Shown in pieces: positions 1-64,000 of a stretch of DNA of 64,000 bases. Position 1 is the first letter of the stretch. Each line of letters starts with the position of its first letter. Both the position numbers and the translations under genes were made by a program. Below the pieces are notes generated by a model that saw nothing but the letters and a program-made list of their open reading frames with translations, was not told the origin of the DNA and did not search any database. Source of the DNA: Dyella acidisoli (GTDB lineage: Bacteria > Pseudomonadota > Gammaproteobacteria > Xanthomonadales > Rhodanobacteraceae); assembly GCF_030160295.1 (NCBI RefSeq), contig NZ_BSOB01000046.1:254673-318672 (forward strand), in the 5' to 3' direction.

Positions 1-180
1 GACTGCGCGCACCTTCACGCGCTCGATCAACGCCTGCACCACTGGCAGCGCCACGTCAGCTTCCAGCAACGCAATGCGCACTTCGCGCAGCGATTCGCGG
101 ATATTTTCCTCGGTCAACCGGCCACGGCCACGCAAGCGGTTGACGGTGGTAGAGAGGCGTTGGCTGAGCGACTCGAACAT
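1..180 (-). CDS. ffh: Signal recognition particle protein Ffh, N-terminal fragment (cut by window edge)
   Basis: The first 60 codons read MFESLSQRLSTTVNRLRGRG and continue with RLTEENIRESLREVRIALLEA, the hallmark N domain of the SRP54/Ffh GTPase. Ffh binds 4.5S RNA and signal peptides and delivers ribosome-nascent chains to FtsY at the inner membrane. The GTPase and M domains lie outside the window. The divergent neighbour is ypjD, an arrangement seen in many gammaproteobacteria, which supports the call. The start is the ATG read leftward from 180. Confidence 0.95.
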   Translation of the reverse strand, partial: MFESLSQRLSTTVNRLRGRGRLTEENIRESLREVRIALLEADVALPVVQALIERVKVRAV

Positions 181-333
181 AAGCGCGGGATCGACATACG
201 AAAATTGGACAGGCGATTGTATCAGACCCGCCTGTTTTCTCAGGGCCTCAGAAAATGGCCCTAGGCATTCGCCAATCCCTCGTCACGGTGCGACGCCGCC
301 ATCTCTGCGGCAGAGCCAAACCGGACTGCCCGA

Positions 334-539
334 CACAATGCGCTGCTCGTAGACATCCCTCTCAACGACGCAGTTCCAAGCGTCGATACACTGCAGGTGA
401 AGTGATGCGAGAGCTATGCGCCGGTGATGTCGAAGGCTTCGCCCATTTCGCCCGCACTCATGGGGCCGCTCTGCAATCGCTTGAAAATAGCGCGACGCGT
501 GGGATCGGCGAGGGCACGGAAGACGGCTTGTTGCTTCAT
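334..539 (-). pseudogene. Decayed ArsR/SdpR-type HTH repressor
   Basis: Reading leftward from an ATG at 539 gives MKQQAVFRALADPTRRAIFK, then RLQSGPMSAGEMGEAFDITGA, the classic start of small SdpR/ArsR winged-helix repressors. The frame then meets TAG at 414-416, exactly inside the recognition helix. Immediately after the stop the same frame reads LSHHF, the expected continuation (family pattern FD-T-A-x-LSHHF). A second shift into another frame gives CIDAWNCVVERD...EQRIV, resembling the LVxxRRxGxxIxY wing. I therefore see one nonsense codon plus at least one frameshift. The usual partner, a SdpI-like membrane protein, is absent. Programmed recoding is much less likely than decay. Confidence 0.75.
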
Positions 540-572
540 CGCCTGGCAAGACACTCCGATTGACGAGTAGAT

Positions 573-592
573 ATTTAGACAACCTTCTAAAT
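573..592. promoter_or_regulatory. Palindromic operator ATTTAGA-N6-TCTAAAT
   Basis: A perfect 7-bp inverted repeat, ATTTAGA CAACCT TCTAAAT, lies 34 bp upstream of the broken repressor start and 65 bp upstream of ypjD. AT-rich palindromes of this size just upstream of the repressor gene are typical autoregulatory sites of ArsR/SdpR proteins. I infer this is the surviving operator of the decayed regulator. It could instead now influence ypjD. Confidence 0.5.
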
Positions 593-656
593 GCTGCAAG
601 TACCAGTCACACAACCGCGCTCACCCCACTCCCGCCGTGTGCCACACTTGCACGCC

Positions 657-1466
657 ATGCTAGCCACTCTCTCCATCTTAGCCGTCGTCTGTTACCTGCT
701 CGCCAGCGGGCTGTTGGCGTGGCCTCTGTTTGACGGCAATACAGCCGCGCCGACTCGATTGGCGCGTCCTGCGCTCGTGATTGCCACCGTTGCTGTAGCG
801 GCACACGCCGCCTGGTTGCTGGCAACGCACCGCGGTGCGCTGGATCTGCATTTCTTCGCCGCACTATCACTGGTGGCGTGTGTGGTGTCGGCGCTGACAC
901 TGGCGGTCAATCTCACTCGGCCGGTCGTCGCGCTTGGCGTCATCGTCTTTCCGCTAAGCGCATTGTTGCTGTTAGTGGACAGCTTTCTCGCGCCACCTAC
1001 GGCGCCCATATCGATGGATTGGCAAATCAAGTTGCATGTAACCGTGGCGCTGCTCGCTTTCAGTGTGCTCTCTATCGCAGCAGCGATGGCCATCCTGCTG
1101 GCCATCCAGGACCGGGCGTTGCGGCATCGTCACATCACGCCGTGGCTGAGCGCGTTGCCGCCTTTGACATTGACGGAATCGCTGCTGTTTCGACTGATCG
1201 GCGCAGGTTTCGCATTGCTCACCGTGGCACTGCTCACCGGCATCCTGTTCATCAACAATCTCTTCAGTCAGCACTTGGCACACAAAACTGTGCTGTCGAT
1301 CATTGCCTGGCTAGTCTTTGGCGCCCTGCTCTATGGCCGCTGGCGGCATGGCTGGCGCGGACGCAGCGCGGTCAACCTCACGCTGATCGGAATGAGCGTG
1401 CTGGTGTTGGCGTTCTTTGGATCGAAGTTCGTGCTGGAAGTGATCCTGCACCGCGCTGTGGATTAA
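657..1466 (+). CDS. ypjD: Inner-membrane CcsA/YpjD family protein
   Basis: A protein of 269 residues with about eight hydrophobic segments and a C-terminal half typical of YpjD: HKTVLSIIAW, then LVFGALLYGRWRHGWRGR, ending in an FFGSKFVLEV motif. YpjD is related to the cytochrome c assembly permease CcsA, but its role is not settled. I use the ATG at 657 (MLATLSILAVV), because the open frame upstream encodes a non-hydrophobic Pro/Arg-rich stretch. It is divergent from ffh, a conserved pairing. radA converges on it with 5 bp between the stops. Confidence 0.85.
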   Translation: MLATLSILAVVCYLLASGLLAWPLFDGNTAAPTRLARPALVIATVAVAAHAAWLLATHRGALDLHFFAALSLVACVVSALTLAVNLTRPVVALGVIVFPLSALLLLVDSFLAPPTAPISMDWQIKLHVTVALLAFSVLSIAAAMAILLAIQDRALRHRHITPWLSALPPLTLTESLLFRLIGAGFALLTVALLTGILFINNLFSQHLAHKTVLSIIAWLVFGALLYGRWRHGWRGRSAVNLTLIGMSVLVLAFFGSKFVLEVILHRAVD

Positions 1467-1471
1467 GTTCC

Positions 1472-2851
1472 TCAGCGGCAGGCGTCGATCGCCTGTGCCA
1501 AACGCTCCACCCCGATCACCTCCATCTCACCCACCGACCCTTTCTTCGGCGCGTTGGCTTTCGGCACGATGGCACGCCGGAAGCCATGATGAGCCGCTTC
1601 CTTCATGCGTTCTTCGCCGTTAGGCACAGGACGAATTTCTCCGGAAAGGCCGACCTCGCCAAAGGCGATCGTTTTCTCCGGCAGCGGGCGATCTCGCAGG
1701 GATGAGAGCACCGCCAGCAGTACGGGCAAATCTGCAGCGGTTTCCTGCACGCGGATGCCGCCGACGACATTGACGAAGACATCCTGATCATAAGCAGCTA
1801 CACCGCCATGCCGGTGCAGGACAGCCAGCAGCATGGCCAGTCGATTCTGCTCGAGACCAAGCGCCACGCGTCGTGGATTGCCCAGCGAGGACTGATCCAC
1901 CAACGCCTGCACCTCGACCAACAACGGCCGCGTGCCCTCACGCGTAACCATCACGGCACTGCCCGACGTAGGACCGCTATGCGCGGACAGGAAAATGGCG
2001 GAGGGATTGGGCACCTCGCGCAAGCCCTTTTCGGACATCGCGAATACGCCAAGCTCGTTTACTGCACCGAAGCGGTTCTTGAAAGCACGCAATACGCGGA
2101 AACGGCTACCGGATTCACCCTCGAAATACAGCACAGCATCGACCATATGCTCGAGTACACGCGGCCCGGCTATGCCACCTTCTTTAGTGACGTGGCCGAC
2201 GAGGAATACCGAAGTGCCGGTCTCCTTTGCGAAGCGTGTCAGCTTCGCAGCGGATTCACGCACCTGACTCACCGAACCCGGTGCCGCGGTAAGCAGGTCG
2301 GTCCAGATCGTCTGGATGGAGTCGATCACGAGCACGCGCGGTCGCGAGGCGGCGACTTGATCGAGAATGCGCTCGATGCCGGTTTCGGCCAGCGCATGCA
2401 GCGGCTGCAACGGCAAATCGAGACGTTGCGCACGCGCGGCAACCTGAGCCAGCGATTCCTCACCGGTGACGTAGACACTGGGAAGCTTTTCACCGATCTT
2501 GCCCAGCATCTGCAGCAACAGCGTGGATTTACCGATACCGGGATCGCCACCGATAAGCACCACTGAGCCGTCGACCAGACCACCGCCCAACACGCGATCC
2601 AATTCACCGATGCCGGTCAGCGTGCGCAATTCGGCCGTCACCAGCACGTCAGTTAACGGTGTGACGCGCGCAACACCGTTGGTTACACCGGCATAACCAC
2701 TTTGCCGCGCCGCGCCCATGGATTTCTGCGCCGGCTGCACTACGAATTCCGACAGCGTGTTCCACGCGCCACATTCCACGCACTGACCCTGCCATTTGGA
2801 GTGCTCAGCGCCGCAATCGGCACAGACGTAAGCGGTTTTGGCTTTGGCCAT
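1472..2851 (-). CDS. radA: DNA repair protein RadA
   Basis: A 459-residue RecA-like helicase that promotes branch migration during recombinational repair. Visible features: an N-terminal zinc finger (Cys10, Cys13, Cys24, Cys27), a Walker A motif GGDPGIGKST at 101-110, the RadA-specific KNRFG motif at 258-262, and a C-terminal Lon-protease-like domain (PEKTIAFGEVGLSGEIRPV). Length and domain order match RadA/Sms exactly. It follows alr on the same strand with a 69-bp gap. Confidence 0.97.
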   Translation of the reverse strand: MAKAKTAYVCADCGAEHSKWQGQCVECGAWNTLSEFVVQPAQKSMGAARQSGYAGVTNGVARVTPLTDVLVTAELRTLTGIGELDRVLGGGLVDGSVVLIGGDPGIGKSTLLLQMLGKIGEKLPSVYVTGEESLAQVAARAQRLDLPLQPLHALAETGIERILDQVAASRPRVLVIDSIQTIWTDLLTAAPGSVSQVRESAAKLTRFAKETGTSVFLVGHVTKEGGIAGPRVLEHMVDAVLYFEGESGSRFRVLRAFKNRFGAVNELGVFAMSEKGLREVPNPSAIFLSAHSGPTSGSAVMVTREGTRPLLVEVQALVDQSSLGNPRRVALGLEQNRLAMLLAVLHRHGGVAAYDQDVFVNVVGGIRVQETAADLPVLLAVLSSLRDRPLPEKTIAFGEVGLSGEIRPVPNGEERMKEAAHHGFRRAIVPKANAPKKGSVGEMEVIGVERLAQAIDACR

Positions 2852-2920
2852 GATAGAGATGCGCGTGTTTCGATGAGGGGAGCTTAGCTTGCAATGATCG
2901 CAAGCCGCGAGACATGGTGA

Positions 2921-4009
2921 TTACTGATCATCCTCGACGAACAGTACGCGACGCGTCATGCCGCATGTCAGGTCATAGCTGATGGTACCGGCCTGTGTCG
3001 CAACGATTTCCACCGGTAGCTCCGGCCCCCACAGCACCACGCGATCGCCCACTTTGGCCTCCGGTGCTTCGCGCAAGTCCAGCGTGATCAAGTCCATCGA
3101 GACACGCCCGATCAGAGGCACGGACCGATTCCCCACTAGCACCGGCGTGCCAGACGCAGCGCTGCGCGGATAACCGTCGCCGTAACCGACGGCCGCCACA
3201 CCTACCGGCATGTCTTCGGGACATTCCCATAGCCCGTTATAACCAATGCGTTCGCCACGCTTGATGGTGTTGATCGCGATCAGGCGAGTGGACAACGTCG
3301 TGGCTGCACGAAAACCGAAGTCGATGCCGCTTTTACCCTCCACCACGGAGAGTCCGTAAAGCAGGCCTCCGGTGCGCACCCACTCGCCGCGCGCGTCGGG
3401 CCATCCCAACACAGCGGCGGAGTTGGAGAGCGATCGCGGACCGGCCAGACCGCGCGTTGCCGATTGGAAACGTTCGATCTGTTGCTGCGTGCGTTCACCG
3501 TCAAATACTTCGGATTCCGCAAAATGCGTCATCAGACCGATATCCGGATCGATACCTTCCATCGCCGCCAATTGCGTATGCACCTCAACCGCGCGCTCAG
3601 GTGCGAAGCCAAGCCGATGCATGCCACTGTCCACTTTCAACCAGACGCGCAGGCGGCCACGTGCAGGCGATGCTTCCGACAACCATTGCAATTGGCTCTC
3701 GTGATGAATCGCAGCATCGAGGCCGAGCCGCTGCATTTCCGCGATATCGCCCGCCTGATCCGGGCCCGACAGCACGACAATGCGCTGACGATGTCCTGCC
3801 GCGCGCAGACGCAAGCCATCACCCAGCGACGCGACGGCAAACGCATCTGCAGCACCATCGAGAGCGCGTGCGACGCGCTCCAAACCATGCCCATATGCAT
3901 CGGCCTTGACCACCGCCATGACCTTGGCTGGCGCAGCCAGCGCCTTGATCCGCGTTAGGTTGTGGCGCAACGCGCCCAGATGAATAGTGGCGACAGTGGT
4001 GCGGCTCAT
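2921..4009 (-). CDS. alr: Alanine racemase
   Basis: A 362-residue PLP enzyme that interconverts L- and D-alanine for peptidoglycan synthesis. The PLP lysine is Lys35 in VVKADAYGHGL, and the second catalytic base is Tyr257 in ERIGYNGLW (the usual motif is SYGGTW/SYGxxW). The C-terminal domain carries GRVSMDLITLDL. It sits between dnaB and radA, a common gammaproteobacterial order (dnaB-alr). No second racemase is present in the window, so I assign the housekeeping alr rather than a catabolic dadX, although dadA lies 12 kb away. Confidence 0.96.
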   Translation of the reverse strand: MSRTTVATIHLGALRHNLTRIKALAAPAKVMAVVKADAYGHGLERVARALDGAADAFAVASLGDGLRLRAAGHRQRIVVLSGPDQAGDIAEMQRLGLDAAIHHESQLQWLSEASPARGRLRVWLKVDSGMHRLGFAPERAVEVHTQLAAMEGIDPDIGLMTHFAESEVFDGERTQQQIERFQSATRGLAGPRSLSNSAAVLGWPDARGEWVRTGGLLYGLSVVEGKSGIDFGFRAATTLSTRLIAINTIKRGERIGYNGLWECPEDMPVGVAAVGYGDGYPRSAASGTPVLVGNRSVPLIGRVSMDLITLDLREAPEAKVGDRVVLWGPELPVEIVATQAGTISYDLTCGMTRRVLFVEDDQ

Positions 4010-4150
4010 GGGCAGGATGTGAGGTTAAGGCTTGCCATCGAAAAACGACGCGCGCAGGAAGTCTGCCACCTGCGCGTACTGCCACATAGGGTAGCGGGAA
4101 GCAGGCACCCGATCAGGGCGGGGAAATGGCAATGTGCGGGCAGCACTCGC

Positions 4151-5542
4151 TCAGAAATGCCCTGTGTACGAATCGGGGCTGTAGTTCTCGAATTTGGTGT
4201 AGTGACCCAAAAAGGTCAGCTTCACCGTATCCGTGGGGCCGTTACGCTGCTTGCCGATAATGATTTCCGCAAGGCCTTTGTCCGCCGACTCTTTGTTGTA
4301 GTACTCGTCGCGGTAGATGAACATGATCACGTCGGCGTCCTGTTCGATAGCGCCCGATTCGCGCAGGTCCGACATCATCGGCCGCTTGTCCGCGCGCTGC
4401 TCCAACGAACGATTCAGCTGTGACAGGGCAATCACCGGCACGTTGAGTTCCTTGGCCAGGCCCTTCAGCGAGCGCGAGATTTCCGAAATTTCGGTGGCGC
4501 GGTTTTCCTTGTTGCCCGGCACCTGCATCAACTGCAAATAGTCGATAACGATCAGGCCGAGACCGCCATGCTCGCGCGCCAAGCGTCGCGCGCGCGAACG
4601 CATTTCAACCGGCGAGAGACCGGGCGTGTCGTCGATGAAGATCTTCGCTTCAGACAGAAGCGCGATGGCATTGGTGACGCGCGGCCAGTCCTCTTCGGCC
4701 AGGTCACCCGTGCGCAAGTGCTGCGCATGGATGCGGCCAACCGAAGAGATCAGACGGAAGGCCAGCTGTGATGCGGACATTTCCATCGAAAAAATCGCGA
4801 CCGGCTTCTTGGCGCGCAACGCGCAGGCTTCGGCGATGTTGACAGAGAAAGCGGTCTTGCCCATCGACGGACGCGCCGCAACGATGATCAGGTCCGACGG
4901 CTGCAAACCCGAAGTGAGGTTGTCCAGATCGGTAAAGCCGGTGGAGATGCCGGTGAGCTGGCCGCGATTCTGGTAACGCTCGTGCAACTGGCGGAAGGCG
5001 TCCTTCACCGCCTCGCGCATGGATACGGTATCTTTCTTGCCGCGCGCACCGGATTCGGCGATATGGAACACGCGCTGCTCGGCCGTTTCCAGCACTTCGT
5101 GGACGGTCTTGCCTTCCGGGCGATAGCCGTCTTCGGTGATCGCAGTGCCTGCATCGATCAGCTGGCGCAACACCGACTTTTCGCGCACGATTTCAGCGTA
5201 GGCAATGATGTTCGCCGCGCTGGGCGTCGCATTCGCCAATTCCACCAGATAACTGGCACCGCCCACCATCTCAGCCAGGCCGTTGGCCTCGAACCAATCA
5301 CCCAGCGTGATGGCGTCGCAAGGCATGCCCTTGTTGGCAAGCTCGGTAATTGCGCGCCAGATCAGGCGGTGATCCTTGCGATAGAAGTCCTGTTCGTTGA
5401 GTTTGTCGGCCACCCGATCCAGGGCATCGGCGGCCAGCATCAATCCGCCCAACACCGCCTGCTCTGCATCGATGGAGTGCGGCGGTACGCGTAGAGCCTC
5501 GATAGCGCTATGAGCGGATTTGCGTTCGGGGACGAAGGACAT
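4151..5542 (-). CDS. dnaB: Replicative DNA helicase DnaB
   Basis: A 463-residue hexameric helicase of the replication fork. The N-terminal primase-interacting domain begins with LRVPPHSIDAEQAVLGGLML. The RecA-like domain has Walker A ARPSMGKT (223-230) and Walker B LIVIDYLQLM. No intein is present. The frame is open farther upstream, but I choose the ATG at 5542 because AGGGA lies 6 nt before it; the ATG at 5548 would touch the same AGGGA. The gene lies downstream of rpsF-rpsR-rplI but is separated from it by a terminator. Confidence 0.97.
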   Translation of the reverse strand: MSFVPERKSAHSAIEALRVPPHSIDAEQAVLGGLMLAADALDRVADKLNEQDFYRKDHRLIWRAITELANKGMPCDAITLGDWFEANGLAEMVGGASYLVELANATPSAANIIAYAEIVREKSVLRQLIDAGTAITEDGYRPEGKTVHEVLETAEQRVFHIAESGARGKKDTVSMREAVKDAFRQLHERYQNRGQLTGISTGFTDLDNLTSGLQPSDLIIVAARPSMGKTAFSVNIAEACALRAKKPVAIFSMEMSASQLAFRLISSVGRIHAQHLRTGDLAEEDWPRVTNAIALLSEAKIFIDDTPGLSPVEMRSRARRLAREHGGLGLIVIDYLQLMQVPGNKENRATEISEISRSLKGLAKELNVPVIALSQLNRSLEQRADKRPMMSDLRESGAIEQDADVIMFIYRDEYYNKESADKGLAEIIIGKQRNGPTDTVKLTFLGHYTKFENYSPDSYTGHF

Positions 5543-5612
5543 GGACATTCCCTGTAGCAAGGGGGGTGCTCGACGCCGCGTAGGTCGTAGGCACAAGTAA
5601 TGAGCTTACGAG

Positions 5613-5629
5613 GTCTCATCGTCTGAGAC
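5613..5629. promoter_or_regulatory. Inverted repeat upstream of dnaB (GTCTCA-N5-TGAGAC)
   Basis: The perfect 6-bp arms GTCTCA and TGAGAC are separated by TCGTC, about 70-85 bp upstream of the dnaB start. It may be an operator or a small leader hairpin. I recognise no specific regulator. Confidence 0.3.
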
Positions 5630-5684
5630 GAGACAATAAGTCTGTGGATATCTTGTGGGTGGCCGGGTATAAACCGCACGCTCG

Positions 5685-5724
5685 AAAAAACGAAAGGCAC
5701 CTGCAGATGTGCAGATGCCTTTCG
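5685..5724 (-). terminator. Rho-independent terminator of the rpsF-rpsR-rplI operon
   Basis: On the minus strand CGAAAGGCA pairs with TGCCTTTCG, with an inner CTGCA/TGCAG helix and a GATG-type loop, followed by six T residues. It lies 53 bp after the rplI stop and before dnaB. On the plus strand the same hairpin is followed only by TCTTTT. Confidence 0.8.
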
Positions 5725-5776
5725 TCTTTTGGAACCCGTACCGCGAACGTATCGCGCTTGCAGGCTCCTAGCTTGC

Positions 5777-6229
5777 TTACTGCTTCTCGGCGACCACGAT
5801 CACCTTGACCGAGCCCTGCACATCGGCGTGCAGGCTGATCACCACTTCGAACTCGCCAATGTGGCGGATCGGGCCTTCACCCTGGATCACTTCACCCTTG
5901 TGGATGTCGTGGCCAACGGCCTGCAGCGCATCGGCGATTTCGCGCGGACCGACCGAGCCGTAGAGCTTGCCTTCCGGGCTGGCGTTGGCGGCGATGGTCA
6001 CCGTCACGTCGGTCAGCTTGTTCTTGCGGGTTTCAGCACCGGCCAGCAGGTTGTTGGCCTTGGCTTCGTATTCGGCGCGACGGGCTTCGAATGCGGCGAG
6101 GTTTTCAGCATTGACGCGCACGGCCTTGCCCTGCGGCAGCAGGTAGTTGCGGCCGTAGCCCGGCTTCACGTTGACCTTATCGCCGAGGTTGCCGAGGTTG
6201 CGCACCTTTTCGAGAAGAATGAGTTCCAT
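5777..6229 (-). CDS. rplI: 50S ribosomal protein L9
   Basis: A 150-residue protein with the L9 N-terminal signature [20 protein letters not shown] and [16 protein letters not shown], the long central helix ([13 protein letters not shown]) and the C-terminal rRNA-binding domain ending in [17 protein letters not shown]. It is the last gene of the rpsF-rpsR-rplI operon and is followed by a strong terminator. Confidence 0.98.
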
Positions 6230-6333
6230 GATTGATTCCTCAATTCGTTAGCACCGGAGTGGCCCGGCGCAGCCGTGGACGGTTGTCCGAAGGGAACTGC
6301 CGCATCCCCTTTCGGGAAGCGGCAGGTAAAGCA

Positions 6334-6564
6334 TTAAACGTCGTGGTTATCCGTGTACGGCAGCAGTGCCAGGAAGCGCGCACGCTTGATGGCGGCGGCC
6401 AGCTGACGCTGGTAGCGCGCCTTGGTGCCGGTAATGCGGCTGGGCACGATCTTGCCGTTTTCGGTGATGTATTGACGCAGCGTGTTGAGATCCTTGTAGT
6501 CGATCTCTTTGACATTTTCGGCCGTGAAGCGGCAGAACTTGCGGCGGCGGAAGAACTTGGACAT
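6334..6564 (-). CDS. rpsR: 30S ribosomal protein S18
   Basis: A 76-residue basic protein with the S18 core [20 protein letters not shown] and [20 protein letters not shown]. It binds 16S rRNA as a heterodimer with S6, encoded 16 bp upstream. A 104-bp space separates it from rplI. Confidence 0.98.
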
Positions 6565-6580
6565 GGCTCAGGCTCCTGGA

Positions 6581-7009
6581 TCAGTCTTCGGAATCGACGT
6601 CGTCGCTATCGGCGCGACCCACGCGGCGGTCGTCGCCATCGCTGTCGTCGTCACGGCGGCGAGAGGACTTGGCATCATCCTTTTCCTTGCTCTTGAGGAT
6701 GAAGGACTGCTCAGTGTCGGCCGCATCGCGCTTGATCACCAGGTGACGCAGCACGGCGTCGTTGAAGCGGAAGCCCGATTCCAGCTCGTTCAGCACGTTC
6801 TGGCTCACTTCGATATTGAGCATCACGTAGTGAGCCTTGGCCAGGTTCACGATCGGGTAGGCCAGCTGGCGGCGACCCCAGTCTTCCAGGCGGTGGATCT
6901 TGCCGCCGTCGGAGGCGATCAGCGCTTTGTAGCGTTCGATCATCGCCGGAACCTGTTCGCTCTGGTCGGGATGGACCAGGAATACAACTTCGTAATGACG
7001 CAAGGTCAT
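6581..7009 (-). CDS. rpsF: 30S ribosomal protein S6
   Basis: A 142-residue protein starting [20 protein letters not shown] with the S6 motif [11 protein letters not shown] and a long acidic/basic tail ([23 protein letters not shown]). The acidic C-terminus recalls the tails to which RimK adds glutamates in E. coli. First gene of rpsF-rpsR-rplI. A GGAG-containing leader precedes the ATG. Confidence 0.98.
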
Positions 7010-7144
7010 TGGGGAAACTCCTTATGGATGCGACCCTTACGGGCCTCGCAGCCTCCCGCGGCATTGCGGTGAGGCAAGGCTGCCTGGCACCTGTTTGGCG
7101 TAGGCAGAAGCGGAATTGTAAGCGGGGTGAGCGAAGCGGCGCAA
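7010..7144 (-). promoter_or_regulatory. rpsF promoter and structured leader
   Basis: On the minus strand TTGCGC (7139-7144) and TACAAT (7115-7120) are spaced 18 bp, giving a good sigma-70 promoter. The resulting leader of about 100 nt is rich in complementary segments (GGCAGCC, GAGGCTGC, CCCGTAAGGG) and contains CACCG. In many bacteria the rpsF leader holds a motif bound by the S6:S18 complex for autoregulation. I infer such an element here but did not fold the RNA. Confidence 0.5.
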
Positions 7145-7194
7145 GTCGCTGAATTGGTTGCGGGTCTTACCTTTCGCCCTGTTGGCAGGAGAAA

Positions 7195-7521
7195 TCAGCC
7201 GACGGTGAAGCTCTCGCCGCAACCGCACTCGCCAGTAGCGTTTGGATTGCGGAACACAAAGCTGGCATTGAGCCCCTGGCGCTGAAAGTCGATCTCAGTA
7301 CCCTCGATCATCGGCAGGCTCTTGGCATCGACGATCACTGGCACGCCATCGATCTGGAACGTCTCGTCGCCCTCACCCACGCTCTCGGCCAAGTCCACGA
7401 CATAGGCGAAGCCCGAGCAGCCAGTGCGCTTCACGCCAAAGCGGACACCCGCGGCGGAAGGCATCTGCGCAAGGAACTGACGCATGCGTTGATTGGCGGA
7501 CGGAGTGATCGAGATGGTCAT
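7195..7521 (-). CDS. A-type iron-sulfur carrier (IscA/SufA family)
   Basis: A 108-residue HesB-domain protein with the three cluster-binding cysteines Cys35 (KRTGCSGFAYVVD), Cys99 and Cys101 (GECGCGESF). A-type carriers receive [Fe-S] clusters from a scaffold and pass them to apoproteins. The sequence lies between IscA and SufA in character. No isc or suf genes are adjacent, so the exact subtype is left open. The gene is divergent from asnS, with 127 bp holding both promoters. Confidence 0.9.
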   Translation of the reverse strand: MTISITPSANQRMRQFLAQMPSAAGVRFGVKRTGCSGFAYVVDLAESVGEGDETFQIDGVPVIVDAKSLPMIEGTEIDFQRQGLNASFVFRNPNATGECGCGESFTVG

Positions 7522-7648
7522 AACGACAGGTTCTGAATCAGCACTTCTGCCATGGATGGCATGTCGCAGTGCGGCACGGCTAGATTATCATGCCCGCTTG
7601 CCTTCACGCCCATGAACAGATGGGCGCCTCTTCCAGGAGTTTCAATCC

Positions 7649-9049
7649 ATGACGGTGGTCAGCGTCAAACAGGCCCTTTCCGGCAAGCTCGAGGCCGGCA
7701 GCAAAGTGACGGTGCGCGGCTGGGTGCGCACGCGCCGCGACTCCAAAGCGGGCCTGTCGTTCGTGAATATCAGCGACGGCTCCTGCTTCGATCCGATTCA
7801 GGCCGTGGTGCCGGCCACCCTTGGCAATTACGAGAACGAGGTGAAGCACCTCACCGCCGGCGCCGGCGTAATCGTCAACGGCACGCTGGTGCCTTCACAG
7901 GGCAAGGGCCAGACGTTCGAGTTGCAGACCGAGAGCGTGGTGGTCACCGGCTTCGTCGACGATCCGGAAACCTACCCGATCCAGCCCAAGCAGCACTCGA
8001 TGGAGTTCTTGCGCGAAGTAGCGCATCTGCGTCCGCGCACCAACCTGTTCGGTGCCGTCACGCGCGTGCGCCACACGATGATGACGGCCATCCATCGCCA
8101 TCTCACCGAGCAGGGTTTCTTCTGGATCAACACGCCGATCATCACCACGTCAGATGCTGAAGGCGCCGGCGACATGTTCCGCCTGTCCACGCTGGATCTG
8201 GCCAACCTGCCACGCGACGACAAGGGCAAGATCGATTTCCGCAAGGATTTTTTCGGTCGCGAAGCGTTTCTCACCGTGTCCGGCCAGCTCAACGTCGAGG
8301 CCTACGCACTGGCGATGAGCAAGGTCTACACCTTCGGCCCTACCTTCCGTGCGGAAAACTCGAACACACCGCGCCACCTGGCCGAATTCTGGATGGTGGA
8401 GCCGGAAATCGCCTTCGCCGATCTTTCCGCCGACGCCGACTGCGCGGAGGCCTTCCTCAAGGCGATCTTCAAGGCCGTGTTGGATGAACGCGCTGACGAC
8501 ATGACGTTCTTCGCCGAACGCGTGCTGCCGGAAGCCATCACTCGCCTGGAAACCTTCATCAGCCAGCCGTTCGAACGCATCGATTACACCGACGCCATCG
8601 AGATCCTGAAGAAGTCCGGCCAAGCGTTCGAATTCCCCGTGGTATGGGGCGTGGATCTGCAAACCGAGCACGAGCGTTACCTGGCCGAGAAACATATCGG
8701 CCGCCCCGTGGTCGTTATGAACTACCCGGAACAGATCAAGGCCTTCTACATGCGCCTGAACGACGACGAGAAAACCGTTGCCGCGATGGACGTGCTCGCG
8801 CCTGGCATCGGCGAAATCATCGGAGGCAGCCAGCGTGAAGAGCGCCTGGATTATCTGGATCGCCGCATGACCAAGTTCGGTCTCGATCCTGCCACGTACG
8901 GCTGGTACCGTGATTTGCGCCGCTACGGCACCGTACCGCACGCAGGCTTCGGCCTCGGTTTCGAACGCTTGCTTGTCTACGTGTGCGGCTTGACCAATAT
9001 CCGTGACGCCATCCCTTACCCACGCGCGGCAGGGAGCGCCGAATTCTGA
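7649..9049 (+). CDS. asnS: Asparaginyl-tRNA synthetase
   Basis: A 466-residue class IIb synthetase charging tRNA-Asn. It has the N-terminal OB fold ([20 protein letters not shown]), class II motif 2 ([21 protein letters not shown]) and motif 3 ([16 protein letters not shown]). The GAGD and NTPRH context favours AsnRS over AspRS. The next gene follows after 15 bp, so the two may be cotranscribed. Confidence 0.98.
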
Positions 9050-9064
9050 TCGCCTAAAGAACTC

Positions 9065-9868
9065 ATGCGTCTTCGACTCGTACTCACACTCGCTTCTATG
9101 TTGCTGCTTGCAGCTTGCCATACCGTCAAGCTGCCCAAGTTGCCCCTGCCCACGGATCTGCTGCCGCAGAGTCAGCCGATCCGGCCGCTCGCCGACGCGA
9201 AGAAAGCGTTGAGCGACGCCACACCGTGCTGCACCACCTTCGCCGATTTTTCCTATCAGACTCTCCTGCCCTGGCGACCGCAGCGTTTCCAACTTGGCCC
9301 GGGCAGCCAGGTGGTGGCGATTAACGGTTCGCGCAGCTATTTCTTGAGTTTCACTTTGCCAGCGGACGTGAAGCTGCCGTACAAGGTCGGCCTGAAATCG
9401 GAACTGGTCGGCCGCTCCGTCACCAGCAGCAGCTATCTGTTTGCGCCGACCATCGTCCAGTTGGACGAAGCGTTCCAACCGATTGACTCGCAAGACGTGA
9501 AGCTGTGCGAATACATGGGCTGGAGCAACGACGATAGCGGTGCGTTCGGCAGTATCGAAGTCACCAATAGCCGCGCGCGTTACCTCGTCGTTTACAGCTC
9601 CGCCAAGCAGCAATCGGACAACACGTACTGGGAGCAGTCGGCCAGCACTTTCTCCACCACCAGCAGCACCAACGCCACGCCTGCTACCACGACCATGGGC
9701 GGCAGTTACAAAATCTCGCATGGTCCCGAAGGCGTGGTATGGGTAGGCATGATGGACAAATCGTATGCCCAAGCGGTCAACAAAGCCGTGTGCGCCAAGG
9801 CTCCGCAAGGCAACGGTCTGCTTAACTCGCTAAGTGCAGATCTCGGCTTGCAGCGGAGAGGCCCTTGA
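9065..9868 (+). CDS. MalM-like periplasmic lipoprotein
   Basis: A protein of 267 residues with a lipoprotein signal peptide ending in LLLAAC (Cys18). After a Pro-rich linker comes the MalM signature APCCTTF-like TPCCTTFADFSYQTL, followed by beta-rich sequence (GSRSYFLSFTLP) seen in the E. coli maltose-operon protein MalM. The function of MalM is not established. No maltose genes are nearby, so this is a stand-alone family member, translationally coupled to the next gene. Confidence 0.75.
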   Translation: MRLRLVLTLASMLLLAACHTVKLPKLPLPTDLLPQSQPIRPLADAKKALSDATPCCTTFADFSYQTLLPWRPQRFQLGPGSQVVAINGSRSYFLSFTLPADVKLPYKVGLKSELVGRSVTSSSYLFAPTIVQLDEAFQPIDSQDVKLCEYMGWSNDDSGAFGSIEVTNSRARYLVVYSSAKQQSDNTYWEQSASTFSTTSSTNATPATTTMGGSYKISHGPEGVVWVGMMDKSYAQAVNKAVCAKAPQGNGLLNSLSADLGLQRRGP

Positions 9869-10188
9869 TTCCCGTTGTGGTCTACATCGGCTTGCTGCTG
9901 ATCGGCCTTGCCTGTTTCATCACGCATGCTGTGCTGCCGTTTCGCATCGCCAAGCACTTGCGCGAAGACTACCCGCTGCACTGGAAGGTCATCGTCGATA
10001 CCGGCAGTGCACAGGCCGCACATGGGCCGCAGCTATGGCTGCGCATGCAAAACGTGCTGCGCTCCCCGGCCATTGCCGCCATCGACGATGCCGCGATCAC
10101 GCGACTGTGGCGCACCTGGCGTTACAGTCAATGGCTTGCTTGGGGCTGTTGGTTGGCGGCCTTGGCGATGCAATGGCATAGCCGCTGA
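9865..10188 (+). CDS. Small two-TM inner-membrane protein
   Basis: Unrecognised protein of 107 residues with a hydrophobic N-terminus (VVYIGLLLIGLACFITHAVL), a soluble middle and a second hydrophobic stretch near the C-terminus (WLAWGCWLAALAM). It begins with TTG at 9865, overlapping the TGA of the MalM-like gene, preceded by GGAGAGG. This strongly suggests translational coupling and a shared role with the lipoprotein. Confidence 0.65.
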   Translation: MIPVVVYIGLLLIGLACFITHAVLPFRIAKHLREDYPLHWKVIVDTGSAQAAHGPQLWLRMQNVLRSPAIAAIDDAAITRLWRTWRYSQWLAWGCWLAALAMQWHSR

Positions 10189-10193
10189 CCGCA

Positions 10194-10339
10194 AGAGTCT
10201 GTTTAATATCTCAGCGCAGCCCGCCTAGCCCCTGAGTAGTCGTTAGGTGGTCGTGCTGGCTGTCTGGTCAAGCCGCGCACGGCCGCATAGCGGCTACTCA
10301 GGGGCTAGGCGAACTACGCTGAAACATTAAATAGGCTCT
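10194..10339. repeat. 146-bp imperfect palindromic element
   Basis: Two arms of about 46 bp (10194-10239 and 10294-10339) are inverted copies. The inner 17 bp GCCTAGCCCCTGAGTAG are identical, and the outer parts (AGAG-CT-TTTAAT, TCAGCG) differ mainly by transitions. A 54-bp GC-rich core separates the arms. It fills almost the whole gap between two genes and ends just before the ribosome-binding site of the SDR gene. It may be a MITE-like element, a REP-like element or a structured leader. No coding potential. Confidence 0.75.
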
Positions 10340-10353
10340 AATCAGGAGATCAC

Positions 10354-11145
10354 ATGGATTTGAATCTGCGCGGCCGTCATGCTCTCGTGTGCGGCGCATC
10401 GCAAGGTATCGGCCACGCGGCAGCCGTCGAACTCGCCGAACTCGGTGCCGATGTCACCCTGCTGGCACGTTCTGCCGAGCGCCTGGCCTCGCTCGCCGAA
10501 AACCTGCCACGCACGCATCCCGCGCAACGCCATAGCTGGCGCAGCGTCGACATGTTGGATTCCGATGCACTCCATGCGGCAGCTGTCGACATTGTCGGAG
10601 CCAGTCCGGTGCATATCCTGATCAACAACACCGGTGGTCCAGTTGGAGGCCCCATCCATAGTGCGGCAACAGCCGCCTTCGAGAACACCTTCCGTCAGCA
10701 TGTACTGGCAGCTCACACACTGCTGCAAGTGGTGCTGCAAGGCATGCGCGACAGCGGCTATGGACGCGTGGTGAATGTCATCTCCACATCGGTGAAGGAG
10801 CCGATTCCCGGGCTCGGCGTATCGAACACCGTGCGCGCAGCGATGGCCGCCTGGGCCAAGACGATGTCCGGCGAATTGGCCGCTGACGGCATCACCGTCA
10901 ACAACGTACTACCGGGCTATACCCGCACTGCCCGACTCGATGGCCTGCTCGAGGTGCAAGCGCAAAAAAGCGGGCGTAGCGAACAAGAACTAGCCAAAGA
11001 AATGGCAGCCGCCGTACCTGCGCGCCGTTTCGGCGAACCGGGAGAAATCGCCGCCGTAATCGCCTTCCTTTGCACGCCGGCGGCGGCTTACGTCAACGGC
11101 GTGAGCATTGCAGTGGATGGTGGGCGGACGAAGGCGCTGAGCTGA
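10354..11145 (+). CDS. SDR family oxidoreductase (first gene of putative aminomuconate operon)
   Basis: A 263-residue classical short-chain dehydrogenase with the cofactor motif CGASQGIGHAAA, the NNTGG (NNAG-like) motif, and a C-terminal YVNGVSIAVDGGR. The usual catalytic YxxxK is replaced: at the expected place the protein reads VSNTVRAAMAAWAKTMSGELA, with no Tyr before the lysine. This occurs in an SDR subfamily resembling FabG but of unclear activity. RBS AGGAG at 10342. It precedes the semialdehyde dehydrogenase on the same strand and probably belongs to its pathway. The substrate is unknown. Confidence 0.85.
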   Translation: MDLNLRGRHALVCGASQGIGHAAAVELAELGADVTLLARSAERLASLAENLPRTHPAQRHSWRSVDMLDSDALHAAAVDIVGASPVHILINNTGGPVGGPIHSAATAAFENTFRQHVLAAHTLLQVVLQGMRDSGYGRVVNVISTSVKEPIPGLGVSNTVRAAMAAWAKTMSGELAADGITVNNVLPGYTRTARLDGLLEVQAQKSGRSEQELAKEMAAAVPARRFGEPGEIAAVIAFLCTPAAAYVNGVSIAVDGGRTKALS

Positions 11146-11202
11146 TCACACATACTCCCGCGTCCGGTGCATTTCGCGCACGCAAGCCCTAAGCTTGCGA
11201 GG

Positions 11203-12654
11203 ATGCCAAGCACACGCCTCGCCAATCTCATCGATGGTCGCCTGCAGGCGCCTTTAGACGATCGCTGGCTCGACGTCTACGAACCAGCCACCGGCGCAGT
11301 GTTTGCGCAATGTCCCGACTCCTCTGCTGCCGACGTGGAAGCTGCAGCAAAAGCCGCACAAAGCGCAGCACCGGGCTGGGCAGCCACGCCTGCTGAAACA
11401 CGGGCGCAACGGCTGCACAAGCTGGCCGACCTGATTGAAGCACGCATCGATGAATTCGCCGCACTGGAATCGCGCGACAGCGGCAAGCCCGTAGCGCTCG
11501 CCAGGCGCCTGGATATTCCCCGTGCCATTTCCAATCTGCGCTTCTTCGCTGCCGCGATCATCGGTTGGGAAAGCGAAGCGCACGCGATGGAAACCGGCGC
11601 GATCAACTACACGCTGCGTCATCCGCTCGGCGTGGTCGGCTGCATCAGCCCGTGGAATCTTCCCCTGTATCTGTTCACGTGGAAGATTGCACCGGCGCTG
11701 GCCAGCGGCAATGCAGTCATCGCCAAGCCTTCCGAAATCACGCCCTGCACGGCTGCCCTGCTGGGCGAGCTCAGCATTGAAGCGGGCTTTCCACCTGGCG
11801 TGCTGAACGTCGTCCAAGGACGCGGGCCTAGCACCGGCCAAGCCATCGTCGAACACCCGGCGGTAAAGGCCATTTCCTTCACCGGCAGCACGCGCACTGG
11901 CGCCAGCATCGCGGCGACGGCGGCACCGCAATTCAAGAAGCTGTCGTTGGAACTGGGCGGCAAGAATCCCGCCATTGTGTTCGCCGATGCTGACCTCAGC
12001 GACGAAAACCTCGACACCATCGTGCGCTCCGGCTTCGCCAATCAGGGTGAGATCTGTCTTTGCGGCTCGCGCTTGCTGGTGCAACGTTCGATCTACGACA
12101 GTTTCCGCGAACGCTATCTGGCGAAAGTGCAGGCGCTGCGCGTAGGCGATCCACAGGAAGCACCCAGCGATCTGGGCGCACTCGTTTCGCGCGAACACTT
12201 CGACAAAGTGATGCGCTGCATTACGCAGGCACGCGATGAAGGTGGGCGCATTCTCTGCGGCGGCCATGCGCTGAAACTCGAAGGGCGCTGCGCCGATGGC
12301 TGGTTCACCGCACCCACGGTGATCGATGGCTTGTCGAACGACACGCTTACCAATCAGCAGGAAATCTTCGGCCCCGTCGTCACGCTGATTCCGTTCGGTG
12401 ATGAAGCCGAAGCGCTCGCCATCGCCAATGGCACCGGCTACGGCCTAGCCGCCTCGCTATGGACTAGCGACCTGTCGCGCGCCCATCGCATGGGCGCGCA
12501 ATTGGAATTCGGCATCGTGTGGATCAACTGCTGGCTGCTGCGCGATCTGCGCACACCGTTCGGCGGCAGCAAGCAATCCGGCGTCGGTCGCGAAGGCGGC
12601 GCGGAAGCACTGCGCTTCTTCACCGAGCCACGCAACATCTGCATTCGTTATTGA
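11203..12654 (+). CDS. 2-aminomuconic (hydroxymuconic) semialdehyde dehydrogenase family
   Basis: A 483-residue NAD-dependent aldehyde dehydrogenase. Motifs: SPWNLPLYLFTWKIAPALA, the NAD loop FTGSTRTG, catalytic Glu in ELGGKNP, and catalytic Cys in NQGEICLCGSRLLVQ. The CLCGSR context and ARRLDIPRAISNLRFFA are typical of 2-aminomuconate/2-hydroxymuconate semialdehyde dehydrogenases. This enzyme oxidises 2-aminomuconate semialdehyde in tryptophan degradation. The downstream RidA-type aminomuconate deaminase supports that assignment. Start ATG at 11203 with GCGAGG in front; an upstream in-frame ATG at 11167 lacks a good RBS. Confidence 0.85.
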   Translation: MPSTRLANLIDGRLQAPLDDRWLDVYEPATGAVFAQCPDSSAADVEAAAKAAQSAAPGWAATPAETRAQRLHKLADLIEARIDEFAALESRDSGKPVALARRLDIPRAISNLRFFAAAIIGWESEAHAMETGAINYTLRHPLGVVGCISPWNLPLYLFTWKIAPALASGNAVIAKPSEITPCTAALLGELSIEAGFPPGVLNVVQGRGPSTGQAIVEHPAVKAISFTGSTRTGASIAATAAPQFKKLSLELGGKNPAIVFADADLSDENLDTIVRSGFANQGEICLCGSRLLVQRSIYDSFRERYLAKVQALRVGDPQEAPSDLGALVSREHFDKVMRCITQARDEGGRILCGGHALKLEGRCADGWFTAPTVIDGLSNDTLTNQQEIFGPVVTLIPFGDEAEALAIANGTGYGLAASLWTSDLSRAHRMGAQLEFGIVWINCWLLRDLRTPFGGSKQSGVGREGGAEALRFFTEPRNICIRY

Positions 12655-12664
12655 GGAAAGCACC

Positions 12665-13333
12665 TTGAGCAATCCACTACAGGATCTGATCGACAGCAAT
12701 CGCCGCTGGTCGGCAGCGGTAACAGAAGCCGATCCGAAGTTCTTTGAACGGCTCGCCAAGCAGCAATCGCCTAAGTATCTGTGGATCGGCTGCTCCGATT
12801 CGCGCGTACCGGCCACACAGATCGTGGATCTGCCGCCGGGCGAGATCTTCGTGCAGCGCAACGTCGCCAACGTGGTATCGCATACGGATCTCAACTGCCT
12901 CAGCACCATCCAGTTTGCGGTGGACGTGCTGAAAGTGGAGCACATCATCGTGGTCGGTCATTACGGCTGCGGCGGCGTGCAAGCGGTACTGGACGAACTG
13001 CGCCTTGGCCTGGTCGACAACTGGCTGCGCCATGTCGGCGACGTGGCGCACAAACACATCGACAAGCTGGCAACTGTGGATTCGATGCCACTGCGCAATA
13101 TGCGCCTGTGCGAGCTCAACGCGATCGAACAGGTGGTCAACGTATGCCAGACCACCATCGTGATGGATGCCTGGGATCGCGGTCAGCCGCTTTCCGTACA
13201 TGCGTGGTGCTACAGCCTCGCCAACGGACATATGCACGACCTGGGCATGCATGTGTCATCGCGCGAAGCGTTGCGGCCCAGTTACGAACAAGCGTTGGAG
13301 CTGTTGATGCACCACGCGAAGGAGCTGCGATGA
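12665..13333 (+). CDS. can: Beta-class carbonic anhydrase
   Basis: A 222-residue enzyme interconverting CO2 and bicarbonate. The zinc ligands Cys43, His99 and Cys102 and the Asp45-Arg47 dyad (GCSDSRVPATQI; GHYGCGGV) align with E. coli Can (Cys42, Asp44, His98, Cys101). Start is TTG at 12665 with GAGGAAA upstream. It lies 10 bp after the dehydrogenase and overlaps the deaminase by 4 bp (ATGA), so it is firmly inside the operon. The pathway's ACMS decarboxylase step releases CO2, which may explain its presence, but this is inference. Confidence 0.96.
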   Translation: MSNPLQDLIDSNRRWSAAVTEADPKFFERLAKQQSPKYLWIGCSDSRVPATQIVDLPPGEIFVQRNVANVVSHTDLNCLSTIQFAVDVLKVEHIIVVGHYGCGGVQAVLDELRLGLVDNWLRHVGDVAHKHIDKLATVDSMPLRNMRLCELNAIEQVVNVCQTTIVMDAWDRGQPLSVHAWCYSLANGHMHDLGMHVSSREALRPSYEQALELLMHHAKELR

Positions 13334-13758
13334 GCAACGTGGTGCGCACAGATGCCGCACCCGCACCCGTCGGTGCCTATCCGCACGCGCGCCGCGTGGG
13401 TGATTTGCTGTTTCTTTCCGGTGTAGGTCCGCGCGAGCCCGGCACCAACGCCATTCCAGGCAACGTCTACGACGCCGCGGGAAAGCTGGTCGGCTACGAC
13501 ATCGAACAACAGTGCCGACAGGTGTTCGCCAATGTGCGTGCAGTGCTGGAAGCAAGCGGCGTCCGCTGGGAGGATCTGGTCGACGTCACCGTGTTCCTCA
13601 CCGACATGGCACGCGATTTCCCCACGTACAACCGTCTCTATGCCGAATACTTCAAGGGCGTGGATGCCTGCCGCACCACGCTTGGCATCACCGCGTTGCC
13701 AACACCGATTGCCATCGAGTTGAAGTGCGTGGCCGCGTTGCCGGCTTCATCGCGCTGA
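13330..13758 (+). CDS. RidA-family 2-aminomuconate deaminase
   Basis: A 142-residue YjgF/RidA-like protein. It has the aminomuconate-deaminase features GVGPREPGTN, CRQVFANVRAVLEASGVRWEDLV, VTVFLTDM, then CRTTLGITALPTPIAIELK. Homologues in Pseudomonas and Bordetella convert 2-aminomuconate to oxalocrotonate and ammonia. Its ATG overlaps the carbonic anhydrase stop. The upstream enzymes of the pathway (dioxygenase, ACMS decarboxylase) are not in the window. Confidence 0.85.
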   Translation: MSNVVRTDAAPAPVGAYPHARRVGDLLFLSGVGPREPGTNAIPGNVYDAAGKLVGYDIEQQCRQVFANVRAVLEASGVRWEDLVDVTVFLTDMARDFPTYNRLYAEYFKGVDACRTTLGITALPTPIAIELKCVAALPASSR

Positions 13759-13760
13759 CA

Positions 13761-13790
13761 CAAAAAACCCGGAGGCCTTCGCCACCGGGT
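13761..13790 (-). terminator. Bidirectional-type terminator between deaminase and small secreted protein
   Basis: ACCCGG...CCGGGT with inner GGC-CTTC-GCC forms a hairpin. On the minus strand it is followed by six T residues, so it terminates the leftward small gene. On the plus strand it is followed by CTTTG and may also end the aminomuconate operon. Confidence 0.75.
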
Positions 13791-13816
13791 CTTTGCATCC
13801 GAACTGGATGAGTGAA

Positions 13817-14041
13817 TTACTTGCCAGCGGCCGTGCTGCTGGAAGCCGGTGCTGCTTCGGTGCTGCTGGCCTTCTTCGTCGACTTGTGGCTCTTGTGAGT
13901 CGAGGACTTGTGGGCGTGCTTGGCGGGCGCAGCCGAGGTCGACGCGGGTGCCGGAGCAGCCGACGTGTCCTGAGCCAGCACCGAACCGGAAAGAGCGACA
14001 CCTGCCACAAGCAGGGAAGCGATCGCAAGTTTACGCATCAT
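13817..14041 (-). CDS. Small secreted Ala/Ser/Lys/His-rich protein
   Basis: A 74-residue protein with a clear Sec signal peptide (MMRKLAIASLLVAGVALSGS, cleaved near VLA-Q), then a low-complexity mature part of about 50 residues: Ala/Pro/Ser followed by a cationic KHAHKSSTHKSHKSTKKASS block. Start ATG at 14041 with GAGG 9 nt upstream; 14047 and 14038 are alternatives. It has its own terminator, which argues for a real gene. Similar Lys/His/Ala-rich periplasmic peptides are common in Xanthomonadales, with unknown function. Confidence 0.7.
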   Translation of the reverse strand: MMRKLAIASLLVAGVALSGSVLAQDTSAAPAPASTSAAPAKHAHKSSTHKSHKSTKKASSTEAAPASSSTAAGK

Positions 14042-14234
14042 GATCATGAGCCTCGAGATTTTGGTCGCCACGGACCCGGCCGGAACCCGGCTATCGCGGG
14101 CGGCGTGACGGCCCTAACAATGCATCCACCTCGGCATACCGAAACTGAACGGCGGTTGGAAAATGTCGATGCCGCGGGTAGCCATTTAAACAAACACCCA
14201 AATCCGCTGACATCCCATTGGCATGCCTACAGGT

Positions 14235-15014
14235 TCAGGCAAGACAGCAACGCAACAGCTCAAGAATGGTGGCCTGCACCTGTTTTGCCTTGGCCTCATC
14301 CCAGGCGAAGCTTTCCTCGTCCATGTATTGGTACTGCGCCAGCTCAAGCTGCACGGCCTGGACGCCGTCAGCCGGATGCCCGTAGTGGCGGGTGATGTGG
14401 CCGCCCTTGAAGCGTCCATTGACGACGAAGTCGTAGCGATTCTGGGCTTCCAGGACGTTGGTGAGGCTCCATTGCAGATCGGGACCACAGCTCGTGCTGT
14501 CGGCCGTGCCCAGGTTGAAATCCGGCAGCCGGCCCTCGAACAGCATGGGAACCCGGCTGCGAATGGAATGGCCGTCCCACAATACCGCCCTACCGTGCTC
14601 TGCTTTCAGTCGCGCAAGCTCGCCGGCAAGCGCCTGGTGATAGGGACGCCACCAGGTGTCGACACGCTGGTGGATTTCGTCTGCGTCCGGCTCCTGCCCC
14701 TCCAGGTAAAGCGGCTCGCCATCGAAACCAATGGTCGGCAGCAGACCTGTTTCACGGCGCCCCGGATACAGGGCATGGCCGTCCGCAGGACGATTCAGAT
14801 CGACTACGTAGCGCGAAGCAACCGGCCTGATCATGCTGGCCCCAAGTGCTCGCGCCAGAGGTTCATACAGCCGGGCGACGTGCCAGTCCGTATCGGGGAC
14901 GCGGTGCGCGCGGGGCTGCAGCCGTGGGATCAAATCGCTAGGAAGATGGGTGCCGTCGTGCGGCAGGCTGATCAGCAGCGGCACATGGCCGCGGGTAAGG
15001 GTGAATGTATCCAT
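14235..15014 (-). CDS. hutG: N-formylglutamate deformylase
   Basis: A 259-residue N-formylglutamate amidohydrolase, the last step of the five-step histidine utilisation pathway (N-formyl-L-glutamate to glutamate and formate). Motifs: LLISLPHDGTHLP, DTDWHVARLY, SRYVVDLNRPADG, WDGHSIRS, NGRFKGGHITRHYG. Other hut genes are not in the window. It follows gor after 24 bp on the same strand, so the two may share a transcript. Confidence 0.92.
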   Translation of the reverse strand: MDTFTLTRGHVPLLISLPHDGTHLPSDLIPRLQPRAHRVPDTDWHVARLYEPLARALGASMIRPVASRYVVDLNRPADGHALYPGRRETGLLPTIGFDGEPLYLEGQEPDADEIHQRVDTWWRPYHQALAGELARLKAEHGRAVLWDGHSIRSRVPMLFEGRLPDFNLGTADSTSCGPDLQWSLTNVLEAQNRYDFVVNGRFKGGHITRHYGHPADGVQAVQLELAQYQYMDEESFAWDEAKAKQVQATILELLRCCLA

Positions 15015-15038
15015 TCGCCCAGTTTGACCCGTCCACGC

Positions 15039-16385
15039 TCAGTGCAGCAACAGCAGCTCCTCCGCCGCGGTGGGATGGATCGCGATCGCCGCCTTCAGGT
15101 CACGCCAATACAGCCCCTTCTGCATCGCCACCGCGAAGCCCTGCAGCAATTCGTCACTGCCCGGCCCCAGCACATGGATGCCGACAACCTTGCGCTCCTC
15201 ACCGACGGTCACCACCTTCACCACACTTTGCTCCGACCGACCGGCCACCATCCACAACAAGGGGGTATAGCGGCCGGTATGCACATTCACCGCATTACCG
15301 TAACGCGCATGTGCCTGCTGTTCGGTAAGGCCAACGGCACCCAGCGGTGGCTCGGAAAACACCACACTGGGAATGACACTGTCGTCGAACCTTGCACCAG
15401 CGTGACCGCCAATCAATCGATCGGCCAGCGCACGCCCCGCCGCCACGGCGACCGGTGTGAGCGCCCTGCGATCGGTGACGTCGCCCACTGCATAGATGCC
15501 GGACACGTTGGTGTTCTGATATGCATCCACCAGTACATGACCACGTTCGTCGCATTCCACACCAAGTTCTTCCAGGCCGAGGTTGCCGCTGTTGGGCACA
15601 CGCCCCAACGCCCATAGCACCGCATCGTAGACGCCATGCTCGGCGCCATCGAGCGCTTCCAATGTCACCTTGCCCAATTGGCCACGCGCCGATTTGATTC
15701 GCGTATTGCGCACGATGCGAATTCCATGTGCCTGCATCTGTACGGCCAATGCTTCGACCAATTCAAGATCAAAGCCCGTCAGCAGCTTCTCACGCACCAG
15801 CAAATCCACCTGGCAGCCAAGTCCGCGCAGCACACAGCCAAATTCCACCGCTACGTAGCCGCCGCCGACCACCGCAATGCGTTGGGGTGGCGCATCGAGT
15901 TCGAAGATCTGGTCGGACACGATACCCAGTTCGAAACCGGGAATATCGAGCCGATTCGGCCGGGCACCTGTCGCAATCACGATATGCGGCGCGCTTGCTT
16001 GCGTCCCCTTAGGCGTGACCACTGTGTCGTTTGAAACCAGCCGCACCGATTCGTCGATCACGTGGATGCCGGCCAGGTCCAACCGCTTCGCATAGCGATC
16101 GCGGATGCCAGCGATGTATTGGTCGCGCAAGTTGCGAAAGCGCGCCCAATCCAAGCGCAAGGGTCCGGAATCGAACCCAATTTCCTGACCCAACTGATGC
16201 ATGTCGGCAATCTGCGCCGCGAACCACATCGCCTTCTTCGGCACGCAACCGCGATTCACGCAGGTGCCGCCAAGTGGATCAGGCTCGAATAACGCAACCC
16301 GCGCACCCAATCGCGCCGCGTGCTGTGCAGCACTCAAACCACCGGATCCTGCTCCCACAACGATCAGATCGAAGCGTTCGCTCAT
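15039..16385 (-). CDS. gor: Glutathione-disulfide reductase
   Basis: A 448-residue class I pyridine nucleotide-disulfide oxidoreductase. FAD motif VVGAGSGGLSAA, redox-active Cys42 and Cys47 in GGTCVNRGCVPKK, NAD(P)H motif GGGYVAVEFG, second FAD motif YAVGDVT, and the C-terminal catalytic AIHPTAAEELL. The HPT-A-EE ending and the CVNRGCVPKK box are typical of glutathione reductase. It keeps glutathione reduced in the cytoplasm. Confidence 0.93.
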   Translation of the reverse strand: MSERFDLIVVGAGSGGLSAAQHAARLGARVALFEPDPLGGTCVNRGCVPKKAMWFAAQIADMHQLGQEIGFDSGPLRLDWARFRNLRDQYIAGIRDRYAKRLDLAGIHVIDESVRLVSNDTVVTPKGTQASAPHIVIATGARPNRLDIPGFELGIVSDQIFELDAPPQRIAVVGGGYVAVEFGCVLRGLGCQVDLLVREKLLTGFDLELVEALAVQMQAHGIRIVRNTRIKSARGQLGKVTLEALDGAEHGVYDAVLWALGRVPNSGNLGLEELGVECDERGHVLVDAYQNTNVSGIYAVGDVTDRRALTPVAVAAGRALADRLIGGHAGARFDDSVIPSVVFSEPPLGAVGLTEQQAHARYGNAVNVHTGRYTPLLWMVAGRSEQSVVKVVTVGEERKVVGIHVLGPGSDELLQGFAVAMQKGLYWRDLKAAIAIHPTAAEELLLLH

Positions 16386-16411
16386 GCATCCTCCTGCTGT
16401 TTTTTTCCGAC

Positions 16412-16430
16412 GTCGTTCCGGAGGAATGAC
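16412..16430. repeat. Short GTCGTTCC/GGAATGAC palindrome
   Basis: GTCGTTCC and GGAATGAC are separated by GGA, between dadA and gor. It resembles the arms of the GTCATTCC repeat family found elsewhere in the window. The run of seven T residues lies on the wrong side to make a terminator for leftward dadA. Confidence 0.4.
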
Positions 16431-16476
16431 GACTCACTTCAGATAAGGTTTCAGGCAACGTGCGCAATGAACACGT

Positions 16477-17736
16477 TTAGAGACCAAAGCGTGCTGGCGC
16501 ATAAGGCGCCGGATCAATCATCGGCGTCGTACCATTGATTTGCGCAGCAACCAATTCACCGGTCGCCGCCGACATGCTGACTCCGAGCATGCCGTGACCT
16601 GTAGCCAAGTGCAGATTCGACCAGCGCGTGCTCGGGCCGATGATCGGTATTTCGTCCACACTCATCGGGCGCCAGCCCCACCATTCCTCCTGCAGTTGCG
16701 GGCCTTCTGGCTCACGCAGTCCTTCCGCAGCGCCTCGGCGCAGCGCATCCATCCGCCCGCGATTAAGCCCTTCCGCATAACCGGAGAATTCCATGGTGCT
16801 ACCCAGGCGAAACCCGCTGTCCCAGGTAGTGACGCACACCTTGGCTTCGCGCAGCACCATCGCATGCCGCGGCGCCAGCTGCGGTCGCGTATACGTCAGC
16901 GAATAGCCCTTGCCGGGCTGCATGGGCAGACGCAAGCCAAGCCGTTTGCCGAGCAGTGGCGACCAGGCGCCCAGCGCCATCACCAAGCAATCGCCAGTGA
17001 AATCGCCACGCGATGTACTGACGCCTACGATGCGTTTTCCATCGGTCGCAAACTGTTCGATCTTCGCGCCGGTCTCGATCATCCCGCCTTGCTCGCTTAC
17101 TCGTCGCGCCAGTTCGGCGACGTAGCGATCTGGCCGCAAACGCGCATCTTCCGGGTGAAACAAGCCCCCATGCACACCCGGTTTCAGCGCTGGCTCCATC
17201 GCTTCCACTTCGTCGCCGCGCAAGCGTTGCACGGGAACACCCATGCGATCGAGCAACTGCGCATGATGGTGCTCGTCATCGGCCATCTGTGCGCTGCTGC
17301 GATAGACGTAGAGCAGACCTTCTTCCACAAACTCGCAGTCCAGCCGGTCGTTGCGGATCAACTCGGCAATCAGACCGCGTGAACGATGCAGAATCGCCGC
17401 CCGCGCCTGCGCAGCATGCTCGAAATCACGCCAAGTACAGTGCCGAGCAAAGCCGAGCAACCAGCGAAGGCGTGGACCATCGAACCGCGGGTTGAGATAA
17501 AGCGGCGCGTCTGCGCGAAGCATTGAACGCAACGCCACACCCAGTGTGCCTGGCATGGACAAAGGTGCCGCATGGCTAGGTGTGATGGTGCCGCAGTTGC
17601 CGTGCGAGCTGCCGCATCCGGGCGTCCCCTGCTCCAGCACACGCACCCGTGCGCCCCCCTTGAGCAGATGCAGTGCACACGAAAGGCCGATGACACCACC
17701 ACCGAGAATCAATACGTCGCTACGGGAAGGATTCAT
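16477..17736 (-). CDS. dadA: D-amino acid dehydrogenase (DadA-like FAD oxidoreductase)
   Basis: A protein of 419 residues starting MNPSRSDVLILGGGVIGLSC, an FAD-binding Rossmann motif of the DAO family. Further family features: GCGSSHGNCGTITPSHAAPL, then GWRPMSVDEIPIIGPS and HLATGHGMLGVSMSAATG. Such enzymes oxidatively deaminate D-amino acids, passing electrons to the respiratory chain. I use the ATG at 17736; the frame upstream shows no homology. No strong RBS is visible. The substrate could also be another amino acid such as proline or hydroxyproline. Confidence 0.85.
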   Translation of the reverse strand: MNPSRSDVLILGGGVIGLSCALHLLKGGARVRVLEQGTPGCGSSHGNCGTITPSHAAPLSMPGTLGVALRSMLRADAPLYLNPRFDGPRLRWLLGFARHCTWRDFEHAAQARAAILHRSRGLIAELIRNDRLDCEFVEEGLLYVYRSSAQMADDEHHHAQLLDRMGVPVQRLRGDEVEAMEPALKPGVHGGLFHPEDARLRPDRYVAELARRVSEQGGMIETGAKIEQFATDGKRIVGVSTSRGDFTGDCLVMALGAWSPLLGKRLGLRLPMQPGKGYSLTYTRPQLAPRHAMVLREAKVCVTTWDSGFRLGSTMEFSGYAEGLNRGRMDALRRGAAEGLREPEGPQLQEEWWGWRPMSVDEIPIIGPSTRWSNLHLATGHGMLGVSMSAATGELVAAQINGTTPMIDPAPYAPARFGL

Positions 17737-17926
17737 CGGACCATTGTAGCGGCCAGCCAGTCGAACTATGGATGGCCTTCCGCGAAACCAGCTCAATTGG
17801 TGCTTGATTTGCGTCACTCAAGACGGATCAGGGTGGCCATGCTCGACCTTGACGAACAAGGTACTTGCGCGCGGCCGAACTTCGTCGCAGGCTGGTACTG
17901 CATCCACGACATCGCCCCCCACACCG

Positions 17927-19273
17927 ATGCGACTGAAGATAGTGATGTGCCTGCTGTGCACGACCGTGCTGGTGGCTCCACTCAGCGCGCGTGAGCAACT
18001 GTCTCCCCCTTCCACCACCGAGCTGCTGACCCGCTTCGGCACTGCGCCCAACGGCCTTGCTCGCTACGAGTACCTTACCTCGGTGATGCCTCTGCTTACG
18101 GGTGAAGATAAATCGTTCGCAAAACAGCTGCTGGCAACGGTGGACAGCGAACTGGGTTTGTACAACGAGGCCGTGATGGCCTTCCCATTCGACAACCGCG
18201 TCGCGCCGCCCAAATCCACGCCGCTACCACAACCCGATCAGTGGCAAGCCGTCGATGCGGCGGACGCGATAACCAAGCTCGTCGCCAAACACCGCATCGT
18301 GATGGTGAACGAATCGCATCATGATGCGCACACGCGCGAACTGACCTTGGCCCTGCTACCGCGACTGCGCGCGCTCGGCTTCCAATACTTTGCGGTGGAA
18401 GCACTCAGCCCTAAAGACACTGACTTGATGCGCCGCGGCTACGTAACCGAAACCTCCGGCAGCGAATACGTGCTTGAGCCGCTGTATGGCGAGATCGTGC
18501 GCCAGGCCATCCGGCTGGGTTACACCATCGTCGCGTACGATCCCGAAGACGCCGCCTCCGAAAACCGCGATGGCGAAGAAGCGCTCACGCTCAAGAAGAA
18601 AGTGTTCGACAAGGACAGCCAGGCCAAATTGTTCGTGCACGCAGGCTATGCCCATATCGACAAGGCGGGGGGCAACCTGGGCAGCGGCGTTCAACCGATG
18701 GCGATGCAACTCAAACGATTGGTCGGCGAGGACCCGCTAAGCGTCGATCAAACCCAGTTTCATGACGTTGCCGTTGGCGGCCTGGATTTTGGTTTCTACA
18801 ACACCGTAGCAAGCCATTTCCCTGCACAAGAACCTTATGTACTGCGCGCGCGGAGCGATGGCACGATCTGGAGCTCCAATCCGCAGCAGCATGACGTCAC
18901 CGTCGTACTACCGCCCGCGTCGGACAGCGATCTCGACGTGAACGGCATCGTGCACAGCGACGTGTTGCGCCGCGAAGTCATCTTGCCGCGCCCGCCGTTC
19001 GACCTCGATCGTCGGCCACCGTGGCTGACCCTGGGTGGCGCTCGCGTGGCCTACCCGATCAGCACGGACCTTTGCGACAGCCAGATACCTTGCGTGATCG
19101 ACGCCCACTATCCCAACGAACCCGACGGTGCCACGCCGGCCGATCGTTACACTTTTCTCCACAAGCACTCGCACAACAATCTTTATCTATTCCCCGGTCA
19201 TTACCGGCTGCGTGCCTGGGATGCCACGGGCAAGACCCTGCATCAGCAGGATATCGACGTACCGCTGCGCTGA
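17927..19273 (+). CDS. Secreted ChaN/EreA-like protein of unknown function
   Basis: A 448-residue protein with a Sec signal peptide (MRLKIVMCLLCTTVLVAPLS-A). After about 100 residues comes a domain with RIVMVNESHHDAHTRELTLA (Asn128-Glu129-Ser130-His131-His132), LRALGFQYFAVEAL, a Tyr-Thr-Ile-Val-Ala-Tyr-Asp strand and FVHAGYAHID. This pattern of a Glu/His pair after a hydrophobic strand and a later GYAH is reminiscent of the ChaN haem-binding/erythromycin-esterase-like fold. About 150 C-terminal residues are unrecognised. The start at 17927 is chosen because it begins the signal peptide. Convergent or partner genes give no hint. Confidence 0.6.
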   Translation: MRLKIVMCLLCTTVLVAPLSAREQLSPPSTTELLTRFGTAPNGLARYEYLTSVMPLLTGEDKSFAKQLLATVDSELGLYNEAVMAFPFDNRVAPPKSTPLPQPDQWQAVDAADAITKLVAKHRIVMVNESHHDAHTRELTLALLPRLRALGFQYFAVEALSPKDTDLMRRGYVTETSGSEYVLEPLYGEIVRQAIRLGYTIVAYDPEDAASENRDGEEALTLKKKVFDKDSQAKLFVHAGYAHIDKAGGNLGSGVQPMAMQLKRLVGEDPLSVDQTQFHDVAVGGLDFGFYNTVASHFPAQEPYVLRARSDGTIWSSNPQQHDVTVVLPPASDSDLDVNGIVHSDVLRREVILPRPPFDLDRRPPWLTLGGARVAYPISTDLCDSQIPCVIDAHYPNEPDGATPADRYTFLHKHSHNNLYLFPGHYRLRAWDATGKTLHQQDIDVPLR

Positions 19274-19449
19274 GATATTGAACAAGCCCTGGTGATTGTG
19301 GCTCTCTGCTGCTCTTTTGCCGCTCTGCGCGCACGAGTAGCTTTCCTGGCAAGACGTCCCGCGACCCAACGGCAATGTGCAGTTTCTGCGCAGGCGCGGG
19401 AGCGTCCTTGATCCCCCGGCTCGTCGAGCCGCAAACAAAGGAGCTCACC

Positions 19450-19950
19450 ATGATTGATTCCCGCAACGCATGGCGGCGTCGCATCGGCGGCATGACGTTG
19501 GCCGCCCTGCTTGCCAGCGCCGCCCTGGCACAAAGCCCGGATGCACCGCCGGCAGGTTTTGAAAACGGCCCGGATATGCCGCATAGCGGTTTTCCGCCGC
19601 CGCCCGATGGCGCCAGAAACCGCGAACAAGGCATCGTGCTGCTCAAAGTGCTGGTGGGGGCCGACGGAACTGCACGCAAAGTCGAAGTCGACCCGGATAA
19701 CAAAGCCTCACCCGAATTGACCAAGGCGGCCAGCGATGCTGCCCTGAAATGGCATTACCTGAAGCAGGAGAACGCCAAGTCGGCCGACGCGTGGGTGAAA
19801 GTACCGGTGCGTTACAGCCTCTCGCTGCTGCCGCCACACCCGCCCGGACCGCCACATGGCGGAGAGATGCCGCCACCCCCACCGCCGGGCAGCCCGATGC
19901 CGCCCCCGCCGGCTGCGCAACCTACGCAATCAAGCTCCTCCAGTTCCTGA
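19450..19950 (+). CDS. Secreted TonB C-terminal-domain protein with Pro/Ser tail
   Basis: A 166-residue protein. A signal peptide or N-terminal anchor (residues 10-27), a short Pro-rich linker, then a TonB-C/YbiN-like fold at about 60-126 (GIVLLKVLVGADGTARKVEV, AALKWHY, WVKVPVRYSL). After it comes an unusual Pro/Gly tail ending in six serines (128-166). In canonical TonB the Pro-rich segment precedes the C-terminal domain. No ExbB/ExbD genes are adjacent. Start 19450 has AAAGGAG 7-8 nt upstream. Confidence 0.75.
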   Translation: MIDSRNAWRRRIGGMTLAALLASAALAQSPDAPPAGFENGPDMPHSGFPPPPDGARNREQGIVLLKVLVGADGTARKVEVDPDNKASPELTKAASDAALKWHYLKQENAKSADAWVKVPVRYSLSLLPPHPPGPPHGGEMPPPPPPGSPMPPPPAAQPTQSSSSSS

Positions 19951-19977
19951 GAACTTCCAGGCAAGCCATTGATTTGC

Positions 19978-20010
19978 TATAACCTCGGCGCAAACACGCC
20001 GAGGTTTTTT
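19978..20010 (+). terminator. Terminator that also carries the -10 box and RBS of the next gene
   Basis: CCTCGGCG (19983-19990) pairs with CGCCGAGG (19997-20004), followed by six T residues, an excellent terminator for the TonB-C gene. The nlpC-type ATG is at 20014, four nt after the T run. TATAAC at 19978-19983 is a near-perfect -10 box whose transcript would start inside the hairpin. GAGG, the 3' end of the stem, lies 9 nt before the ATG and can serve as Shine-Dalgarno only when the 5' arm is not transcribed. Confidence 0.6.
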
Positions 20011-20013
20011 CTT

Positions 20014-20583
20014 ATGGGTTTGGCCGGCGCCGGTGATCCCGACAAACATCGATCGTTCGCCCGTGCGCTGCGCCTCGGCGCACTCGTAGGCACGCTGCTG
20101 TTGCTCGCCGCTTGCGCCAGCTCTCCCCGTCGCGAAGCCACCTACAAACCATCACGCTCTGCACTCGCCGACGAGCCGGCCCGCGCACCGGAAAACGCCA
20201 TCGGCACCGCCAACGACGTCCTGTTCCGCGCGATGGCCCTGGTCGGCACACCCTACCGCTGGGGTGGTAATACGCCCACCGGCGGCTTCGACTGCAGTGG
20301 ATTGGTCGAATACATCTATCGCAACGCCGCCAACATCATGTTGCCGCACAGTTCGCGCGACATGGCCTCGATGGATGGGGTCAAGGTCAAGCACATGGAC
20401 GATCTGGAGAGCGGTGACCTGGTGTTCTTCGGCAGCGGCGGCGGCATCAACCACGTCGGTGTGTACGTGGGCAAAGGCCGCTTCGTGCATGCGCCCAACA
20501 GTGGTGGCACCGTGCGGCTCGACGATATCGATGGGCCGTATTGGCGCGATCACTTCGCGTATGGGAAGCGGTTGCTGGATTGA
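20014..20583 (+). CDS. NlpC/P60 family murein hydrolase lipoprotein
   Basis: A 189-residue protein with a lipoprotein signal (LLLLAAC, Cys34) and an NlpC/P60 cysteine peptidase domain. Catalytic Cys94 lies in TGGFDCSGLVEYIYR, His147 in GGGINHVGVYVG and the polar third residue His159 in FVHAP. Such enzymes cleave peptide cross-links or stems of peptidoglycan in the periplasm. The ATG at 20014 is the only plausible start before the signal peptide, and the preceding bases are a terminator (see separate entry). Confidence 0.92.
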   Translation: MGLAGAGDPDKHRSFARALRLGALVGTLLLLAACASSPRREATYKPSRSALADEPARAPENAIGTANDVLFRAMALVGTPYRWGGNTPTGGFDCSGLVEYIYRNAANIMLPHSSRDMASMDGVKVKHMDDLESGDLVFFGSGGGINHVGVYVGKGRFVHAPNSGGTVRLDDIDGPYWRDHFAYGKRLLD

Positions 20584-20625
20584 CTCTCTCCACAACTCAC
20601 CTATCCACATAAAGAAACCTCAGAT

Positions 20626-20714
20626 TCATCGTCCCGGCGAAAGCCGGGACCCAGTGTCTTTATGCGTGGAAGAGCGAAAGTCGCTGGGTCCCGGCTTTCG
20701 CCGGGACGACGATG
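20626..20714. repeat. Inverted pair of CCCGGCGAAAGCCGGG repeats
   Basis: CGTCCCGGCGAAAGCCGGG plus ACCCAG (left arm, about 20629-20654) recurs inverted as CTGGGT plus CCCGGCTTTCGCCGGGACG (20684-20708). Each arm is itself palindromic. Such GTCCCGGCGAAAGCCGGGAC elements are widespread intergenic repeats in xanthomonads and relatives. The 242-bp gap between the NlpC gene and ohrR holds only this and the ohrR promoter. Confidence 0.85.
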
Positions 20715-20782
20715 AGGCGAGATTGCCCAACTCACCCGATGAATAGTCTTCGGCGAAAGCAAAAGCCACTTATCTTCACGAA

Positions 20783-20806
20783 AATTATATTGCGCACAAT
20801 TAAATT
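20783..20806. promoter_or_regulatory. Candidate OhrR operator
   Basis: An AT-rich near-palindrome, AATTATATTG-CGCA-CAATTAAATT, lies 20 bp upstream of the ohrR start; 8 of 10 arm positions are complementary. OhrR proteins bind such AATTG/CAATT palindromes that overlap their own promoter, so I infer autoregulation of ohrR-ohr derepressed by organic hydroperoxides. Confidence 0.65.
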
Positions 20807-20825
20807 TGATGCTACTGTTTTCGCC

Positions 20826-21287
20826 ATGAAGAAATCTCTAACCCCCTCCCTGCTCCTGGACGAACAGCTCTGCTTCGCGCTGTACGCCGCCTCACGCCGG
20901 ATGACAGCGGCCTATCGCCCGCTGCTCGATGCATTGGACCTGACCTACCCGCAATACATCGTGATGCTGGTGCTATGGGAACAGGATGGCGTGACTGTGC
21001 GCGAACTGGGCGAACGCCTGCAGCTGGATTCGGGCACCCTGACGCCGCTGCTGAAGCGCTTGGAGCAAGCCGGCCTGCTGGGTCGCCACCGCCGCCTAAG
21101 CGACGAACGTGAAGTGGAAATCACCCTGACCGATGCCGGGCACACACTGCGCGAACGCGCCGAGGATGTGCCGCGCTGCCTGGCCGAAAAACTTTGCATG
21201 TCCGCAGATTCGTTCACGCGTCTGCGCGATCAACTCAAGACCCTGGCGACTCAACTCGCCGCCTCCACTGACCAAGAGAGTAAATAG
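20826..21287 (+). CDS. ohrR: MarR-family organic peroxide sensor OhrR
   Basis: A 153-residue winged-helix regulator. The reactive cysteine is Cys16 in LDEQLCFALYAASRRM. The recognition helix is LQLDSGTLTPLLKRLE and the wing is RRLSDEREVEITLT. Two further cysteines, Cys118 and Cys124, could form the intersubunit disulfide of 2-Cys OhrR, as in Xanthomonas. It is followed after 2 bp by ohr, and a candidate operator lies upstream. Start 20826 is the ATG at the beginning of the conserved sequence. Confidence 0.95.
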   Translation: MKKSLTPSLLLDEQLCFALYAASRRMTAAYRPLLDALDLTYPQYIVMLVLWEQDGVTVRELGERLQLDSGTLTPLLKRLEQAGLLGRHRRLSDEREVEITLTDAGHTLRERAEDVPRCLAEKLCMSADSFTRLRDQLKTLATQLAASTDQESK

Positions 21288-21289
21288 CC

Positions 21290-21721
21290 ATGAGCAACCC
21301 CACCAAAGTCCTCTATACCGCCACAGCCACCGCCAAGGGTGGCCGCGAAGGCCACATCCACAGCAGCGACGGCGTGCTGGATTTCGATCTGAAGGTGCCG
21401 AAAGAACTCGGCGGCCCAGGCGGTCTCGGCAGCAACCCGGAGCAGTTGTTCGCCGCCGGTTATGCCGCCTGCTTCGAAGGTGCCGTGCGCTACGTCGCGC
21501 GTGAGAAGAAGGTCGCGCTGAAGGAAGCCTCGGTGACCGGCCACGTCGGCATCGGTCCGCGCGAGCCCACCGGCTTTGCGATCGCCGTGAAGCTGGAAGT
21601 GAGCCTGCCGGGCATCGATCCCGCTGTTGCGCAGGAACTGGTTGACGTCGCACATCGCGATATCTGCCCGTATTCGCATGCCACGCGCGGCAACGTAGAT
21701 GTGCAGATCAGCCTGGTTTGA
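21290..21721 (+). CDS. ohr: Organic hydroperoxide resistance protein Ohr
   Basis: A 143-residue OsmC/Ohr-family thiol peroxidase that reduces organic and fatty-acid hydroperoxides using lipoylated proteins. The peroxidatic Cys61 (AGYAACFEGAV) and resolving Cys126 (RDICPYSHATRGN) are both present, with Arg19 and Glu51 in their usual places. It is co-transcribed with ohrR, with the stop and start 2 bp apart, and is followed by a terminator. Confidence 0.97.
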   Translation: MSNPTKVLYTATATAKGGREGHIHSSDGVLDFDLKVPKELGGPGGLGSNPEQLFAAGYAACFEGAVRYVAREKKVALKEASVTGHVGIGPREPTGFAIAVKLEVSLPGIDPAVAQELVDVAHRDICPYSHATRGNVDVQISLV

Positions 21722-21735
21722 TGTGAGTGACTGAT

Positions 21736-21763
21736 AAAACAACGGCGCCGAAAGGCGCCGTTG
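21736..21763 (-). terminator. Terminator between ohr and slyD
   Basis: CAACGGCGCC-GAAA-GGCGCCGTTG is a perfect 10-bp stem with a GNRA loop. On the minus strand it is followed by TTTTATC, ending slyD. On the plus strand it is followed by TCGTCTCTTGT and probably also stops ohrR-ohr. Confidence 0.85.
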
Positions 21764-21785
21764 TCGTCTCTTGTCCGAGCAGCGC

Positions 21786-22271
21786 TCAATGCGCCTCGGC
21801 ACCCGGCGGATGCGCGTGCCCGTGCTGGATTTCCTCTTCCGTCGCATCGCGTACTTCCTGGATCGCAACGTCGAAATTCAGCGTCTTGCCAGCCATCGGA
21901 TGATTCATATCCACGTCGATCGTGGACATGCCGACCTTGTGCACCGTCACTGCACGCTGGCCGCCCTGCTTCAGCGACAGCACCGTCACCATGCCGGGCT
22001 TGAGGCGATTACCCTGCTGGAAATACTTCTTCGGCACACGCTGGACTTGTCCTTCCTGGCGTTCGCCGTAACCTTCGGACGGCGGAATTTCCACCTGCAG
22101 CGTGTCGCCGGCACCGTGCTCTTCCAGCGCCTTTTCCAGGCCCGGAATCAGCTGGCCGTGGCCAAGCAGAATCCACAACGGTTCGCCGCCGTCGTGCGAG
22201 CTTTCAACCTTCTCGCCGTCCACGGTGAGCGTGTAGTGAAACGCGATGACCTTGTCCTTGCCAGCCTTCAT
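21786..22271 (-). CDS. slyD: FKBP-type peptidyl-prolyl isomerase SlyD
   Basis: A 161-residue cytoplasmic chaperone/prolyl isomerase with the split FKBP fold: DKVIAFHYTLTVDGEKVESS, LLGHGQLIPGLEKALEEH, then the IF domain (RVPKKYFQ, MNHPMAGKTLNFDVAI). The C-terminus has only a short His-containing tail (HGHAHPPGAEAH), much reduced from the metal-binding tail of E. coli SlyD, so nickel storage may be limited. Confidence 0.95.
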   Translation of the reverse strand: MKAGKDKVIAFHYTLTVDGEKVESSHDGGEPLWILLGHGQLIPGLEKALEEHGAGDTLQVEIPPSEGYGERQEGQVQRVPKKYFQQGNRLKPGMVTVLSLKQGGQRAVTVHKVGMSTIDVDMNHPMAGKTLNFDVAIQEVRDATEEEIQHGHAHPPGAEAH

Positions 22272-22307
22272 TGCCTGATCTCTTGTAAATCAAAGAGGCG
22301 GATTCTA

Positions 22308-23528
22308 TCAGCTCCCGAAGCGCACGCCCCGCGCCTCAGGACCAAGCCAGACCAGCAACGCCAGCAGCAAGGCCACCCCGGCGATCCACAGCGACATTAC
22401 CAGCGGCAAGCCCACCCCCTGCCCTGCCAGCCAGGACTGTGCCGTAGCCGTCCCGGCTGCGATCAAGTTACCCATCTGATACGCAAAGCCGGGCAGAGTG
22501 CCGCGTACCGCGTCCGGCGAGAGTTCATTGAGATGCGTCGGCACCACGCCCCAGGCACCCTGCACCATCACCTGGATCAAGAAGGCCCCTGCGCCCAGCA
22601 ACCATAGCGAGCCGCCGTACGTCCACAAGGGAATCACCGGAATGGCGAGCAACGCGGCGATGATCATCGTGCGGCGACGTCCAACCTTCTCCGACCACGC
22701 ACCGAAGCAAATACCGCCCACCAGTGCACCGAGATTGAGCATGGCTACCAGCAAAAACGCCGCACTGGAGCCAGTGGGCAGATGCAGGTTCACTTCCTCG
22801 AAGGTGTGATACATGTCCTGCGAGCCATGGCTGAACATGTTGAACGCAGCCATCAGGCACATCAGATAGATCGCTAGCTTCCAGTGGCCGCGCATCGCTT
22901 CGCCCAAACTGCGCTTGCCATGTACCGCCTGGCTTGCTTCCCATGCTGGCGATTCCGGCACCTTGCGCCGGATGTAGAGCACGAGCAGCGCGGGCAAGGT
23001 GCCTACGACGAATAAGCCGCGCCAACCGATGTGATCGATCAGCAACCAGTTCGCCAACGCACCGAGAAAAAAGCCGCAGGGATAACCGCTCTGCAGCAAA
23101 CCCGATACCAGTCCGCGCGATTTCGGCGGAATCGACTCCATCGCCAGCGAAGCGCCGATACCCCACTCACCACCCATCGCCACGCCGAACAGAAAACGCA
23201 GCGCCAACAGCATCGCCATCGAGGTCGAAAACGCGGTCGCCAGTTCGAACAGTGAAAACAGCATCACGTCGACCATCAACACCGGCCGCCGGCCGAAGCG
23301 ATCCGCCAGTCGGCCAAACAGCAGCGCGCCAACCGGGCGCGCCGCCAAGGTCAGAAACACGCCCAGCGTGACTTCGGTTCGATCAGCACCGAAGTCCTTC
23401 GCAATGCCGACAATCACGAAGGTGTAGAGAAAATAGTCGAACGCATCGAGCGTCCAACCCAGGAAGCTCGCCAGCACGGTATGCCGTTGCTCGTGATTCA
23501 ACTCGCGAAGGGCTGACAGGACGGACAT
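22308..23528 (-). CDS. MFS transporter, SHS (sialate/lactate) type
   Basis: A 406-residue 12-TM permease. The MFS signature GRLADRFGRRPVLM follows TM2, and the N-terminus GWTLDAFDYFLYTFVIVGIA is typical of the metabolite:H+ symporter/SHS group (lactate, pyruvate, sialate). GGEWGIGASLAMESIPPKSRG is the second family motif. GGGAG-like RBS 8 nt before the ATG at 23528. The substrate cannot be read from sequence; a monocarboxylate is the most likely guess. Confidence 0.88.
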   Translation of the reverse strand: MSVLSALRELNHEQRHTVLASFLGWTLDAFDYFLYTFVIVGIAKDFGADRTEVTLGVFLTLAARPVGALLFGRLADRFGRRPVLMVDVMLFSLFELATAFSTSMAMLLALRFLFGVAMGGEWGIGASLAMESIPPKSRGLVSGLLQSGYPCGFFLGALANWLLIDHIGWRGLFVVGTLPALLVLYIRRKVPESPAWEASQAVHGKRSLGEAMRGHWKLAIYLMCLMAAFNMFSHGSQDMYHTFEEVNLHLPTGSSAAFLLVAMLNLGALVGGICFGAWSEKVGRRRTMIIAALLAIPVIPLWTYGGSLWLLGAGAFLIQVMVQGAWGVVPTHLNELSPDAVRGTLPGFAYQMGNLIAAGTATAQSWLAGQGVGLPLVMSLWIAGVALLLALLVWLGPEARGVRFGS

Positions 23529-23698
23529 GCACGGCTCCCGGTTTGCGGTGGCGCGAGGCTACCATGCAGTGGCCGCGCTACGAACGGTCGTTCATGTATA
23601 CTCCGCGCTCGAATCGCGTCCTCTGGACGCATTCCCATATCCATATCGATCAGCAACGCGGTTCTGCATGAAGGCTCCGGGTTGCACAGGAGCTATCC

Positions 23699-25015
23699 AT
23701 GTCTTTCGAATCGCTGGGCCTTGCCCCTGCGTTACTGCGCGCGCTTGCCGAACAGGGCTACGCCGAACCCACACCTATCCAGGCCGGCGCCATTCCGGTG
23801 GTACTTGAAGGCCACGATCTGCTGGCCGCCGCGCAAACCGGTACCGGCAAGACCGCCGCTTTCTCGCTGCCTTTGCTGCAGCGCATGTCCACGACTGAGC
23901 ACACCGCCAAACGCCCGCGCGCGCTCGTACTCACGCCCACGCGCGAACTGGCTGCGCAGATCCAAGACAACATGCGCGCCTACGGCAAGCATCTGCGTGT
24001 AAGCAGCACGACGATCTTCGGCGGCGTAAGCATGGGCCCGCAGGTGCAGGCATTGCGGCGCGGCACGGACATCATCATCGCCACGCCGGGCCGTCTGGTC
24101 GATCACATGCAGCAACGCACGATCGACCTCTCCGGCATTGAGGTACTGGTGCTGGATGAAGCCGACCGCATGCTCGACATGGGTTTTCTGCCGGCCCTCA
24201 AGCGCATCATCGGTGCGTTGCCCAAACAGCGGCAGACACTGTTGTTCTCCGCCACCTTTGCGCCGGAGATCAAAGCACTGGCCATGCAGTTCATGCAATC
24301 ACCGCGCGAAGTGTCCGTAACGCCCGCCAACAGCGTTGCAACCACGGTCAGCCATGAAGTGCACCCCGTCGATGCAGCACGCAAACGCGACCTTCTACTG
24401 CATGTACTCAGCAAGGACAGCCGCCGCCAGACACTGGTCTTCTCTCGCACCAAACACGGCGCCGACAAGCTGGTGCGTTACCTAGAGCAATCCGGTCTGC
24501 GTGCGGCCGCCATCCATGGCAACAAGAGTCAGAACGCGCGCACGAAAGCGCTGGCCGATTTCAAGAACGGCCGCGTCACCGTGCTGGTGGCCACCGATAT
24601 CGCCGCGCGCGGCATCGATATTGACCAGCTGCCGATCGTTATCAATTTCGATCTGCCGATGGTCGCGGAAGATTACGTGCACCGCATCGGCCGTACCGGT
24701 CGCGCGGGTGCCAGCGGCCTTGCGCTATCGCTGGTGAGTCATGAGGAATCGGGCTTGTTGCGCGATATCCGCAAGCTGCTCAAGCAGGACATTGCGATCA
24801 GTGAAGTGTCTGGTTTCGAGCCTTCGGCACCGCTGCGCCTGGATGCGCATGCGCCGCGTCCGAAGCAGGGGCAGCGTCAACAACAACCGCGGCAAGGTGG
24901 CAACGGCCATCGTACGCATGGACATGCGCAGCACCACAATGGCGCGGGCGAGCATGCGATGGGGAATCGCAAACGCAAGCGGTCGCGTGGGCGCAAGCCA
25001 GCCGCGAAAGCGTAA
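23699..25015 (+). CDS. rhlE: DEAD-box RNA helicase RhlE
   Basis: A 438-residue helicase starting MSFESLGLAPALLRALAEQG, with Q motif TPIQAGAIP, Walker A AQTGTGKT, PTRELA, DEAD (VLDEADRMLD), SAT and HRIGRTGRAG. The C-terminal extension is Gln/His/Arg-rich and ends in RKRKRSRGRKPAAKA, likely an RNA-binding tail. RhlE acts in ribosome assembly and RNA decay. TATACT at 23597-23602 is a candidate -10, giving a leader of about 90 nt. RBS AGGAG 7 nt before the ATG. Confidence 0.92.
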   Translation: MSFESLGLAPALLRALAEQGYAEPTPIQAGAIPVVLEGHDLLAAAQTGTGKTAAFSLPLLQRMSTTEHTAKRPRALVLTPTRELAAQIQDNMRAYGKHLRVSSTTIFGGVSMGPQVQALRRGTDIIIATPGRLVDHMQQRTIDLSGIEVLVLDEADRMLDMGFLPALKRIIGALPKQRQTLLFSATFAPEIKALAMQFMQSPREVSVTPANSVATTVSHEVHPVDAARKRDLLLHVLSKDSRRQTLVFSRTKHGADKLVRYLEQSGLRAAAIHGNKSQNARTKALADFKNGRVTVLVATDIAARGIDIDQLPIVINFDLPMVAEDYVHRIGRTGRAGASGLALSLVSHEESGLLRDIRKLLKQDIAISEVSGFEPSAPLRLDAHAPRPKQGQRQQQPRQGGNGHRTHGHAQHHNGAGEHAMGNRKRKRSRGRKPAAKA

Positions 25016-25024
25016 CGCCTTTAA

Positions 25025-25158
25025 CCCCCTCTCCCCCTTGGGGAGAGGGCTGGGGTGAGGGGCGGCACTGGCCGCAGACTTCACAAGAGCAACGCTTCGA
25101 TTTGCCGCTATCGCTAGAGTATCCCCTCACCCTAACCCTCTCCCCAAAGGGGAGAGGG
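25025..25158. repeat. Inverted pair of CCCTC/GAGGG repeats
   Basis: The first copy (25025-25062) runs CCCCCTCTCCCC ... GGGGAGAGGG then CTGGGGTGAGGGG. The second (25123-25158) is the inverted form CCCCTCACCCTAACCC then TCTCCCC...GGGGAGAGGG. About 60 bp separate them. The pair fills the gap between rhlE and the GNAT gene. The same pair structure recurs three more times in the window. Confidence 0.85.
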
Positions 25159-25176
25159 AACTGCACGTCGCAAGAC

Positions 25177-25740
25177 TCAACCACCTGGGCCAATCAACGC
25201 CGTAAGAATGTGGTCCTCCCACACCCCGGCAATCTGCAAATACCGCTTCGCATACCCTTCGCGCTCAAACCCGAGCGATGCCAGCAACTTCGCGCTACGT
25301 TCGTTGCGCGGCAGATAGTTCGCCATGATCCGGTGCAAATGCAATTCGCCGAACGCCCAGGCTATGCCGACCTGCAGCACTTCGCGCATCAGCCCCTTCC
25401 CTTGCATGCGCGCATCCACGCCGTAACCCAGATGACACGCCTGAAACGCGCCGCGCACGAGGTTGGCGAAGTTGCAGGTAGCGAGAATCGCCTGCTCCGC
25501 ATGATCGAACGCAACCAAGGGATAACCGCGATCATGCATCGCGTTGTCGTATCCACCAACGATCGTCTTCACACAATGTTCGAGCGTGTAGTACTCCGTT
25601 TCACGCAGCGGCTCCCACGGCGCCAGATGCGCACGATTCTCCACGCGGTAGCGCAGCAGCTTGGCCGCGTCCGCTTCTTCTGCCAAGCGAATGCGTGTGT
25701 GAGGCGTTTCCAGTTGCGGCAAAACAATCAAACGTTGCAA
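25177..25740 (-). CDS. RimJ/RimL-type GNAT N-acetyltransferase
   Basis: A protein of about 187 residues with the RimJ/L pattern: LPQLETPHTRIRLAEEADAA, then NRAHLAPWEP, the acetyl-CoA loop GYGVDARMQGKGLMREVL, and LHLHRIMANYLPRNERSAKLL with LGFEREGYAKRYL. It acetylates an N-terminal amine or small amine; target unknown. TTG starts at 25740 (AGGAG 8 nt upstream) or 25746 (overlapping the SDR stop) are both possible. It is translationally linked to the upstream SDR. Confidence 0.88.
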   Translation of the reverse strand: MQRLIVLPQLETPHTRIRLAEEADAAKLLRYRVENRAHLAPWEPLRETEYYTLEHCVKTIVGGYDNAMHDRGYPLVAFDHAEQAILATCNFANLVRGAFQACHLGYGVDARMQGKGLMREVLQVGIAWAFGELHLHRIMANYLPRNERSAKLLASLGFEREGYAKRYLQIAGVWEDHILTALIGPGG

Positions 25741-25742
25741 CC

Positions 25743-26492
25743 TCAACGCTCCTGATCCGTTGGCCGCAACAACACTTCGTTGATGCATACATAATCCGGC
25801 CGCGTCACGCAGAACAGAATCGTGTCGGCAATATCCTCGGCTTGAAGCTGGCGCATTTCACCTGCCCGTGCATTCACTGCACGACGGCTGGCTTCATGGC
25901 CAACATGGTCGCGCAATTCCGTATCCACCATGCCCGGCTCGATCACGCTGACGCGAATGTTGTCTTTGTAAACCTCGCGCCGTAGCGATTCGGAAAAACC
26001 AACCACGCCGAACTTGGTTGCCGCATACGCTGCCGCGTTGGGATTGGCCACGCGTCCGGCCACTGACGAAATATTTACGACGTGCCCATCGCGCCGCACA
26101 CGCATGCCGGCCAGTGCAGCCTGCGTGGAGGCGATCAGGCTGAGTACGTTCAATTGCAGCATGTGGCGCCAGCGGCCCAGATCCGCTTCGGCGACCGGCT
26201 CCAGGTACATCACGCCGGCATTGTTGACGAGGATATCCAGGCGACCGTAGTGAGCCTCCGTTTCCTTCACAATGCGTTGCGCTTCGGCTTCCAAAGCAAG
26301 GTCCGCCACCAGCACCAGCGGTTCCGCGCCTAGGCCGGCAAGCTTGGCTGCAAGCAGGTCGAGCCGGTCCTTGCGTCGTGCGGCAATCGCCACTTTGGCA
26401 CCCTGCTCGGCCAAGGCCAGCGCGGTCGCCTCGCCGATTCCCGAGGATGCTCCCGTAACCAGCGCGATACGATCTTTCAGGCGATTCTTCAT
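25743..26492 (-). CDS. SDR family NAD(P)-dependent oxidoreductase
   Basis: A 249-residue classical SDR with TGASSGIGEATALAL, NNAGV, catalytic Ser in VVNISSVAGR and YAATKFGVVGF (Tyr-x3-Lys). It resembles the YdfG/clavaldehyde-dehydrogenase-like group. GGGAG 6 nt before the ATG. The following acetyltransferase starts at its stop codon. Substrate unknown. Confidence 0.9.
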   Translation of the reverse strand: MKNRLKDRIALVTGASSGIGEATALALAEQGAKVAIAARRKDRLDLLAAKLAGLGAEPLVLVADLALEAEAQRIVKETEAHYGRLDILVNNAGVMYLEPVAEADLGRWRHMLQLNVLSLIASTQAALAGMRVRRDGHVVNISSVAGRVANPNAAAYAATKFGVVGFSESLRREVYKDNIRVSVIEPGMVDTELRDHVGHEASRRAVNARAGEMRQLQAEDIADTILFCVTRPDYVCINEVLLRPTDQER

Positions 26493-26599
26493 GACAGCTC
26501 CCTTAGGTCATACAACCCATCAAGAGTATGTCGGCCACGGGCTGTTACAATAGTGACCTTTCTCCCGCATGCCCCGCGCATGCCCCGTCGAGGTCTCCC

Positions 26600-28453
26600 A
26601 TGTCGTCCCCGTCTTCCGACTCTGCTCCGGCCACCGCTGGCTTCTCTGCGCTTGCGCTCTCGCCGGAAGTGCTGCGCGCGCTGGCCGACGTGGGTTACGA
26701 ATCGCCCTCGCCGATCCAGGCCGCCACGATTCCATCGCTGCTCGAAGGCCGCGATGTGCTGGGACAGGCACAGACGGGCACCGGCAAGACGGCTGCCTTC
26801 GCACTGCCGATTCTTTCGCGCATCGAAATGCGCCCCGGCAAGCCACAGGCGTTGGTCTTGGCGCCGACGCGCGAGTTAGCCATCCAAGTGGCCGAAGCGT
26901 TTCAACGCTACGCTGCGCATATGCCAGGCTTCCAGGTGCTGCCGATCTACGGTGGCCAAAGCTACGGCCCACAGTTGCACGCACTACGCCGCGGCGTACA
27001 TGTGGTGGTCGGCACGCCGGGACGCGTGATCGATCATCTCGATCGCAAGACGCTCGATCTGTCCGAACTGCGTTTCATCGTGCTCGACGAAGCGGACGAG
27101 ATGCTGCGTATGGGCTTCATCGACGACGTCGAGAAAGTGCTGCAAGCCACGCCGCCGGAACGCCAGGTGGCCTTGTTCTCCGCCACCATGCCACAGCCGA
27201 TCCGCAAGATCGCGCAGCAGCATCTGAAAGATCCGGTGGAAGTCACCATCAAGGCTGCCACCACAACCGCAGCAAATATCCGCCAGCGCTACTGGTGGGT
27301 GAGCGGCATGCACAAGCTGGATGCCATGACGCGCATCCTCGAGGCCGAACCGTTCGACGCGATGATCATCTTCGCGCGCACCAAGCAGGCCACCGAGGAA
27401 CTAGCCGAAAAACTGCAAGCGCGCGGCCTCGCCGCGGCCGCGATCAACGGTGACATCGCACAACCGCAGCGCGAACGCGTGATCCAGCAACTCAAGGAAG
27501 GCAAGCTCGACATTCTCGTCGCCACCGACGTCGCCGCACGCGGCCTGGACGTGGAACGCATCAGCCATGTGCTGAATTACGACATTCCGTACGACACGGA
27601 AAGCTACGTGCATCGCATCGGCCGCACTGGCCGCGCCGGCCGCAGCGGCGAAGCGATCCTGTTCGTGACGCCGCGCGAAAAAGGCATGCTGCGTGCGATC
27701 GAGCGCGCCACGCGCCAGCCGATCGATGAAATGAAGCTGCCCACGGTAGAGGCCGTGAACGACCGCCGCATCGCGCGTTTCAAGCAGAACATCAGCGATA
27801 CGCTGGCCGTCGGCGGACTGGAACAATTCCAGCAGCTGATTGAGCAATTCGAGCAGGAACACGACATACCCGCCATCGAAATCGCCGCTGCGCTGGCGCG
27901 CATCTCGCAAGGTGATCGCCCGTTGCTATTGGAGGCACCACCCAAGCGCGAGCGCACGCACGAACGCGAAACACGCCCCGCCCGCGCACACGATGGCGAA
28001 AAGCACCACGCACAACGCGAACCGCGTCATCGCGAGGAAAGCCCGCGCGATTTCGCGCCGCGCCAGCTACGCCCGCATGCCACCGAAGCCGGCAAACGCA
28101 CCTATCGCATCGAAGTGGGTCACGAGCATGGCGTGAAGCCCGGCAACATCATCGGCGCCATCGCCAATGAAGCCGGCCTGGAAAGCCAATACATCGGCCG
28201 CCTGAGCATTCGCGGCGATTACAGCCTGATCGACCTGCCCGATGGCATGCCCAAGGAAGTGTTCCAGCACCTGAAAAAAGTGTGGGTGAATCAGCAGCAG
28301 TTGAACATCTGCGAGTGGGATGGGAACGAACAGCACGATGCGGGTACGCGTGCACCGCGCAAATCGGGGTTCAAACCGGCCCATACGCGAGGGCATGCGG
28401 GCAAGCCGAAGCATGGGCGCGGTGGTGGTGATAAGCCCCCGCGCCGCAAGTAA
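26600..28453 (+). CDS. deaD: DEAD-box RNA helicase DeaD/CsdA
   Basis: A 617-residue helicase with AQTGTGKTAAF, PTRELAIQV, VLDEADEMLRMGF, SATMPQ, HRIGRTGRAGRSG and, after a charged linker (RERTHERETRPARAHDGEKHHAQRE), a DbpA/CsdA-type RNA-binding domain (YRIEVGHEHGVKPGNIIGAI, LPDGMPKEVFQHL). It participates in 50S assembly and RNA decay and is usually cold-induced. Start at ATG 26600 with GAGG 6 nt before; TTACAATAG at 26545 is a candidate -10. Confidence 0.93.
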   Translation: MSSPSSDSAPATAGFSALALSPEVLRALADVGYESPSPIQAATIPSLLEGRDVLGQAQTGTGKTAAFALPILSRIEMRPGKPQALVLAPTRELAIQVAEAFQRYAAHMPGFQVLPIYGGQSYGPQLHALRRGVHVVVGTPGRVIDHLDRKTLDLSELRFIVLDEADEMLRMGFIDDVEKVLQATPPERQVALFSATMPQPIRKIAQQHLKDPVEVTIKAATTTAANIRQRYWWVSGMHKLDAMTRILEAEPFDAMIIFARTKQATEELAEKLQARGLAAAAINGDIAQPQRERVIQQLKEGKLDILVATDVAARGLDVERISHVLNYDIPYDTESYVHRIGRTGRAGRSGEAILFVTPREKGMLRAIERATRQPIDEMKLPTVEAVNDRRIARFKQNISDTLAVGGLEQFQQLIEQFEQEHDIPAIEIAAALARISQGDRPLLLEAPPKRERTHERETRPARAHDGEKHHAQREPRHREESPRDFAPRQLRPHATEAGKRTYRIEVGHEHGVKPGNIIGAIANEAGLESQYIGRLSIRGDYSLIDLPDGMPKEVFQHLKKVWVNQQQLNICEWDGNEQHDAGTRAPRKSGFKPAHTRGHAGKPKHGRGGGDKPPRRK

Positions 28454-28473
28454 GTCCTCGTCGTCACATACAC

Positions 28474-28519
28474 CCTCACGATCGTCATTCCGGCTTGTAC
28501 GGGAATGACGGCTGTGAGG
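28474..28519. repeat. GTCATTCC-type palindromic repeat downstream of deaD
   Basis: CCTCAC-GAT-CGTCATTCC pairs with GGAATGACG-GCT-GTGAGG around a 10-nt loop. It may help stop or stabilise the deaD transcript although no T run follows. Member of the GTCATTCC family (see 59137-59246). Confidence 0.75.
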
Positions 28520-28608
28520 TTAAAGGGCTAATCGTTGCATTTGGCGCAACAGTGCGTTCCTGACCCTCTACCGCTGCAAATACGTTCATCCGGCCATACT
28601 TAGTCGTC

Positions 28609-29418
28609 ATGAACACTCTGCCTAGCCTCTACATTTCCCACGGCTCTCCGATGACCGCCTTGCATCCAGGCAAGGTCGGCAAGCAGTTGGCCGAAATCGC
28701 CGCCAGCCTGCCGCGCCCGAAGGCCATCGTGATCGCCAGCGCGCACTGGCTGGCGCACCAGCCGAGCGTGGGTAGCGCGTCAGAGCCGGAAACCATCCAC
28801 GACTTCTACGGTTTTCCGCGTGAGCTGTTCGACATCCGCTACCCCGCCCCGGGTGCGCCCGAACTGGCTGCGCATGTTGCGCATTTACTCGACCAAGCCG
28901 GCTTAAGCTCCAGACTCGATCCTCGGCAAGGTCTCGATCACGGCGCTTGGGTGCCGCTGCATTTGCTTTACCCGGAAGCCGACATCCCTGTGGTGCCGCT
29001 GTCGATCCAACCGAACCTGGGGCCTGCGCATCAATACGCAGTGGGTCGCGCGCTGGCGCCACTACGCGAACAAGGTGTGCTGGTGATCGGTTCCGGCAGC
29101 ATCACGCACAACCTGCGTGATTTTCGCGCAGGCTACAGCGAAACGAACGAGGCACCTTACGTGCGTCCGTTCATCGACTGGATCGAGCAGAAGATCAACG
29201 ACGGCGATCTCGACGCCCTGCTCAACTACCGTCGCCAGGCACCGTTTGCCGAACGCGCACATCCCACCGACGAACACCTGCTGCCGCTGTACGTAGCACT
29301 CGGCGCCGCTGGCGAGCACGCTGATGGGCAACGCATCGATGCAGGTGTCGACCTGGGCCTCTTTGCCATGGACATCTATCGCTTCGACAGCTTGCTTACC
29401 TCCGTCACTGCACAATGA
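28609..29418 (+). CDS. ygiD: DODA-type extradiol dioxygenase (YgiD family)
   Basis: A 269-residue class III ring-cleavage dioxygenase. SLYISHGSPMTAL supplies the first iron-binding His; AIVIASAHW and LDHGAWVPL the second and third; VLVIGSGSITHNL is typical of YgiD/LigB-like 4,5-DOPA dioxygenases. The natural substrate in bacteria is uncertain. The 3' end overlaps the cupredoxin gene on the other strand by 14 bp. Confidence 0.92.
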   Translation: MNTLPSLYISHGSPMTALHPGKVGKQLAEIAASLPRPKAIVIASAHWLAHQPSVGSASEPETIHDFYGFPRELFDIRYPAPGAPELAAHVAHLLDQAGLSSRLDPRQGLDHGAWVPLHLLYPEADIPVVPLSIQPNLGPAHQYAVGRALAPLREQGVLVIGSGSITHNLRDFRAGYSETNEAPYVRPFIDWIEQKINDGDLDALLNYRRQAPFAERAHPTDEHLLPLYVALGAAGEHADGQRIDAGVDLGLFAMDIYRFDSLLTSVTAQ

Positions 29419-29761
29419 TCGTGCCAACCATCATCGGGTGGATTGAGCAGTAATAGGTGTAAGTACCCGGCTTAAAGAATGTCACCGCATAGGTATCGCC
29501 GGAATCCAACGCTTTGGACGACGCAAATGCCGCGCCAGCACTGGTCACGACATGCGGCTCCTCGTCATGGTTAGTCCATACCACACGCGTACCGACCGGC
29601 ACGATGAGTGATTTCGGCGCAAAAGCGAAATTTTGGATCGCCACTTGATGGGTTACACCTTTGGGCGGCGCAACATCCGCTGCTGCGCACGAGACTGCGA
29701 CGCCGCACAATGCGACTGCTGCCGGCATGCTAATCAAGCGCCACGTCCACGATGGTTTCAT
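29405..29761 (-). CDS. Periplasmic cupredoxin (amicyanin/plastocyanin-like)
   Basis: A 118-residue protein with a signal peptide (cleaved near AAA-D) and a single type 1 copper domain. The ligands are visible: His70 (EEPHVV), then Cys105, His108 and Met111 in the loop YYCSIHPMM. The compact CxxHxxM loop is that of amicyanin and pseudoazurin. It would shuttle electrons or carry copper in the periplasm. Its ATG overlaps the stop of the phosphoesterase gene (ATGA), showing translational coupling. Confidence 0.92.
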   Translation of the reverse strand: MKPSWTWRLISMPAAVALCGVAVSCAAADVAPPKGVTHQVAIQNFAFAPKSLIVPVGTRVVWTNHDEEPHVVTSAGAAFASSKALDSGDTYAVTFFKPGTYTYYCSIHPMMVGTIIVQ

Positions 29762-30720
29762 GACAGCACCTCCTCGGTTACTGCCAGTGCGCCACCGGTT
29801 CGCACATGCCGCACATCGCGAATGCCCAGATAGCGATGCAACGCCTCCGCCGTCACGCTCTGCAACGGCCCTGGTCCCGGCCCGTCACCCGGCGCCGGCT
29901 GTGGATAGGCAGTGGAGCGCGCGGTGTAGAACGTGATGTTGCCTTCCACCTTTTGCTGGATCTGATGAATATGCCCGTTGAGCACGGTGACTGAACCGAA
30001 ACGGCGCAGATAGCTCAAGGCTTCGCCGCTGTCATCGGTGCCCCAGCCCCACTGCGGATACAACGGCCATAGCGGCATGTGTGCAAACACCACCACCGGC
30101 GTTTCGGCCGACAAACCCGCAAGATCGTTTTTCAGCCAGGCCAATTGATCCGCACCCAGCGAGCCCAGGCCGCCGGCCTTGAGGTTGAGCACGTTGATCA
30201 AGCCTACGAAATGCACGCCATGCTGATCGAAGCTGTACCAGCCACCCGCATGCTGTTTCTCGCCGAAACGACTGAAGAATTCAGCGCCGTTGTCGCCGAT
30301 GACATCGTGCTCGCCGGGCACATAAAAGCGGCGTTCAACGCGCGCCTCCTGCATCAACCCGTTCAAGATGTCGAATTCCTCGGGTTTGGAAAGATGCGTC
30401 AGATCGCCCGTATGCAGAAGAAAGGCGGGACGGGTTTTCTGGGCGTTGATCATCGCCAGCGAGCGGCGCAGCGTGCCGACGACATCTGGGTTGGGCGCCT
30501 TGTGAAAGCCGATGTGCGAATCGCTGATCTGCACAAAGCTGAAAGTGGCGCCTTTCACGGTATTGGCTTCACCCAGCGGCTGCGCCTGCAGCACACCGCT
30601 TTTCATCAGCCACAACGTTCCGGCTCCAGCCCAGGCCATGCACTTGAGAAACTGCCTCCGGCCGCCGGCCATGCCGATATCCGCCGTGCCTTCGTCCATC
30701 ATGTTGTCGTAGTCCTGCAT
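29758..30720 (-). CDS. Tat-exported metallophosphoesterase
   Basis: A 320-residue calcineurin-like phosphoesterase. A twin-arginine signal (GGRRQFLKCMAWAGAGTLW, Arg21-Arg22) precedes the metal motifs: Asp67-x-His69 (ISDSHIGF), GDLTHL, GEHDV (GNHD variant with Glu), FAHMPLW and NGHIHQ. The GEHD substitution is unusual for the family. Export by Tat implies folding with metal before secretion. Operon partner is the cupredoxin; an ECF sigma factor is divergent from it. Confidence 0.9.
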   Translation of the reverse strand: MQDYDNMMDEGTADIGMAGGRRQFLKCMAWAGAGTLWLMKSGVLQAQPLGEANTVKGATFSFVQISDSHIGFHKAPNPDVVGTLRRSLAMINAQKTRPAFLLHTGDLTHLSKPEEFDILNGLMQEARVERRFYVPGEHDVIGDNGAEFFSRFGEKQHAGGWYSFDQHGVHFVGLINVLNLKAGGLGSLGADQLAWLKNDLAGLSAETPVVVFAHMPLWPLYPQWGWGTDDSGEALSYLRRFGSVTVLNGHIHQIQQKVEGNITFYTARSTAYPQPAPGDGPGPGPLQSVTAEALHRYLGIRDVRHVRTGGALAVTEEVLS

Positions 30721-30812
30721 CGTCGTTCACTCCACGCAAAGAGGCTGCCCAGCGCCGCCCTTACCTGCCTCTACCCGCGTGAGGGCTGGCCTATTCCGTG
30801 TTTTTGGGGCTT

Positions 30813-30840
30813 GGAATAAAGTCGCCGCAACGCCGGTAGA
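30813..30840 (+). promoter_or_regulatory. Candidate ECF-type promoter of the sigma/anti-sigma operon
   Basis: GGAATAAA at 30813-30820 followed about 15 bp later by GGTAGA resembles ECF sigma promoters with a GGAAT -35 box. It lies 8-35 bp upstream of the ECF sigma ATG, which suggests autoregulation. No classical sigma-70 boxes are obvious. Inference from pattern only. Confidence 0.4.
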
Positions 30841-30847
30841 AGGTCTT

Positions 30848-31411
30848 ATGCCCTCCCACTTCCGCCACTCCGCATCCGCCTCGCACAACGCTGACTTTGA
30901 GGCCTGCGTGCTGCCGTATCTGGACGCCGCCTACAACCTCGCGCGCTGGCTATCGCGCGACGATGCGGACGCCCAAGACGTCACGCAGGAAGCGATGCTG
31001 CGCGCGTTCCGCTACTTCAACAGCTTTCACGGTGGCGACGCTCGCGTATGGCTATTGGCTATCGTGCGCAACACGTTCTATTCGTTGCGCGCGAAAAGTG
31101 CGCCCGACGATGCGCACGAGCTCTTCGATGAAGACGCTCACGCCTTCGTCGACGAACAACCATCGCCGGAAGCACGTGCACTGCTCTCGGTGGACGTCAA
31201 CGCCTTGCAAGTTGCGCTGACCCATCTTCCTCATCCGTTGCGCGAAGCGATCGTGCTGCGCGAACTGGAGGAATGCTCATACAAGGAAATCGCCTCCATC
31301 ACCGGGCAGAAAATCGGCACGGTGATGTCGCGCCTCGCCCGCGCCCGCGAACGGCTGCGGGCGGAACTGTCCAACACTTACACGGAGGCCCGCCGTCATG
31401 ATGTGCGATGA
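30848..31411 (+). CDS. ECF sigma factor
   Basis: A 187-residue sigma-70 family factor lacking regions 1 and 3. Region 2 includes YNLARWLSRDDADAQDVTQEA and LRAFRYFNSFHG; region 4 has HPLREAIVLRELEECSYKEI and GTVMSRLARARERLRAEL. The next gene is a zinc-finger anti-sigma overlapping it by 14 bp. The divergent phosphoesterase-cupredoxin operon is the likely target, as commonly seen around this ECF type. ATG 30848 begins the conserved protein; the frame upstream has no homology. Confidence 0.92.
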   Translation: MPSHFRHSASASHNADFEACVLPYLDAAYNLARWLSRDDADAQDVTQEAMLRAFRYFNSFHGGDARVWLLAIVRNTFYSLRAKSAPDDAHELFDEDAHAFVDEQPSPEARALLSVDVNALQVALTHLPHPLREAIVLRELEECSYKEIASITGQKIGTVMSRLARARERLRAELSNTYTEARRHDVR

Positions 31412-32150
31412 CGCCAGGCTGCTTCTGCACGCCTATCTCGACAACGAACTGGATGCTACGCAAAGCGTAGCCATCGACCGGCACATGCAAGCCTGCCAGG
31501 CCTGCGCGGCGTTGCATGCCGATTACACGCTGCTGCACCAAAGCTTTGAGCGTGCATCGTTATATCGGCGAGCGCCCGATGCGCTGCGCAAGCAATGGTC
31601 TACGGAATCCAGCGTTCCATCTGTCGCCAAGTGGCGCCGCCCTCCTGTCGCGCTGGCGATGGCCGCGGGATTCGTCACTGCACTGCTTATCGCCGCACCG
31701 GCGTGGTGGTACACACTGCACCGCAGTGCAAGCCAGGCCGTCGATGAGGTCGTATCCAGCCATATCCGCTCGATGCAGGCGCAACACCTGATGGATGTGG
31801 CTTCCACCGATCAACACACGGTGAAGCCATGGTTCGCCGGCAAGCTGGATTTCTCGCCGCGCGTGAAAGATCTGACGAGTGAAGGTTTCCCGCTGGTGGG
31901 CGGACGGCTTGATGCGCTTGATGGCCACAGCGTCGCAGCCTTGGTTTACAGGCGGCATCTGCATGTGATCAATCTCTATCAGTGGCCGATATCAGCACCC
32001 ACAGCGGAGACGAAGGTCACGCAGTTGCATGGCTATACGATGATTCAATGGACGGACGAACGCATGCACTTCATTGCGATATCCGACATCAACGAAGGTG
32101 AGCTGCAACAGTTTGTGCAAGCCTTTCGGAACGATGCCGCTCCACTTTAA
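31398..32150 (+). CDS. Membrane anti-sigma factor with zf-HC2 domain
   Basis: A 250-residue protein. The N-terminal anti-sigma domain carries the zinc motif His29-x3-Cys33-x2-Cys36 (HMQACQACA). A single transmembrane helix lies at about 84-106, and a 140-residue periplasmic domain follows (LVGGRLDALDGHSVAALVYRRHLHVINLY), typical of anti-sigma factors in this ECF class. It overlaps the sigma gene and its 3' end overlaps the opposite YkgJ-type gene by 4 bp. Confidence 0.9.
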   Translation: MMCDDARLLLHAYLDNELDATQSVAIDRHMQACQACAALHADYTLLHQSFERASLYRRAPDALRKQWSTESSVPSVAKWRRPPVALAMAAGFVTALLIAAPAWWYTLHRSASQAVDEVVSSHIRSMQAQHLMDVASTDQHTVKPWFAGKLDFSPRVKDLTSEGFPLVGGRLDALDGHSVAALVYRRHLHVINLYQWPISAPTAETKVTQLHGYTMIQWTDERMHFIAISDINEGELQQFVQAFRNDAAPL

Positions 32151-32536
32151 GCATCAGCCGTATCGGCTTCGCTTGCAGGCTCTGAGTGCATGCCGATCCA
32201 GTCATCTGGCGTGAGCGGCGGCAAGCCGTGTGCGGTGCGTCCCTTGTCGCACTGCGGGCTCGGCTCACCGAATTCCCAGGAAGGAGGCACCTCCCTGCAC
32301 ACCGACGGACGCTGAGGATAGATGCCGCAATGGGCGGCCTCGCCGATAGTGCCTTTTAGGGCAATGCAACGCGGCTGATAAGCCTGCGTACCGCGCATCA
32401 CCAGGCGATGCGGATCGAGCTTTTCGGTGAGTTCCGCGGGTACGTGTCCACCCAAGGACGCTTCGGCTTCCATCCAGTGGAAAGCGACTCGGAAACAAGC
32501 ACAGCAGGCGCCGCAGCGCAGGCATGGATGAATCAT
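32147..32536 (-). CDS. YkgJ-family cysteine-cluster protein
   Basis: A protein of 129 residues starting MIHPCLRCGACCACFRVAF. The CxxCxxCC cluster and the later CIALKGTIGEAAHCGIYPQRP plus VCREVPPSWEFG are the YkgJ/Fli-B-like metal or Fe-S binding pattern. Function unknown. The open frame continues upstream but homology begins at the chosen ATG (32536). Confidence 0.85.
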   Translation of the reverse strand: MIHPCLRCGACCACFRVAFHWMEAEASLGGHVPAELTEKLDPHRLVMRGTQAYQPRCIALKGTIGEAAHCGIYPQRPSVCREVPPSWEFGEPSPQCDKGRTAHGLPPLTPDDWIGMHSEPASEADTADA

Positions 32537-32547
32537 TGCAGGAGCCA

Positions 32548-33408
32548 CTACAGCGGCCCGCTGAAGGTGTCGCACGACTGAATGTCGCCGCTCTGCAATC
32601 CGGTCTTGAACCACTTCACGCGCTGCGCCGAAGTGCCGTGCGTAAACGAATCCGGCACTACCGTGCCGCGTGCTTCGCGCTGCAGGGTATCGTCGCCAAT
32701 CTGGGTAGCGGCATTGAGCGCGGATTCCACGTCACCCGGTTGCAGCCACTGCAAACGCTGTTGCGTGCGATTGGCCCATACGCCGGCGAAGCAATCGGCT
32801 TGCAATTCCTGCCGCACTGAAAGTCCTGTGGCGCCTTGCATCGCTGCACCACGACGCTGCATTTCGCTGCTCTTTGCAAACACGCCCAATTGGTTCTGCA
32901 CGTGATGCCCCACTTCATGCGCAATCACATAAGCGCGCGCAAAGTCGCCGCTGGAGTGAAAACGCGTTTCCAGTTCACGGAAGAAATCGAGATCCAGATA
33001 AACCTTCTGATCGCCAGGGCAGTAGAAAGGTCCCACTGCAGTCGATGCGGCACCGCACGCGGTATTCACGCCGCCACTGAACAGGTCCAGCTTGGGATCG
33101 ACATACGTGCGCCCCATGCCGGCAAAAATGTCGCCCCAGGTTTTTTCGGTAGAGCCGAGCACGCGGCGCACGAATTCCATCTGCTGCGGATCCACTTGCG
33201 CCGGCTGGCTACGGGGTGCATACGTGGCCGGCTGACCGCCACCCTGCTGGAGCAAGGCCAGTGGATTCTTGAAGAAAATCCAACCTAGCAAAGCCAGGAT
33301 GATCAGACCACCGATGCCCATCCTTCCGCCGCCGAAACCACGACCACCGCCACCACCGCCCTGGTCGACTTCGACGTTCTGACTCTCCTCGCCTTTCTGC
33401 CAGTCCAT
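32548..33408 (-). CDS. YpfJ-family neutral zinc metallopeptidase
   Basis: A 286-residue protein. A Gly-rich segment (about 18-32) precedes one transmembrane helix ([14 protein letters not shown]), so the catalytic part faces the periplasm. The zincin motif HEVGHHVQ is at 164-171 (His164, Glu165, His168), and [15 protein letters not shown]-like [13 protein letters not shown] supplies the third ligand region. Neutral zinc metallopeptidase (YpfJ/KPN_02809) family of unknown substrate. Start ATG 33408 ([18 protein letters not shown]) is the conserved N-terminus. Confidence 0.9.
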
Positions 33409-33511
33409 ACGTTTTCCCCAATGCGCGCGATCGCAGTGCCACCACCGGCCAGCCCCCACAGCATGGCACCAAACCGCTACAGTGGCACCTCCTTTCCTAC
33501 CTATATGCGTC

Positions 33512-33907
33512 ATGATTCAGAACCTGCCTGCCCTGGTCACCTTGCTGACGGTTTTGCTGCAATTCGCCACCATGTGGGCAGTCGGCCATGCGCGGGGCAA
33601 GTACCGCATCGAGGCACCCGCCGTCAGCGGCCATCCCGCGTTCGAGCGCGCTTATCGCGTGCAGATGAACACGCTGGAAAGCACGGTAATGTTTCTGCCT
33701 GCACTGTGGCTGGCGGCGCACTACGGCTACGTACTTTGGGCAGGCATCGCCGGGCTGGTGTGGATTGTGGGGCGCGCTTGGTACGCATGGGCTTATCTGG
33801 GCGACGCGAGCAAGCGAGGGCCGGGTTACATGGTGAGCATGGTGGGCTGGGCAGCGCTGGTAGTGATGAGTGCGCTCGGTCTGGCGCGCGCGCTGCTCGC
33901 GGGCTAA
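33512..33907 (+). CDS. MAPEG family membrane protein
   Basis: A 131-residue four-TM protein with [23 protein letters not shown], the glutathione-binding RxxxxNxxE-like motif of MAPEG proteins (microsomal glutathione transferase family). It may conjugate glutathione to hydrophobic electrophiles. It begins at ATG 33512. It is followed 13 bp later by a CPBP protease gene and faces the zinc peptidase across a short divergent promoter. Confidence 0.88.
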
Positions 33908-33920
33908 TGCAAAGCGGTCG

Positions 33921-34724
33921 ATGAGCGCGCGGGACGAACCGGCATCACCACCTTTGCCCACGGCACCGGGTGTGCTGCAGGCATTTGGCCTGATCTTGCT
34001 TTATTTCCTGCTGCAGGTCGTGGCAGGCGTGCTGATGGGTTTCACCGTCGGGGTGATCGAAAAGATTCGCCACCCGCAACTTGCCCTGGCGGACGTGCGC
34101 AAGTATGCGATGAACGTACTGCAGCAACCGGACGGCAACGCCATGCTGGTGGTGATCGCCGTGCCGTTGATCGCGATGCTCCTGTTCTGGCTGGTGCATC
34201 GCAAATGGCCGCTGTTGTGGGCTCGCGCGACACCGCCTGGCTTCGGGTTCCACGGCCATTCGACACCCCGTTGGTACGTCGCCGCGCTGCTCGTTGGGGT
34301 GACCATGCCACTCCTCGGTGCGCTGATCACACAGTTGCTGGCACACGGCCATGAAGTAACCCAGAACGTGCAGGAACTCAGCCAACACGCATCAAGTTAT
34401 TTGCGCTTGCCGCTGGCAATCGTTGCGATCACGGTAGGGCCGATGATCGAGGAGTTGATGTTTCGTGGCGTGCTGCTTTCCGCACTGATGCGTCATATGT
34501 CGACGAAAATGTCGATTACGGTCTGCTCCGTGATGTTCGGCGCAGTGCATCTGGGCGGACTGGATTTTCAGTGGTATGCGCTGCCGAACTTGATGCTGCT
34601 TGCTATCGCGTTGTGCTGGCTGCGGTTGAAGTCCGAATCGTTATGGCCAGCCGTTGTGGCGCATGGGGTGTATAACCTGTTTGCGCTGGTGGCGTTGTTT
34701 TCTACAGCGAGCGGCGCATCGTAG
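33921..34724 (+). CDS. CPBP-family intramembrane metalloprotease
   Basis: A 267-residue multi-TM protein of the CAAX prenyl protease/bacteriocin-processing (CPBP, Abi) family. Active-site signature Glu177-Glu178-x3-Arg182 (MIEELMFRGVLLSAL), Phe206-x3-His210 (FGAVH), and a C-terminal HGVYNL helix. Substrate unknown. Members sometimes process peptides or confer bacteriocin immunity, but no peptide gene is adjacent here. Confidence 0.9.
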   Translation: MSARDEPASPPLPTAPGVLQAFGLILLYFLLQVVAGVLMGFTVGVIEKIRHPQLALADVRKYAMNVLQQPDGNAMLVVIAVPLIAMLLFWLVHRKWPLLWARATPPGFGFHGHSTPRWYVAALLVGVTMPLLGALITQLLAHGHEVTQNVQELSQHASSYLRLPLAIVAITVGPMIEELMFRGVLLSALMRHMSTKMSITVCSVMFGAVHLGGLDFQWYALPNLMLLAIALCWLRLKSESLWPAVVAHGVYNLFALVALFSTASGAS

Positions 34725-34772
34725 GTTTGCACCCCAACCTACGATTGTCATCCCAACCTATGCGCGTGGGAT
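34721..34772. terminator. Two hairpins between convergent CPBP and maf genes
   Basis: GTAGGTT-TGCACCCC-AACCTAC and, 8 bp later, ATCCCA-N11-TGGGAT. No T run follows either. In the 61-bp space between converging stops they probably act as bidirectional transcript ends. The first shares CACCCCAAC with the 61-62 kb repeat family. Confidence 0.45.
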
Positions 34773-34785
34773 GTAACGATGGGTA

Positions 34786-35361
34786 TCACACACCCACCCC
34801 AAACTTCCGCAACAACCGCGCTGTTTCGAATAAGGGCAATCCCATTACGCCGGAATAGCTGCCTTCCAGATGCTCGATCAAGGTAGCGCCTCGACCTTGA
34901 ATGGCATACGCCCCTGCCTTGCCGAATGGCTCGCCGGTTGCCACATAGGCCGTAATCTCCGCCTCATCCAACTCGGCAAAACGCACGCGCGAGACGCAAA
35001 CGTCGCTGTGCTCCTGCTTCGCAGACACCATGCATACGGCCGAGATGACCTCATGCGTGCGGCCAGACAGCGCATGCAGCATTTCCACGGCATCGTCGGC
35101 ATCTTTTGGCTTGCCGAAAACGCGCTCCTCCAACACCACTTCCGTGTCAGAGGCGATCACCAGCGCATCGCCCTGCACTTCGCGCGTCAGCGATTCCCAT
35201 CCAGCCTGCGCCTTGTCGCGCGCCACGCGCCTTACGTAATCCAGCGGCATTTCTTCCGGATACGGCACTTCCGCCACATCCACATCGAGAATGGAAAAGC
35301 TCACGCCGAGCTGCCCGAGCAGTTCGCGTCTACGCGGCGATTGAGAGGCGAGATAAAGCAT
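34786..35361 (-). CDS. maf: Maf family nucleotide pyrophosphatase
   Basis: A 191-residue house-cleaning nucleoside triphosphate pyrophosphatase starting MLYLASQSPRRRELLGQLG, with the ITPA/Maf motifs VIASDTEVVLEERVFGKPKD and YAIQGRGATLIEHLEGSYSGVMGLP. Members (YhdE) hydrolyse dTTP/UTP and modified nucleotides. It is the last gene of the leuS...rsfS-rlmH-maf neighbourhood, here separated from rlmH by a GNAT gene. Confidence 0.95.
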   Translation of the reverse strand: MLYLASQSPRRRELLGQLGVSFSILDVDVAEVPYPEEMPLDYVRRVARDKAQAGWESLTREVQGDALVIASDTEVVLEERVFGKPKDADDAVEMLHALSGRTHEVISAVCMVSAKQEHSDVCVSRVRFAELDEAEITAYVATGEPFGKAGAYAIQGRGATLIEHLEGSYSGVMGLPLFETARLLRKFGVGV

Positions 35362-35442
35362 GACACCGGATGCCTTGCCTAAGGTCCAAGGGCGAACCTT
35401 ACTGCAACAACCAAGGCGATGACATGTCCCGAATAGGCGTAC

Positions 35443-35892
35443 CTACAACGCCAGACCGTAATCGCAAAATTCCGTGCCGCGCTTCCATCCGGTCGATTCG
35501 TACAAGGCTTGAGCGGGCGTGTTGTCCAATTCCGTCTGTAGCCACAACCTGGCCGCGCCCAATGCACGTGCATGCTCGGCCGAGGCATCAATCAAAGCCT
35601 TGCCCACACCATGCTTGCGCGCTTCACGCGTTACGAATATATCGTTGAGCAGATAAATCCGCGCCGTGCTCACGGATGAAAACAACGGAAACAGTTGCGT
35701 GAACCCAAGCCCTGTACCGTGCTCGTCGCAGGCAAGCAGAATCACTGACTCGTGATGCACGAAACGCTCGGTAAGAAAAGCACGCGCACGTGCCGGGTCG
35801 GATGTTTGACGATAAAACTGCCGATATCCATCGAACAATGGCACCAACGTATCCAGGTCATAAATATTCGCCTGGCGAACCTCAAAAAGCAT
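35443..35892 (-). CDS. GNAT family N-acetyltransferase
   Basis: A 149-residue acetyltransferase: MLFEVRQANIYDLDTLVPLF, central strand ARIYLLNDIFVTREARKHGVG and a KALIDASAEHARALGAARLWLQT helix, then ALYESTGWKRG. The acetyl-CoA loop is RKHGVGKAL. Start 35892 has GGGAG upstream; earlier in-frame starts lack homology. It lies between rlmH and maf, which are usually adjacent, so it is an insertion into that operon. Target unknown. Confidence 0.88.
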   Translation of the reverse strand: MLFEVRQANIYDLDTLVPLFDGYRQFYRQTSDPARARAFLTERFVHHESVILLACDEHGTGLGFTQLFPLFSSVSTARIYLLNDIFVTREARKHGVGKALIDASAEHARALGAARLWLQTELDNTPAQALYESTGWKRGTEFCDYGLAL

Positions 35893-35933
35893 GACAGCTC
35901 CCGTGACAAGACAGTGACGCTGGCATGCACCGA

Positions 35934-36404
35934 TCAGGCGCGATGGTACGGATGGCCGGCCAGCAAAGTAGTGGCGCGGTAAAGCTGCTCCACCAGCACC
36001 AACCGCACCAGCATATGGGGGAGCGTAAGCGGGCCCAATGACCACTTTTGATCAGCGCGTGCCACCACTTCCGGCGCGTGGCCGTCGGGGCCGCCGATGA
36101 GAAAAGCCAGATCGCGACCGGCCATGCGCCATTTCGCAAGCTGCTCGGCCAGTTCTTCGCTGGACCATGCTTTGCCGCGACCGTCCAGCGCAATCACATG
36201 GATGTCGCGTGGGAGTGCGGCGAGGATGGCGGCGCCTTCGTCGTGGATCGCACGCGCATCGTCGCGGCCCTTGCCGCGTGCACCGGGCTTCAGTTCGATC
36301 AATTCGAGGGGCAAATCATGGGAGAGCCGTTTGCGGTATTCGGCAAACCCTTCTGCAACCCATGCGGGCATGCGTTCGCCAATGGCAATCAAGCGGGCGC
36401 GCAT
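35934..36404 (-). CDS. rlmH: 23S rRNA (pseudouridine1915-N3)-methyltransferase RlmH
   Basis: A 156-residue SPOUT methyltransferase: MRARLIAIGERMPAWVAEGF, FLIGGPDGHAPEVVARADQK, WSLGPLTLPHMLVRLVLVEQ and the C-terminal YRATTLLAGHPYHRA, which is conserved in RlmH. It methylates the pseudouridine in helix 69 of 23S rRNA. It follows rsfS after 11 bp. Confidence 0.97.
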   Translation of the reverse strand: MRARLIAIGERMPAWVAEGFAEYRKRLSHDLPLELIELKPGARGKGRDDARAIHDEGAAILAALPRDIHVIALDGRGKAWSSEELAEQLAKWRMAGRDLAFLIGGPDGHAPEVVARADQKWSLGPLTLPHMLVRLVLVEQLYRATTLLAGHPYHRA

Positions 36405-36415
36405 GCCGGATTTTC

Positions 36416-36805
36416 TTAGCCGGTAGCTAAGGCAGCTTCGCCTTCGGCGTCGCGGTCACCCACAGTCCACAGGCGTTCCAAACCGTAGAACTCGCGGATG
36501 CGCGGCAACATCACGTGCACGATCACATCACCCAGATCCACCAGCACCCACTCCGCTTCCTGCTCGCCTTCGACACCCAGCGGCATCACGCCCGCCTTTT
36601 TGGCGAACTTGACGACTTCGTCGGCGATGGATTTCACGTGGCGGGCCGAGGTGCCGGAAGCAATCACGAGCAGGTCGGCGATAGAGGTTTTGCCGCGCAC
36701 ATCGATTTCTCGGATGTCTTTGGCCTTGAGGTCTTCAAGGGCGGCGATGACGGTCTTGCGCAGGGCGGCCGTATTGACGGCTTTGGTATGACGAATGGTG
36801 GTCAA
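36416..36805 (-). CDS. rsfS: Ribosomal silencing factor RsfS
   Basis: A protein of 129 residues (Iojap family): [40 protein letters not shown] and [20 protein letters not shown]. It binds L14 of the 50S subunit and blocks subunit joining in starvation. No ATG fits; the TTG at 36805 has GAGG 9 nt upstream, while an ATG-initiated frame would add 22 non-conserved residues. It normally follows nadD directly; here 6.5 kb intervene. Confidence 0.93.
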
Positions 36806-37121
36806 GAGTTGGGGCCTCGCAGCGTTTCGGGAGCGCGGGATTGCGCGACTGCAGTATATCCGCCCTGCCATGACGGGACGTCAAGCGCCCCTTATTTACC
36901 CCCGGCGACCCTGGCAACGTCCCTGTGGTCGCCCCGCCAGCACCCGGGATTGGGGGCGGGACGGCAACTCACATCCAGGAAACGCTTTCATAAGCCGACT
37001 TTCGTCTCCTGCGTCACATCTATGGAATGATTCCACGCCCATTCACGGCATCCAAACAGGCCCTTTACGGGGCCCTATCCATATCTACGCCCCTCAATAC
37101 GCGCATTGAGTAGGTGCTGAG
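36806..37121. other. 316-bp intergenic region upstream of shc
   Basis: It separates divergent rsfS and shc. I find no ORF with coding character. It contains GC-rich inverted segments (CCCGGGATTGGGGGCGGG, GGCCCTTTACGGGGCC near 37060) and AT-poor sequence before the shc ATG. The GGTGCTGAG before 37122 may be a weak RBS. No clear promoter boxes. Confidence 0.5.
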
Positions 37122-39128
37122 ATGGATGTTCAGACGCCCACTGCTTCGACCTCTACGCATGACATTCCGCATAAGCAACGGAAAGCGGATGCCGAACGCT
37201 TTTCCCTGCTTGAAAGCGCTATCGAACGTGCTGCTCAAGGCCTGACGGACGCACAGCAGGCAGACGGTCATTGGGTTTACGAACTGGAAAGCGACGCCAG
37301 TAGTACCGCCGAATACATCATGCTGACTCACTACTTGGGCGAACCGCCCAAGCTCGAACAGCATCAAAAAATGGCGCGTTACCTCCATCGCACGCAACTT
37401 ACGGACGGCGGCTGGCCGCTGTATGCCGGTGGTCCGATCAACGTAAGCAGCAGCGTCAAGGCTTATTACGCACTCAAGATCATGGGCGAAACCGAGGATA
37501 CCGAACCCATGCAGCGCGCCCGACGGGCCATTCTTGCGCACGGCGGCGCCGAAGCATCCAACGTATTCACGCGTACGCTGCTCGCCTTGCATGGCATCGT
37601 TCCCTGGCAAGCGGTGCCCATGATGCCGGTCGAGATCATCCAACTGCCTGCATGGTTTCCCGTGCATTTGTCGAAAATGTCGCCTGTAGCGCGCGCCTTC
37701 TTGGTGCCGTTGCTTGTCGTGAATGCCAAACGCCCGCAAGCGAGACATGCGTATCAGGTCGGGATCGATCAACTGTTCAACGTCGCACCGTCTGGCTTGC
37801 ATCTACTGCCGCGCGCACCACACCAAAGCGCTGGCCTGTTTGTGTTCTTCCACGGCCTCGACACCCTGTTGAGAGCAACGGAACGCCTGTTTCCAAAGCA
37901 CGCTCGGCAACGCGCGATCGAAGCCGCCGTGGCATTTGTCGAAGAACACTTAGATAGCAAGGAAGGATTGGGGGGCATCTTTCCCGCCGCAGCCATGGTG
38001 GTCATGATGTACGACGCGCTGGGTTACCCCAAAGATCACCTGCAACGAGCCAAGTCACGCCAGGCAGTGGAACATTACCTGGCAGCGGGCGAGCTCGAAG
38101 CTTATTGTCAGCCCTCCCGATCACCCGTGTGGGATACCGCATTTGCTGCGCATGCCTTGCTTGAAACAGACACGCCTGTTGCCCAGGTGGCGGCGGTGCG
38201 CGGGCTCGATTGGTTGCGTACCCATCAGACTCTGGACGTGCGCGGCGATTGGGCCATACGTCGTCCGCACGTACGGCCGGGCGGCTGGGCGTTTCAATAC
38301 GGCAATGTTCATTACCCTGACGTTGACGATACGGCCGTCGTCGCCGCTGCGATGGATCGCGCGAGTAAATCATCCCACTCCGAAACGTATCGGGAAGCTG
38401 TGGCACGGAGTTTGGAATGGATCGTAGGTATGCAATGCCACAACGGAGGCTGGGGTGCCTTCGAGGCAGAAAACACGCATACGTATCTGGATAGCATTCC
38501 GTTCTCCGATCACGGCGCCATGACCGATCCACCTACGGCCGATGTTTCGTCGCGATGTTTATCCCTGCTCGCTCAGCTTGGCCAATTGCCGGCCGCTAGC
38601 GAGTCAGCCAACCGTGCGATCAATTTCCTGTGGCGGGAGCAACAACCCAATGGAAGTTGGTACGGCCGCTGGGGCGTCAATTACATCTACGGCACCTGGC
38701 TGGCCCTTTGCGCATTGAACGCCGCCGGCGTGGCGCATGAAACTCCACGCCTGCAACGGGCGGTGCAATGGCTGATCGCCATCCAAAACGCAGATGGGGG
38801 TTGGGGCGAAAGCTGCGCCAGCTACGAGTGCGACTACCGCCATTTCTCGCACGCCAACAGCACCGCATCGCAAACGTCCTGGGCACTGCTTGGATTGATG
38901 GCAGCCGGCCAAATCAATCATCCATCTGTTAAGCGCGGTATTTCCTACCTGCTCGCCACGCAATACCAAGACGGTCTGTGGGAGGACGAGCTAGTTACCG
39001 GCACCGGCATTCCGCGCGTGCTTTATCTGCGCTACCACGGCTATCCCAAGTTCTTTCCATTGTGGGCGCTTGCCCGCTATCGAAACTTGCGACGCGCCGG
39101 TACCGCGCACGTCGCAGTGGGCATGTAG
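37122..39128 (+). CDS. shc: Squalene-hopene cyclase
   Basis: A 668-residue class II triterpene cyclase that turns squalene into hopene/hopanol for hopanoid membrane lipids. The protonating motif DVDDTA is at 400-405. Several QW repeats are visible (QTDGGW-like LTDGGWPLY, CHNGGWGAFEAEN, QPNGSWYGRWG, NADGGWGE, YQDGLWEDE). Length fits bacterial SHC. No squalene-synthesis (hpnCDE) or hopanoid-modifying genes are nearby. It sits in the block inserted between nadD and rsfS. Confidence 0.96.
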   Translation: MDVQTPTASTSTHDIPHKQRKADAERFSLLESAIERAAQGLTDAQQADGHWVYELESDASSTAEYIMLTHYLGEPPKLEQHQKMARYLHRTQLTDGGWPLYAGGPINVSSSVKAYYALKIMGETEDTEPMQRARRAILAHGGAEASNVFTRTLLALHGIVPWQAVPMMPVEIIQLPAWFPVHLSKMSPVARAFLVPLLVVNAKRPQARHAYQVGIDQLFNVAPSGLHLLPRAPHQSAGLFVFFHGLDTLLRATERLFPKHARQRAIEAAVAFVEEHLDSKEGLGGIFPAAAMVVMMYDALGYPKDHLQRAKSRQAVEHYLAAGELEAYCQPSRSPVWDTAFAAHALLETDTPVAQVAAVRGLDWLRTHQTLDVRGDWAIRRPHVRPGGWAFQYGNVHYPDVDDTAVVAAAMDRASKSSHSETYREAVARSLEWIVGMQCHNGGWGAFEAENTHTYLDSIPFSDHGAMTDPPTADVSSRCLSLLAQLGQLPAASESANRAINFLWREQQPNGSWYGRWGVNYIYGTWLALCALNAAGVAHETPRLQRAVQWLIAIQNADGGWGESCASYECDYRHFSHANSTASQTSWALLGLMAAGQINHPSVKRGISYLLATQYQDGLWEDELVTGTGIPRVLYLRYHGYPKFFPLWALARYRNLRRAGTAHVAVGM

Positions 39129-39152
39129 CCATGGGCTCAGAAACAAGCCCAG

Positions 39153-39803
39153 CTACGCTTTCGACAACAACCGCCCACCCATCAGCGCATTGGCGCCAAC
39201 CACGATCCCCACTGCCACCGTATGCATCAGCAGATCCGACGCAGTGGCATCGAAGTTGTGGCAGATCTCCAGCAGGCTCGCGGAAGCCGACGCGCTGGCC
39301 AGCCCCACCAGCACAGCCGTCAGCACCGGGCGCAACGGACAGGCTCGCCGGAGCAGCCAGACCATCAGGCCGGACAGCGGAATCGAAAAACTGATGATGA
39401 AGATCAGGCAGTCATTGGCGCCGTGCAGATCCATCACCGGCATACCCGGTATGTGCGCACGCAGGCAGCCCATGCCGCTGGCGCCGATCCAAAGCAACGC
39501 GCTAGGCACGGGCACCCACGCCCAACTGCGTGAACGCCCCGGCACCGCAAGCATGAACGACGCCAGCGCCGCGGTGACCGCGGTAATCACCGCGCCACAC
39601 GCCGCCAGCCCAAGGTCGGGCGCCACGCTCCAGCGATGCAGCATGGTGCCGGCGCCATAACGCACGAACAGCCCCACGGCGATTACTGCCACTATCGCCA
39701 GCCAGCCGAGCGCACGCCGCCACGGCGGCAGCAGGCGCCGCACGGGCGTCAGCTCCGCGCCGAGCGCGTCGATCAAGGCTTCATGGCGTGCTGCGTCGGA
39801 CAT
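39153..39803 (-). CDS. NrsF-like anti-sigma membrane protein (DUF1109)
   Basis: A 216-residue protein with about six transmembrane helices and the DUF1109/NrsF layout: LIDALGAELTPVRRLLPPWRR, then GMGCLRAHIPGM and CPLRPVL and NFDATASDLLMHTVAVGI. NrsF of Caulobacter holds SigF at the membrane through conserved cysteines. Cys at the GMGC and RRACPL loops fits that. It lies 6 bp after the sigma gene. Confidence 0.88.
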   Translation of the reverse strand: MSDAARHEALIDALGAELTPVRRLLPPWRRALGWLAIVAVIAVGLFVRYGAGTMLHRWSVAPDLGLAACGAVITAVTAALASFMLAVPGRSRSWAWVPVPSALLWIGASGMGCLRAHIPGMPVMDLHGANDCLIFIISFSIPLSGLMVWLLRRACPLRPVLTAVLVGLASASASASLLEICHNFDATASDLLMHTVAVGIVVGANALMGGRLLSKA

Positions 39804-39809
39804 GAGGGC

Positions 39810-40475
39810 TCAAGGTTCTCCATGCAGGCGATCGCGCAGCGTCTTCAGCGCGCGATGCAGATTCACTTTCAGCGCACCGGTGTTTCGCCCGGTGCGTTCG
39901 GCGGCCTCAGCGAGCGTGCGCTCCTTCAGACCAAGTTGTTCCACCGCCTCGCGCTGCCCCGGCGGCAGGGTTTCGATCGCCTTGCGTAGACGCTCAGCGT
40001 CCTGATGGCGCTGGGTGCCGGCGCTGGCGTCTTCGCGGTCAGCGTGCGTATCGAAGGCAAATTCGTCGTGCACCTCGCGATGCGCGCGACGCCCGTGGCT
40101 GCGCAGCAAGTCGATAGCACGGCGCGCGGCGATCGCCGACAGCCAAGCGTCGTAGGAGCGCGACGGATCGAACGTGTGCCGCGCGCGATGCACCGTGAGC
40201 AGGGTTTCCTGCACCACATCATCCAGCGCATCCACCGCCACGCCCTGCCGCCGCGCTACCGCGCGGATCAACGCCACCGAATCATTCAGCACGCGCGTGT
40301 AGGCGCGCTGGTCGCCTGCTTGCGCGGCGGCCATCCATGCTGCCCGCTGCCGGTCAGCCTGTTCGCTGGCACTTAAAGATTCGGTCGGCACGGCCTTGTC
40401 GCTATCCAGCCCCCTTGGCAGAGGCTGGCGTAGTAGGACCCACGGGCCGTCAAAGGTCAAGGATGCGTTAGGCAT
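39810..40475 (-). CDS. ECF sigma factor, SigF (NrsF-regulated) type
   Basis: A 221-residue ECF sigma factor: DDVVQETLLTVHRARHTFDP (region 2) and KAIETLPPGQREAVEQLGLK, LAEAAERTGRNTGALKVNLHRAL (region 4). A 40-residue N-terminal extension precedes region 2. The GALKVNLHRAL helix and the partner NrsF place it with SigF-type factors that answer heavy-metal or oxidative stress and often control nearby redox genes; dipZ-msrB, just upstream and divergent, is a plausible target. Confidence 0.9.
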   Translation of the reverse strand: MPNASLTFDGPWVLLRQPLPRGLDSDKAVPTESLSASEQADRQRAAWMAAAQAGDQRAYTRVLNDSVALIRAVARRQGVAVDALDDVVQETLLTVHRARHTFDPSRSYDAWLSAIAARRAIDLLRSHGRRAHREVHDEFAFDTHADREDASAGTQRHQDAERLRKAIETLPPGQREAVEQLGLKERTLAEAAERTGRNTGALKVNLHRALKTLRDRLHGEP

Positions 40476-40524
40476 GCTGAGGCTTGGTGGTTTCTGTGGG
40501 GGTATTCGTTGAGTTCGGGTGTAC

Positions 40525-40680
40525 GGTTACTTGGAGGCGGGAACGGGAAATAGGAAACGGGGAACATGTAACGCGCCGGGCGCGTGAAATGTGCGCGTCG
40601 CAAGCATCGTCGCTTCACAGCGCACGAGGCGTCACACCAAACGTAATCGTTACGTTTCCTATTTTCCGCCCTCAAGTAAC
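40525..40680. repeat. 156-bp inverted-repeat element between sigF and dipZ
   Basis: Arms 40525-40559 and 40652-40680 are inverted copies: GGTTACTTG, GGCGG, GGAAATAGGAAACG on one side, CGTTTCCTATTTTCC then GCC and CAAGTAACC on the other. About 90 bp of GC-rich sequence with smaller inverted repeats (GCGCCGGGCGCG) lies between. It may be a MITE-like element or a long hairpin in the dipZ leader. Confidence 0.7.
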
Positions 40681-40732
40681 CACTCGCCACACCCCAGCGA
40701 ATATCCCACCAAAGCCACCACGCATCCCAACC

Positions 40733-42457
40733 ATGCTCCTCCTTATCCTGGCCTTCCTCGGCGGCGTCCTTACCATCCTTAGCCCATGCATCCTGCCGGT
40801 GCTGCCGTTCGTGTTCGCGCGAGCCGATCGGCCGTTCATGCGCAACGGCCTACCTATGCTGATTGCCATGGCGTTCACCTTTGCATTGGTCGCCACGTTG
40901 GCGGCGGTGGGCGGCGGATGGGCGGTGCACGCGAATCAATATGGCCGCTACATCGCGCTGGTGGTATTGGCGGTACTTGGCCTGACCTTGTTGCTGCCGC
41001 ACTTCGCCGAATGGATCAGCCGTCCTTTCGTGCAACTTGGCAACCGGCTCAGCGAGAAGACCGAGGCGCAGCAGGATTCGCCGTGGTCCGCCGCGGGACT
41101 CGGCATCGCAACCGGTCTGCTGTGGGCGCCGTGCGCCGGGCCGATTCTTGGCCTGTTGCTCACCGGCGCGGCGCTGCAAGGTGCCAGCGCAACAACCAGC
41201 TTGCTGCTGCTCACGTACGCCGCTGGCGCGGCAGCGTCGCTCGCGCTCGCGCTGGTGGTCGGTGGACGTGTCTTCGCGTTGATGAAACGTTCACTGGGCG
41301 CCGGTGAATGGGTGCGCCGAGCGCTGGGTGTGCTGGTGCTGGCCGGCGTGGTGGCCATCGCACTTGGTGTCGACACGGGTTTGCTGACGCGCGTTTCGCT
41401 GGCAAGCACCGGCGGTTTCGAGCAGAAACTGATTGATGCCGTGCGCCCCGCACCGGTTCACGCCGCTCCTGCACCGAAAGCCGGCGTACCGTTGCCAGTG
41501 GAAGGTGAACTACCGTCGCTGGATGGTGCAACGAAGTGGTTCAACAGTGCACCGCTATCGCCCGAAGCACTGCGCGGCAAGGTGGTATTGGTCGATTTCT
41601 GGACGTATTCCTGTATCAACTGCATTCGCTCGCTGCCATACGTGAATGCGTGGGCGCAGAAATATCGCGATCACGGATTGGTGGTGATTGGCGTGCATGC
41701 GCCGGAATTCGCATTCGAGAAAGATCCCGCCAACGTCGCCAAGGCGATCAAGGATTTCAACATCACTTATCCAGTGGCGATGGACAACGACTATGCCATC
41801 TGGAAAGGCTTCAACAACGAATATTGGCCAGCGCATTACTTCATCGATCCGCACGGGCAAATCCGTGCACATCATTTCGGTGAGGGCGATTACACCGGCA
41901 GCGAAGATGTGATCCGTCGCTTGCTGAGCGATGCCGGTTACAAGGATCTACCTGATGGCTACGTGCAACCCGGCGCATCCGGCGCGGAAGCCGCCGGCTC
42001 CGGCGACATGCGCCGCTCACCGGAAACCTACGTGGGTTATGCCCGCAGCGAAGGATTCGCCGGTGGACAGATCGCCCATGATGACAGCTGGCAGTACCGC
42101 GCACCGGACACCCTCACCGCCAATCAATGGGCCTTCAATGGAACGTGGACGGTAAACGCGCAACACGCCACGCTCGACAAATCGAATGGCAGCATTGTCT
42201 ACCGCTTCCGCGGTCGCGATCTGCATCTAGTGCTTGGCCCCAGCGAAGACGGCAAGCCCGTGCGTTTCCGCGTCACGCTCGACGGCAAAGCACCGGGTGA
42301 TGACCACGGCACCGACATCGATGCGGATGGCAACGGCACGATCAACGGACAACGCCTGTACCAGCTGGTGCGCCAAACGCACGGCACAGGCGAGCGCGTC
42401 TTCGAAATCACCTTCCTCGATCCGGACGTACGCGTGTATGCGTTCACGTTCGGCTGA
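40733..42457 (+). CDS. dipZ: DipZ: CcdA-type reductase fused to TlpA-like thioredoxin domain
   Basis: A 574-residue fusion. N-terminal CcdA/DsbD-like membrane part (about 240 residues; LSPCILPVLPFVFA and ATGLLWAPCAGPIL with one Cys each), then a TlpA-like thioredoxin domain with Cys294-Ile-Asn-Cys297 in TYSCINCIRSLPYVNAW, then a C-terminal beta-sandwich (EDGKPVRFRVTLDGKAPGDD, GERVFEITFLDPDVRVYAF). It moves electrons from cytoplasmic thioredoxin to periplasmic partners. The start at 40733 lacks a good Shine-Dalgarno. Downstream msrB is a likely electron recipient. Confidence 0.92.
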   Translation: MLLLILAFLGGVLTILSPCILPVLPFVFARADRPFMRNGLPMLIAMAFTFALVATLAAVGGGWAVHANQYGRYIALVVLAVLGLTLLLPHFAEWISRPFVQLGNRLSEKTEAQQDSPWSAAGLGIATGLLWAPCAGPILGLLLTGAALQGASATTSLLLLTYAAGAAASLALALVVGGRVFALMKRSLGAGEWVRRALGVLVLAGVVAIALGVDTGLLTRVSLASTGGFEQKLIDAVRPAPVHAAPAPKAGVPLPVEGELPSLDGATKWFNSAPLSPEALRGKVVLVDFWTYSCINCIRSLPYVNAWAQKYRDHGLVVIGVHAPEFAFEKDPANVAKAIKDFNITYPVAMDNDYAIWKGFNNEYWPAHYFIDPHGQIRAHHFGEGDYTGSEDVIRRLLSDAGYKDLPDGYVQPGASGAEAAGSGDMRRSPETYVGYARSEGFAGGQIAHDDSWQYRAPDTLTANQWAFNGTWTVNAQHATLDKSNGSIVYRFRGRDLHLVLGPSEDGKPVRFRVTLDGKAPGDDHGTDIDADGNGTINGQRLYQLVRQTHGTGERVFEITFLDPDVRVYAFTFG

Positions 42458-42487
42458 GTGCAGCAAAACAAGCAACAGGAGCAAGGC

Positions 42488-43114
42488 ATGACCTCCACAT
42501 ACGATGACAAAGTTGCGGATCGGCGGCGATTTCTGCTCGCCATGATGGGCGGCGGCGCTGTTGCGGCGCTGGGTGGTGTGGCGATGGTGAGGTTCTTCGC
42601 TGGCAAAGGAGGCAACGCGATGGCGGCCACGCCTGCCGCAACCAACAGGGTAGAAACCCTATTGCTCGAATGCTTTTCCGACGACGACGGTCACCATCTT
42701 GGCCCCTGTGACGTGCGCAAGCTGGTGCTCACCGATGAGCAATGGCATCAGCGCCTTTCCGATGCCGCGTTCAACGTGATGCGTCGCGCGGGAACCGAGA
42801 TGGCGTTCAGTGGTCCGCATGAAAAGCCGCAAAGCAAAGGTCTGTATCGCTGCGCCGGCTGTGACACTGCGTTGTTCGATGCAGCCACACAATTCGACTC
42901 CGGCACAGGCTGGCCGAGTTTCTGGCGGCCGATTGCCAAGAAGAATGTGATCGAGAGTCGCGATACCGCCTATGGAATGATTCGCACGGCGGTGAGCTGT
43001 GCCGGATGCGACAGTCACTTGGGCCACGTGTTTGATGATGGTCCGCCGCCGACTGGGTTGCGTTATTGCATGAATTCAGTGGCGATGCGGTTTGTGGCGT
43101 ATCGGGTGAGTTGA
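42488..43114 (+). CDS. msrB: Exported peptide-methionine (R)-S-oxide reductase MsrB
   Basis: A 208-residue MsrB with an N-terminal Tat-like signal (DRRRFLLAMMGGGAVAALGG). Catalytic Cys194 lies in GLRYCMNSVAMRF. Zinc cysteines Cys122, Cys125, Cys171 and Cys174 (YRCAGCDTALF, VSCAGCDSHLGHVF) are intact, as are GWPSFW and LGHVF. It would repair oxidised methionines in periplasmic proteins, probably reduced by DipZ. GGAG 8 nt before ATG 42488; a GTG at 42458 would add only 10 residues. Confidence 0.94.
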   Translation: MTSTYDDKVADRRRFLLAMMGGGAVAALGGVAMVRFFAGKGGNAMAATPAATNRVETLLLECFSDDDGHHLGPCDVRKLVLTDEQWHQRLSDAAFNVMRRAGTEMAFSGPHEKPQSKGLYRCAGCDTALFDAATQFDSGTGWPSFWRPIAKKNVIESRDTAYGMIRTAVSCAGCDSHLGHVFDDGPPPTGLRYCMNSVAMRFVAYRVS

Positions 43115-43130
43115 TGCTTACCGATATGCT

Positions 43131-43269
43131 GCCCCTCTCCTATCGGGAGAGGGGTTGGGGTGAAGGCACGAACGGAGCGCGTTACCAACACCTTCGCAAG
43201 ACTTCTATGACACGCTTCGTTCGTACCCTCATCCGCCCCTCGGGCACCTTCTCCCGAAGGGAGAGGGAA
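43131..43269. repeat. Inverted pair of CCCTC/GAGGG repeats
   Basis: First copy 43131-43167 (GCCCCTCTCC ... GGGAGAGGGG TTGGGGTGAAGG), second inverted copy 43226-43269 (CCCTCATCCGCCCC ... CTCCCGAAGGGAGAGGGAA). The second copy ends 2 bp before the nadD stop. It lies between convergent msrB and nadD, so it may serve as a shared transcript end. Confidence 0.8.
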
Positions 43270-43271
43270 CA

Positions 43272-43922
43272 TCAAGGCGAGGGTATCGCGCGATACGGCG
43301 CCAACAATTCAGGGTCATCAAACAACCCTGCCGGCAACAAGTAGCGCGGATCACGCCCTGCCGCCAGCAACTCGCGAATGCGCGTAGCGGACACTTCAAA
43401 AGGCGTGACGGAAAGTTCGATCACCTTCCCTGCAGTCTCTGTTCGAATAACAGCAGGATCATCCGTGCGCCGCGCAGCCACGGCGCGTTCCAGTTCCACC
43501 GGAATGCACGCTTCAATGCCGGGGCGGTTGATCACGCCGATGTGCGTGACGTTGAACAACTCGCGCCAGCGGTGCCAACTGCGCAAGCCGGCGAAGGCAT
43601 CCGCGCCGAGCAACAGCACCAATGGCCGCGCACCGAATTCGCGACGTAGCTCTTCCAGCGTGTCGATGGTGTAGGAAGGGCCATTGCGTTCGAGTTCGCG
43701 TGTGTCCATCGCCAAGCGCGATTGCCCACGCAAAGCCGCGCGCAGCATGTCCACGCGCTGTGTGGCGCTGGCGGTAGGTGGTGGACGATGCGGTGGCACG
43801 TTAGCAGGCATCAAACGCACTTCGGCGTCGAGCAGCTCGGAGGCTTCCCACGCCACGCTGAGGTGGCCAATGTGGATCGGGTCAAAGGTGCCGCCGAACA
43901 GGGCTAGCGGTTTCATTTTCAT
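43272..43922 (-). CDS. nadD: Nicotinate-nucleotide adenylyltransferase
   Basis: A 216-residue nucleotidyltransferase making NaAD in NAD synthesis. Motifs: LALFGGTFDPIHIGHLSVAW (HxGH), LLLGADAFAGLRSWHRWREL and VSATRIRELLAAG (the ISSTxIR box). ATG at 43922 overlaps the holA stop (ATGA). It normally precedes rsfS directly; here shc/sigF/dipZ/msrB come between. Confidence 0.96.
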   Translation of the reverse strand: MKMKPLALFGGTFDPIHIGHLSVAWEASELLDAEVRLMPANVPPHRPPPTASATQRVDMLRAALRGQSRLAMDTRELERNGPSYTIDTLEELRREFGARPLVLLLGADAFAGLRSWHRWRELFNVTHIGVINRPGIEACIPVELERAVAARRTDDPAVIRTETAGKVIELSVTPFEVSATRIRELLAAGRDPRYLLPAGLFDDPELLAPYRAIPSP

Positions 43923-44929
43923 ACCAACGCCTGCGCCGCTCTCGGCTCCGCAATCGCTGCAATCAAGCGCTGCGTCTCCAACCACGCATCGCCGGCTTCA
44001 CGACCCTTCGCAATGCGATCGATCCGCGCAGCGCGCGCCAAGCATTGCATCCAATGTTCACGCGGCGCACGACGCAGCGCTTTGCGGAACAGTTGCTCGC
44101 GCGCCGGCCACAAACGCTCCGCACGCGCCTGCGCACCGAAGTCATGGGCGTTGGCCAGTCGCATAGCAAGCTGCAGCTGATTGACCAGCCAGCCCATCAG
44201 TGCAATCAATTCATCACCTTCCGCACGCAGGCCATCGAGAATGCGCAGTGCACGCGCGCCATCGCCACCAAGCGCTGCGTCGGTCAGCTTGAAAGCGTCG
44301 TAACGCGCGCTATCGGCAACTAGGTTTTCCATCTCCGCCGCATCGATCTTGCCCTGCCCGTGCAACACCACGAGCTTGTCGATTTCCTGCGCGGCAGCAA
44401 GCAGATTGCCTTCCACGCGCTCGGCAAGCAAAGCAACCGCATCCGGCACAGCAGTCAGTCCGCGCGAAGCGAGACGCGCGCCGATCCAAGCTTCCCATTC
44501 GTTGGGCCGCGGCGCGTTGAAGACCACCATGGAGCCGGCGCTATCCAGCTGCTTGGTCCATGCGCCTTCATGTTTGTTGCTCCATTCCACCGCGGTGATC
44601 AGCAGCGTCACATCCGGAGGGGGATTGGAACAGAATTCGACGATGGCCTTGGCGCCTTCGACACCTGGTCGCCCAGTGGGTAAGCGCAGATCAAGCAGGC
44701 GACGCGTGGCGAACAACGACATGCCGGCAGCGGAGCGCGCCAGTTCGTCCCAATCGAAATGCGCGCCGACGTCGAGGACCTGGCGCTCGGTGTAACCTAG
44801 CTTGCGTGCTTGCGCGCGCAACGCGTCGGCCGCTTCCAGCACCAGCAGTTCCTCGCCCGCCAGTAGGTAGACGGGACTGAGGCGGTCCGCGGCCAGCGCC
44901 TTCTGCCACTGGGCGTGGTTGAGCGGCAT
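43919..44929 (-). CDS. holA: DNA polymerase III delta subunit
   Basis: A 336-residue clamp-loader subunit. N-terminal RecA-like part: LSPVYLLAGEELLVLEAADALR, then MSLFATRRLLDLRLP, and the C-terminal collar domain (LWPAREQLFRKALRRAP). It opens the beta clamp. ATG 44929 is chosen as the first Met before the conserved AQWQKALAADRLSPVYLL. It sits between lptE (16 bp) and nadD (4-bp overlap). Confidence 0.95.
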   Translation of the reverse strand: MPLNHAQWQKALAADRLSPVYLLAGEELLVLEAADALRAQARKLGYTERQVLDVGAHFDWDELARSAAGMSLFATRRLLDLRLPTGRPGVEGAKAIVEFCSNPPPDVTLLITAVEWSNKHEGAWTKQLDSAGSMVVFNAPRPNEWEAWIGARLASRGLTAVPDAVALLAERVEGNLLAAAQEIDKLVVLHGQGKIDAAEMENLVADSARYDAFKLTDAALGGDGARALRILDGLRAEGDELIALMGWLVNQLQLAMRLANAHDFGAQARAERLWPAREQLFRKALRRAPREHWMQCLARAARIDRIAKGREAGDAWLETQRLIAAIAEPRAAQALV

Positions 44930-44945
44930 AGTCGTCAGAGCCCGC

Positions 44946-45539
44946 TTAGTCGCCGATCGGCGTCGGCATGTATTGCGGCGGTTGCTGCGTGGTACTCGCG
45001 TTGGCCGGCATGGGGCCGACCGCCTTCGCGGCGGCCGTTGTTCCATTTTTGGCCACCGCCTGCAAACGGAACAACGTGGCCTGGATGGCGTCGTCGATCA
45101 GGCTGCCCTGGATCTGTTCCATCTGCGATTGCGTGCCCACCGGCTGGCTGGCGTCATAGCTGAATTCGCGCTGCAGATCGATGGCCTGCTCCGGCACGAT
45201 GACCTTGCCGTCCGGATCAACGGCGGTAAACACCATGTGGAAACGCACGGCGAATTCCGTCACCTGCGCAGCGCCATTGATGGTGAGCGATTGCACGTTG
45301 AAGTTCTGCGCCGGCACGTGCAACTCGGCAATGCCGGGGCCGGACTTGTCTTCCAACACAACGTTGGAAGCGAGCAGCGCGCGCGCCAATTTGCGCTGGA
45401 AGTCGCCACCGCCGCCCACCGTCAGGTGTACGCGCTGCATCCCTTCGGGCATGGCCGCGCTTCCGCGCAGATGGAAACCGCATGCTGCCAGGGCAAGCAT
45501 GGGCAGCAGCGCGATCAGTTTCAGCATGCGGTGATTCAT
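44946..45539 (-). CDS. lptE: LPS-assembly lipoprotein LptE
   Basis: A 197-residue lipoprotein with signal ending LALAACGFHLRG (Cys21), the standard LptE opening. It plugs the LptD barrel and helps insert lipopolysaccharide in the outer membrane. The C-terminus is Pro/Gln-rich (TTQQPPQYMPTPIGD). ATG 45539 lies 4 bp after the leuS stop with AGGA 7 nt upstream. Gene order leuS-lptE-holA-nadD is conserved. Confidence 0.93.
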   Translation of the reverse strand: MNHRMLKLIALLPMLALAACGFHLRGSAAMPEGMQRVHLTVGGGGDFQRKLARALLASNVVLEDKSGPGIAELHVPAQNFNVQSLTINGAAQVTEFAVRFHMVFTAVDPDGKVIVPEQAIDLQREFSYDASQPVGTQSQMEQIQGSLIDDAIQATLFRLQAVAKNGTTAAAKAVGPMPANASTTQQPPQYMPTPIGD

Positions 45540-45543
45540 GAAC

Positions 45544-48189
<2,646 letters not shown>

Positions 48190-48283
48190 TTATGCGTATT
48201 CGGCAGCGCGGGCGTCCGTCGCCCAGTGCTGCGTGGGACCCGGCAGACTAGCAGAAATGCCTCTTCGCTTGGATCGGATTTGG

Positions 48284-48438
48284 CTCCCTCTCCCCTCTGG
48301 GGGAGAGGGCTGGGGTGAGGGGACAACCTCGCCTGATCTTTAATCAAGACACAAAACGAAAGTGGCCGCCCGCACGCACACCATTTCCCGCAAGCCTTGC
48401 CCCCTCACCCTAGCCCTCTCCCCATAGGGGAAAGGGGA
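48284..48438. repeat. Inverted pair of CCCTC/GAGGG repeats
   Basis: First copy 48284-48322 (CTCCCTCTCCCC ... GGGGGAGAGGGC TGGGGTGAGGGG), second copy 48401-48438 (CCCCTCACCCTAGCCC TCTCCCC...GGGG). The bases preceding the second copy read CGCAAGCCTTG, also found before the copy at 59282. The 285-bp gap between pqiC and leuS holds only this pair and the leuS promoter. Confidence 0.85.
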
Positions 48439-48462
48439 CGAAAAGCGATGCGCGGAGACAGT

Positions 48463-49074
48463 TTACGGAGACGGACAAGCCGACGGCACACTCCCCGCCG
48501 CCATCGCCGGTGCCACGCTGGCGATTTGGTCCGCCAGCGTCGACAGCGCCTGCTGGTGACCAGCCACCACGCTGGCGTAATCCTGCCCCACGGTTTCGTT
48601 GATGTGGCTGCTGCAAGTAAGCACAGCCTGGCTGCGCAGCTCGCGCACTGTCCAGGTCGCATCGATCAGTGCATAGCTGCTGGGTGCGGAATCAAAGCGG
48701 CGCAGGTCGACTTTGATGCGCAGCACCGGCTTGCCGTTGATGGCCACGCCGCCGCTGATGTCCTGCGCACCGGTGCGCTGTGAGAGGTCGACGGACAACG
48801 CACCGCGTACTTCATCCGCCAAGGGAGCGGCCCAGCGTTCGCCGTTAAGCAAGGTGACGGCCTGCCCGCCTTGGCGCACCACCAATTGCGGCACGTCGTT
48901 CTGCGCCGGAACACCGACCGGCATCAGCTCGAACTGGAAGTGTGCCGGCGACGTGGCGGCCGGCGTACCGTTATCGGACGCCGGTATGAGTGTGTAGTAA
49001 TGAATCGGCGCCGAAGCGCAAGCCGCCAGCGCCGCCGCGCCCAATGCCGCCATCAAATGTCGCATACGAATCAT
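48463..49074 (-). CDS. pqiC: PqiC-like outer-membrane lipoprotein
   Basis: A 203-residue ABC-type transport auxiliary lipoprotein (DUF330 family). Signal ends AALAACASAP (lipobox LAAC). The core reads YYTLIPASDN, LPLMPVGVPAQ-like FELMPVGVPAQNDVPQLV, then ERWAAPLADEVRGALSVDL. PqiC tethers the PqiB needle to the outer membrane. ATG overlaps the pqiB stop (ATGA). Confidence 0.9.
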   Translation of the reverse strand: MIRMRHLMAALGAAALAACASAPIHYYTLIPASDNGTPAATSPAHFQFELMPVGVPAQNDVPQLVVRQGGQAVTLLNGERWAAPLADEVRGALSVDLSQRTGAQDISGGVAINGKPVLRIKVDLRRFDSAPSSYALIDATWTVRELRSQAVLTCSSHINETVGQDYASVVAGHQQALSTLADQIASVAPAMAAGSVPSACPSP

Positions 49075-50750
49075 GGCTTGCTCCCTTGCTGCGGCTGGGC
49101 GGTGGACGAACCGTTGTTCTCGGGCGGCGGCGCATCCTTGGCCCGTCCACGGATCAGCGCGCTGGGCTGGGCGTTCAAATAATCGGTGAGCGTGCGCAAC
49201 GAGCGCGCCATGCGCTGCAACTCTTGCAACGTGCCGCTCAGGCTCTGCTGCAACGGCGAATCGGCGGCGAGCGCGTTGTTCGCCGTGCCGAGCGTTTGGT
49301 TGGCACCGTTAAGCGTGGTCTTGAAAGCGGGCAACACATCACCGTTGAGCTGCTTGATCGTGCCATCCAGATCAGCCAGCGTGTGATTGAGGTTGTTGCC
49401 GATTGCGTCGAACGGAATCTTGTTGATCTTGTCGACGATCTCCGCCATCTGCTCCTGCAGCTTGTCGAAGCTGCCGGGGATGGTGGGGATTTGCAACGGA
49501 CGCGCGTTCGGATCGTAGTCCACCGCCTTGGGCGCCTTCGGTTCGATATCCAGCGAAATGAATAGCTGGCCGGTGAGCAGGTTGCCCACCTTGGCCTGCG
49601 CGCGCAGGCCTTGTGCAACCAGCGAGGTGACGACCTTCGACATATCCTCGTCACCCTTGGACCTGGCAATCTCAGCCAGCTTGGCATTCGCACGCCCCAG
49701 GCGTTCGGGATAGATCAATGCACCCACGTAGATCGGGAACTTGCTGGTCTTCTCGTCGTAGTCCATGCGGATGGACACGACATGGCCAAAGTTGATGCCG
49801 CGGAATTCCACCGGCGAATCCACCGCCAGGCCACGCACCGGTTGATCGAAGCGCATGACGATATAACGCGGCTCACCATCCGGCGGCGCCATCGCGTTGC
49901 TTTGTGTATCGAAGAGGGTAAAGCTGGTGTTCTCGGGAACCGGTTTTTCGGTCGGATGCGGTCCGGGGGCATCGTTGAACGCCACACCACCAGCCAAGAC
50001 GGTGGCCAGCGATTGGGTATTGAGTTTCAAGCCATCGGCACTGATCGATACATCCACGCCGCTGGCATTCCAGAAGCGCGATTCATTGGTAACGAAACTG
50101 TCGTAGGGGCTGTCGACGAAAATCTGCATGGTGACGCCCTTGCCGTCGTCATCCAGCTTGTACGACGCCACGCGACCGACCTGCAGGCGCCGGTAAAACA
50201 CTGGCGAGCCGATATCCAGCGAACCCAGGTCGCCGGCGTGCAGCGTGAAACTTTTGCCGCGTGAGTCGTGCAATACCGATGGTGGATTTTCCAAGCCGAC
50301 GAAATCGTTCTGCGTCTGCTGGGACTTGCCCACATCCACGCCAATGAACGAGCCCGACAGCAGCGTATCGATCCCCGACACGCCACCCAGCCCGATGCGC
50401 GGGCGCACCACCCAGAAACGTGAATCGGAAACGGCAATGCCGGACGCACTTTTTTCCAGCCCCACCTTCACGATCACCTTGCTGTGATCCTCGCTCAGGC
50501 GGATACCGGTGACCTTGCCGATCACCACATCCTTGTACTTCACAACCGTCTTGCCCGACTCCAAGCCCTGCGCGGTTTCAAAACTGATGGAGATCGTAGG
50601 CCCCCGCTCCCGCCACGCGCTGATCACCAGCGACAGGCCAATCAGCGCCGCCACGACCGGCACCAGCCAAATCCATGCAGCGTTCACGCGCTTGCGCCGC
50701 ACCACCGGTTCGGGCAGACCACCGCCTAGGCTGGATTGGTTCTCAGTCAT
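49071..50750 (-). CDS. pqiB: PqiB, MCE-domain lipid transport protein
   Basis: A 559-residue protein with one N-terminal TM helix (WIWLVPVVAALIGLSLVISAW) and MlaD/MCE domains (LESGKTVVKYKDVVIGKVTG; GLDIGSPVFYRRLQVGRVAS; GLAVDSPVEFRGINFGHVVS), followed by coiled-coil sequence (TIPGSFDKLQEQMAEIVDKI). The three MCE domains form a tube carrying phospholipids across the periplasm. It overlaps pqiA by 8 bp. Confidence 0.94.
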   Translation of the reverse strand: MTENQSSLGGGLPEPVVRRKRVNAAWIWLVPVVAALIGLSLVISAWRERGPTISISFETAQGLESGKTVVKYKDVVIGKVTGIRLSEDHSKVIVKVGLEKSASGIAVSDSRFWVVRPRIGLGGVSGIDTLLSGSFIGVDVGKSQQTQNDFVGLENPPSVLHDSRGKSFTLHAGDLGSLDIGSPVFYRRLQVGRVASYKLDDDGKGVTMQIFVDSPYDSFVTNESRFWNASGVDVSISADGLKLNTQSLATVLAGGVAFNDAPGPHPTEKPVPENTSFTLFDTQSNAMAPPDGEPRYIVMRFDQPVRGLAVDSPVEFRGINFGHVVSIRMDYDEKTSKFPIYVGALIYPERLGRANAKLAEIARSKGDEDMSKVVTSLVAQGLRAQAKVGNLLTGQLFISLDIEPKAPKAVDYDPNARPLQIPTIPGSFDKLQEQMAEIVDKINKIPFDAIGNNLNHTLADLDGTIKQLNGDVLPAFKTTLNGANQTLGTANNALAADSPLQQSLSGTLQELQRMARSLRTLTDYLNAQPSALIRGRAKDAPPPENNGSSTAQPQQGSKP

Positions 50751-51366
50751 CGTCTTCCTTGCAATCCCATATCAGGCGAGGGTCGAAACTCTGCGAAGCA
50801 AGCATGGTAAGTATGACCGTCAATCCGAAATACACCACCCCAGGCAACGGCTCCACCTGGCTAAAGAAGCCGAATTGCACCAGCGCGGTAAGCAGCGCCA
50901 CCACAAAGACGTCCAGCATGGACCAATAGCCGATGAATTCCACCAGCCGGTACAGCATGGAGCGCTGGCGACGTGCCCAGTTGGTACCGCGAAGCGCACT
51001 CAGCAGCAGCGTGCTGATCACCAGGAACTTCATCATCGGCACCACGATGCTGGCGGTGAACACGATGACGGCCAGATCTGGCGAGCCTTTTACCCACAGC
51101 TCGATCACACCGCTCAGGATCGTGTTGTCGTCCACGTCACCCAGGCTTGCCGTGCGCATGATCGGCAGCACATTGGCGGGGATGTAGAAGATGAAGGCTG
51201 CGATCAGGAGCGCCCAGGTGCGTACGCAGCTATAAGGCTTGCGCCGATGCAGTGAACTGCCACAACGAGGGCAGGCCGCATCTTCGATTTGCGTATCGCG
51301 GCAAACCTGGCCGCAGACATGGCAGCCAATCAGTCCCAGCTCGTGTGCACGCGGCAGCGCGCTCAT
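50743..51366 (-). CDS. pqiA: PqiA-domain membrane protein (second half)
   Basis: A 207-residue protein with a zinc-ribbon (CHVCGQVCRDTQIEDAACPRCG) and four TM helices of a PqiA domain (NVLPIMRTASLGDVDDNTILSG, SMLDVFVVALLTALVQFG). E. coli PqiA contains two such domains in one protein; here each is its own gene. ATG overlaps the upstream pqiA stop (ATGA). Confidence 0.9.
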   Translation of the reverse strand: MSALPRAHELGLIGCHVCGQVCRDTQIEDAACPRCGSSLHRRKPYSCVRTWALLIAAFIFYIPANVLPIMRTASLGDVDDNTILSGVIELWVKGSPDLAVIVFTASIVVPMMKFLVISTLLLSALRGTNWARRQRSMLYRLVEFIGYWSMLDVFVVALLTALVQFGFFSQVEPLPGVVYFGLTVILTMLASQSFDPRLIWDCKEDDD

Positions 51367-52013
51367 GATGTTGACTCCGCGGGGAGCTTGTCCCACAGCT
51401 GGTGCAGATCGATACCGGAAAAGATGGTGATCAACAACGCCAGCGCTGCATAGGCGAACGCACCGATGTTGGGCGTCACGTCAAAATACAGCTGCGCCTT
51501 GACGATGGACACCAGCACACCGAGCACAAACACCTCGCTCATCGTCCACGGCGCGATGTAGTGCAGCACCACCATCAGTGGCACGAAGCCGGGGGCGCGC
51601 TGCCCTTTGCGACCAAAGATCAGCAGCCAGCCCAGAATCCCCATCTTGCACAGCGGAAAGAAAAACAGCGTCGCCGCCGCCAGCACCGACACCACCTGCG
51701 AGTGCTCCTTCCACATCATGATGATGATGCCCCACAGAGTGGCGTGAATTTCCTCGCCATTGAGTCCCAGGGTGATGATCGGCCACACGTTAGCCTGTAT
51801 GAACACCACCATCACGGTGACTACCAGCGCGAACATCGCGTCAAGACCGATGCGCTGATGGCGCTCCAGCACCGCATTGCAACGCGCGCAACGGGCAACC
51901 TCGCCGCGTGCCAGCGGCCGACGGTGGTGCACCGTATCGCAGTGCTCGCAGATCATCAGCGTCGACGACATCGATTTCTGCGCTTGCTCGACGGCGGCCG
52001 GGGGGGTGCTCAT
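51363..52013 (-). CDS. pqiA: PqiA-domain membrane protein (first half)
   Basis: A 216-residue protein with CEHCDTVHHRRPLARGEVARCARCNAVL and four TM helices of the PqiA fold (IQANVWPIITLGLNGEEIHATL, IAPWTMSEVFVLGVLVSIVK). First gene of the pqiA-pqiA-pqiB-pqiC operon, all leftward and overlapping. It is divergent from the thioredoxin gene. Confidence 0.9.
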   Translation of the reverse strand: MSTPPAAVEQAQKSMSSTLMICEHCDTVHHRRPLARGEVARCARCNAVLERHQRIGLDAMFALVVTVMVVFIQANVWPIITLGLNGEEIHATLWGIIIMMWKEHSQVVSVLAAATLFFFPLCKMGILGWLLIFGRKGQRAPGFVPLMVVLHYIAPWTMSEVFVLGVLVSIVKAQLYFDVTPNIGAFAYAALALLITIFSGIDLHQLWDKLPAESTS

Positions 52014-52109
52014 GTTGGCGATTCTCGCAAATCCTTAAGCGCCCTGCGCGCACTTGATATGCTTCAAGGTGCCCCGACTTGTCTGGGGTTCATCCATCTG
52101 GAGCCCAAC

Positions 52110-52979
52110 GTGAACGCCGCTGTTTCTCCGCACATTTTTGACGTCGATCAGGACAACTTTGAAACCGATGTGCTGCAGGGCTCGCTCCAGACCCCTGTGC
52201 TGGTGGATTTCTGGGCCGAATGGTGCGGCCCGTGCAAGTCATTGGGTCCATTGCTGGAAAAGCTCGCCGCCGAATACAACGGTGCATTCCGGCTTGGCAA
52301 GGTGGACGTGGACAAGAACCAGGAGCTGGCGGGCGTCTTCGGCATCCGCAGCATTCCCACCGTCATCTTGGTGAAAGACGGCCAGATCCTCGATGGCTTT
52401 GCCGGCGCCCTGCCTGAAGGCCAACTACGTCAATTCCTCTCCCGTCATGTCCAACCGCTGGAAGGCGACTTCGAAGAAGAAGTGCTGGAAGAGGAAACCC
52501 TGCCCGAATCCCCCGAGCAAGCGATCAATCGCCTGCAGCAGGAAATCGCTGCCAGCACCAATCGCCCCGAACTCAAGCTCGACCTGGCCATCGCACTCGC
52601 GCAAGCCGGCCAAGCTTCCGCTGCCGAAGCGGAACTCAACGCCCTGCCCGCCAACCTCGCTACCGACACGCGCGCTGTGCGCCTGCGTAGCCAACTGGAC
52701 CTGGCTCGCTCGCTCGAAGGCACGCCATCGATGGAAGTGCTGCAGCAACGCATTCATGCCAATCCGCAGGATTGGGAAGCGCACGATTTGCTGGGCGTAC
52801 GATTGCTGCTCGGTAACGATCCCGCCGCAGGCTTGGAGCATTGGCTGCTGATGCTTGAGAAAGCGCGCGACTGGAATGAAGGTCAAGCGAAGAAGCGTCT
52901 ACTGGCTGCGTTTAATACGTTGGACGATGCAGAACTGGTGGGACGTTATCGCAGACGGATGGCGTCGCTGCTGTTCTGA
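52110..52979 (+). CDS. cnoX: Thioredoxin-TPR protein, CnoX (YbbN) family
   Basis: A 289-residue protein. Thioredoxin domain at 1-112 with a full active site WAEWCGPCK, then a Glu-rich linker and about 150 residues of tetratricopeptide-like helices (EQAINRLQQEIAASTNRPELKLDL...). CnoX links chaperone and redox protection to GroEL. E. coli CnoX has SQHC; this homologue keeps CGPC and can likely catalyse disulfide exchange. GTG start at 52110 with GGAG 7 nt upstream. Confidence 0.9.
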   Translation: MNAAVSPHIFDVDQDNFETDVLQGSLQTPVLVDFWAEWCGPCKSLGPLLEKLAAEYNGAFRLGKVDVDKNQELAGVFGIRSIPTVILVKDGQILDGFAGALPEGQLRQFLSRHVQPLEGDFEEEVLEEETLPESPEQAINRLQQEIAASTNRPELKLDLAIALAQAGQASAAEAELNALPANLATDTRAVRLRSQLDLARSLEGTPSMEVLQQRIHANPQDWEAHDLLGVRLLLGNDPAAGLEHWLLMLEKARDWNEGQAKKRLLAAFNTLDDAELVGRYRRRMASLLF

Positions 52980-52990
52980 TGCCTTAATAC

Positions 52991-53039
52991 CCATACGCCA
53001 AAGTATGGCAAGCTGAGGGCTCCTTCTTTCGGAGCCCTC
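52991..53039 (+). promoter_or_regulatory. Tandem hairpins that mask the RBS of the next gene
   Basis: CCATAC-GCCAAA-GTATGG (52991-53008) and GAGGGCTCC-TTCTTTC-GGAGCCCTC (53015-53039). The second stem ends one nt before the ATG at 53041 and contains GGAG (53031-53034), the only Shine-Dalgarno, 6 nt from the start. It may be a cnoX terminator without a T run or a translational switch for the DUF4442 gene. Confidence 0.55.
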
Positions 53040-53040
53040 C

Positions 53041-53493
53041 ATGCGCGCATCCACCTTCCGCCGCCTGCTCAATCTGTGGCCGCCATTCCTGTTCAGCGGC
53101 ATTCGTCTGCTGAGCCTGGATGACGATTACACCGAAGCGCGGGTGGTATTGCGGTTGCGGCCATGGAATCGGAATTACGTGCGTACGCAATTCGGTGGCA
53201 GTTTGTTTGCGATGGCCGATCCATTCTGGATGCTGCTGATCCTGCATCACTTGGGCAGCGATCATTTTGTGTGGGACAAAGCGGGCACCATCGATTTCGT
53301 GGCGCCCGGCCGCGAAGATGTCTATGCGCACTTCAAACTCGAACCCAGCGTGCTAGACGAATTGCGTGCCGCCGCAGCTAATGGTGAAAAGGTGCTGCGC
53401 TGGTTTGATGTATCGATCAAGACGGCGTCAGGTGAAGTGGTAGCGGTTGTGCGCAAGCAGCTTTATGTTCGGTTGAAACCACGGAACCGCTGA
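53041..53493 (+). CDS. DUF4442 hotdog-fold protein (putative thioesterase)
   Basis: A 150-residue protein of the DUF4442 branch of the hotdog fold: IRLLSLDDDYTEARVVLRLR, NYVRTQFGGSLFAMADPFWM (the region where hotdog thioesterases bind substrate), then AGTIDFVAPGREDVYAHF. An acyl-CoA thioesterase role is suggested by the fold but unproven. The RBS lies in a hairpin (see separate entry). Confidence 0.85.
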   Translation: MRASTFRRLLNLWPPFLFSGIRLLSLDDDYTEARVVLRLRPWNRNYVRTQFGGSLFAMADPFWMLLILHHLGSDHFVWDKAGTIDFVAPGREDVYAHFKLEPSVLDELRAAAANGEKVLRWFDVSIKTASGEVVAVVRKQLYVRLKPRNR

Positions 53494-53547
53494 CCGCATT
53501 CCGAAGCAAGCCTCTTACGGATAACGACATTCCTTCCGCATTCGCAG

Positions 53548-54216
53548 CTATTCCTGTTTGAACTGTGCAATCTGCTCCAGCATGGCTTCCGCTCTTTGCA
53601 CGCTCTTGCCGGCGAAATTGTTTTCGAGCCAACGTCGATGTCCAATTCGACTCACCAGCCAGAAGACGAACAACACCAGCACCAGCGAAACACACCCACA
53701 AAGAATCAGCTGCGGTAGCAACCATGGCGCATGAGCGAGAAGATCAAACTTACCCAAGGCATCCTCGTCCTCGCGCTGCACCTCCATCAGCAATACCGGA
53801 ATCCAGACAAATGAGCCGATTGCGGCAAATAGTGGCGCTTCGAACTTCACGCGCCATGCACGCAATGCGGCAAGCCGCTGCTGTATCTCCACAATAGGTG
53901 CCGCGTAGTCGATACGCTGGATCAGGTGCAGATTCCACCCAGCAGCCAACATCATCGACACGCCAAATAACTGCACCAAGATACCCACGATCAACCAATG
54001 CAAAACCTCGGTTCGCACCACCCAAAAAGAAATACCCCACAGCATGAAAGTAAAACCGAATGCGAACTGGATCCATTGCCCTACCATCAGTGGGCGTAAT
54101 CCGTGGCGAACCTTGTCCAGTCGACTTTCTACGAGCAACCGGATATTTAGTACCTGCTGCCGTTCCAACTGTTGATTCAAAGCCTGCCAAGCGGCTTTCA
54201 TTTCCTCGAGTTCCAT
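53548..54216 (-). CDS. Four-TM protein encoded with ECF sigma factor (putative anti-sigma)
   Basis: A 222-residue protein. A charged N-terminal helix (MELEEMKAAWQALNQQLERQ) is followed by TM segments at about 47-66, 72-94, 129-144 and 166-188 and a cytoplasmic tail. It begins 2 bp after the sigma gene. The layout (short cytoplasmic helix plus TMs, cotranscribed) fits an anti-sigma factor, but no zinc finger is present and I recognise no named family. Confidence 0.75.
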   Translation of the reverse strand: MELEEMKAAWQALNQQLERQQVLNIRLLVESRLDKVRHGLRPLMVGQWIQFAFGFTFMLWGISFWVVRTEVLHWLIVGILVQLFGVSMMLAAGWNLHLIQRIDYAAPIVEIQQRLAALRAWRVKFEAPLFAAIGSFVWIPVLLMEVQREDEDALGKFDLLAHAPWLLPQLILCGCVSLVLVLFVFWLVSRIGHRRWLENNFAGKSVQRAEAMLEQIAQFKQE

Positions 54217-54218
54217 AG

Positions 54219-54734
54219 TCAGGCTCCCACGGGCGTGGCACCCGTCATCTGATTGCGAAGTTTCTGTTTGATGCGACTGATCTTCGTGGCGACATTGGTT
54301 TCGCTAATGCCGAGAATCTCTGCAATCTCGGCATAACTGCGATTTTCCAGATACAGCAAAATCAATGCGCGGTTGAGCGGATCGAGCTGGTCGATGAATC
54401 CGTACAAGGCATCAAGCCGCTCATCCTGTTCGGCAATCTCCGCCGTTCCGCCGAGTGCTTCGAGTTCTTGTGGGTCCAGCGGCTCTTCCTGCCGCGGAGG
54501 CCGCCGCATCTGCGAAATCGCCACGTTGAGCGCTACCCGATACATCCAGGTCGAGAACTTTGCGCGGGTTGCGTCGAAACTGGGGAACGAACGCCACAGC
54601 TGCACGCAGATTTCCTGCGTCAGATCATGCCGATCTTCCGGATGACGGGCGTATACGGACACCACCTTGAATACGATGCGTTGGTGTTCCCGCAACAATG
54701 TCTCGAACGCTCGCTGTTGTTCCCTTCCGCGCAT
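54219..54734 (-). CDS. ECF sigma factor
   Basis: A 171-residue ECF sigma factor. Region 2: HPEDRHDLTQEICVQLWRSF and FSTWMYRVALNVAISQMRRP; region 4: DPLNRALILLYLENRSYAEI and GISETNVATKISRIKQKLR. The membrane protein downstream is its probable regulator. It is divergent from the DUF502 gene. Confidence 0.92.
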   Translation of the reverse strand: MRGREQQRAFETLLREHQRIVFKVVSVYARHPEDRHDLTQEICVQLWRSFPSFDATRAKFSTWMYRVALNVAISQMRRPPRQEEPLDPQELEALGGTAEIAEQDERLDALYGFIDQLDPLNRALILLYLENRSYAEIAEILGISETNVATKISRIKQKLRNQMTGATPVGA

Positions 54735-54837
54735 GGCCTGTCCCCTTGCTTACTCCTGTTATTCGCAGCGCGCGATGAAAAATCACAACCCAGGGTTCGG
54801 CCCTACAATAAAGCGCCCTCCCCCACCCGAGTCGACC

Positions 54838-55515
54838 ATGCCCCCGCTGCGCCTGAAACGCTATCTCATCACCGGCCTGCTTACCTTTATGCCGCTATGG
54901 GTCACGTGGCTGGTCTTCAAATTCATTGTGGGATTTCTGGCCGATCTCGGCGCCCCACTGGTGGCCGCGTTCGTGGGCGCCTTGGGTTGGGTATCGCCTC
55001 AGGTGGCCGATCAGCTCAGCCACGGCTGGGTGACCTATCTGCTGGCGCTGGCGCTCACCTTGATCACGCTGTATCTGCTGGGCTTTCTCGCCAATCGCGT
55101 GATCGGCCAGCGGCTGTTGCATGCATTCGATAGTCTTTTGCAACGCATTCCGCTAGTGCAGACCATCTACGGCGGCACCAAGAAATTGATGACCGTACTG
55201 CAAAACAAACCCAGTGGCGCGCAGCGTGTAGTGCTGGTGGATTTCCCGCGCAAAGGCATGAAGGTCGTGGGCTTCGTGACACGCGTGATGCAGGAAGAAG
55301 GCACCGGCCGCGAAATGGCCGCGGTGTACATCCCCACCACACCCAACCCCACCGGCGGCTATCTGGAAGTGGTGCCGCTGGATGAGCTGACACCGACCGA
55401 CTGGACCATGGATCAGGCCATGGCCTTCATCATTTCGGGCGGCGCAGTAGCGCCCGATACACTGCCCGCATCGCCAGCGGCATTGCCGGCGAATCCATCG
55501 GGGAACCATGCATGA
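54838..55515 (+). CDS. DUF502 family membrane protein
   Basis: A 225-residue protein with two or three TM helices near the N-terminus (LITGLLTFMPLWVTWLVFKF, TYLLALALTLITLYLLG) and the DUF502 core (IPLVQTIYGGTKKLMTVLQN, VVLVDFPRKGMKVVGFVT, VYIPTTPNPTGGYLEVVP). Function unknown. ATG 54838 starts the conserved domain. Its stop overlaps the M14 start (ATGA at 55512), linking the two genes. Confidence 0.9.
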   Translation: MPPLRLKRYLITGLLTFMPLWVTWLVFKFIVGFLADLGAPLVAAFVGALGWVSPQVADQLSHGWVTYLLALALTLITLYLLGFLANRVIGQRLLHAFDSLLQRIPLVQTIYGGTKKLMTVLQNKPSGAQRVVLVDFPRKGMKVVGFVTRVMQEEGTGREMAAVYIPTTPNPTGGYLEVVPLDELTPTDWTMDQAMAFIISGGAVAPDTLPASPAALPANPSGNHA

Positions 55516-57320
55516 TCACGCGCCGGGTGTGGCTTGCCGCTCTTCTTGGCGTGATCAGCATGAGTACGCACGCAGTTGGATCGCACGACACTGACTGGAC
55601 CACACCCGCAGAGGCTTCGCAGTTTCGCACCACGCCGAGCTACGCGCAGACATTGGCTTATCTGCAACAACTGCAACAGGTCGCGCCGGACAAGATCAAG
55701 CTGGAAAGTTTCGGCATTTCCCCGCAAGGCCGTCCGATGACGGTGGTAGTCGCAAGCAGCGATGGCACGCTTACTCCCGACACCGCACGTGCCGCACATA
55801 AACCGATCGTGTGGTTGCAGGCCGGCATCCATCCCGGTGAGATCGAAGGCAAGGATGCCGGACTGATGCTGTTGCGCGATATGGCCGTCACCAACAAGTA
55901 CCCGCATCTGCTCGATCACGTGGCGCTGGTCTACATCCCCGTGTACAGCGTGGATGGACACGAATACGTGTCGCCTTACAACCGCATCAATCAGAACGGC
56001 CCAGAAAGCATGGGCTTTCGCGGCCAATCGCAGTACCTCAATCTCAATCGCGACTACATCAAAGCCGACGCGCCGGAAACGCTGGCGTGGTTGAAGCTGT
56101 GGCAAACATGGCTGCCGGATTTTCTGATCGACGTGCATACCACGGATGGCGCCGATTACCAGTACGACCTCACCTGGTACACGGAAGATCCACATAAACT
56201 CGATCCTGCCGTTGCTTCGTGGCAACACAAAGCCATCGCCGAGCAGGCCATTCCAGCGTATGAAAAGCTGGGTCACCAGGCTTCGATCTACCTGGAATTC
56301 AAGGATGGCCGCGATCCGCGCAAGGGCATCGAGAACTTCGGTTCCGGACAGCGTTTCTCCACCGGCTATGCAGCGCTGCAGAATCGCCCGGCGCTGCTGA
56401 TCGAAACGCATATGCTCAAACCCTACGCCACACGCGTGCATGCGGCTTACGATCTGGTGCGCGTGCTGCTGGACGGTATTGATCGCGACCCGGCTTCGCT
56501 GCTGGCAGCCACCAGCCAGGCCGATGCGCATACGATCGCACGCGCAGGCGACGCTCACGCGAATGTCCCGTTGACATTCAAACTCGATGCCACGTCGACG
56601 CCATTTGAGTTGAAGGGTTACGCGTTCACGCAAACGCATAGCGATATTTCCAACGACACCTGGATTCAATACGACCCAGGCAAGCCCGTCACGTATCGCA
56701 TCAACAATTGGAACGATCTGTTGCCTGATCTATCGATCACGCCACCCGTGGCCTACATCGTGCCTGGCGAGTGGAAAGTCATCATCGACAAGCTGGATGC
56801 GCACGGTATCGCCTACCGGCGCATTGGGCATCCCATGAAAGAAGTGGATGCCACCGCGTATCAGCTTGATCAGCCTAAGTGGGCCGATGCGCCTTTTGAA
56901 GGGCATTTGATGCTGCAAAGTTTCAACCTGCATACGCAGCCCACGAAAGTGACATTGCCAGCAGGATCGGTGATCGTTCCGATGAATCAGCGCGCTGCAA
57001 ACGTCGCCATCCAATTGCTGGAGCCGGAAGCACCTGATTCGCTACTGCACTGGGGTTATCTCAATGCCATCTTTGAAGCGAAGGAATTCGGTGAGCCGCG
57101 TGTGTTGGAAAAACTTGCACGTGACATGATCGATAAGGATCCCAAGTTGAAGGCGGAATTCGCGCAGAAGTTGCGTGATGATCCTGCTTTTGCAGGAAAT
57201 AGCCGTGCGCGGTTGAGTTTCTTTTTCATGCGCTCACCGTGGTACACGGTGCAGCGCGTGGGAGCTTATCCGGTGTTGCGAGTGGATGCGGCGCAGTTGG
57301 CGAATATTGCGACGAAGTAG
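55512..57320 (+). CDS. Secreted M14-family zinc carboxypeptidase
   Basis: A 602-residue protein with a Sec signal (MITRRVWLAALLGVISMSTHA). The metal ligands are His107 and Glu110 (LQAGIHPGEIEGKD) and His209 (FLIDVHTTDG). The domain occupies the N-terminal half; the C-terminal half is a large unassigned beta-rich region. Probably a periplasmic or secreted peptidase. Confidence 0.9.
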   Translation: MITRRVWLAALLGVISMSTHAVGSHDTDWTTPAEASQFRTTPSYAQTLAYLQQLQQVAPDKIKLESFGISPQGRPMTVVVASSDGTLTPDTARAAHKPIVWLQAGIHPGEIEGKDAGLMLLRDMAVTNKYPHLLDHVALVYIPVYSVDGHEYVSPYNRINQNGPESMGFRGQSQYLNLNRDYIKADAPETLAWLKLWQTWLPDFLIDVHTTDGADYQYDLTWYTEDPHKLDPAVASWQHKAIAEQAIPAYEKLGHQASIYLEFKDGRDPRKGIENFGSGQRFSTGYAALQNRPALLIETHMLKPYATRVHAAYDLVRVLLDGIDRDPASLLAATSQADAHTIARAGDAHANVPLTFKLDATSTPFELKGYAFTQTHSDISNDTWIQYDPGKPVTYRINNWNDLLPDLSITPPVAYIVPGEWKVIIDKLDAHGIAYRRIGHPMKEVDATAYQLDQPKWADAPFEGHLMLQSFNLHTQPTKVTLPAGSVIVPMNQRAANVAIQLLEPEAPDSLLHWGYLNAIFEAKEFGEPRVLEKLARDMIDKDPKLKAEFAQKLRDDPAFAGNSRARLSFFFMRSPWYTVQRVGAYPVLRVDAAQLANIATK

Positions 57321-57328
57321 CCATTTCA

Positions 57329-57488
57329 CTCCCTCTCCCCTCCGGGGAGAGGGTTGGGGTGAGGGGACGGGGCTTGCAGGAAGGCATACCCATGCAGGCG
57401 TATTCGAGCTTTTTTGCCACTCGCACAAAGGCCATATCTCGCAAGATTCGCCCCTCACCCTAACCCTCTCCCCAAAGGGGAGAGGGAA
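57329..57488. repeat. Inverted pair of CCCTC/GAGGG repeats
   Basis: First copy 57329-57366 (CTCCCTCTCCCCTCC...GGGGAGAGGG TTGGGGTGAGGGG), second inverted copy 57451-57488 (CCCCTCACCCTAACCC TCTCCCC AAAGGGGAGAGGG). Located between convergent M14 and multicopper-oxidase genes, 8 bp from the stop of the latter, likely acting as a transcript end for both. Confidence 0.85.
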
Positions 57489-57495
57489 CTAAAAG

Positions 57496-59103
57496 CTAGG
57501 CAGACACCACCTCAAACGGCCGCATCATCTCGTTCGCTTCATGCTCCAGCAGATGGCAATGCCAGGCGTAACGCCCCACGTAGCCATCGAAGCGCACGAT
57601 GATGCGCGTGATCATGCCCGGCCACGCCTGCACCACATCCTTCCATCCTGCCTCACCCGCTGAGGGCGATTGCGCTGGACCGGTATAACGAACGGTCTTC
57701 GAATCCGTCCACATACCTTGATCAAATGGACGGCGATCCAGGATCTGGAATCGCACCAGATGCAAGTGAATGGGATGCGAATCGTCGGTGAGGTTGATCA
57801 GATTCCAGATTTCAGTGCTGCCCAGCACCGGCTTTTCCGTTACCGGTTCATGCCAGCGTTTGCCGTCGAGCAGCATCAGCATCGGTTCGGCTACGCAATC
57901 CTGATAGGAGTCCAGCGTCAGCATGCGTTGTCGCGTTGCGGCCGATTCCGCCATGCGCGGTACATCGCGCAGCACGGGGGGCACCACGCTGGCATCCTTT
58001 ACGCGGGTGCTACCAATGCGGAACTGCATGATCGGCAGCGCATCGTTGATCCATTCAATCTGCTGCCCAGCCCAGGCCGAGAAATCAACCACAATGTCTG
58101 CGCGCTCGCCAGGCGAGATAAACAAGCTGTGCAGCATGGCCGGCGCTGCCAACAAGCCCTGGTCGCTCCCGATCTGCTGAAACGGTCGCCCATCACGTAG
58201 CTTCAAATTAAAGAAACGCGCATTGGATGCATTGAGCACACGAAACCGGTAACGACGCGGCTGCACGTCCAGGTAAGGCAACAGCGCACCGTTGACCAGC
58301 ATGGCGTTGCCGAATATCTCCGACACCCAGGGCGCTTCGCTATTGCCGGATACCGGATAGTAAAGCTGCGCATCGGTGGTGAGCAGGCGATCGCTCAAGG
58401 TCAGCGGAATCTCCTGCTCGCCTTGCGGCAGACCGAGTGAGCGCTCGTGCTCATTGCGCAAAATCAAACTACCGAACATGCCTGCGTAGATATTCAGGCG
58501 ATTGATGCCCATGGCATGGTCGTGATACCAGAGCCCCGCGGCATCTTGTTTGTTTGGATAGGTGTGCAAGCGCGACTGGCCCGGCACGTACCAATCTTCC
58601 GGATAACCGTCGCTGGCAGTCGGCACGCATGCACCATGCACATGAACGACTGCCCGCACCTCGGGCTTGTCCTTTTCGGCACCGTGAATGCGGTGATCGA
58701 TGGGCAGAAAGTGTTTCGATGGCAGTGCGTTGCGCCAATTAATGCGCAGCTCCTTGCCGCTTTCGGCTTCGATGGTAGGTCCAGGCATGCAGCCGCCATA
58801 CGTCCACACGCGCGTAAGTGGCAGATCGCGATGCAGACGTTGCTCGGTTTCGCGCATATCCACATGCAATATGTTGCCGTCTGTGCGCAGCACTGGCGGC
58901 AGCGGCAACGGATCGACGAAAGGTTTCAACTGCGTTGGATCAAGCAGGCGCGGCACGTTTGGCTGGTCTGCCACCATGTGCTTGCACAGCGCGCTGCCAC
59001 CGCCCATTTTTGGCATGGCGTGCATGTCGTGGGCGCGCATGCGCGTGGCGTAGGCGCCTAGACCAAACATGGACCAAGTTAGGAAATCGCGACGGGATGG
59101 CAC
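57496..59103 (-). CDS. Tat-exported multicopper oxidase
   Basis: A 535-residue multicopper oxidase. Tat signal MPSRRDFLTWSMFGLGAYAT, then three cupredoxin domains. Copper motifs: HVHGACV, WYHDHAMGINRLNIYAGM, HPIHLHLVRF and WHCHLLEHEANEMM, covering the type 1 site and the trinuclear cluster. The Met-rich start MHAMPKMGGG recalls CueO-like cuprous oxidases, but methionine-rich helices are lacking. Probably oxidises Cu(I) or phenols in the periplasm. Confidence 0.92.
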   Translation of the reverse strand: MPSRRDFLTWSMFGLGAYATRMRAHDMHAMPKMGGGSALCKHMVADQPNVPRLLDPTQLKPFVDPLPLPPVLRTDGNILHVDMRETEQRLHRDLPLTRVWTYGGCMPGPTIEAESGKELRINWRNALPSKHFLPIDHRIHGAEKDKPEVRAVVHVHGACVPTASDGYPEDWYVPGQSRLHTYPNKQDAAGLWYHDHAMGINRLNIYAGMFGSLILRNEHERSLGLPQGEQEIPLTLSDRLLTTDAQLYYPVSGNSEAPWVSEIFGNAMLVNGALLPYLDVQPRRYRFRVLNASNARFFNLKLRDGRPFQQIGSDQGLLAAPAMLHSLFISPGERADIVVDFSAWAGQQIEWINDALPIMQFRIGSTRVKDASVVPPVLRDVPRMAESAATRQRMLTLDSYQDCVAEPMLMLLDGKRWHEPVTEKPVLGSTEIWNLINLTDDSHPIHLHLVRFQILDRRPFDQGMWTDSKTVRYTGPAQSPSAGEAGWKDVVQAWPGMITRIIVRFDGYVGRYAWHCHLLEHEANEMMRPFEVVSA

Positions 59104-59136
59104 GTTGCGCAGTCTGGCGTGAGGCTCGCTATTTGG

Positions 59137-59246
59137 CCGTCGTTCCCGCGAAAGCGGAGGTGCTTTTCAACAGCGAATGCTGGTCAATCCATCTTACGCT
59201 CAAGCAACAGGCGAAAATGGATTCCCGCTTTCGCGGGAATGACGGC
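59137..59246. repeat. Inverted pair of GTCATTCCCGCGAAAGCGG repeats
   Basis: Left arm GCCGTCGTTCCCGCG plus AAAGCGGAG (59137-59159); right arm ATTCCCGCTTTCGCGGG plus AATGACGGC (59221-59246). Same family as the elements at 20626-20714 and 28474-28519. Confidence 0.8.
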
Positions 59247-59281
59247 GTTGAGGTACTTATATGGTATTTCGCAAGCCTTGT

Positions 59282-59318
59282 CCCCTCACCCTAACCCTCT
59301 CCCCGGTGGGGAGAGGGA
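59282..59318. repeat. Single CCCTCACCC-type repeat
   Basis: CCCCTCACCCTAACCC then TCTCCCCGGTGGGGAGAGGG, preceded by CGCAAGCCTTG. Unlike the other sites no inverted partner of this family is present, but a different repeat family lies just upstream. Confidence 0.8.
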
Positions 59319-59353
59319 ACAGGTCGAGGCGCTGTTGCAGCTATGCGCCCTGA

Positions 59354-60988
59354 TTACTTCTTCTCCACCGGCTCACCCGTGGTTTCATCCAGGAACAAGC
59401 GACGGTTTTCCGGGAACGAATCGTCAAAGTCGAACATGTGGTTCAACTTGCCGGCCACGGCGTCAAAGGAGCCGCCGCCGATGCGATGGCTGTCCAGCCA
59501 GTTGTCTTCGATGAAGCGGGTGATCGAACTCTGATCGGTCACCGTGTGATCGACGTGGTTGCGACGTGCCCACGGCGAAACCACCAGCAACGGCAGGCGC
59601 GGACCATAACCGCAGCGGCCCTGCACAGCATTGCTGGTGTTCACACCCGACAGCGTGCCGTGACCGTTGCACACGCCAGCACCATTCAGTGCATCCTGGC
59701 TGGTCTGCGATGCATTCACCTGCGGCGCAGACTGATGGTCGTACCAGCCGTCGGAGTCGTCATAGGCGATCACCACGGCGGTATCACGCCATTCCGGGCG
59801 CTTCTGCAAATAGTTGATCACGTGCACGATGAACTGCTGTTCGTCCAGCGGATCGGAATAACCGGCGTGGCCATCCTGATAGCCCGGTGCCTTGAGGAAG
59901 CTCACCGCCGGCATATTGTCCGCGTCCACGGCGGCGTAGAAATCGCTCAGGTCGTACTGATGATTCGCCGCGTCGCCATTGTGGCCGATCATCGCCACCG
60001 AAGTGGGACGCACGTGTGTCGGATTGGCGGTGCTGGTGTAGTACTGGAACGGCTGGTGATGCGGAATGTAGTCCGCTTTATTTACTTGCGTGACAGCGGA
60101 CACGGTGCTGCGTTTGCAGCCGGTAGTGCCATTCGCATTCACGGCGGTGAGATCGAAGCCGCCTTCGAAGAAGCCCCAGGTGATGCCCTTGGCATTGAGC
60201 AAGTCACCTACGTTCTTGCCACTCAAGTGCACACGCGCGCCGCTGGAAGTGGAGCACACGTCGTCGATCGGATCGGCATCGCTGACCAGCGTGTAGCCGC
60301 CCTGCCCATCCGCCACGACATCGCCGCCAGCGGCCAACTGGTCGCTAACGCCATTGGTCTGGCCCGAAACCAGATTGATCGCACCCGGCGTAGAGGGGCC
60401 GAAGGTGGTGTTGTAGCTGTTGTCGCTCATCGCGAAGTGCTGGGCGTAATGCCACAGCGCGGTGACGGTGTTGCCGTCGTAGTAGCCCATCACCTGGCCA
60501 ATGCCGTTTTCAGCGGTGGTGCCGCCCGGCAGCGCTTCACCTGTGCCGGTGTACTTCGGGAAAAGATCCATGGCGCCGTTGTCGAACGCCTGCTGTTCCG
60601 GCTGGTAATCGTGATCCTGGTCAGCCGTGGCGGCCTGTGCACGCGACAGGCGGAACGGATTGATCGCGCCCGCGCCATTGGCAGCGTTGTTGGCGTTGGG
60701 GTTGTTGCTGAGCAGTTCCTTGGTGAAGCCGTTGACCTTCGGCGTATCCGACTTCGCATAGAACGTCGGCTCACCCGGCGCATTCGCTGCATAAGGATAG
60801 GTGCCGAAGTAATGATCGAAGGAGACGTTTTCCTGGAAGATCACCACCAGATGCTTGATCGGCGTGGCGGTGTGCACGTGGTGGTACCCATGGTGGGCAT
60901 CTTCAGCGACAGGATCGGGTGCAGAGATCGCAACGGCGGACAAAGTAAGCAAACTGGCGGCAAGACAGACGGCAAGACGTGAGCGCAT
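59354..60988 (-). CDS. Secreted phospholipase C-type phosphoesterase
   Basis: A 544-residue protein with a Sec signal (MRSRLAVCLAASLLTLSAVA). The alkaline-phosphatase-like PLC/AcpA domain begins HLVVIFQENVSFDHYFGTYP and shows AMSDNSYNTTFGPSTPGAINL, DDSDGWYDHQSAP and SPWARRNHVDHT, the family metal sites. The usual motif ENRSFDHYFG has Val for Arg here. Unlike Pseudomonas PLCs it lacks a Tat signal and C-terminal duplicated domains, closer to acid-phosphatase AcpA. Substrate (phospholipid or phosphomonoester) cannot be read. Confidence 0.92.
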   Translation of the reverse strand: MRSRLAVCLAASLLTLSAVAISAPDPVAEDAHHGYHHVHTATPIKHLVVIFQENVSFDHYFGTYPYAANAPGEPTFYAKSDTPKVNGFTKELLSNNPNANNAANGAGAINPFRLSRAQAATADQDHDYQPEQQAFDNGAMDLFPKYTGTGEALPGGTTAENGIGQVMGYYDGNTVTALWHYAQHFAMSDNSYNTTFGPSTPGAINLVSGQTNGVSDQLAAGGDVVADGQGGYTLVSDADPIDDVCSTSSGARVHLSGKNVGDLLNAKGITWGFFEGGFDLTAVNANGTTGCKRSTVSAVTQVNKADYIPHHQPFQYYTSTANPTHVRPTSVAMIGHNGDAANHQYDLSDFYAAVDADNMPAVSFLKAPGYQDGHAGYSDPLDEQQFIVHVINYLQKRPEWRDTAVVIAYDDSDGWYDHQSAPQVNASQTSQDALNGAGVCNGHGTLSGVNTSNAVQGRCGYGPRLPLLVVSPWARRNHVDHTVTDQSSITRFIEDNWLDSHRIGGGSFDAVAGKLNHMFDFDDSFPENRRLFLDETTGEPVEKK

Positions 60989-61108
60989 GGCAGTCTCCGG
61001 TAACGGTCAATAGGCACGCTCCCCTAAGCGCGATACGCGGAACCATACGCAATAGCGATGACAGCCTCATAACAATCATGCGACGACGTGCTGCTTAGCA
61101 GGTGTAGA

Positions 61109-61166
61109 TTGGGGTGCAACCCCCAACATTGCCTTGCACATCATTGCGTTGGGGTTTGCACCCCAA
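61109..61166. repeat. Inverted pair of TTGGGGTGCAAACCCCAA repeats (1)
   Basis: TTGGGGTGCAACCCCCAA at 61109-61126 (one base off the consensus 18-mer) and its reverse form TTGGGGTTTGCACCCCAA at 61149-61166, 40 bp start to start. The 286-bp gap upstream of the phosphoesterase gene holds only this pair; no ORF is credible. Confidence 0.8.
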
Positions 61167-61274
61167 CTTAAGGGAATACCTTACGCGAGCACTCACCGCG
61201 ACCCTCCCCTGCAAGCAGAGGAGGGTGCAAATTCCAACAAGCTAAGCAATCAGGCATTGATGAGGTGGCGCACA

Positions 61275-61643
61275 TCAGTTCACACAAACCAGATGCCCGT
61301 TCTCCATAACGCAGCAGCCGGGAGGCGAACCCGAGCTGTGCGTAACATGCAACACGCCTCCGAGCGCGCCAATGCGCATGAGAGCCGCTTCGTGATCGGC
61401 ATGGTTCCGCTTTATGTGCTCCGGACGAGGCAGCCGCTCGATCGCAGAAGTAACTTGTCTGGCGGCATCCGCGGGCAGGTAGGAGCTCAAAAGATTGATG
61501 CCCTCAACGGCCAGGGCGGCCTTCTGTTCGCCGGTGAGATAAACCGGATCGCCGCCATCACCGTGCGGATAGTTCCACCCGGTCAACCGCCCGAGGAGAA
61601 GTACAAGATAAGGGGCTATCAACTGCTCTTCATTATTAAGCAT
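61275..61643 (-). CDS. Small hypothetical protein with Gly-Gly and Cys-rich tail
   Basis: A 122-residue protein starting MLNNEEQLIAPYLVLLLGRL, with AGGAG 8 nt before the ATG at 61643. The middle is acidic and helical (LTGEQKAALAVEGINLLSSY). Near the C-terminus Gly95-Gly96 precedes a 26-residue tail with Cys110, Cys111 and Cys120 (GVLHVTHSSGSPPGCCVM, then ENGHLVCVN). This resembles a leader-Gly-Gly-core layout of peptide precursors but no transporter or modifying enzyme is in the window. I do not recognise the family. Confidence 0.55.
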   Translation of the reverse strand: MLNNEEQLIAPYLVLLLGRLTGWNYPHGDGGDPVYLTGEQKAALAVEGINLLSSYLPADAARQVTSAIERLPRPEHIKRNHADHEAALMRIGALGGVLHVTHSSGSPPGCCVMENGHLVCVN

Positions 61644-61684
61644 GGCCAGTCTCCTTACTGATTCACTGGGAATCGTGATGGGAT

Positions 61685-61707
61685 GGCCGTTCGCAGCACG
61701 AACGGCC
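61685..61707. promoter_or_regulatory. Perfect palindrome upstream of the small gene
   Basis: GGCCGTTCG-CAGCA-CGAACGGCC, 9-bp arms, 42-64 bp upstream of the ATG at 61643 on the minus strand. It may be an operator or a leader hairpin. No known consensus recognised. Confidence 0.45.
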
Positions 61708-62042
61708 GCAGGCATTGCATTTGAAGATGGTGCAGCGTTTTGAATCTTGCGTGACGCGCGCGTTGCTTGCTCAAGGGCGCAACGCCAACAAACCGCGATC
61801 GCTCTCGTAAGAGACGCCAGACAGGCGCCCATGAAAGCCTGAGGCTGAGAAACGTTCGATGCGCTCAGGTCCCCTCGTTACCACGGCGATCTGCAGGGAT
61901 CAGCGCCCATAAGCGAGAGCGGTGTGAGACTGCTTTCCCTTGAGCTGCACTCATGTCGCTGACCATCGGCAACTCTATCGAAGTTGCAGTTAAGTGCCCG
62001 TAACACCGCGAAAAATCTCAGGCTTGCCTTGCTTGTCGCAGG

Positions 62043-62104
62043 TTGGGGTGCAAACCCCAACATGGCGATGCATGGGTATCTCCGTGTTGGGGTTTGCACC
62101 CCAA
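62043..62104. repeat. Inverted pair of TTGGGGTGCAAACCCCAA repeats (2)
   Basis: TTGGGGTGCAAACCCCAA at 62043-62060 and its exact reverse complement at 62087-62104, 44 bp start to start. Same family as 61109-61166; the two pairs flank the small gene at 61275-61643. Confidence 0.85.
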
Positions 62105-62297
62105 CCTGCAATCGCGGCATTGCCGCACAAACGGCAAAACCCGAGCCCTACCCCACCCCTGACCTTTGACACTTTGCCCACCATGACTTACGGCCTAGCG
62201 TGGAAGGTCATGGCTGCGAAATCACCACGCCCGTGACCGGCCAGCATGAATGGGAACGCCTGCGGGCAATTCATCGACATCTTTCAGAGGGATATTC

Positions 62298-64000
62298 ATG
62301 ACCTACAAGCATTTGAAGCCGCTGCTGCTCGCCGCGAGCGTCACCTTTGCCCTGGCCGCGTGCGGCAAACAGGAACAAGCGCCCGCGCCAGCACCGGCCT
62401 CCACTGCGCCGGCCCCGGCATCCACAGCCGCCAGCGTCGCCAAGCCCGTCAACGTCTTCGACGTCGCTGAGCTGGATAGCGGCATTAATGCCTGCCAGGA
62501 CTTCAACGGCTTCGTAAATGCCAAATGGATCGGCGCCAACCCGATTCCGCAGGACCGCACCCGTTGGGGCGCGTTCGACGCGCTGGCCGAGCAGAGCCTC
62601 AACACCCAGCACGACATCGTCGAAGCCGCCGCCAAGAATGTCGCGCAGGCCAAGCCAGGCTCGATCGAGCAGAAGATCGGCTCCCTGTACCAGGCCGGCA
62701 TGGACCAGGACACGATCAACAAGCTCGGTTACGACCCGATCAAGCCGCAGCTCGATCAGATCGCCGCACTGAAGACGCCGACCGACGTTGCCAAGTACAT
62801 CACCGACCGCTTCGCCGACGGCGACAGCCAGGTGTTCGACTTCGGCTCCGGCGCCGACTTCAAGGATGCCAAGATCCAGATCGGCTTTGCCAACCAATCG
62901 GGCCTCGGTCTGCCCACGCGCGACTACTATTCCGACAAGAAGTACGCCGATATCCGCGAAGCCTACAAGGGCTACATTGCCAAGTCGCTGGAACTGACCG
63001 GCGTTTCCGAGGCCGATGCCAAGAAGCAGGCCGATGAGGTGCTGGCGTTCGAGACCAAGCTGGCGCAGGCCTCGCTCTCGCCCACGGAAATGCGCGACCT
63101 GGACAACCAATATCACTTCGTGAGCGTGGCCGATGCGGACAAGATCACCCCGCACTTCAAGTGGGACGACTTCTTCAAAGCCCAAGGCGTGACCATCGAC
63201 AAGGGCTTCTCGCTGTCGCAGCCGAAGTTCTTCGCCGAGTTCGACAAGCTGCTGGCCACCGCGCCGATCTCACAATGGCAGTCTTACCTGCGCTTCCATG
63301 CCATCAGCAGCGCTTCGCCCTATCTGAGCACGGCCTTCCAGGACAACCGCTTCGATTTCTACGGCAAGACGCTTTCCGGCCAGCCGGAGCAGAAGCCGCT
63401 GTGGAAGCGCGTGCTCGGCGCCGTGAACGGTTCGATGGGCGAAGCACTGGGTCAGCTGTATGTGGCCAAGGAATTCACGCCGGAAGCCAAACAGCGCGCA
63501 CAGGAATTGGTGACCAACGTGCGCGGGGCGCTGAAGGATCGCATCCAGCATCTGGATTGGATGAGCGACACCACCAAGCAGAAGGCGGTGGAGAAATGGG
63601 AAAAGTTCCTGCCCAAGATCGGCTATCCGGACCACTGGCGTAGCTGGGATGGCCTGGACATCAAGCAGGGCGACTACTACGACAGCCTGCAAGCTGCCGC
63701 CAAGTTCAACTATCAGTGGGACATCGGCCACATCGGCAAGCCCACCGATCGCACCGAATGGGGCATGACGCCGCAAACGGTGAACGCGTACTACGATCCC
63801 AGCACCAACACGATCAACTTCCCGGCCGCGATCCTGCAGCCGCCGTTCTTCTATGCCAACGGCGACGACGCGATCAACTACGGCGGCATCGGTGCAGTGA
63901 TCGGCCACGAAGCCAGCCATGGTTTCGACGACCAGGGCGCGCAGTTCGACGGCGACGGCAACAAGGCCGACTGGTGGACGGCGCAGGACAAGTCGCAGTT
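62298..64000 (+). CDS. M13-family zinc metallopeptidase (neprilysin/PepO-like), 3' end cut by window
   Basis: At least 567 residues. A lipoprotein signal (LLLAASVTFALAACGK, lipobox Cys) is followed by an Ala/Pro linker and the M13 domain: ACQDFNGFVNAKWI, NPIPQDRTRWGAFDAL, then the catalytic HEASHGFDDQG (His537, Glu538, His541). M13 peptidases cleave oligopeptides; this one is outer-membrane or periplasm-anchored. GAGGGA 6-7 nt before the ATG at 62298. The C-terminal NAxY/ExxxD part is outside. Confidence 0.94.
   Translation, partial: MTYKHLKPLLLAASVTFALAACGKQEQAPAPAPASTAPAPASTAASVAKPVNVFDVAELDSGINACQDFNGFVNAKWIGANPIPQDRTRWGAFDALAEQSLNTQHDIVEAAAKNVAQAKPGSIEQKIGSLYQAGMDQDTINKLGYDPIKPQLDQIAALKTPTDVAKYITDRFADGDSQVFDFGSGADFKDAKIQIGFANQSGLGLPTRDYYSDKKYADIREAYKGYIAKSLELTGVSEADAKKQADEVLAFETKLAQASLSPTEMRDLDNQYHFVSVADADKITPHFKWDDFFKAQGVTIDKGFSLSQPKFFAEFDKLLATAPISQWQSYLRFHAISSASPYLSTAFQDNRFDFYGKTLSGQPEQKPLWKRVLGAVNGSMGEALGQLYVAKEFTPEAKQRAQELVTNVRGALKDRIQHLDWMSDTTKQKAVEKWEKFLPKIGYPDHWRSWDGLDIKQGDYYDSLQAAAKFNYQWDIGHIGKPTDRTEWGMTPQTVNAYYDPSTNTINFPAAILQPPFFYANGDDAINYGGIGAVIGHEASHGFDDQGAQFDGDGNKADWWTAQDKSQ

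Follow-up and report, generated by a model that had tools for sequence, protein, structure and literature searches.

As summarized in Table 1, the window analyzed here (64,000 nt of Dyella acidisoli; GCF_030160295.1, contig NZ_BSOB01000046.1, positions 254,673-318,672 of the forward strand) carries five genes between rsfS and nadD, and the ORF, Pfam and NCBIfam analyses agreed with the order and mixed strands that a first-pass annotation had given for them (shc, nrsF-sigF, dipZ and msrB).

Table 1. Features of the rsfS-nadD interval and its surroundings (positions in the window).
Feature	Position	Strand	Basis
GNAT acetyltransferase gene, between rlmH and maf	35443..35895	-	Pfam Acetyltransf_1 8.3e-16 on the longer ORF 35446-36045
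rsfS, ribosome silencing factor, left flank	36416..36838	-	Pfam RsfS 1.3e-33; NCBIfam TIGR00090 1e-36; ORF open up to 36871
shc2, second squalene-hopene cyclase	37122..39128	+	TIGR01507 2e-210
nrsF, anti-sigma factor family protein	39153..39803	-	PF06532 (DUF1109) 4.2e-21
sigF, ECF sigma factor (ECF16-type)	39810..40475	-	Pfam Sigma70_r2 and Sigma70_r4_2; nrsF neighbour; ECF16-like promoters upstream
Predicted sigma-F promoter, sigF-nrsF	40503..40530	-	-35 GTAACC 40530-40525, -10 CGAATA 40508-40503, spacer 16; exact
Stretch between the -35 boxes	40531..40675		GGGAAC-type dispersed palindrome, arms 40544-40559 / 40653-40668
Predicted sigma-F promoter, dipZ-msrB	40676..40703	+	-35 GTAACC 40676-40681, -10 CGAATA 40698-40703, spacer 16; exact
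dipZ, CcdA-type membrane, thioredoxin-like (Cys294, Cys297) and Thioredoxin_10 domains	40733..42457	+	Pfam DsbD_TM, AhpC-TSA, Thioredoxin_10
msrB, methionine-(R)-sulfoxide reductase	42458..43114	+	SelR 1.4e-45; TIGR00357 5.5e-49
CCCTCTCC...GGGAGAGGG-type palindrome pair (CCCTC pair)	43133..43267		REP-like dispersed repeat
nadD, right flank	43272..43985	-	Pfam CTP_transf_like 2.6e-24; NF000839 1e-69

The sigF product showed the features of ECF16 members, namely sigma-70 regions 2 and 4, an adjacent NrsF (DUF1109) anti-sigma factor encoded on the same strand, and the promoter consensus. NrsF gave no match in NCBIfam and no structured relative in PDB at E values up to 1. Its Cys113 and Cys132 were present in 31 of 31 aligned sequences and Cys181 in 25 of 31; as far as the consulted part of PMC3511200 goes, the SigF-NrsF pair of Caulobacter crescentus shares the sigma/NrsF arrangement and has conserved cysteines at C131/C181, to which Cys132/Cys181 may correspond, judged by position only; Cys181 is not universal.

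DipZ combined a CcdA-like membrane domain, a thioredoxin-like CxxC and a C-terminal Thioredoxin_10 domain in one chain, in good agreement with the DipZ family, and no fewer than 30 of the 31 aligned sequences retain each of its four Cys residues. In MsrB, which has a SelR domain and MsrB relatives in PDB, Cys132, 135, 181, 184 and 204 were found in 34 of 34 aligned sequences, and we take these to be the zinc-binding and catalytic residues. The N-terminus of MsrB carries a twin-arginine-like stretch, RRRFLLAMMGGG, a putative export signal noticed by eye.

The long inverted repeat that had been noticed inside the block proved to be real, with arms at 40499-40543/40663-40707 (71% complementary) and 40544-40559/40653-40668 (94%). 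The span first reported for it, 40525-40680, has a -35 box at either end (GGTTAC, 40525-40530; GTAACC, 40676-40681), and judged from its sequence the repeat is a pair of predicted divergent ECF16/sigma-F promoters with the dispersed GGGAAC palindrome lodged between them. The boxes resemble the ECF16 consensus (T/C)GTAAC-N17-CGAA given in the consulted part of PMC8315932, and the dipZ-msrB promoter lies 29 nt before the dipZ ATG. The stretch between the boxes is about 130 nt longer than in a near relative (G014, 14 nt). Both promoters (GTAACC-N15..18-CGAAT, at most two mismatches) were detected in 33 of 33 gaps from sigF to dipZ, or to msrB in the three loci without dipZ, and were exact in 27 and 24 of them; among 660 shuffled gaps none had an exact site and 56 had one within two mismatches. 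Throughout the 64-kb window, GTAAC[CT]-N15..17-CGAAT matched only at the two sigF/dipZ sites.

Across the genus, 74 exact promoter sites were found against 11 for the reversed pattern, and 54 of them precede sigF/dipZ (19), msrA (15), trx (14), an AraC-type regulator gene (5) or ccdA (1). The promoter of the lipoprotein MsrA was exact in 15 of 16 genus genomes, with one mismatch in the sixteenth (G007). Outside the genus it was exact in four of the 21 family members searched (G028, G034, G035 and G036), carried one mismatch in G024 and G033 and two in G017 and G022, and gave no alignment in G020; among 656 ordinary 220-nt tiles taken from the window, 9 likewise come within two mismatches. The site of the secreted thioredoxin gene trx, which is divergent from ccdA, lies 28-34 nt before the start and was exact in 14 of 16 genus genomes and within one mismatch in all 16, whereas the ccdA-side sites matched less well (0 to 3 mismatches). 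In the five genomes with an exact site, the only ones in which the AraC gene was looked at, this site lies 35 nt upstream. The AraC protein had RclR as its best NCBIfam match (E 2.9e-35) but scored 122 bits where the model requires 400, and is thus called a relative of RclR rather than RclR itself.

The other 20 genus sites had no assigned target, compared with 11 sites for the reversed control; 16 of these were covered, 15 of them fetched and one being the site on contig C26 of D. acidisoli itself. Single sites precede a DoxX gene (G004), a second MsrB (G015) and a DUF1120 protein (G003), and another lies 191 nt from an AhpC/TSA protein gene (G013); none of these is claimed as a regulon member. 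With the looser box CGAAT, the D. acidisoli genome gave 11 sites against six for the reversed control, five of the 11 falling within the coding frames of other genes and a sixth (C46:372908) preceding a large ORF that looks unrelated. A search of the PMC literature, in which subscription journals are scarcely covered, returned no earlier description of such a regulon in Xanthomonadales.

The first-pass annotation had interpreted the 6.5-kb block as an acquired stress/membrane island placed in a conserved operon. That nadD and rsfS are close neighbours elsewhere in the family was borne out: among the 21 fetched loci that lack sigF and have rsfS in view, rsfS lies within 1.8 kb of nadD in 16, and within 600 nt in 15 of those. 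A recent arrival of the entire block, shc included, could draw on this spacing, on the unrelated extra genes that the same junction holds in other genomes, on the divergence of shc as a second copy with Burkholderiaceae relatives, and on the GC of nrsF (0.671, about 3.9 sd) and sigF (0.665, about 3.5 sd), which exceeds that of the 28 long mechanical ORFs of the window (0.610 +/- 0.016). We nevertheless regard it as extremely improbable. In the comparison of the nadD-rsfS junction among relatives, the main test proposed along with the island, every one of the 15 genus relatives had sigF, dipZ and msrB downstream of nadD, 17 of the 44 further loci had sigF there (three of these 17 without dipZ), and the presence of sigF on the locus gene tree needs just two changes. 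The relatives' loci and the tree thus rule out a recent island, refuting it for nrsF, sigF, dipZ and msrB, four of the five genes. Composition, the other proposed check, does not decide: codon use was ordinary in all five genes (z between -0.79 and +0.36), and GC was mixed, being within 1.4 sd of the window mean for dipZ, msrB and shc. No integrase family was detected among the block's proteins with Pfam and NCBIfam, and no tRNA that might serve as an integration site lies within the 64-kb window. What stands of the island is that nadD and rsfS were split long ago and that shc came later; on these loci, the sigF block is most simply understood as an old single insertion into the nadD-rsfS interval that was then inherited.

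Among close relatives shc alone is patchy, and a second copy like shc2 occurs in one of the 60 relatives searched. shc2 is 46% identical to the other shc of the genome (C25:230971) and 60-66% identical to Burkholderiaceae Shc, mostly across residues 30-668; the latter was its sister on the tree (SH-aLRT 99). Its composition is not deviant (GC slightly low at 0.589, codon z -0.79), so the argument for its origin rests on the tree and the identities, from which shc2 looks to be the sole recently acquired gene of the block, borrowed from another bacterial group. The shc of P. xenovorans has genes for a PNP_UDP_1 protein and an MMPL transporter nearby, presumably HpnG and HpnN of a hopanoid cluster, whereas shc2 stands alone. 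As a SigF target shc was rejected, its best upstream match having five mismatches, the same as in 239 of 656 ordinary tiles; it is a later arrival unrelated to the sigF switch, with no recognisable SigF site.

Two further features had been associated with the island. The GNAT gene does lie between rlmH and maf and is low in GC (0.543, against the same reference), but it is also there in 11 of 15 genus relatives (two unreadable, two not found). The CCCTC pair is likewise present at the nadD end (43133-43153 and 43247-43267, the second reading CCTTCTCC); the palindrome matched the genome 291 times forward and 284 times reverse, with none for the reversed control, and because it has hundreds of copies it need mark no boundary, and its role as an island edge was dropped.

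The remaining alternatives concern the promoters and DipZ. We consider it highly improbable that the inverted repeat acts as a structured RNA or represents an active transposable element, even though the DNA of 40476-40730 has a folding energy of -66.1 kcal/mol, compared with an average of -41.2 for shuffled sequences (z -7.20; none of 200 folded as well), and part of the repeat comes from a repeated palindrome family. Transcription is expected to start, in both directions, downstream of its inner part, which makes an RNA unlikely; the promoter pair is the conserved part of the gap in the 33 loci, and the 256-nt stretch has a single other match in the genome, a partial one, at E up to 0.01. 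It is also very unlikely that the boxes belong to another regulator or serve as an operator not read by SigF. The link between SigF and the boxes is drawn here from sequence, and another ECF sigma gene with a putative anti-sigma gene is present at 30779-32150; its best upstream match to the boxes, however, has five mismatches, whereas box pair and spacing agree with the ECF16 consensus (PMC8315932, consulted part) and flank sigF itself at all 33 loci.

Proteins of the DipZ/CcdA family serve several acceptors, and DipZ could act mainly in disulfide isomerisation or cytochrome c maturation, its co-transcription with msrB being incidental. In PDB, Mycobacterium DipZ chains (2hyx/5cyy, 4.5e-64) came out as its best relatives, with CcdA among the weaker ones, and at three loci of one genus msrB is present and dipZ absent, so that MsrB can use another donor there. 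We consider this role unlikely, since fewer than 400 nt separate dipZ from msrB in 30 of the 33 loci that carry the block, their promoter type is common to the lipoprotein MsrA and the secreted thioredoxin, and Bradyrhizobium co-regulates Msr, DsbD-like and thioredoxin genes (PMC3420878, consulted part).

Taken as a whole, nrsF-sigF and dipZ-msrB very probably constitute an ancestral, self-regulating ECF16-type stress switch for periplasmic methionine sulfoxide repair, inherited in the nadD-rsfS interval, and the cell probably relies on it to repair oxidized proteins outside the cytoplasm. Most simply, the switch would have entered the interval a single time, in an ancestor shared by much of the family. 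By analogy with homologues, the membrane protein NrsF would hold SigF in resting cells. Oxidants in the periplasm (reactive chlorine or oxygen species probably, thiol-binding metals possibly) would act on the NrsF cysteines and free SigF. SigF would then read the back-to-back GTAACC-N16-CGAATA promoters, raising its own operon and dipZ-msrB, and from the sites found also the lipoprotein MsrA, the secreted thioredoxin, probably the divergent ccdA, and the RclR-like AraC regulator. As their domains and signals suggest, DipZ would take electrons from cytoplasmic thioredoxin and hand them, by way of its CcdA-like domain, to the thioredoxin domain on its periplasmic side, CcdA and the secreted thioredoxin would form a second line, and both lines would reduce MsrB and MsrA, thereby repairing R- and S-methionine sulfoxide. 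We rate at about even the chances that the Dyella switch commands a complete two-stereoisomer periplasmic MsrA/MsrB repair line with two parallel electron conduits and, in at least some species, a downstream RclR-like regulator, which would place two reactive-chlorine-type sensors in series.

In the consulted part of PMC3420878, the measured EcfF-OsrA regulon of Bradyrhizobium japonicum includes Msr proteins, a membrane-anchored thioredoxin and a DsbD-like protein, the latter two proposed as an electron line to periplasmic Msr. An ECF16 sigma factor with a DUF1109/NrsF anti-sigma factor is common to both, and the six-helix topology of the anti-sigma factor and the autoregulation described there would be shared as well. 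The Dyella system differs from that account in its gammaproteobacterial host, in having a single-chain DipZ together with a twin-arginine-type MsrB divergent from sigF-nrsF, and in the additional ccdA/thioredoxin pair, lipoprotein MsrA and RclR-like regulator with the same promoter type. Within the consulted part of PMC3511200, Caulobacter SigF has different targets (YedY, a DoxX protein and genes of unknown function, DoxX recalling the site in G004) and is induced by chromium and cadmium, with no induction above twofold by peroxides, paraquat or diamide. BcrS-AbcS of Brucella melitensis is likewise an ECF16 pair beside a methionine-sulfoxide-repair operon, with the same promoter consensus and HOCl as inducer (PMC8315932, consulted part).

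As far as these sources go, the ECF16 systems compared are alphaproteobacterial or belong to (per)chlorate reducers, several with MsrP-type (YedY) repair. The mixed-strand block is tempting to misread as a fresh island, a reading corrected here. The Dyella promoters define a sharply testable predicted regulon in a gammaproteobacterium, with DipZ and MsrB together beside the sigma gene, so that electron supply to periplasmic MsrA/MsrB would become directly testable.

The gene content, strands and repeats that the first-pass annotation had described between nadD and rsfS were in good agreement with our re-analysis of the contig carrying them (C46; the whole genome comprises 5.34 Mb in 64 contigs). 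Its reading of the entire block as an acquired island fared differently, being contradicted for nrsF, sigF, dipZ and msrB and retained for shc alone. A nadD search over 100 genomes (the own genome and 99 relatives) gave a match in 97, and the stretch downstream of nadD was compared in 59 relatives (15 of the genus and 44 further family loci), some of which end at contig ends. The closest locus was that of G014 (NadD identity 90%), which was also the closest on the gene tree. All 15 genus relatives carried sigF, dipZ, msrB and nadD together, including G002, in which 11.7 kb of other genes separate msrB from nadD and the fetched stretch ends in sigF. Among the further loci, sigF was present in 17, of which three were without dipZ and several had extra genes before nadD; it was absent from 21 with rsfS in view, and six were unjudgeable with rsfS outside the fetched stretch. 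On a locus tree built from NadD, HolA, LptE and LeuS (60 rows, quick method), the presence or absence of sigF required 2 changes versus a shuffled mean of 17. The nrsF-sigF-dipZ-msrB block is old. The simplest reading of its history is a single gain at the base of a subclade and a single loss in the genus to which G032 and G052 belong, though the change count by itself treats gain and loss alike. Regarding composition, codon use was ordinary for all five genes (at most 0.8 standard deviations from a set of 28 long mechanical ORFs in the window), and GC was high for nrsF (0.671) and sigF (0.665) only, as compared with 0.610 ± 0.016 in the same ORFs, those of shc, dipZ and msrB lying within 1.4 standard deviations.

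The acquisition reading holds for the shc gene of the window (shc2). Another gene, shc1, 45-47% identical to it, was found in the same genome and in 15 of 15 genus relatives, and a second copy was detected in G014 alone of 60 relatives searched, at the same place and 81% identical. In a scan of named genomes using two short peptide patterns as query, the best 80 matches kept were all Burkholderiaceae by title except Dyella nitratireducens, the Burkholderiaceae proteins among them showing 60-66% identity to Shc2. In a 52-row tree made by a quick method, omitting 62 of the 80 named loci and representing D. nitratireducens by G014, shc2 grouped with 18 chosen Burkholderiaceae rows (SH-aLRT 99; 87 for the Burkholderiaceae by themselves), away from the Dyella shc1 clade. 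In a sample of the class, identity to Shc2 reached at most 50-51% with the window itself set aside (of 143 genomes, 22 including the own gave a match). Because G012 and G002 are nearer to G014 than the window is on the locus tree (support 89) and yet lack shc2, the distribution calls for either one gain plus one loss or two separate gains. By-eye reading of the shc2 flanks noticed no integrase or terminal repeat.

The features are summarized in the table below.

Positions of the features; unprefixed positions refer to the window (G, genome, G000 being the window's own; C, contig; L, fetched locus)
Feature	Position	Strand	Remark
Second ECF sigma factor with putative anti-sigma gene	30779-32150		8 kb from sigF
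GNAT gene	35443-35895		between rlmH and maf
rsfS	36416-36838	-	flank
shc2	37122-39128	+	
nrsF	39153-39803	-	
sigF	39810-40475	-	
dipZ	40733-42457	+	
msrB	42458-43114	+	
CCCTCTCC...GGGAGAGG palindromes	43133-43267 and genome-wide		repeat pattern search
nadD	43272-43985	-	flank
Nitronate monooxygenase	L003:9981-11048		between rsfS and nrsF in G001; Pfam-confirmed (other loci by ORF likeness)
Exact SigF-type site of AraC/Cupin_6 regulator	G000:C25:263218-263245 (L067, L193)		pattern match
Second nadD 3' end	G043:C2 (L045), ~662278-662478		60% identical, residues 166-235
Thioredoxin and ccdA-like genes	G009:C1:3363000-3373000 (L172)		genes share a further pair of divergent, exact SigF-type promoters

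Other genes were also observed at this junction and nearby. The rsfS-nrsF gap measured 1.2-2.4 kb in 12 of the 15 measurable sigF-bearing loci outside the genus, and nine of ten gaps examined (nine from outside the genus and that of G001 within it; L020 being the exception) contained a nitronate monooxygenase-like ORF; within the genus, 11 of the 13 relatives measured had a gap of at most 202 nt, too short for such a gene. Several genomes had unrelated extra genes at the nadD-msrB junction: by eye, RHS-repeat-like proteins with small neighbours were read in G002 (C2, locus L004), and 1.6 kb of GC 0.42 with an AT-rich 452-aa ORF in G003 (L005). In L045, some 5 kb separate the complete nadD from the partial copy downstream of it, which looks like the result of an element integrating at the end of the gene; by-eye reading of the intervening sequence recognised no integrase. 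The GNAT gene, of low GC (0.543) and with the lowest codon-use score among the genes tested (z -1.49), is nevertheless located at this position in 11 of the 15 genus relatives. The putative anti-sigma gene accompanying the second ECF sigma factor was matched weakly by RsrA and anti-sigma models.

The palindromes beside nadD gave 291 forward and 284 reverse matches genome-wide versus 0 for the reversed control, and among the matches listed these were mostly both strands of one site. Many were paired 97-135 nt apart among 100 places listed, an arrangement typical of REP-like pairs. Y1_Tnp, the REP-type transposase family, had four matches in the genome.

When the sigF-dipZ gaps of the relatives were aligned by eye, the conserved part consisted of two divergent GTAACC-N15..18-CGAAT box pairs, facing sigF and dipZ. 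A scan of 33 loci, from which the window's duplicate L001 was dropped, found both pairs with at most two mismatches in every locus, exact in 27 toward dipZ/msrB and in 24 toward sigF; 660 shuffled gaps yielded no exact site, 4 with one mismatch and 52 with two. The promoter lies 28-45 nt from dipZ across loci, and in the three loci without dipZ it precedes msrB, with 4-6 nt between it and the point where the MsrB alignment begins. The -35 boxes are separated by 145 nt in the window versus 14 nt in G014, the difference being due to an intervening stretch that contains a GGGAAC-type palindrome. This repeat had 38 matches in the genome with at most two mismatches (some overlapping within one element) versus 1 for the reversed pattern, several being inverted pairs, and GGGGAAC runs occupy the equivalent gap position in G017 (L019) and G042 (L044) of one other genus. 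The long inverted repeat noted earlier is these inverted promoters together with the inner palindrome.

A search for GTAACC-N15..17-CGAATA gave 74 sites in the 16 genus genomes versus 11 for the reversed pattern, and targets were assigned by intersecting site positions with protein searches. A lipoprotein-type MsrA (PMSR, 4.4e-58; lipobox read by eye) had an exact site directly upstream in 15 of the 16 genomes, and a secreted thioredoxin-like protein (trx) in 14, the remaining genomes showing one mismatch in each case. Divergent from trx, ccdA (DsbD_TM) was present in 16 of 16, and the trx-ccdA gap contained GTAAC[CT]-N16-CGAA at a distance of 61-76 nt from the trx side, differing from the full pattern by 0 to 3 mismatches. 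An AraC-type gene with Cupin_6, counted in the five genomes with an exact site 35 nt upstream (the own genome, G001, G003, G014 and G015; domains confirmed in four), had RclR as its best NCBIfam model, well under the RclR cut-off, and is related to RclR. Beyond the genus, a search of 21 family members gave an exact msrA site in four (G028, G034, G035, G036). Five more were compared: there was one mismatch in G024 and G033 and two in G017 and G022, while G020 could not be aligned. When the box was relaxed to CGAAT, the own genome had 11 sites versus 6 for the reversed control: two in the window, those of trx, msrA and the AraC-type gene, five that fall within other coding frames (C1, C6, C16, C26, C53), and one at C46:372908 preceding a large ORF. 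On a smaller scale, the L172 promoter pair repeats the layout seen at sigF/dipZ.

Among the cysteines of the encoded proteins, those conserved were Cys113 and Cys132 of NrsF in 31 of 31 aligned sequences (Cys181 in 25), Cys19 and Cys134 of DipZ in 30 of 31 (Cys294 and Cys297 in all 31), and five cysteines of MsrB in 34 of 34. Gene order, promoter pairs, domains and cysteines were read from the sequences, and we infer the remaining steps of the mechanism by analogy with published ECF16 systems, namely Caulobacter SigF-NrsF (PMC3511200), Brucella BcrS-AbcS (PMC8315932) and Bradyrhizobium EcfF-OsrA (PMC3420878). NrsF would retain SigF and let it go when acted upon by a thiol-binding metal or an oxidant in the periplasm. 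The freed SigF would then induce both the operon that encodes it and the repair line, in which electrons from cytoplasmic thioredoxin may reach MsrB and MsrA by way of DipZ or, alternatively, of CcdA with the secreted thioredoxin.

In Bradyrhizobium, one ECF16 sigma factor governs Msr genes together with those for a DsbD-like protein and a membrane-anchored thioredoxin, and the authors of that study suggest the same electron route (PMC3420878); a report on perchlorate-reduction islands names the sigF/nrsF pair alongside yedYZ and a methionine-rich peptide (PMC4623255). The sigF switch is of a known kind, that of the ECF16 Msr regulon. Within the open-access literature searched, three of its features seem new: DipZ-MsrB adjoining the sigma gene, an electron line that is doubled, and a target resembling RclR.
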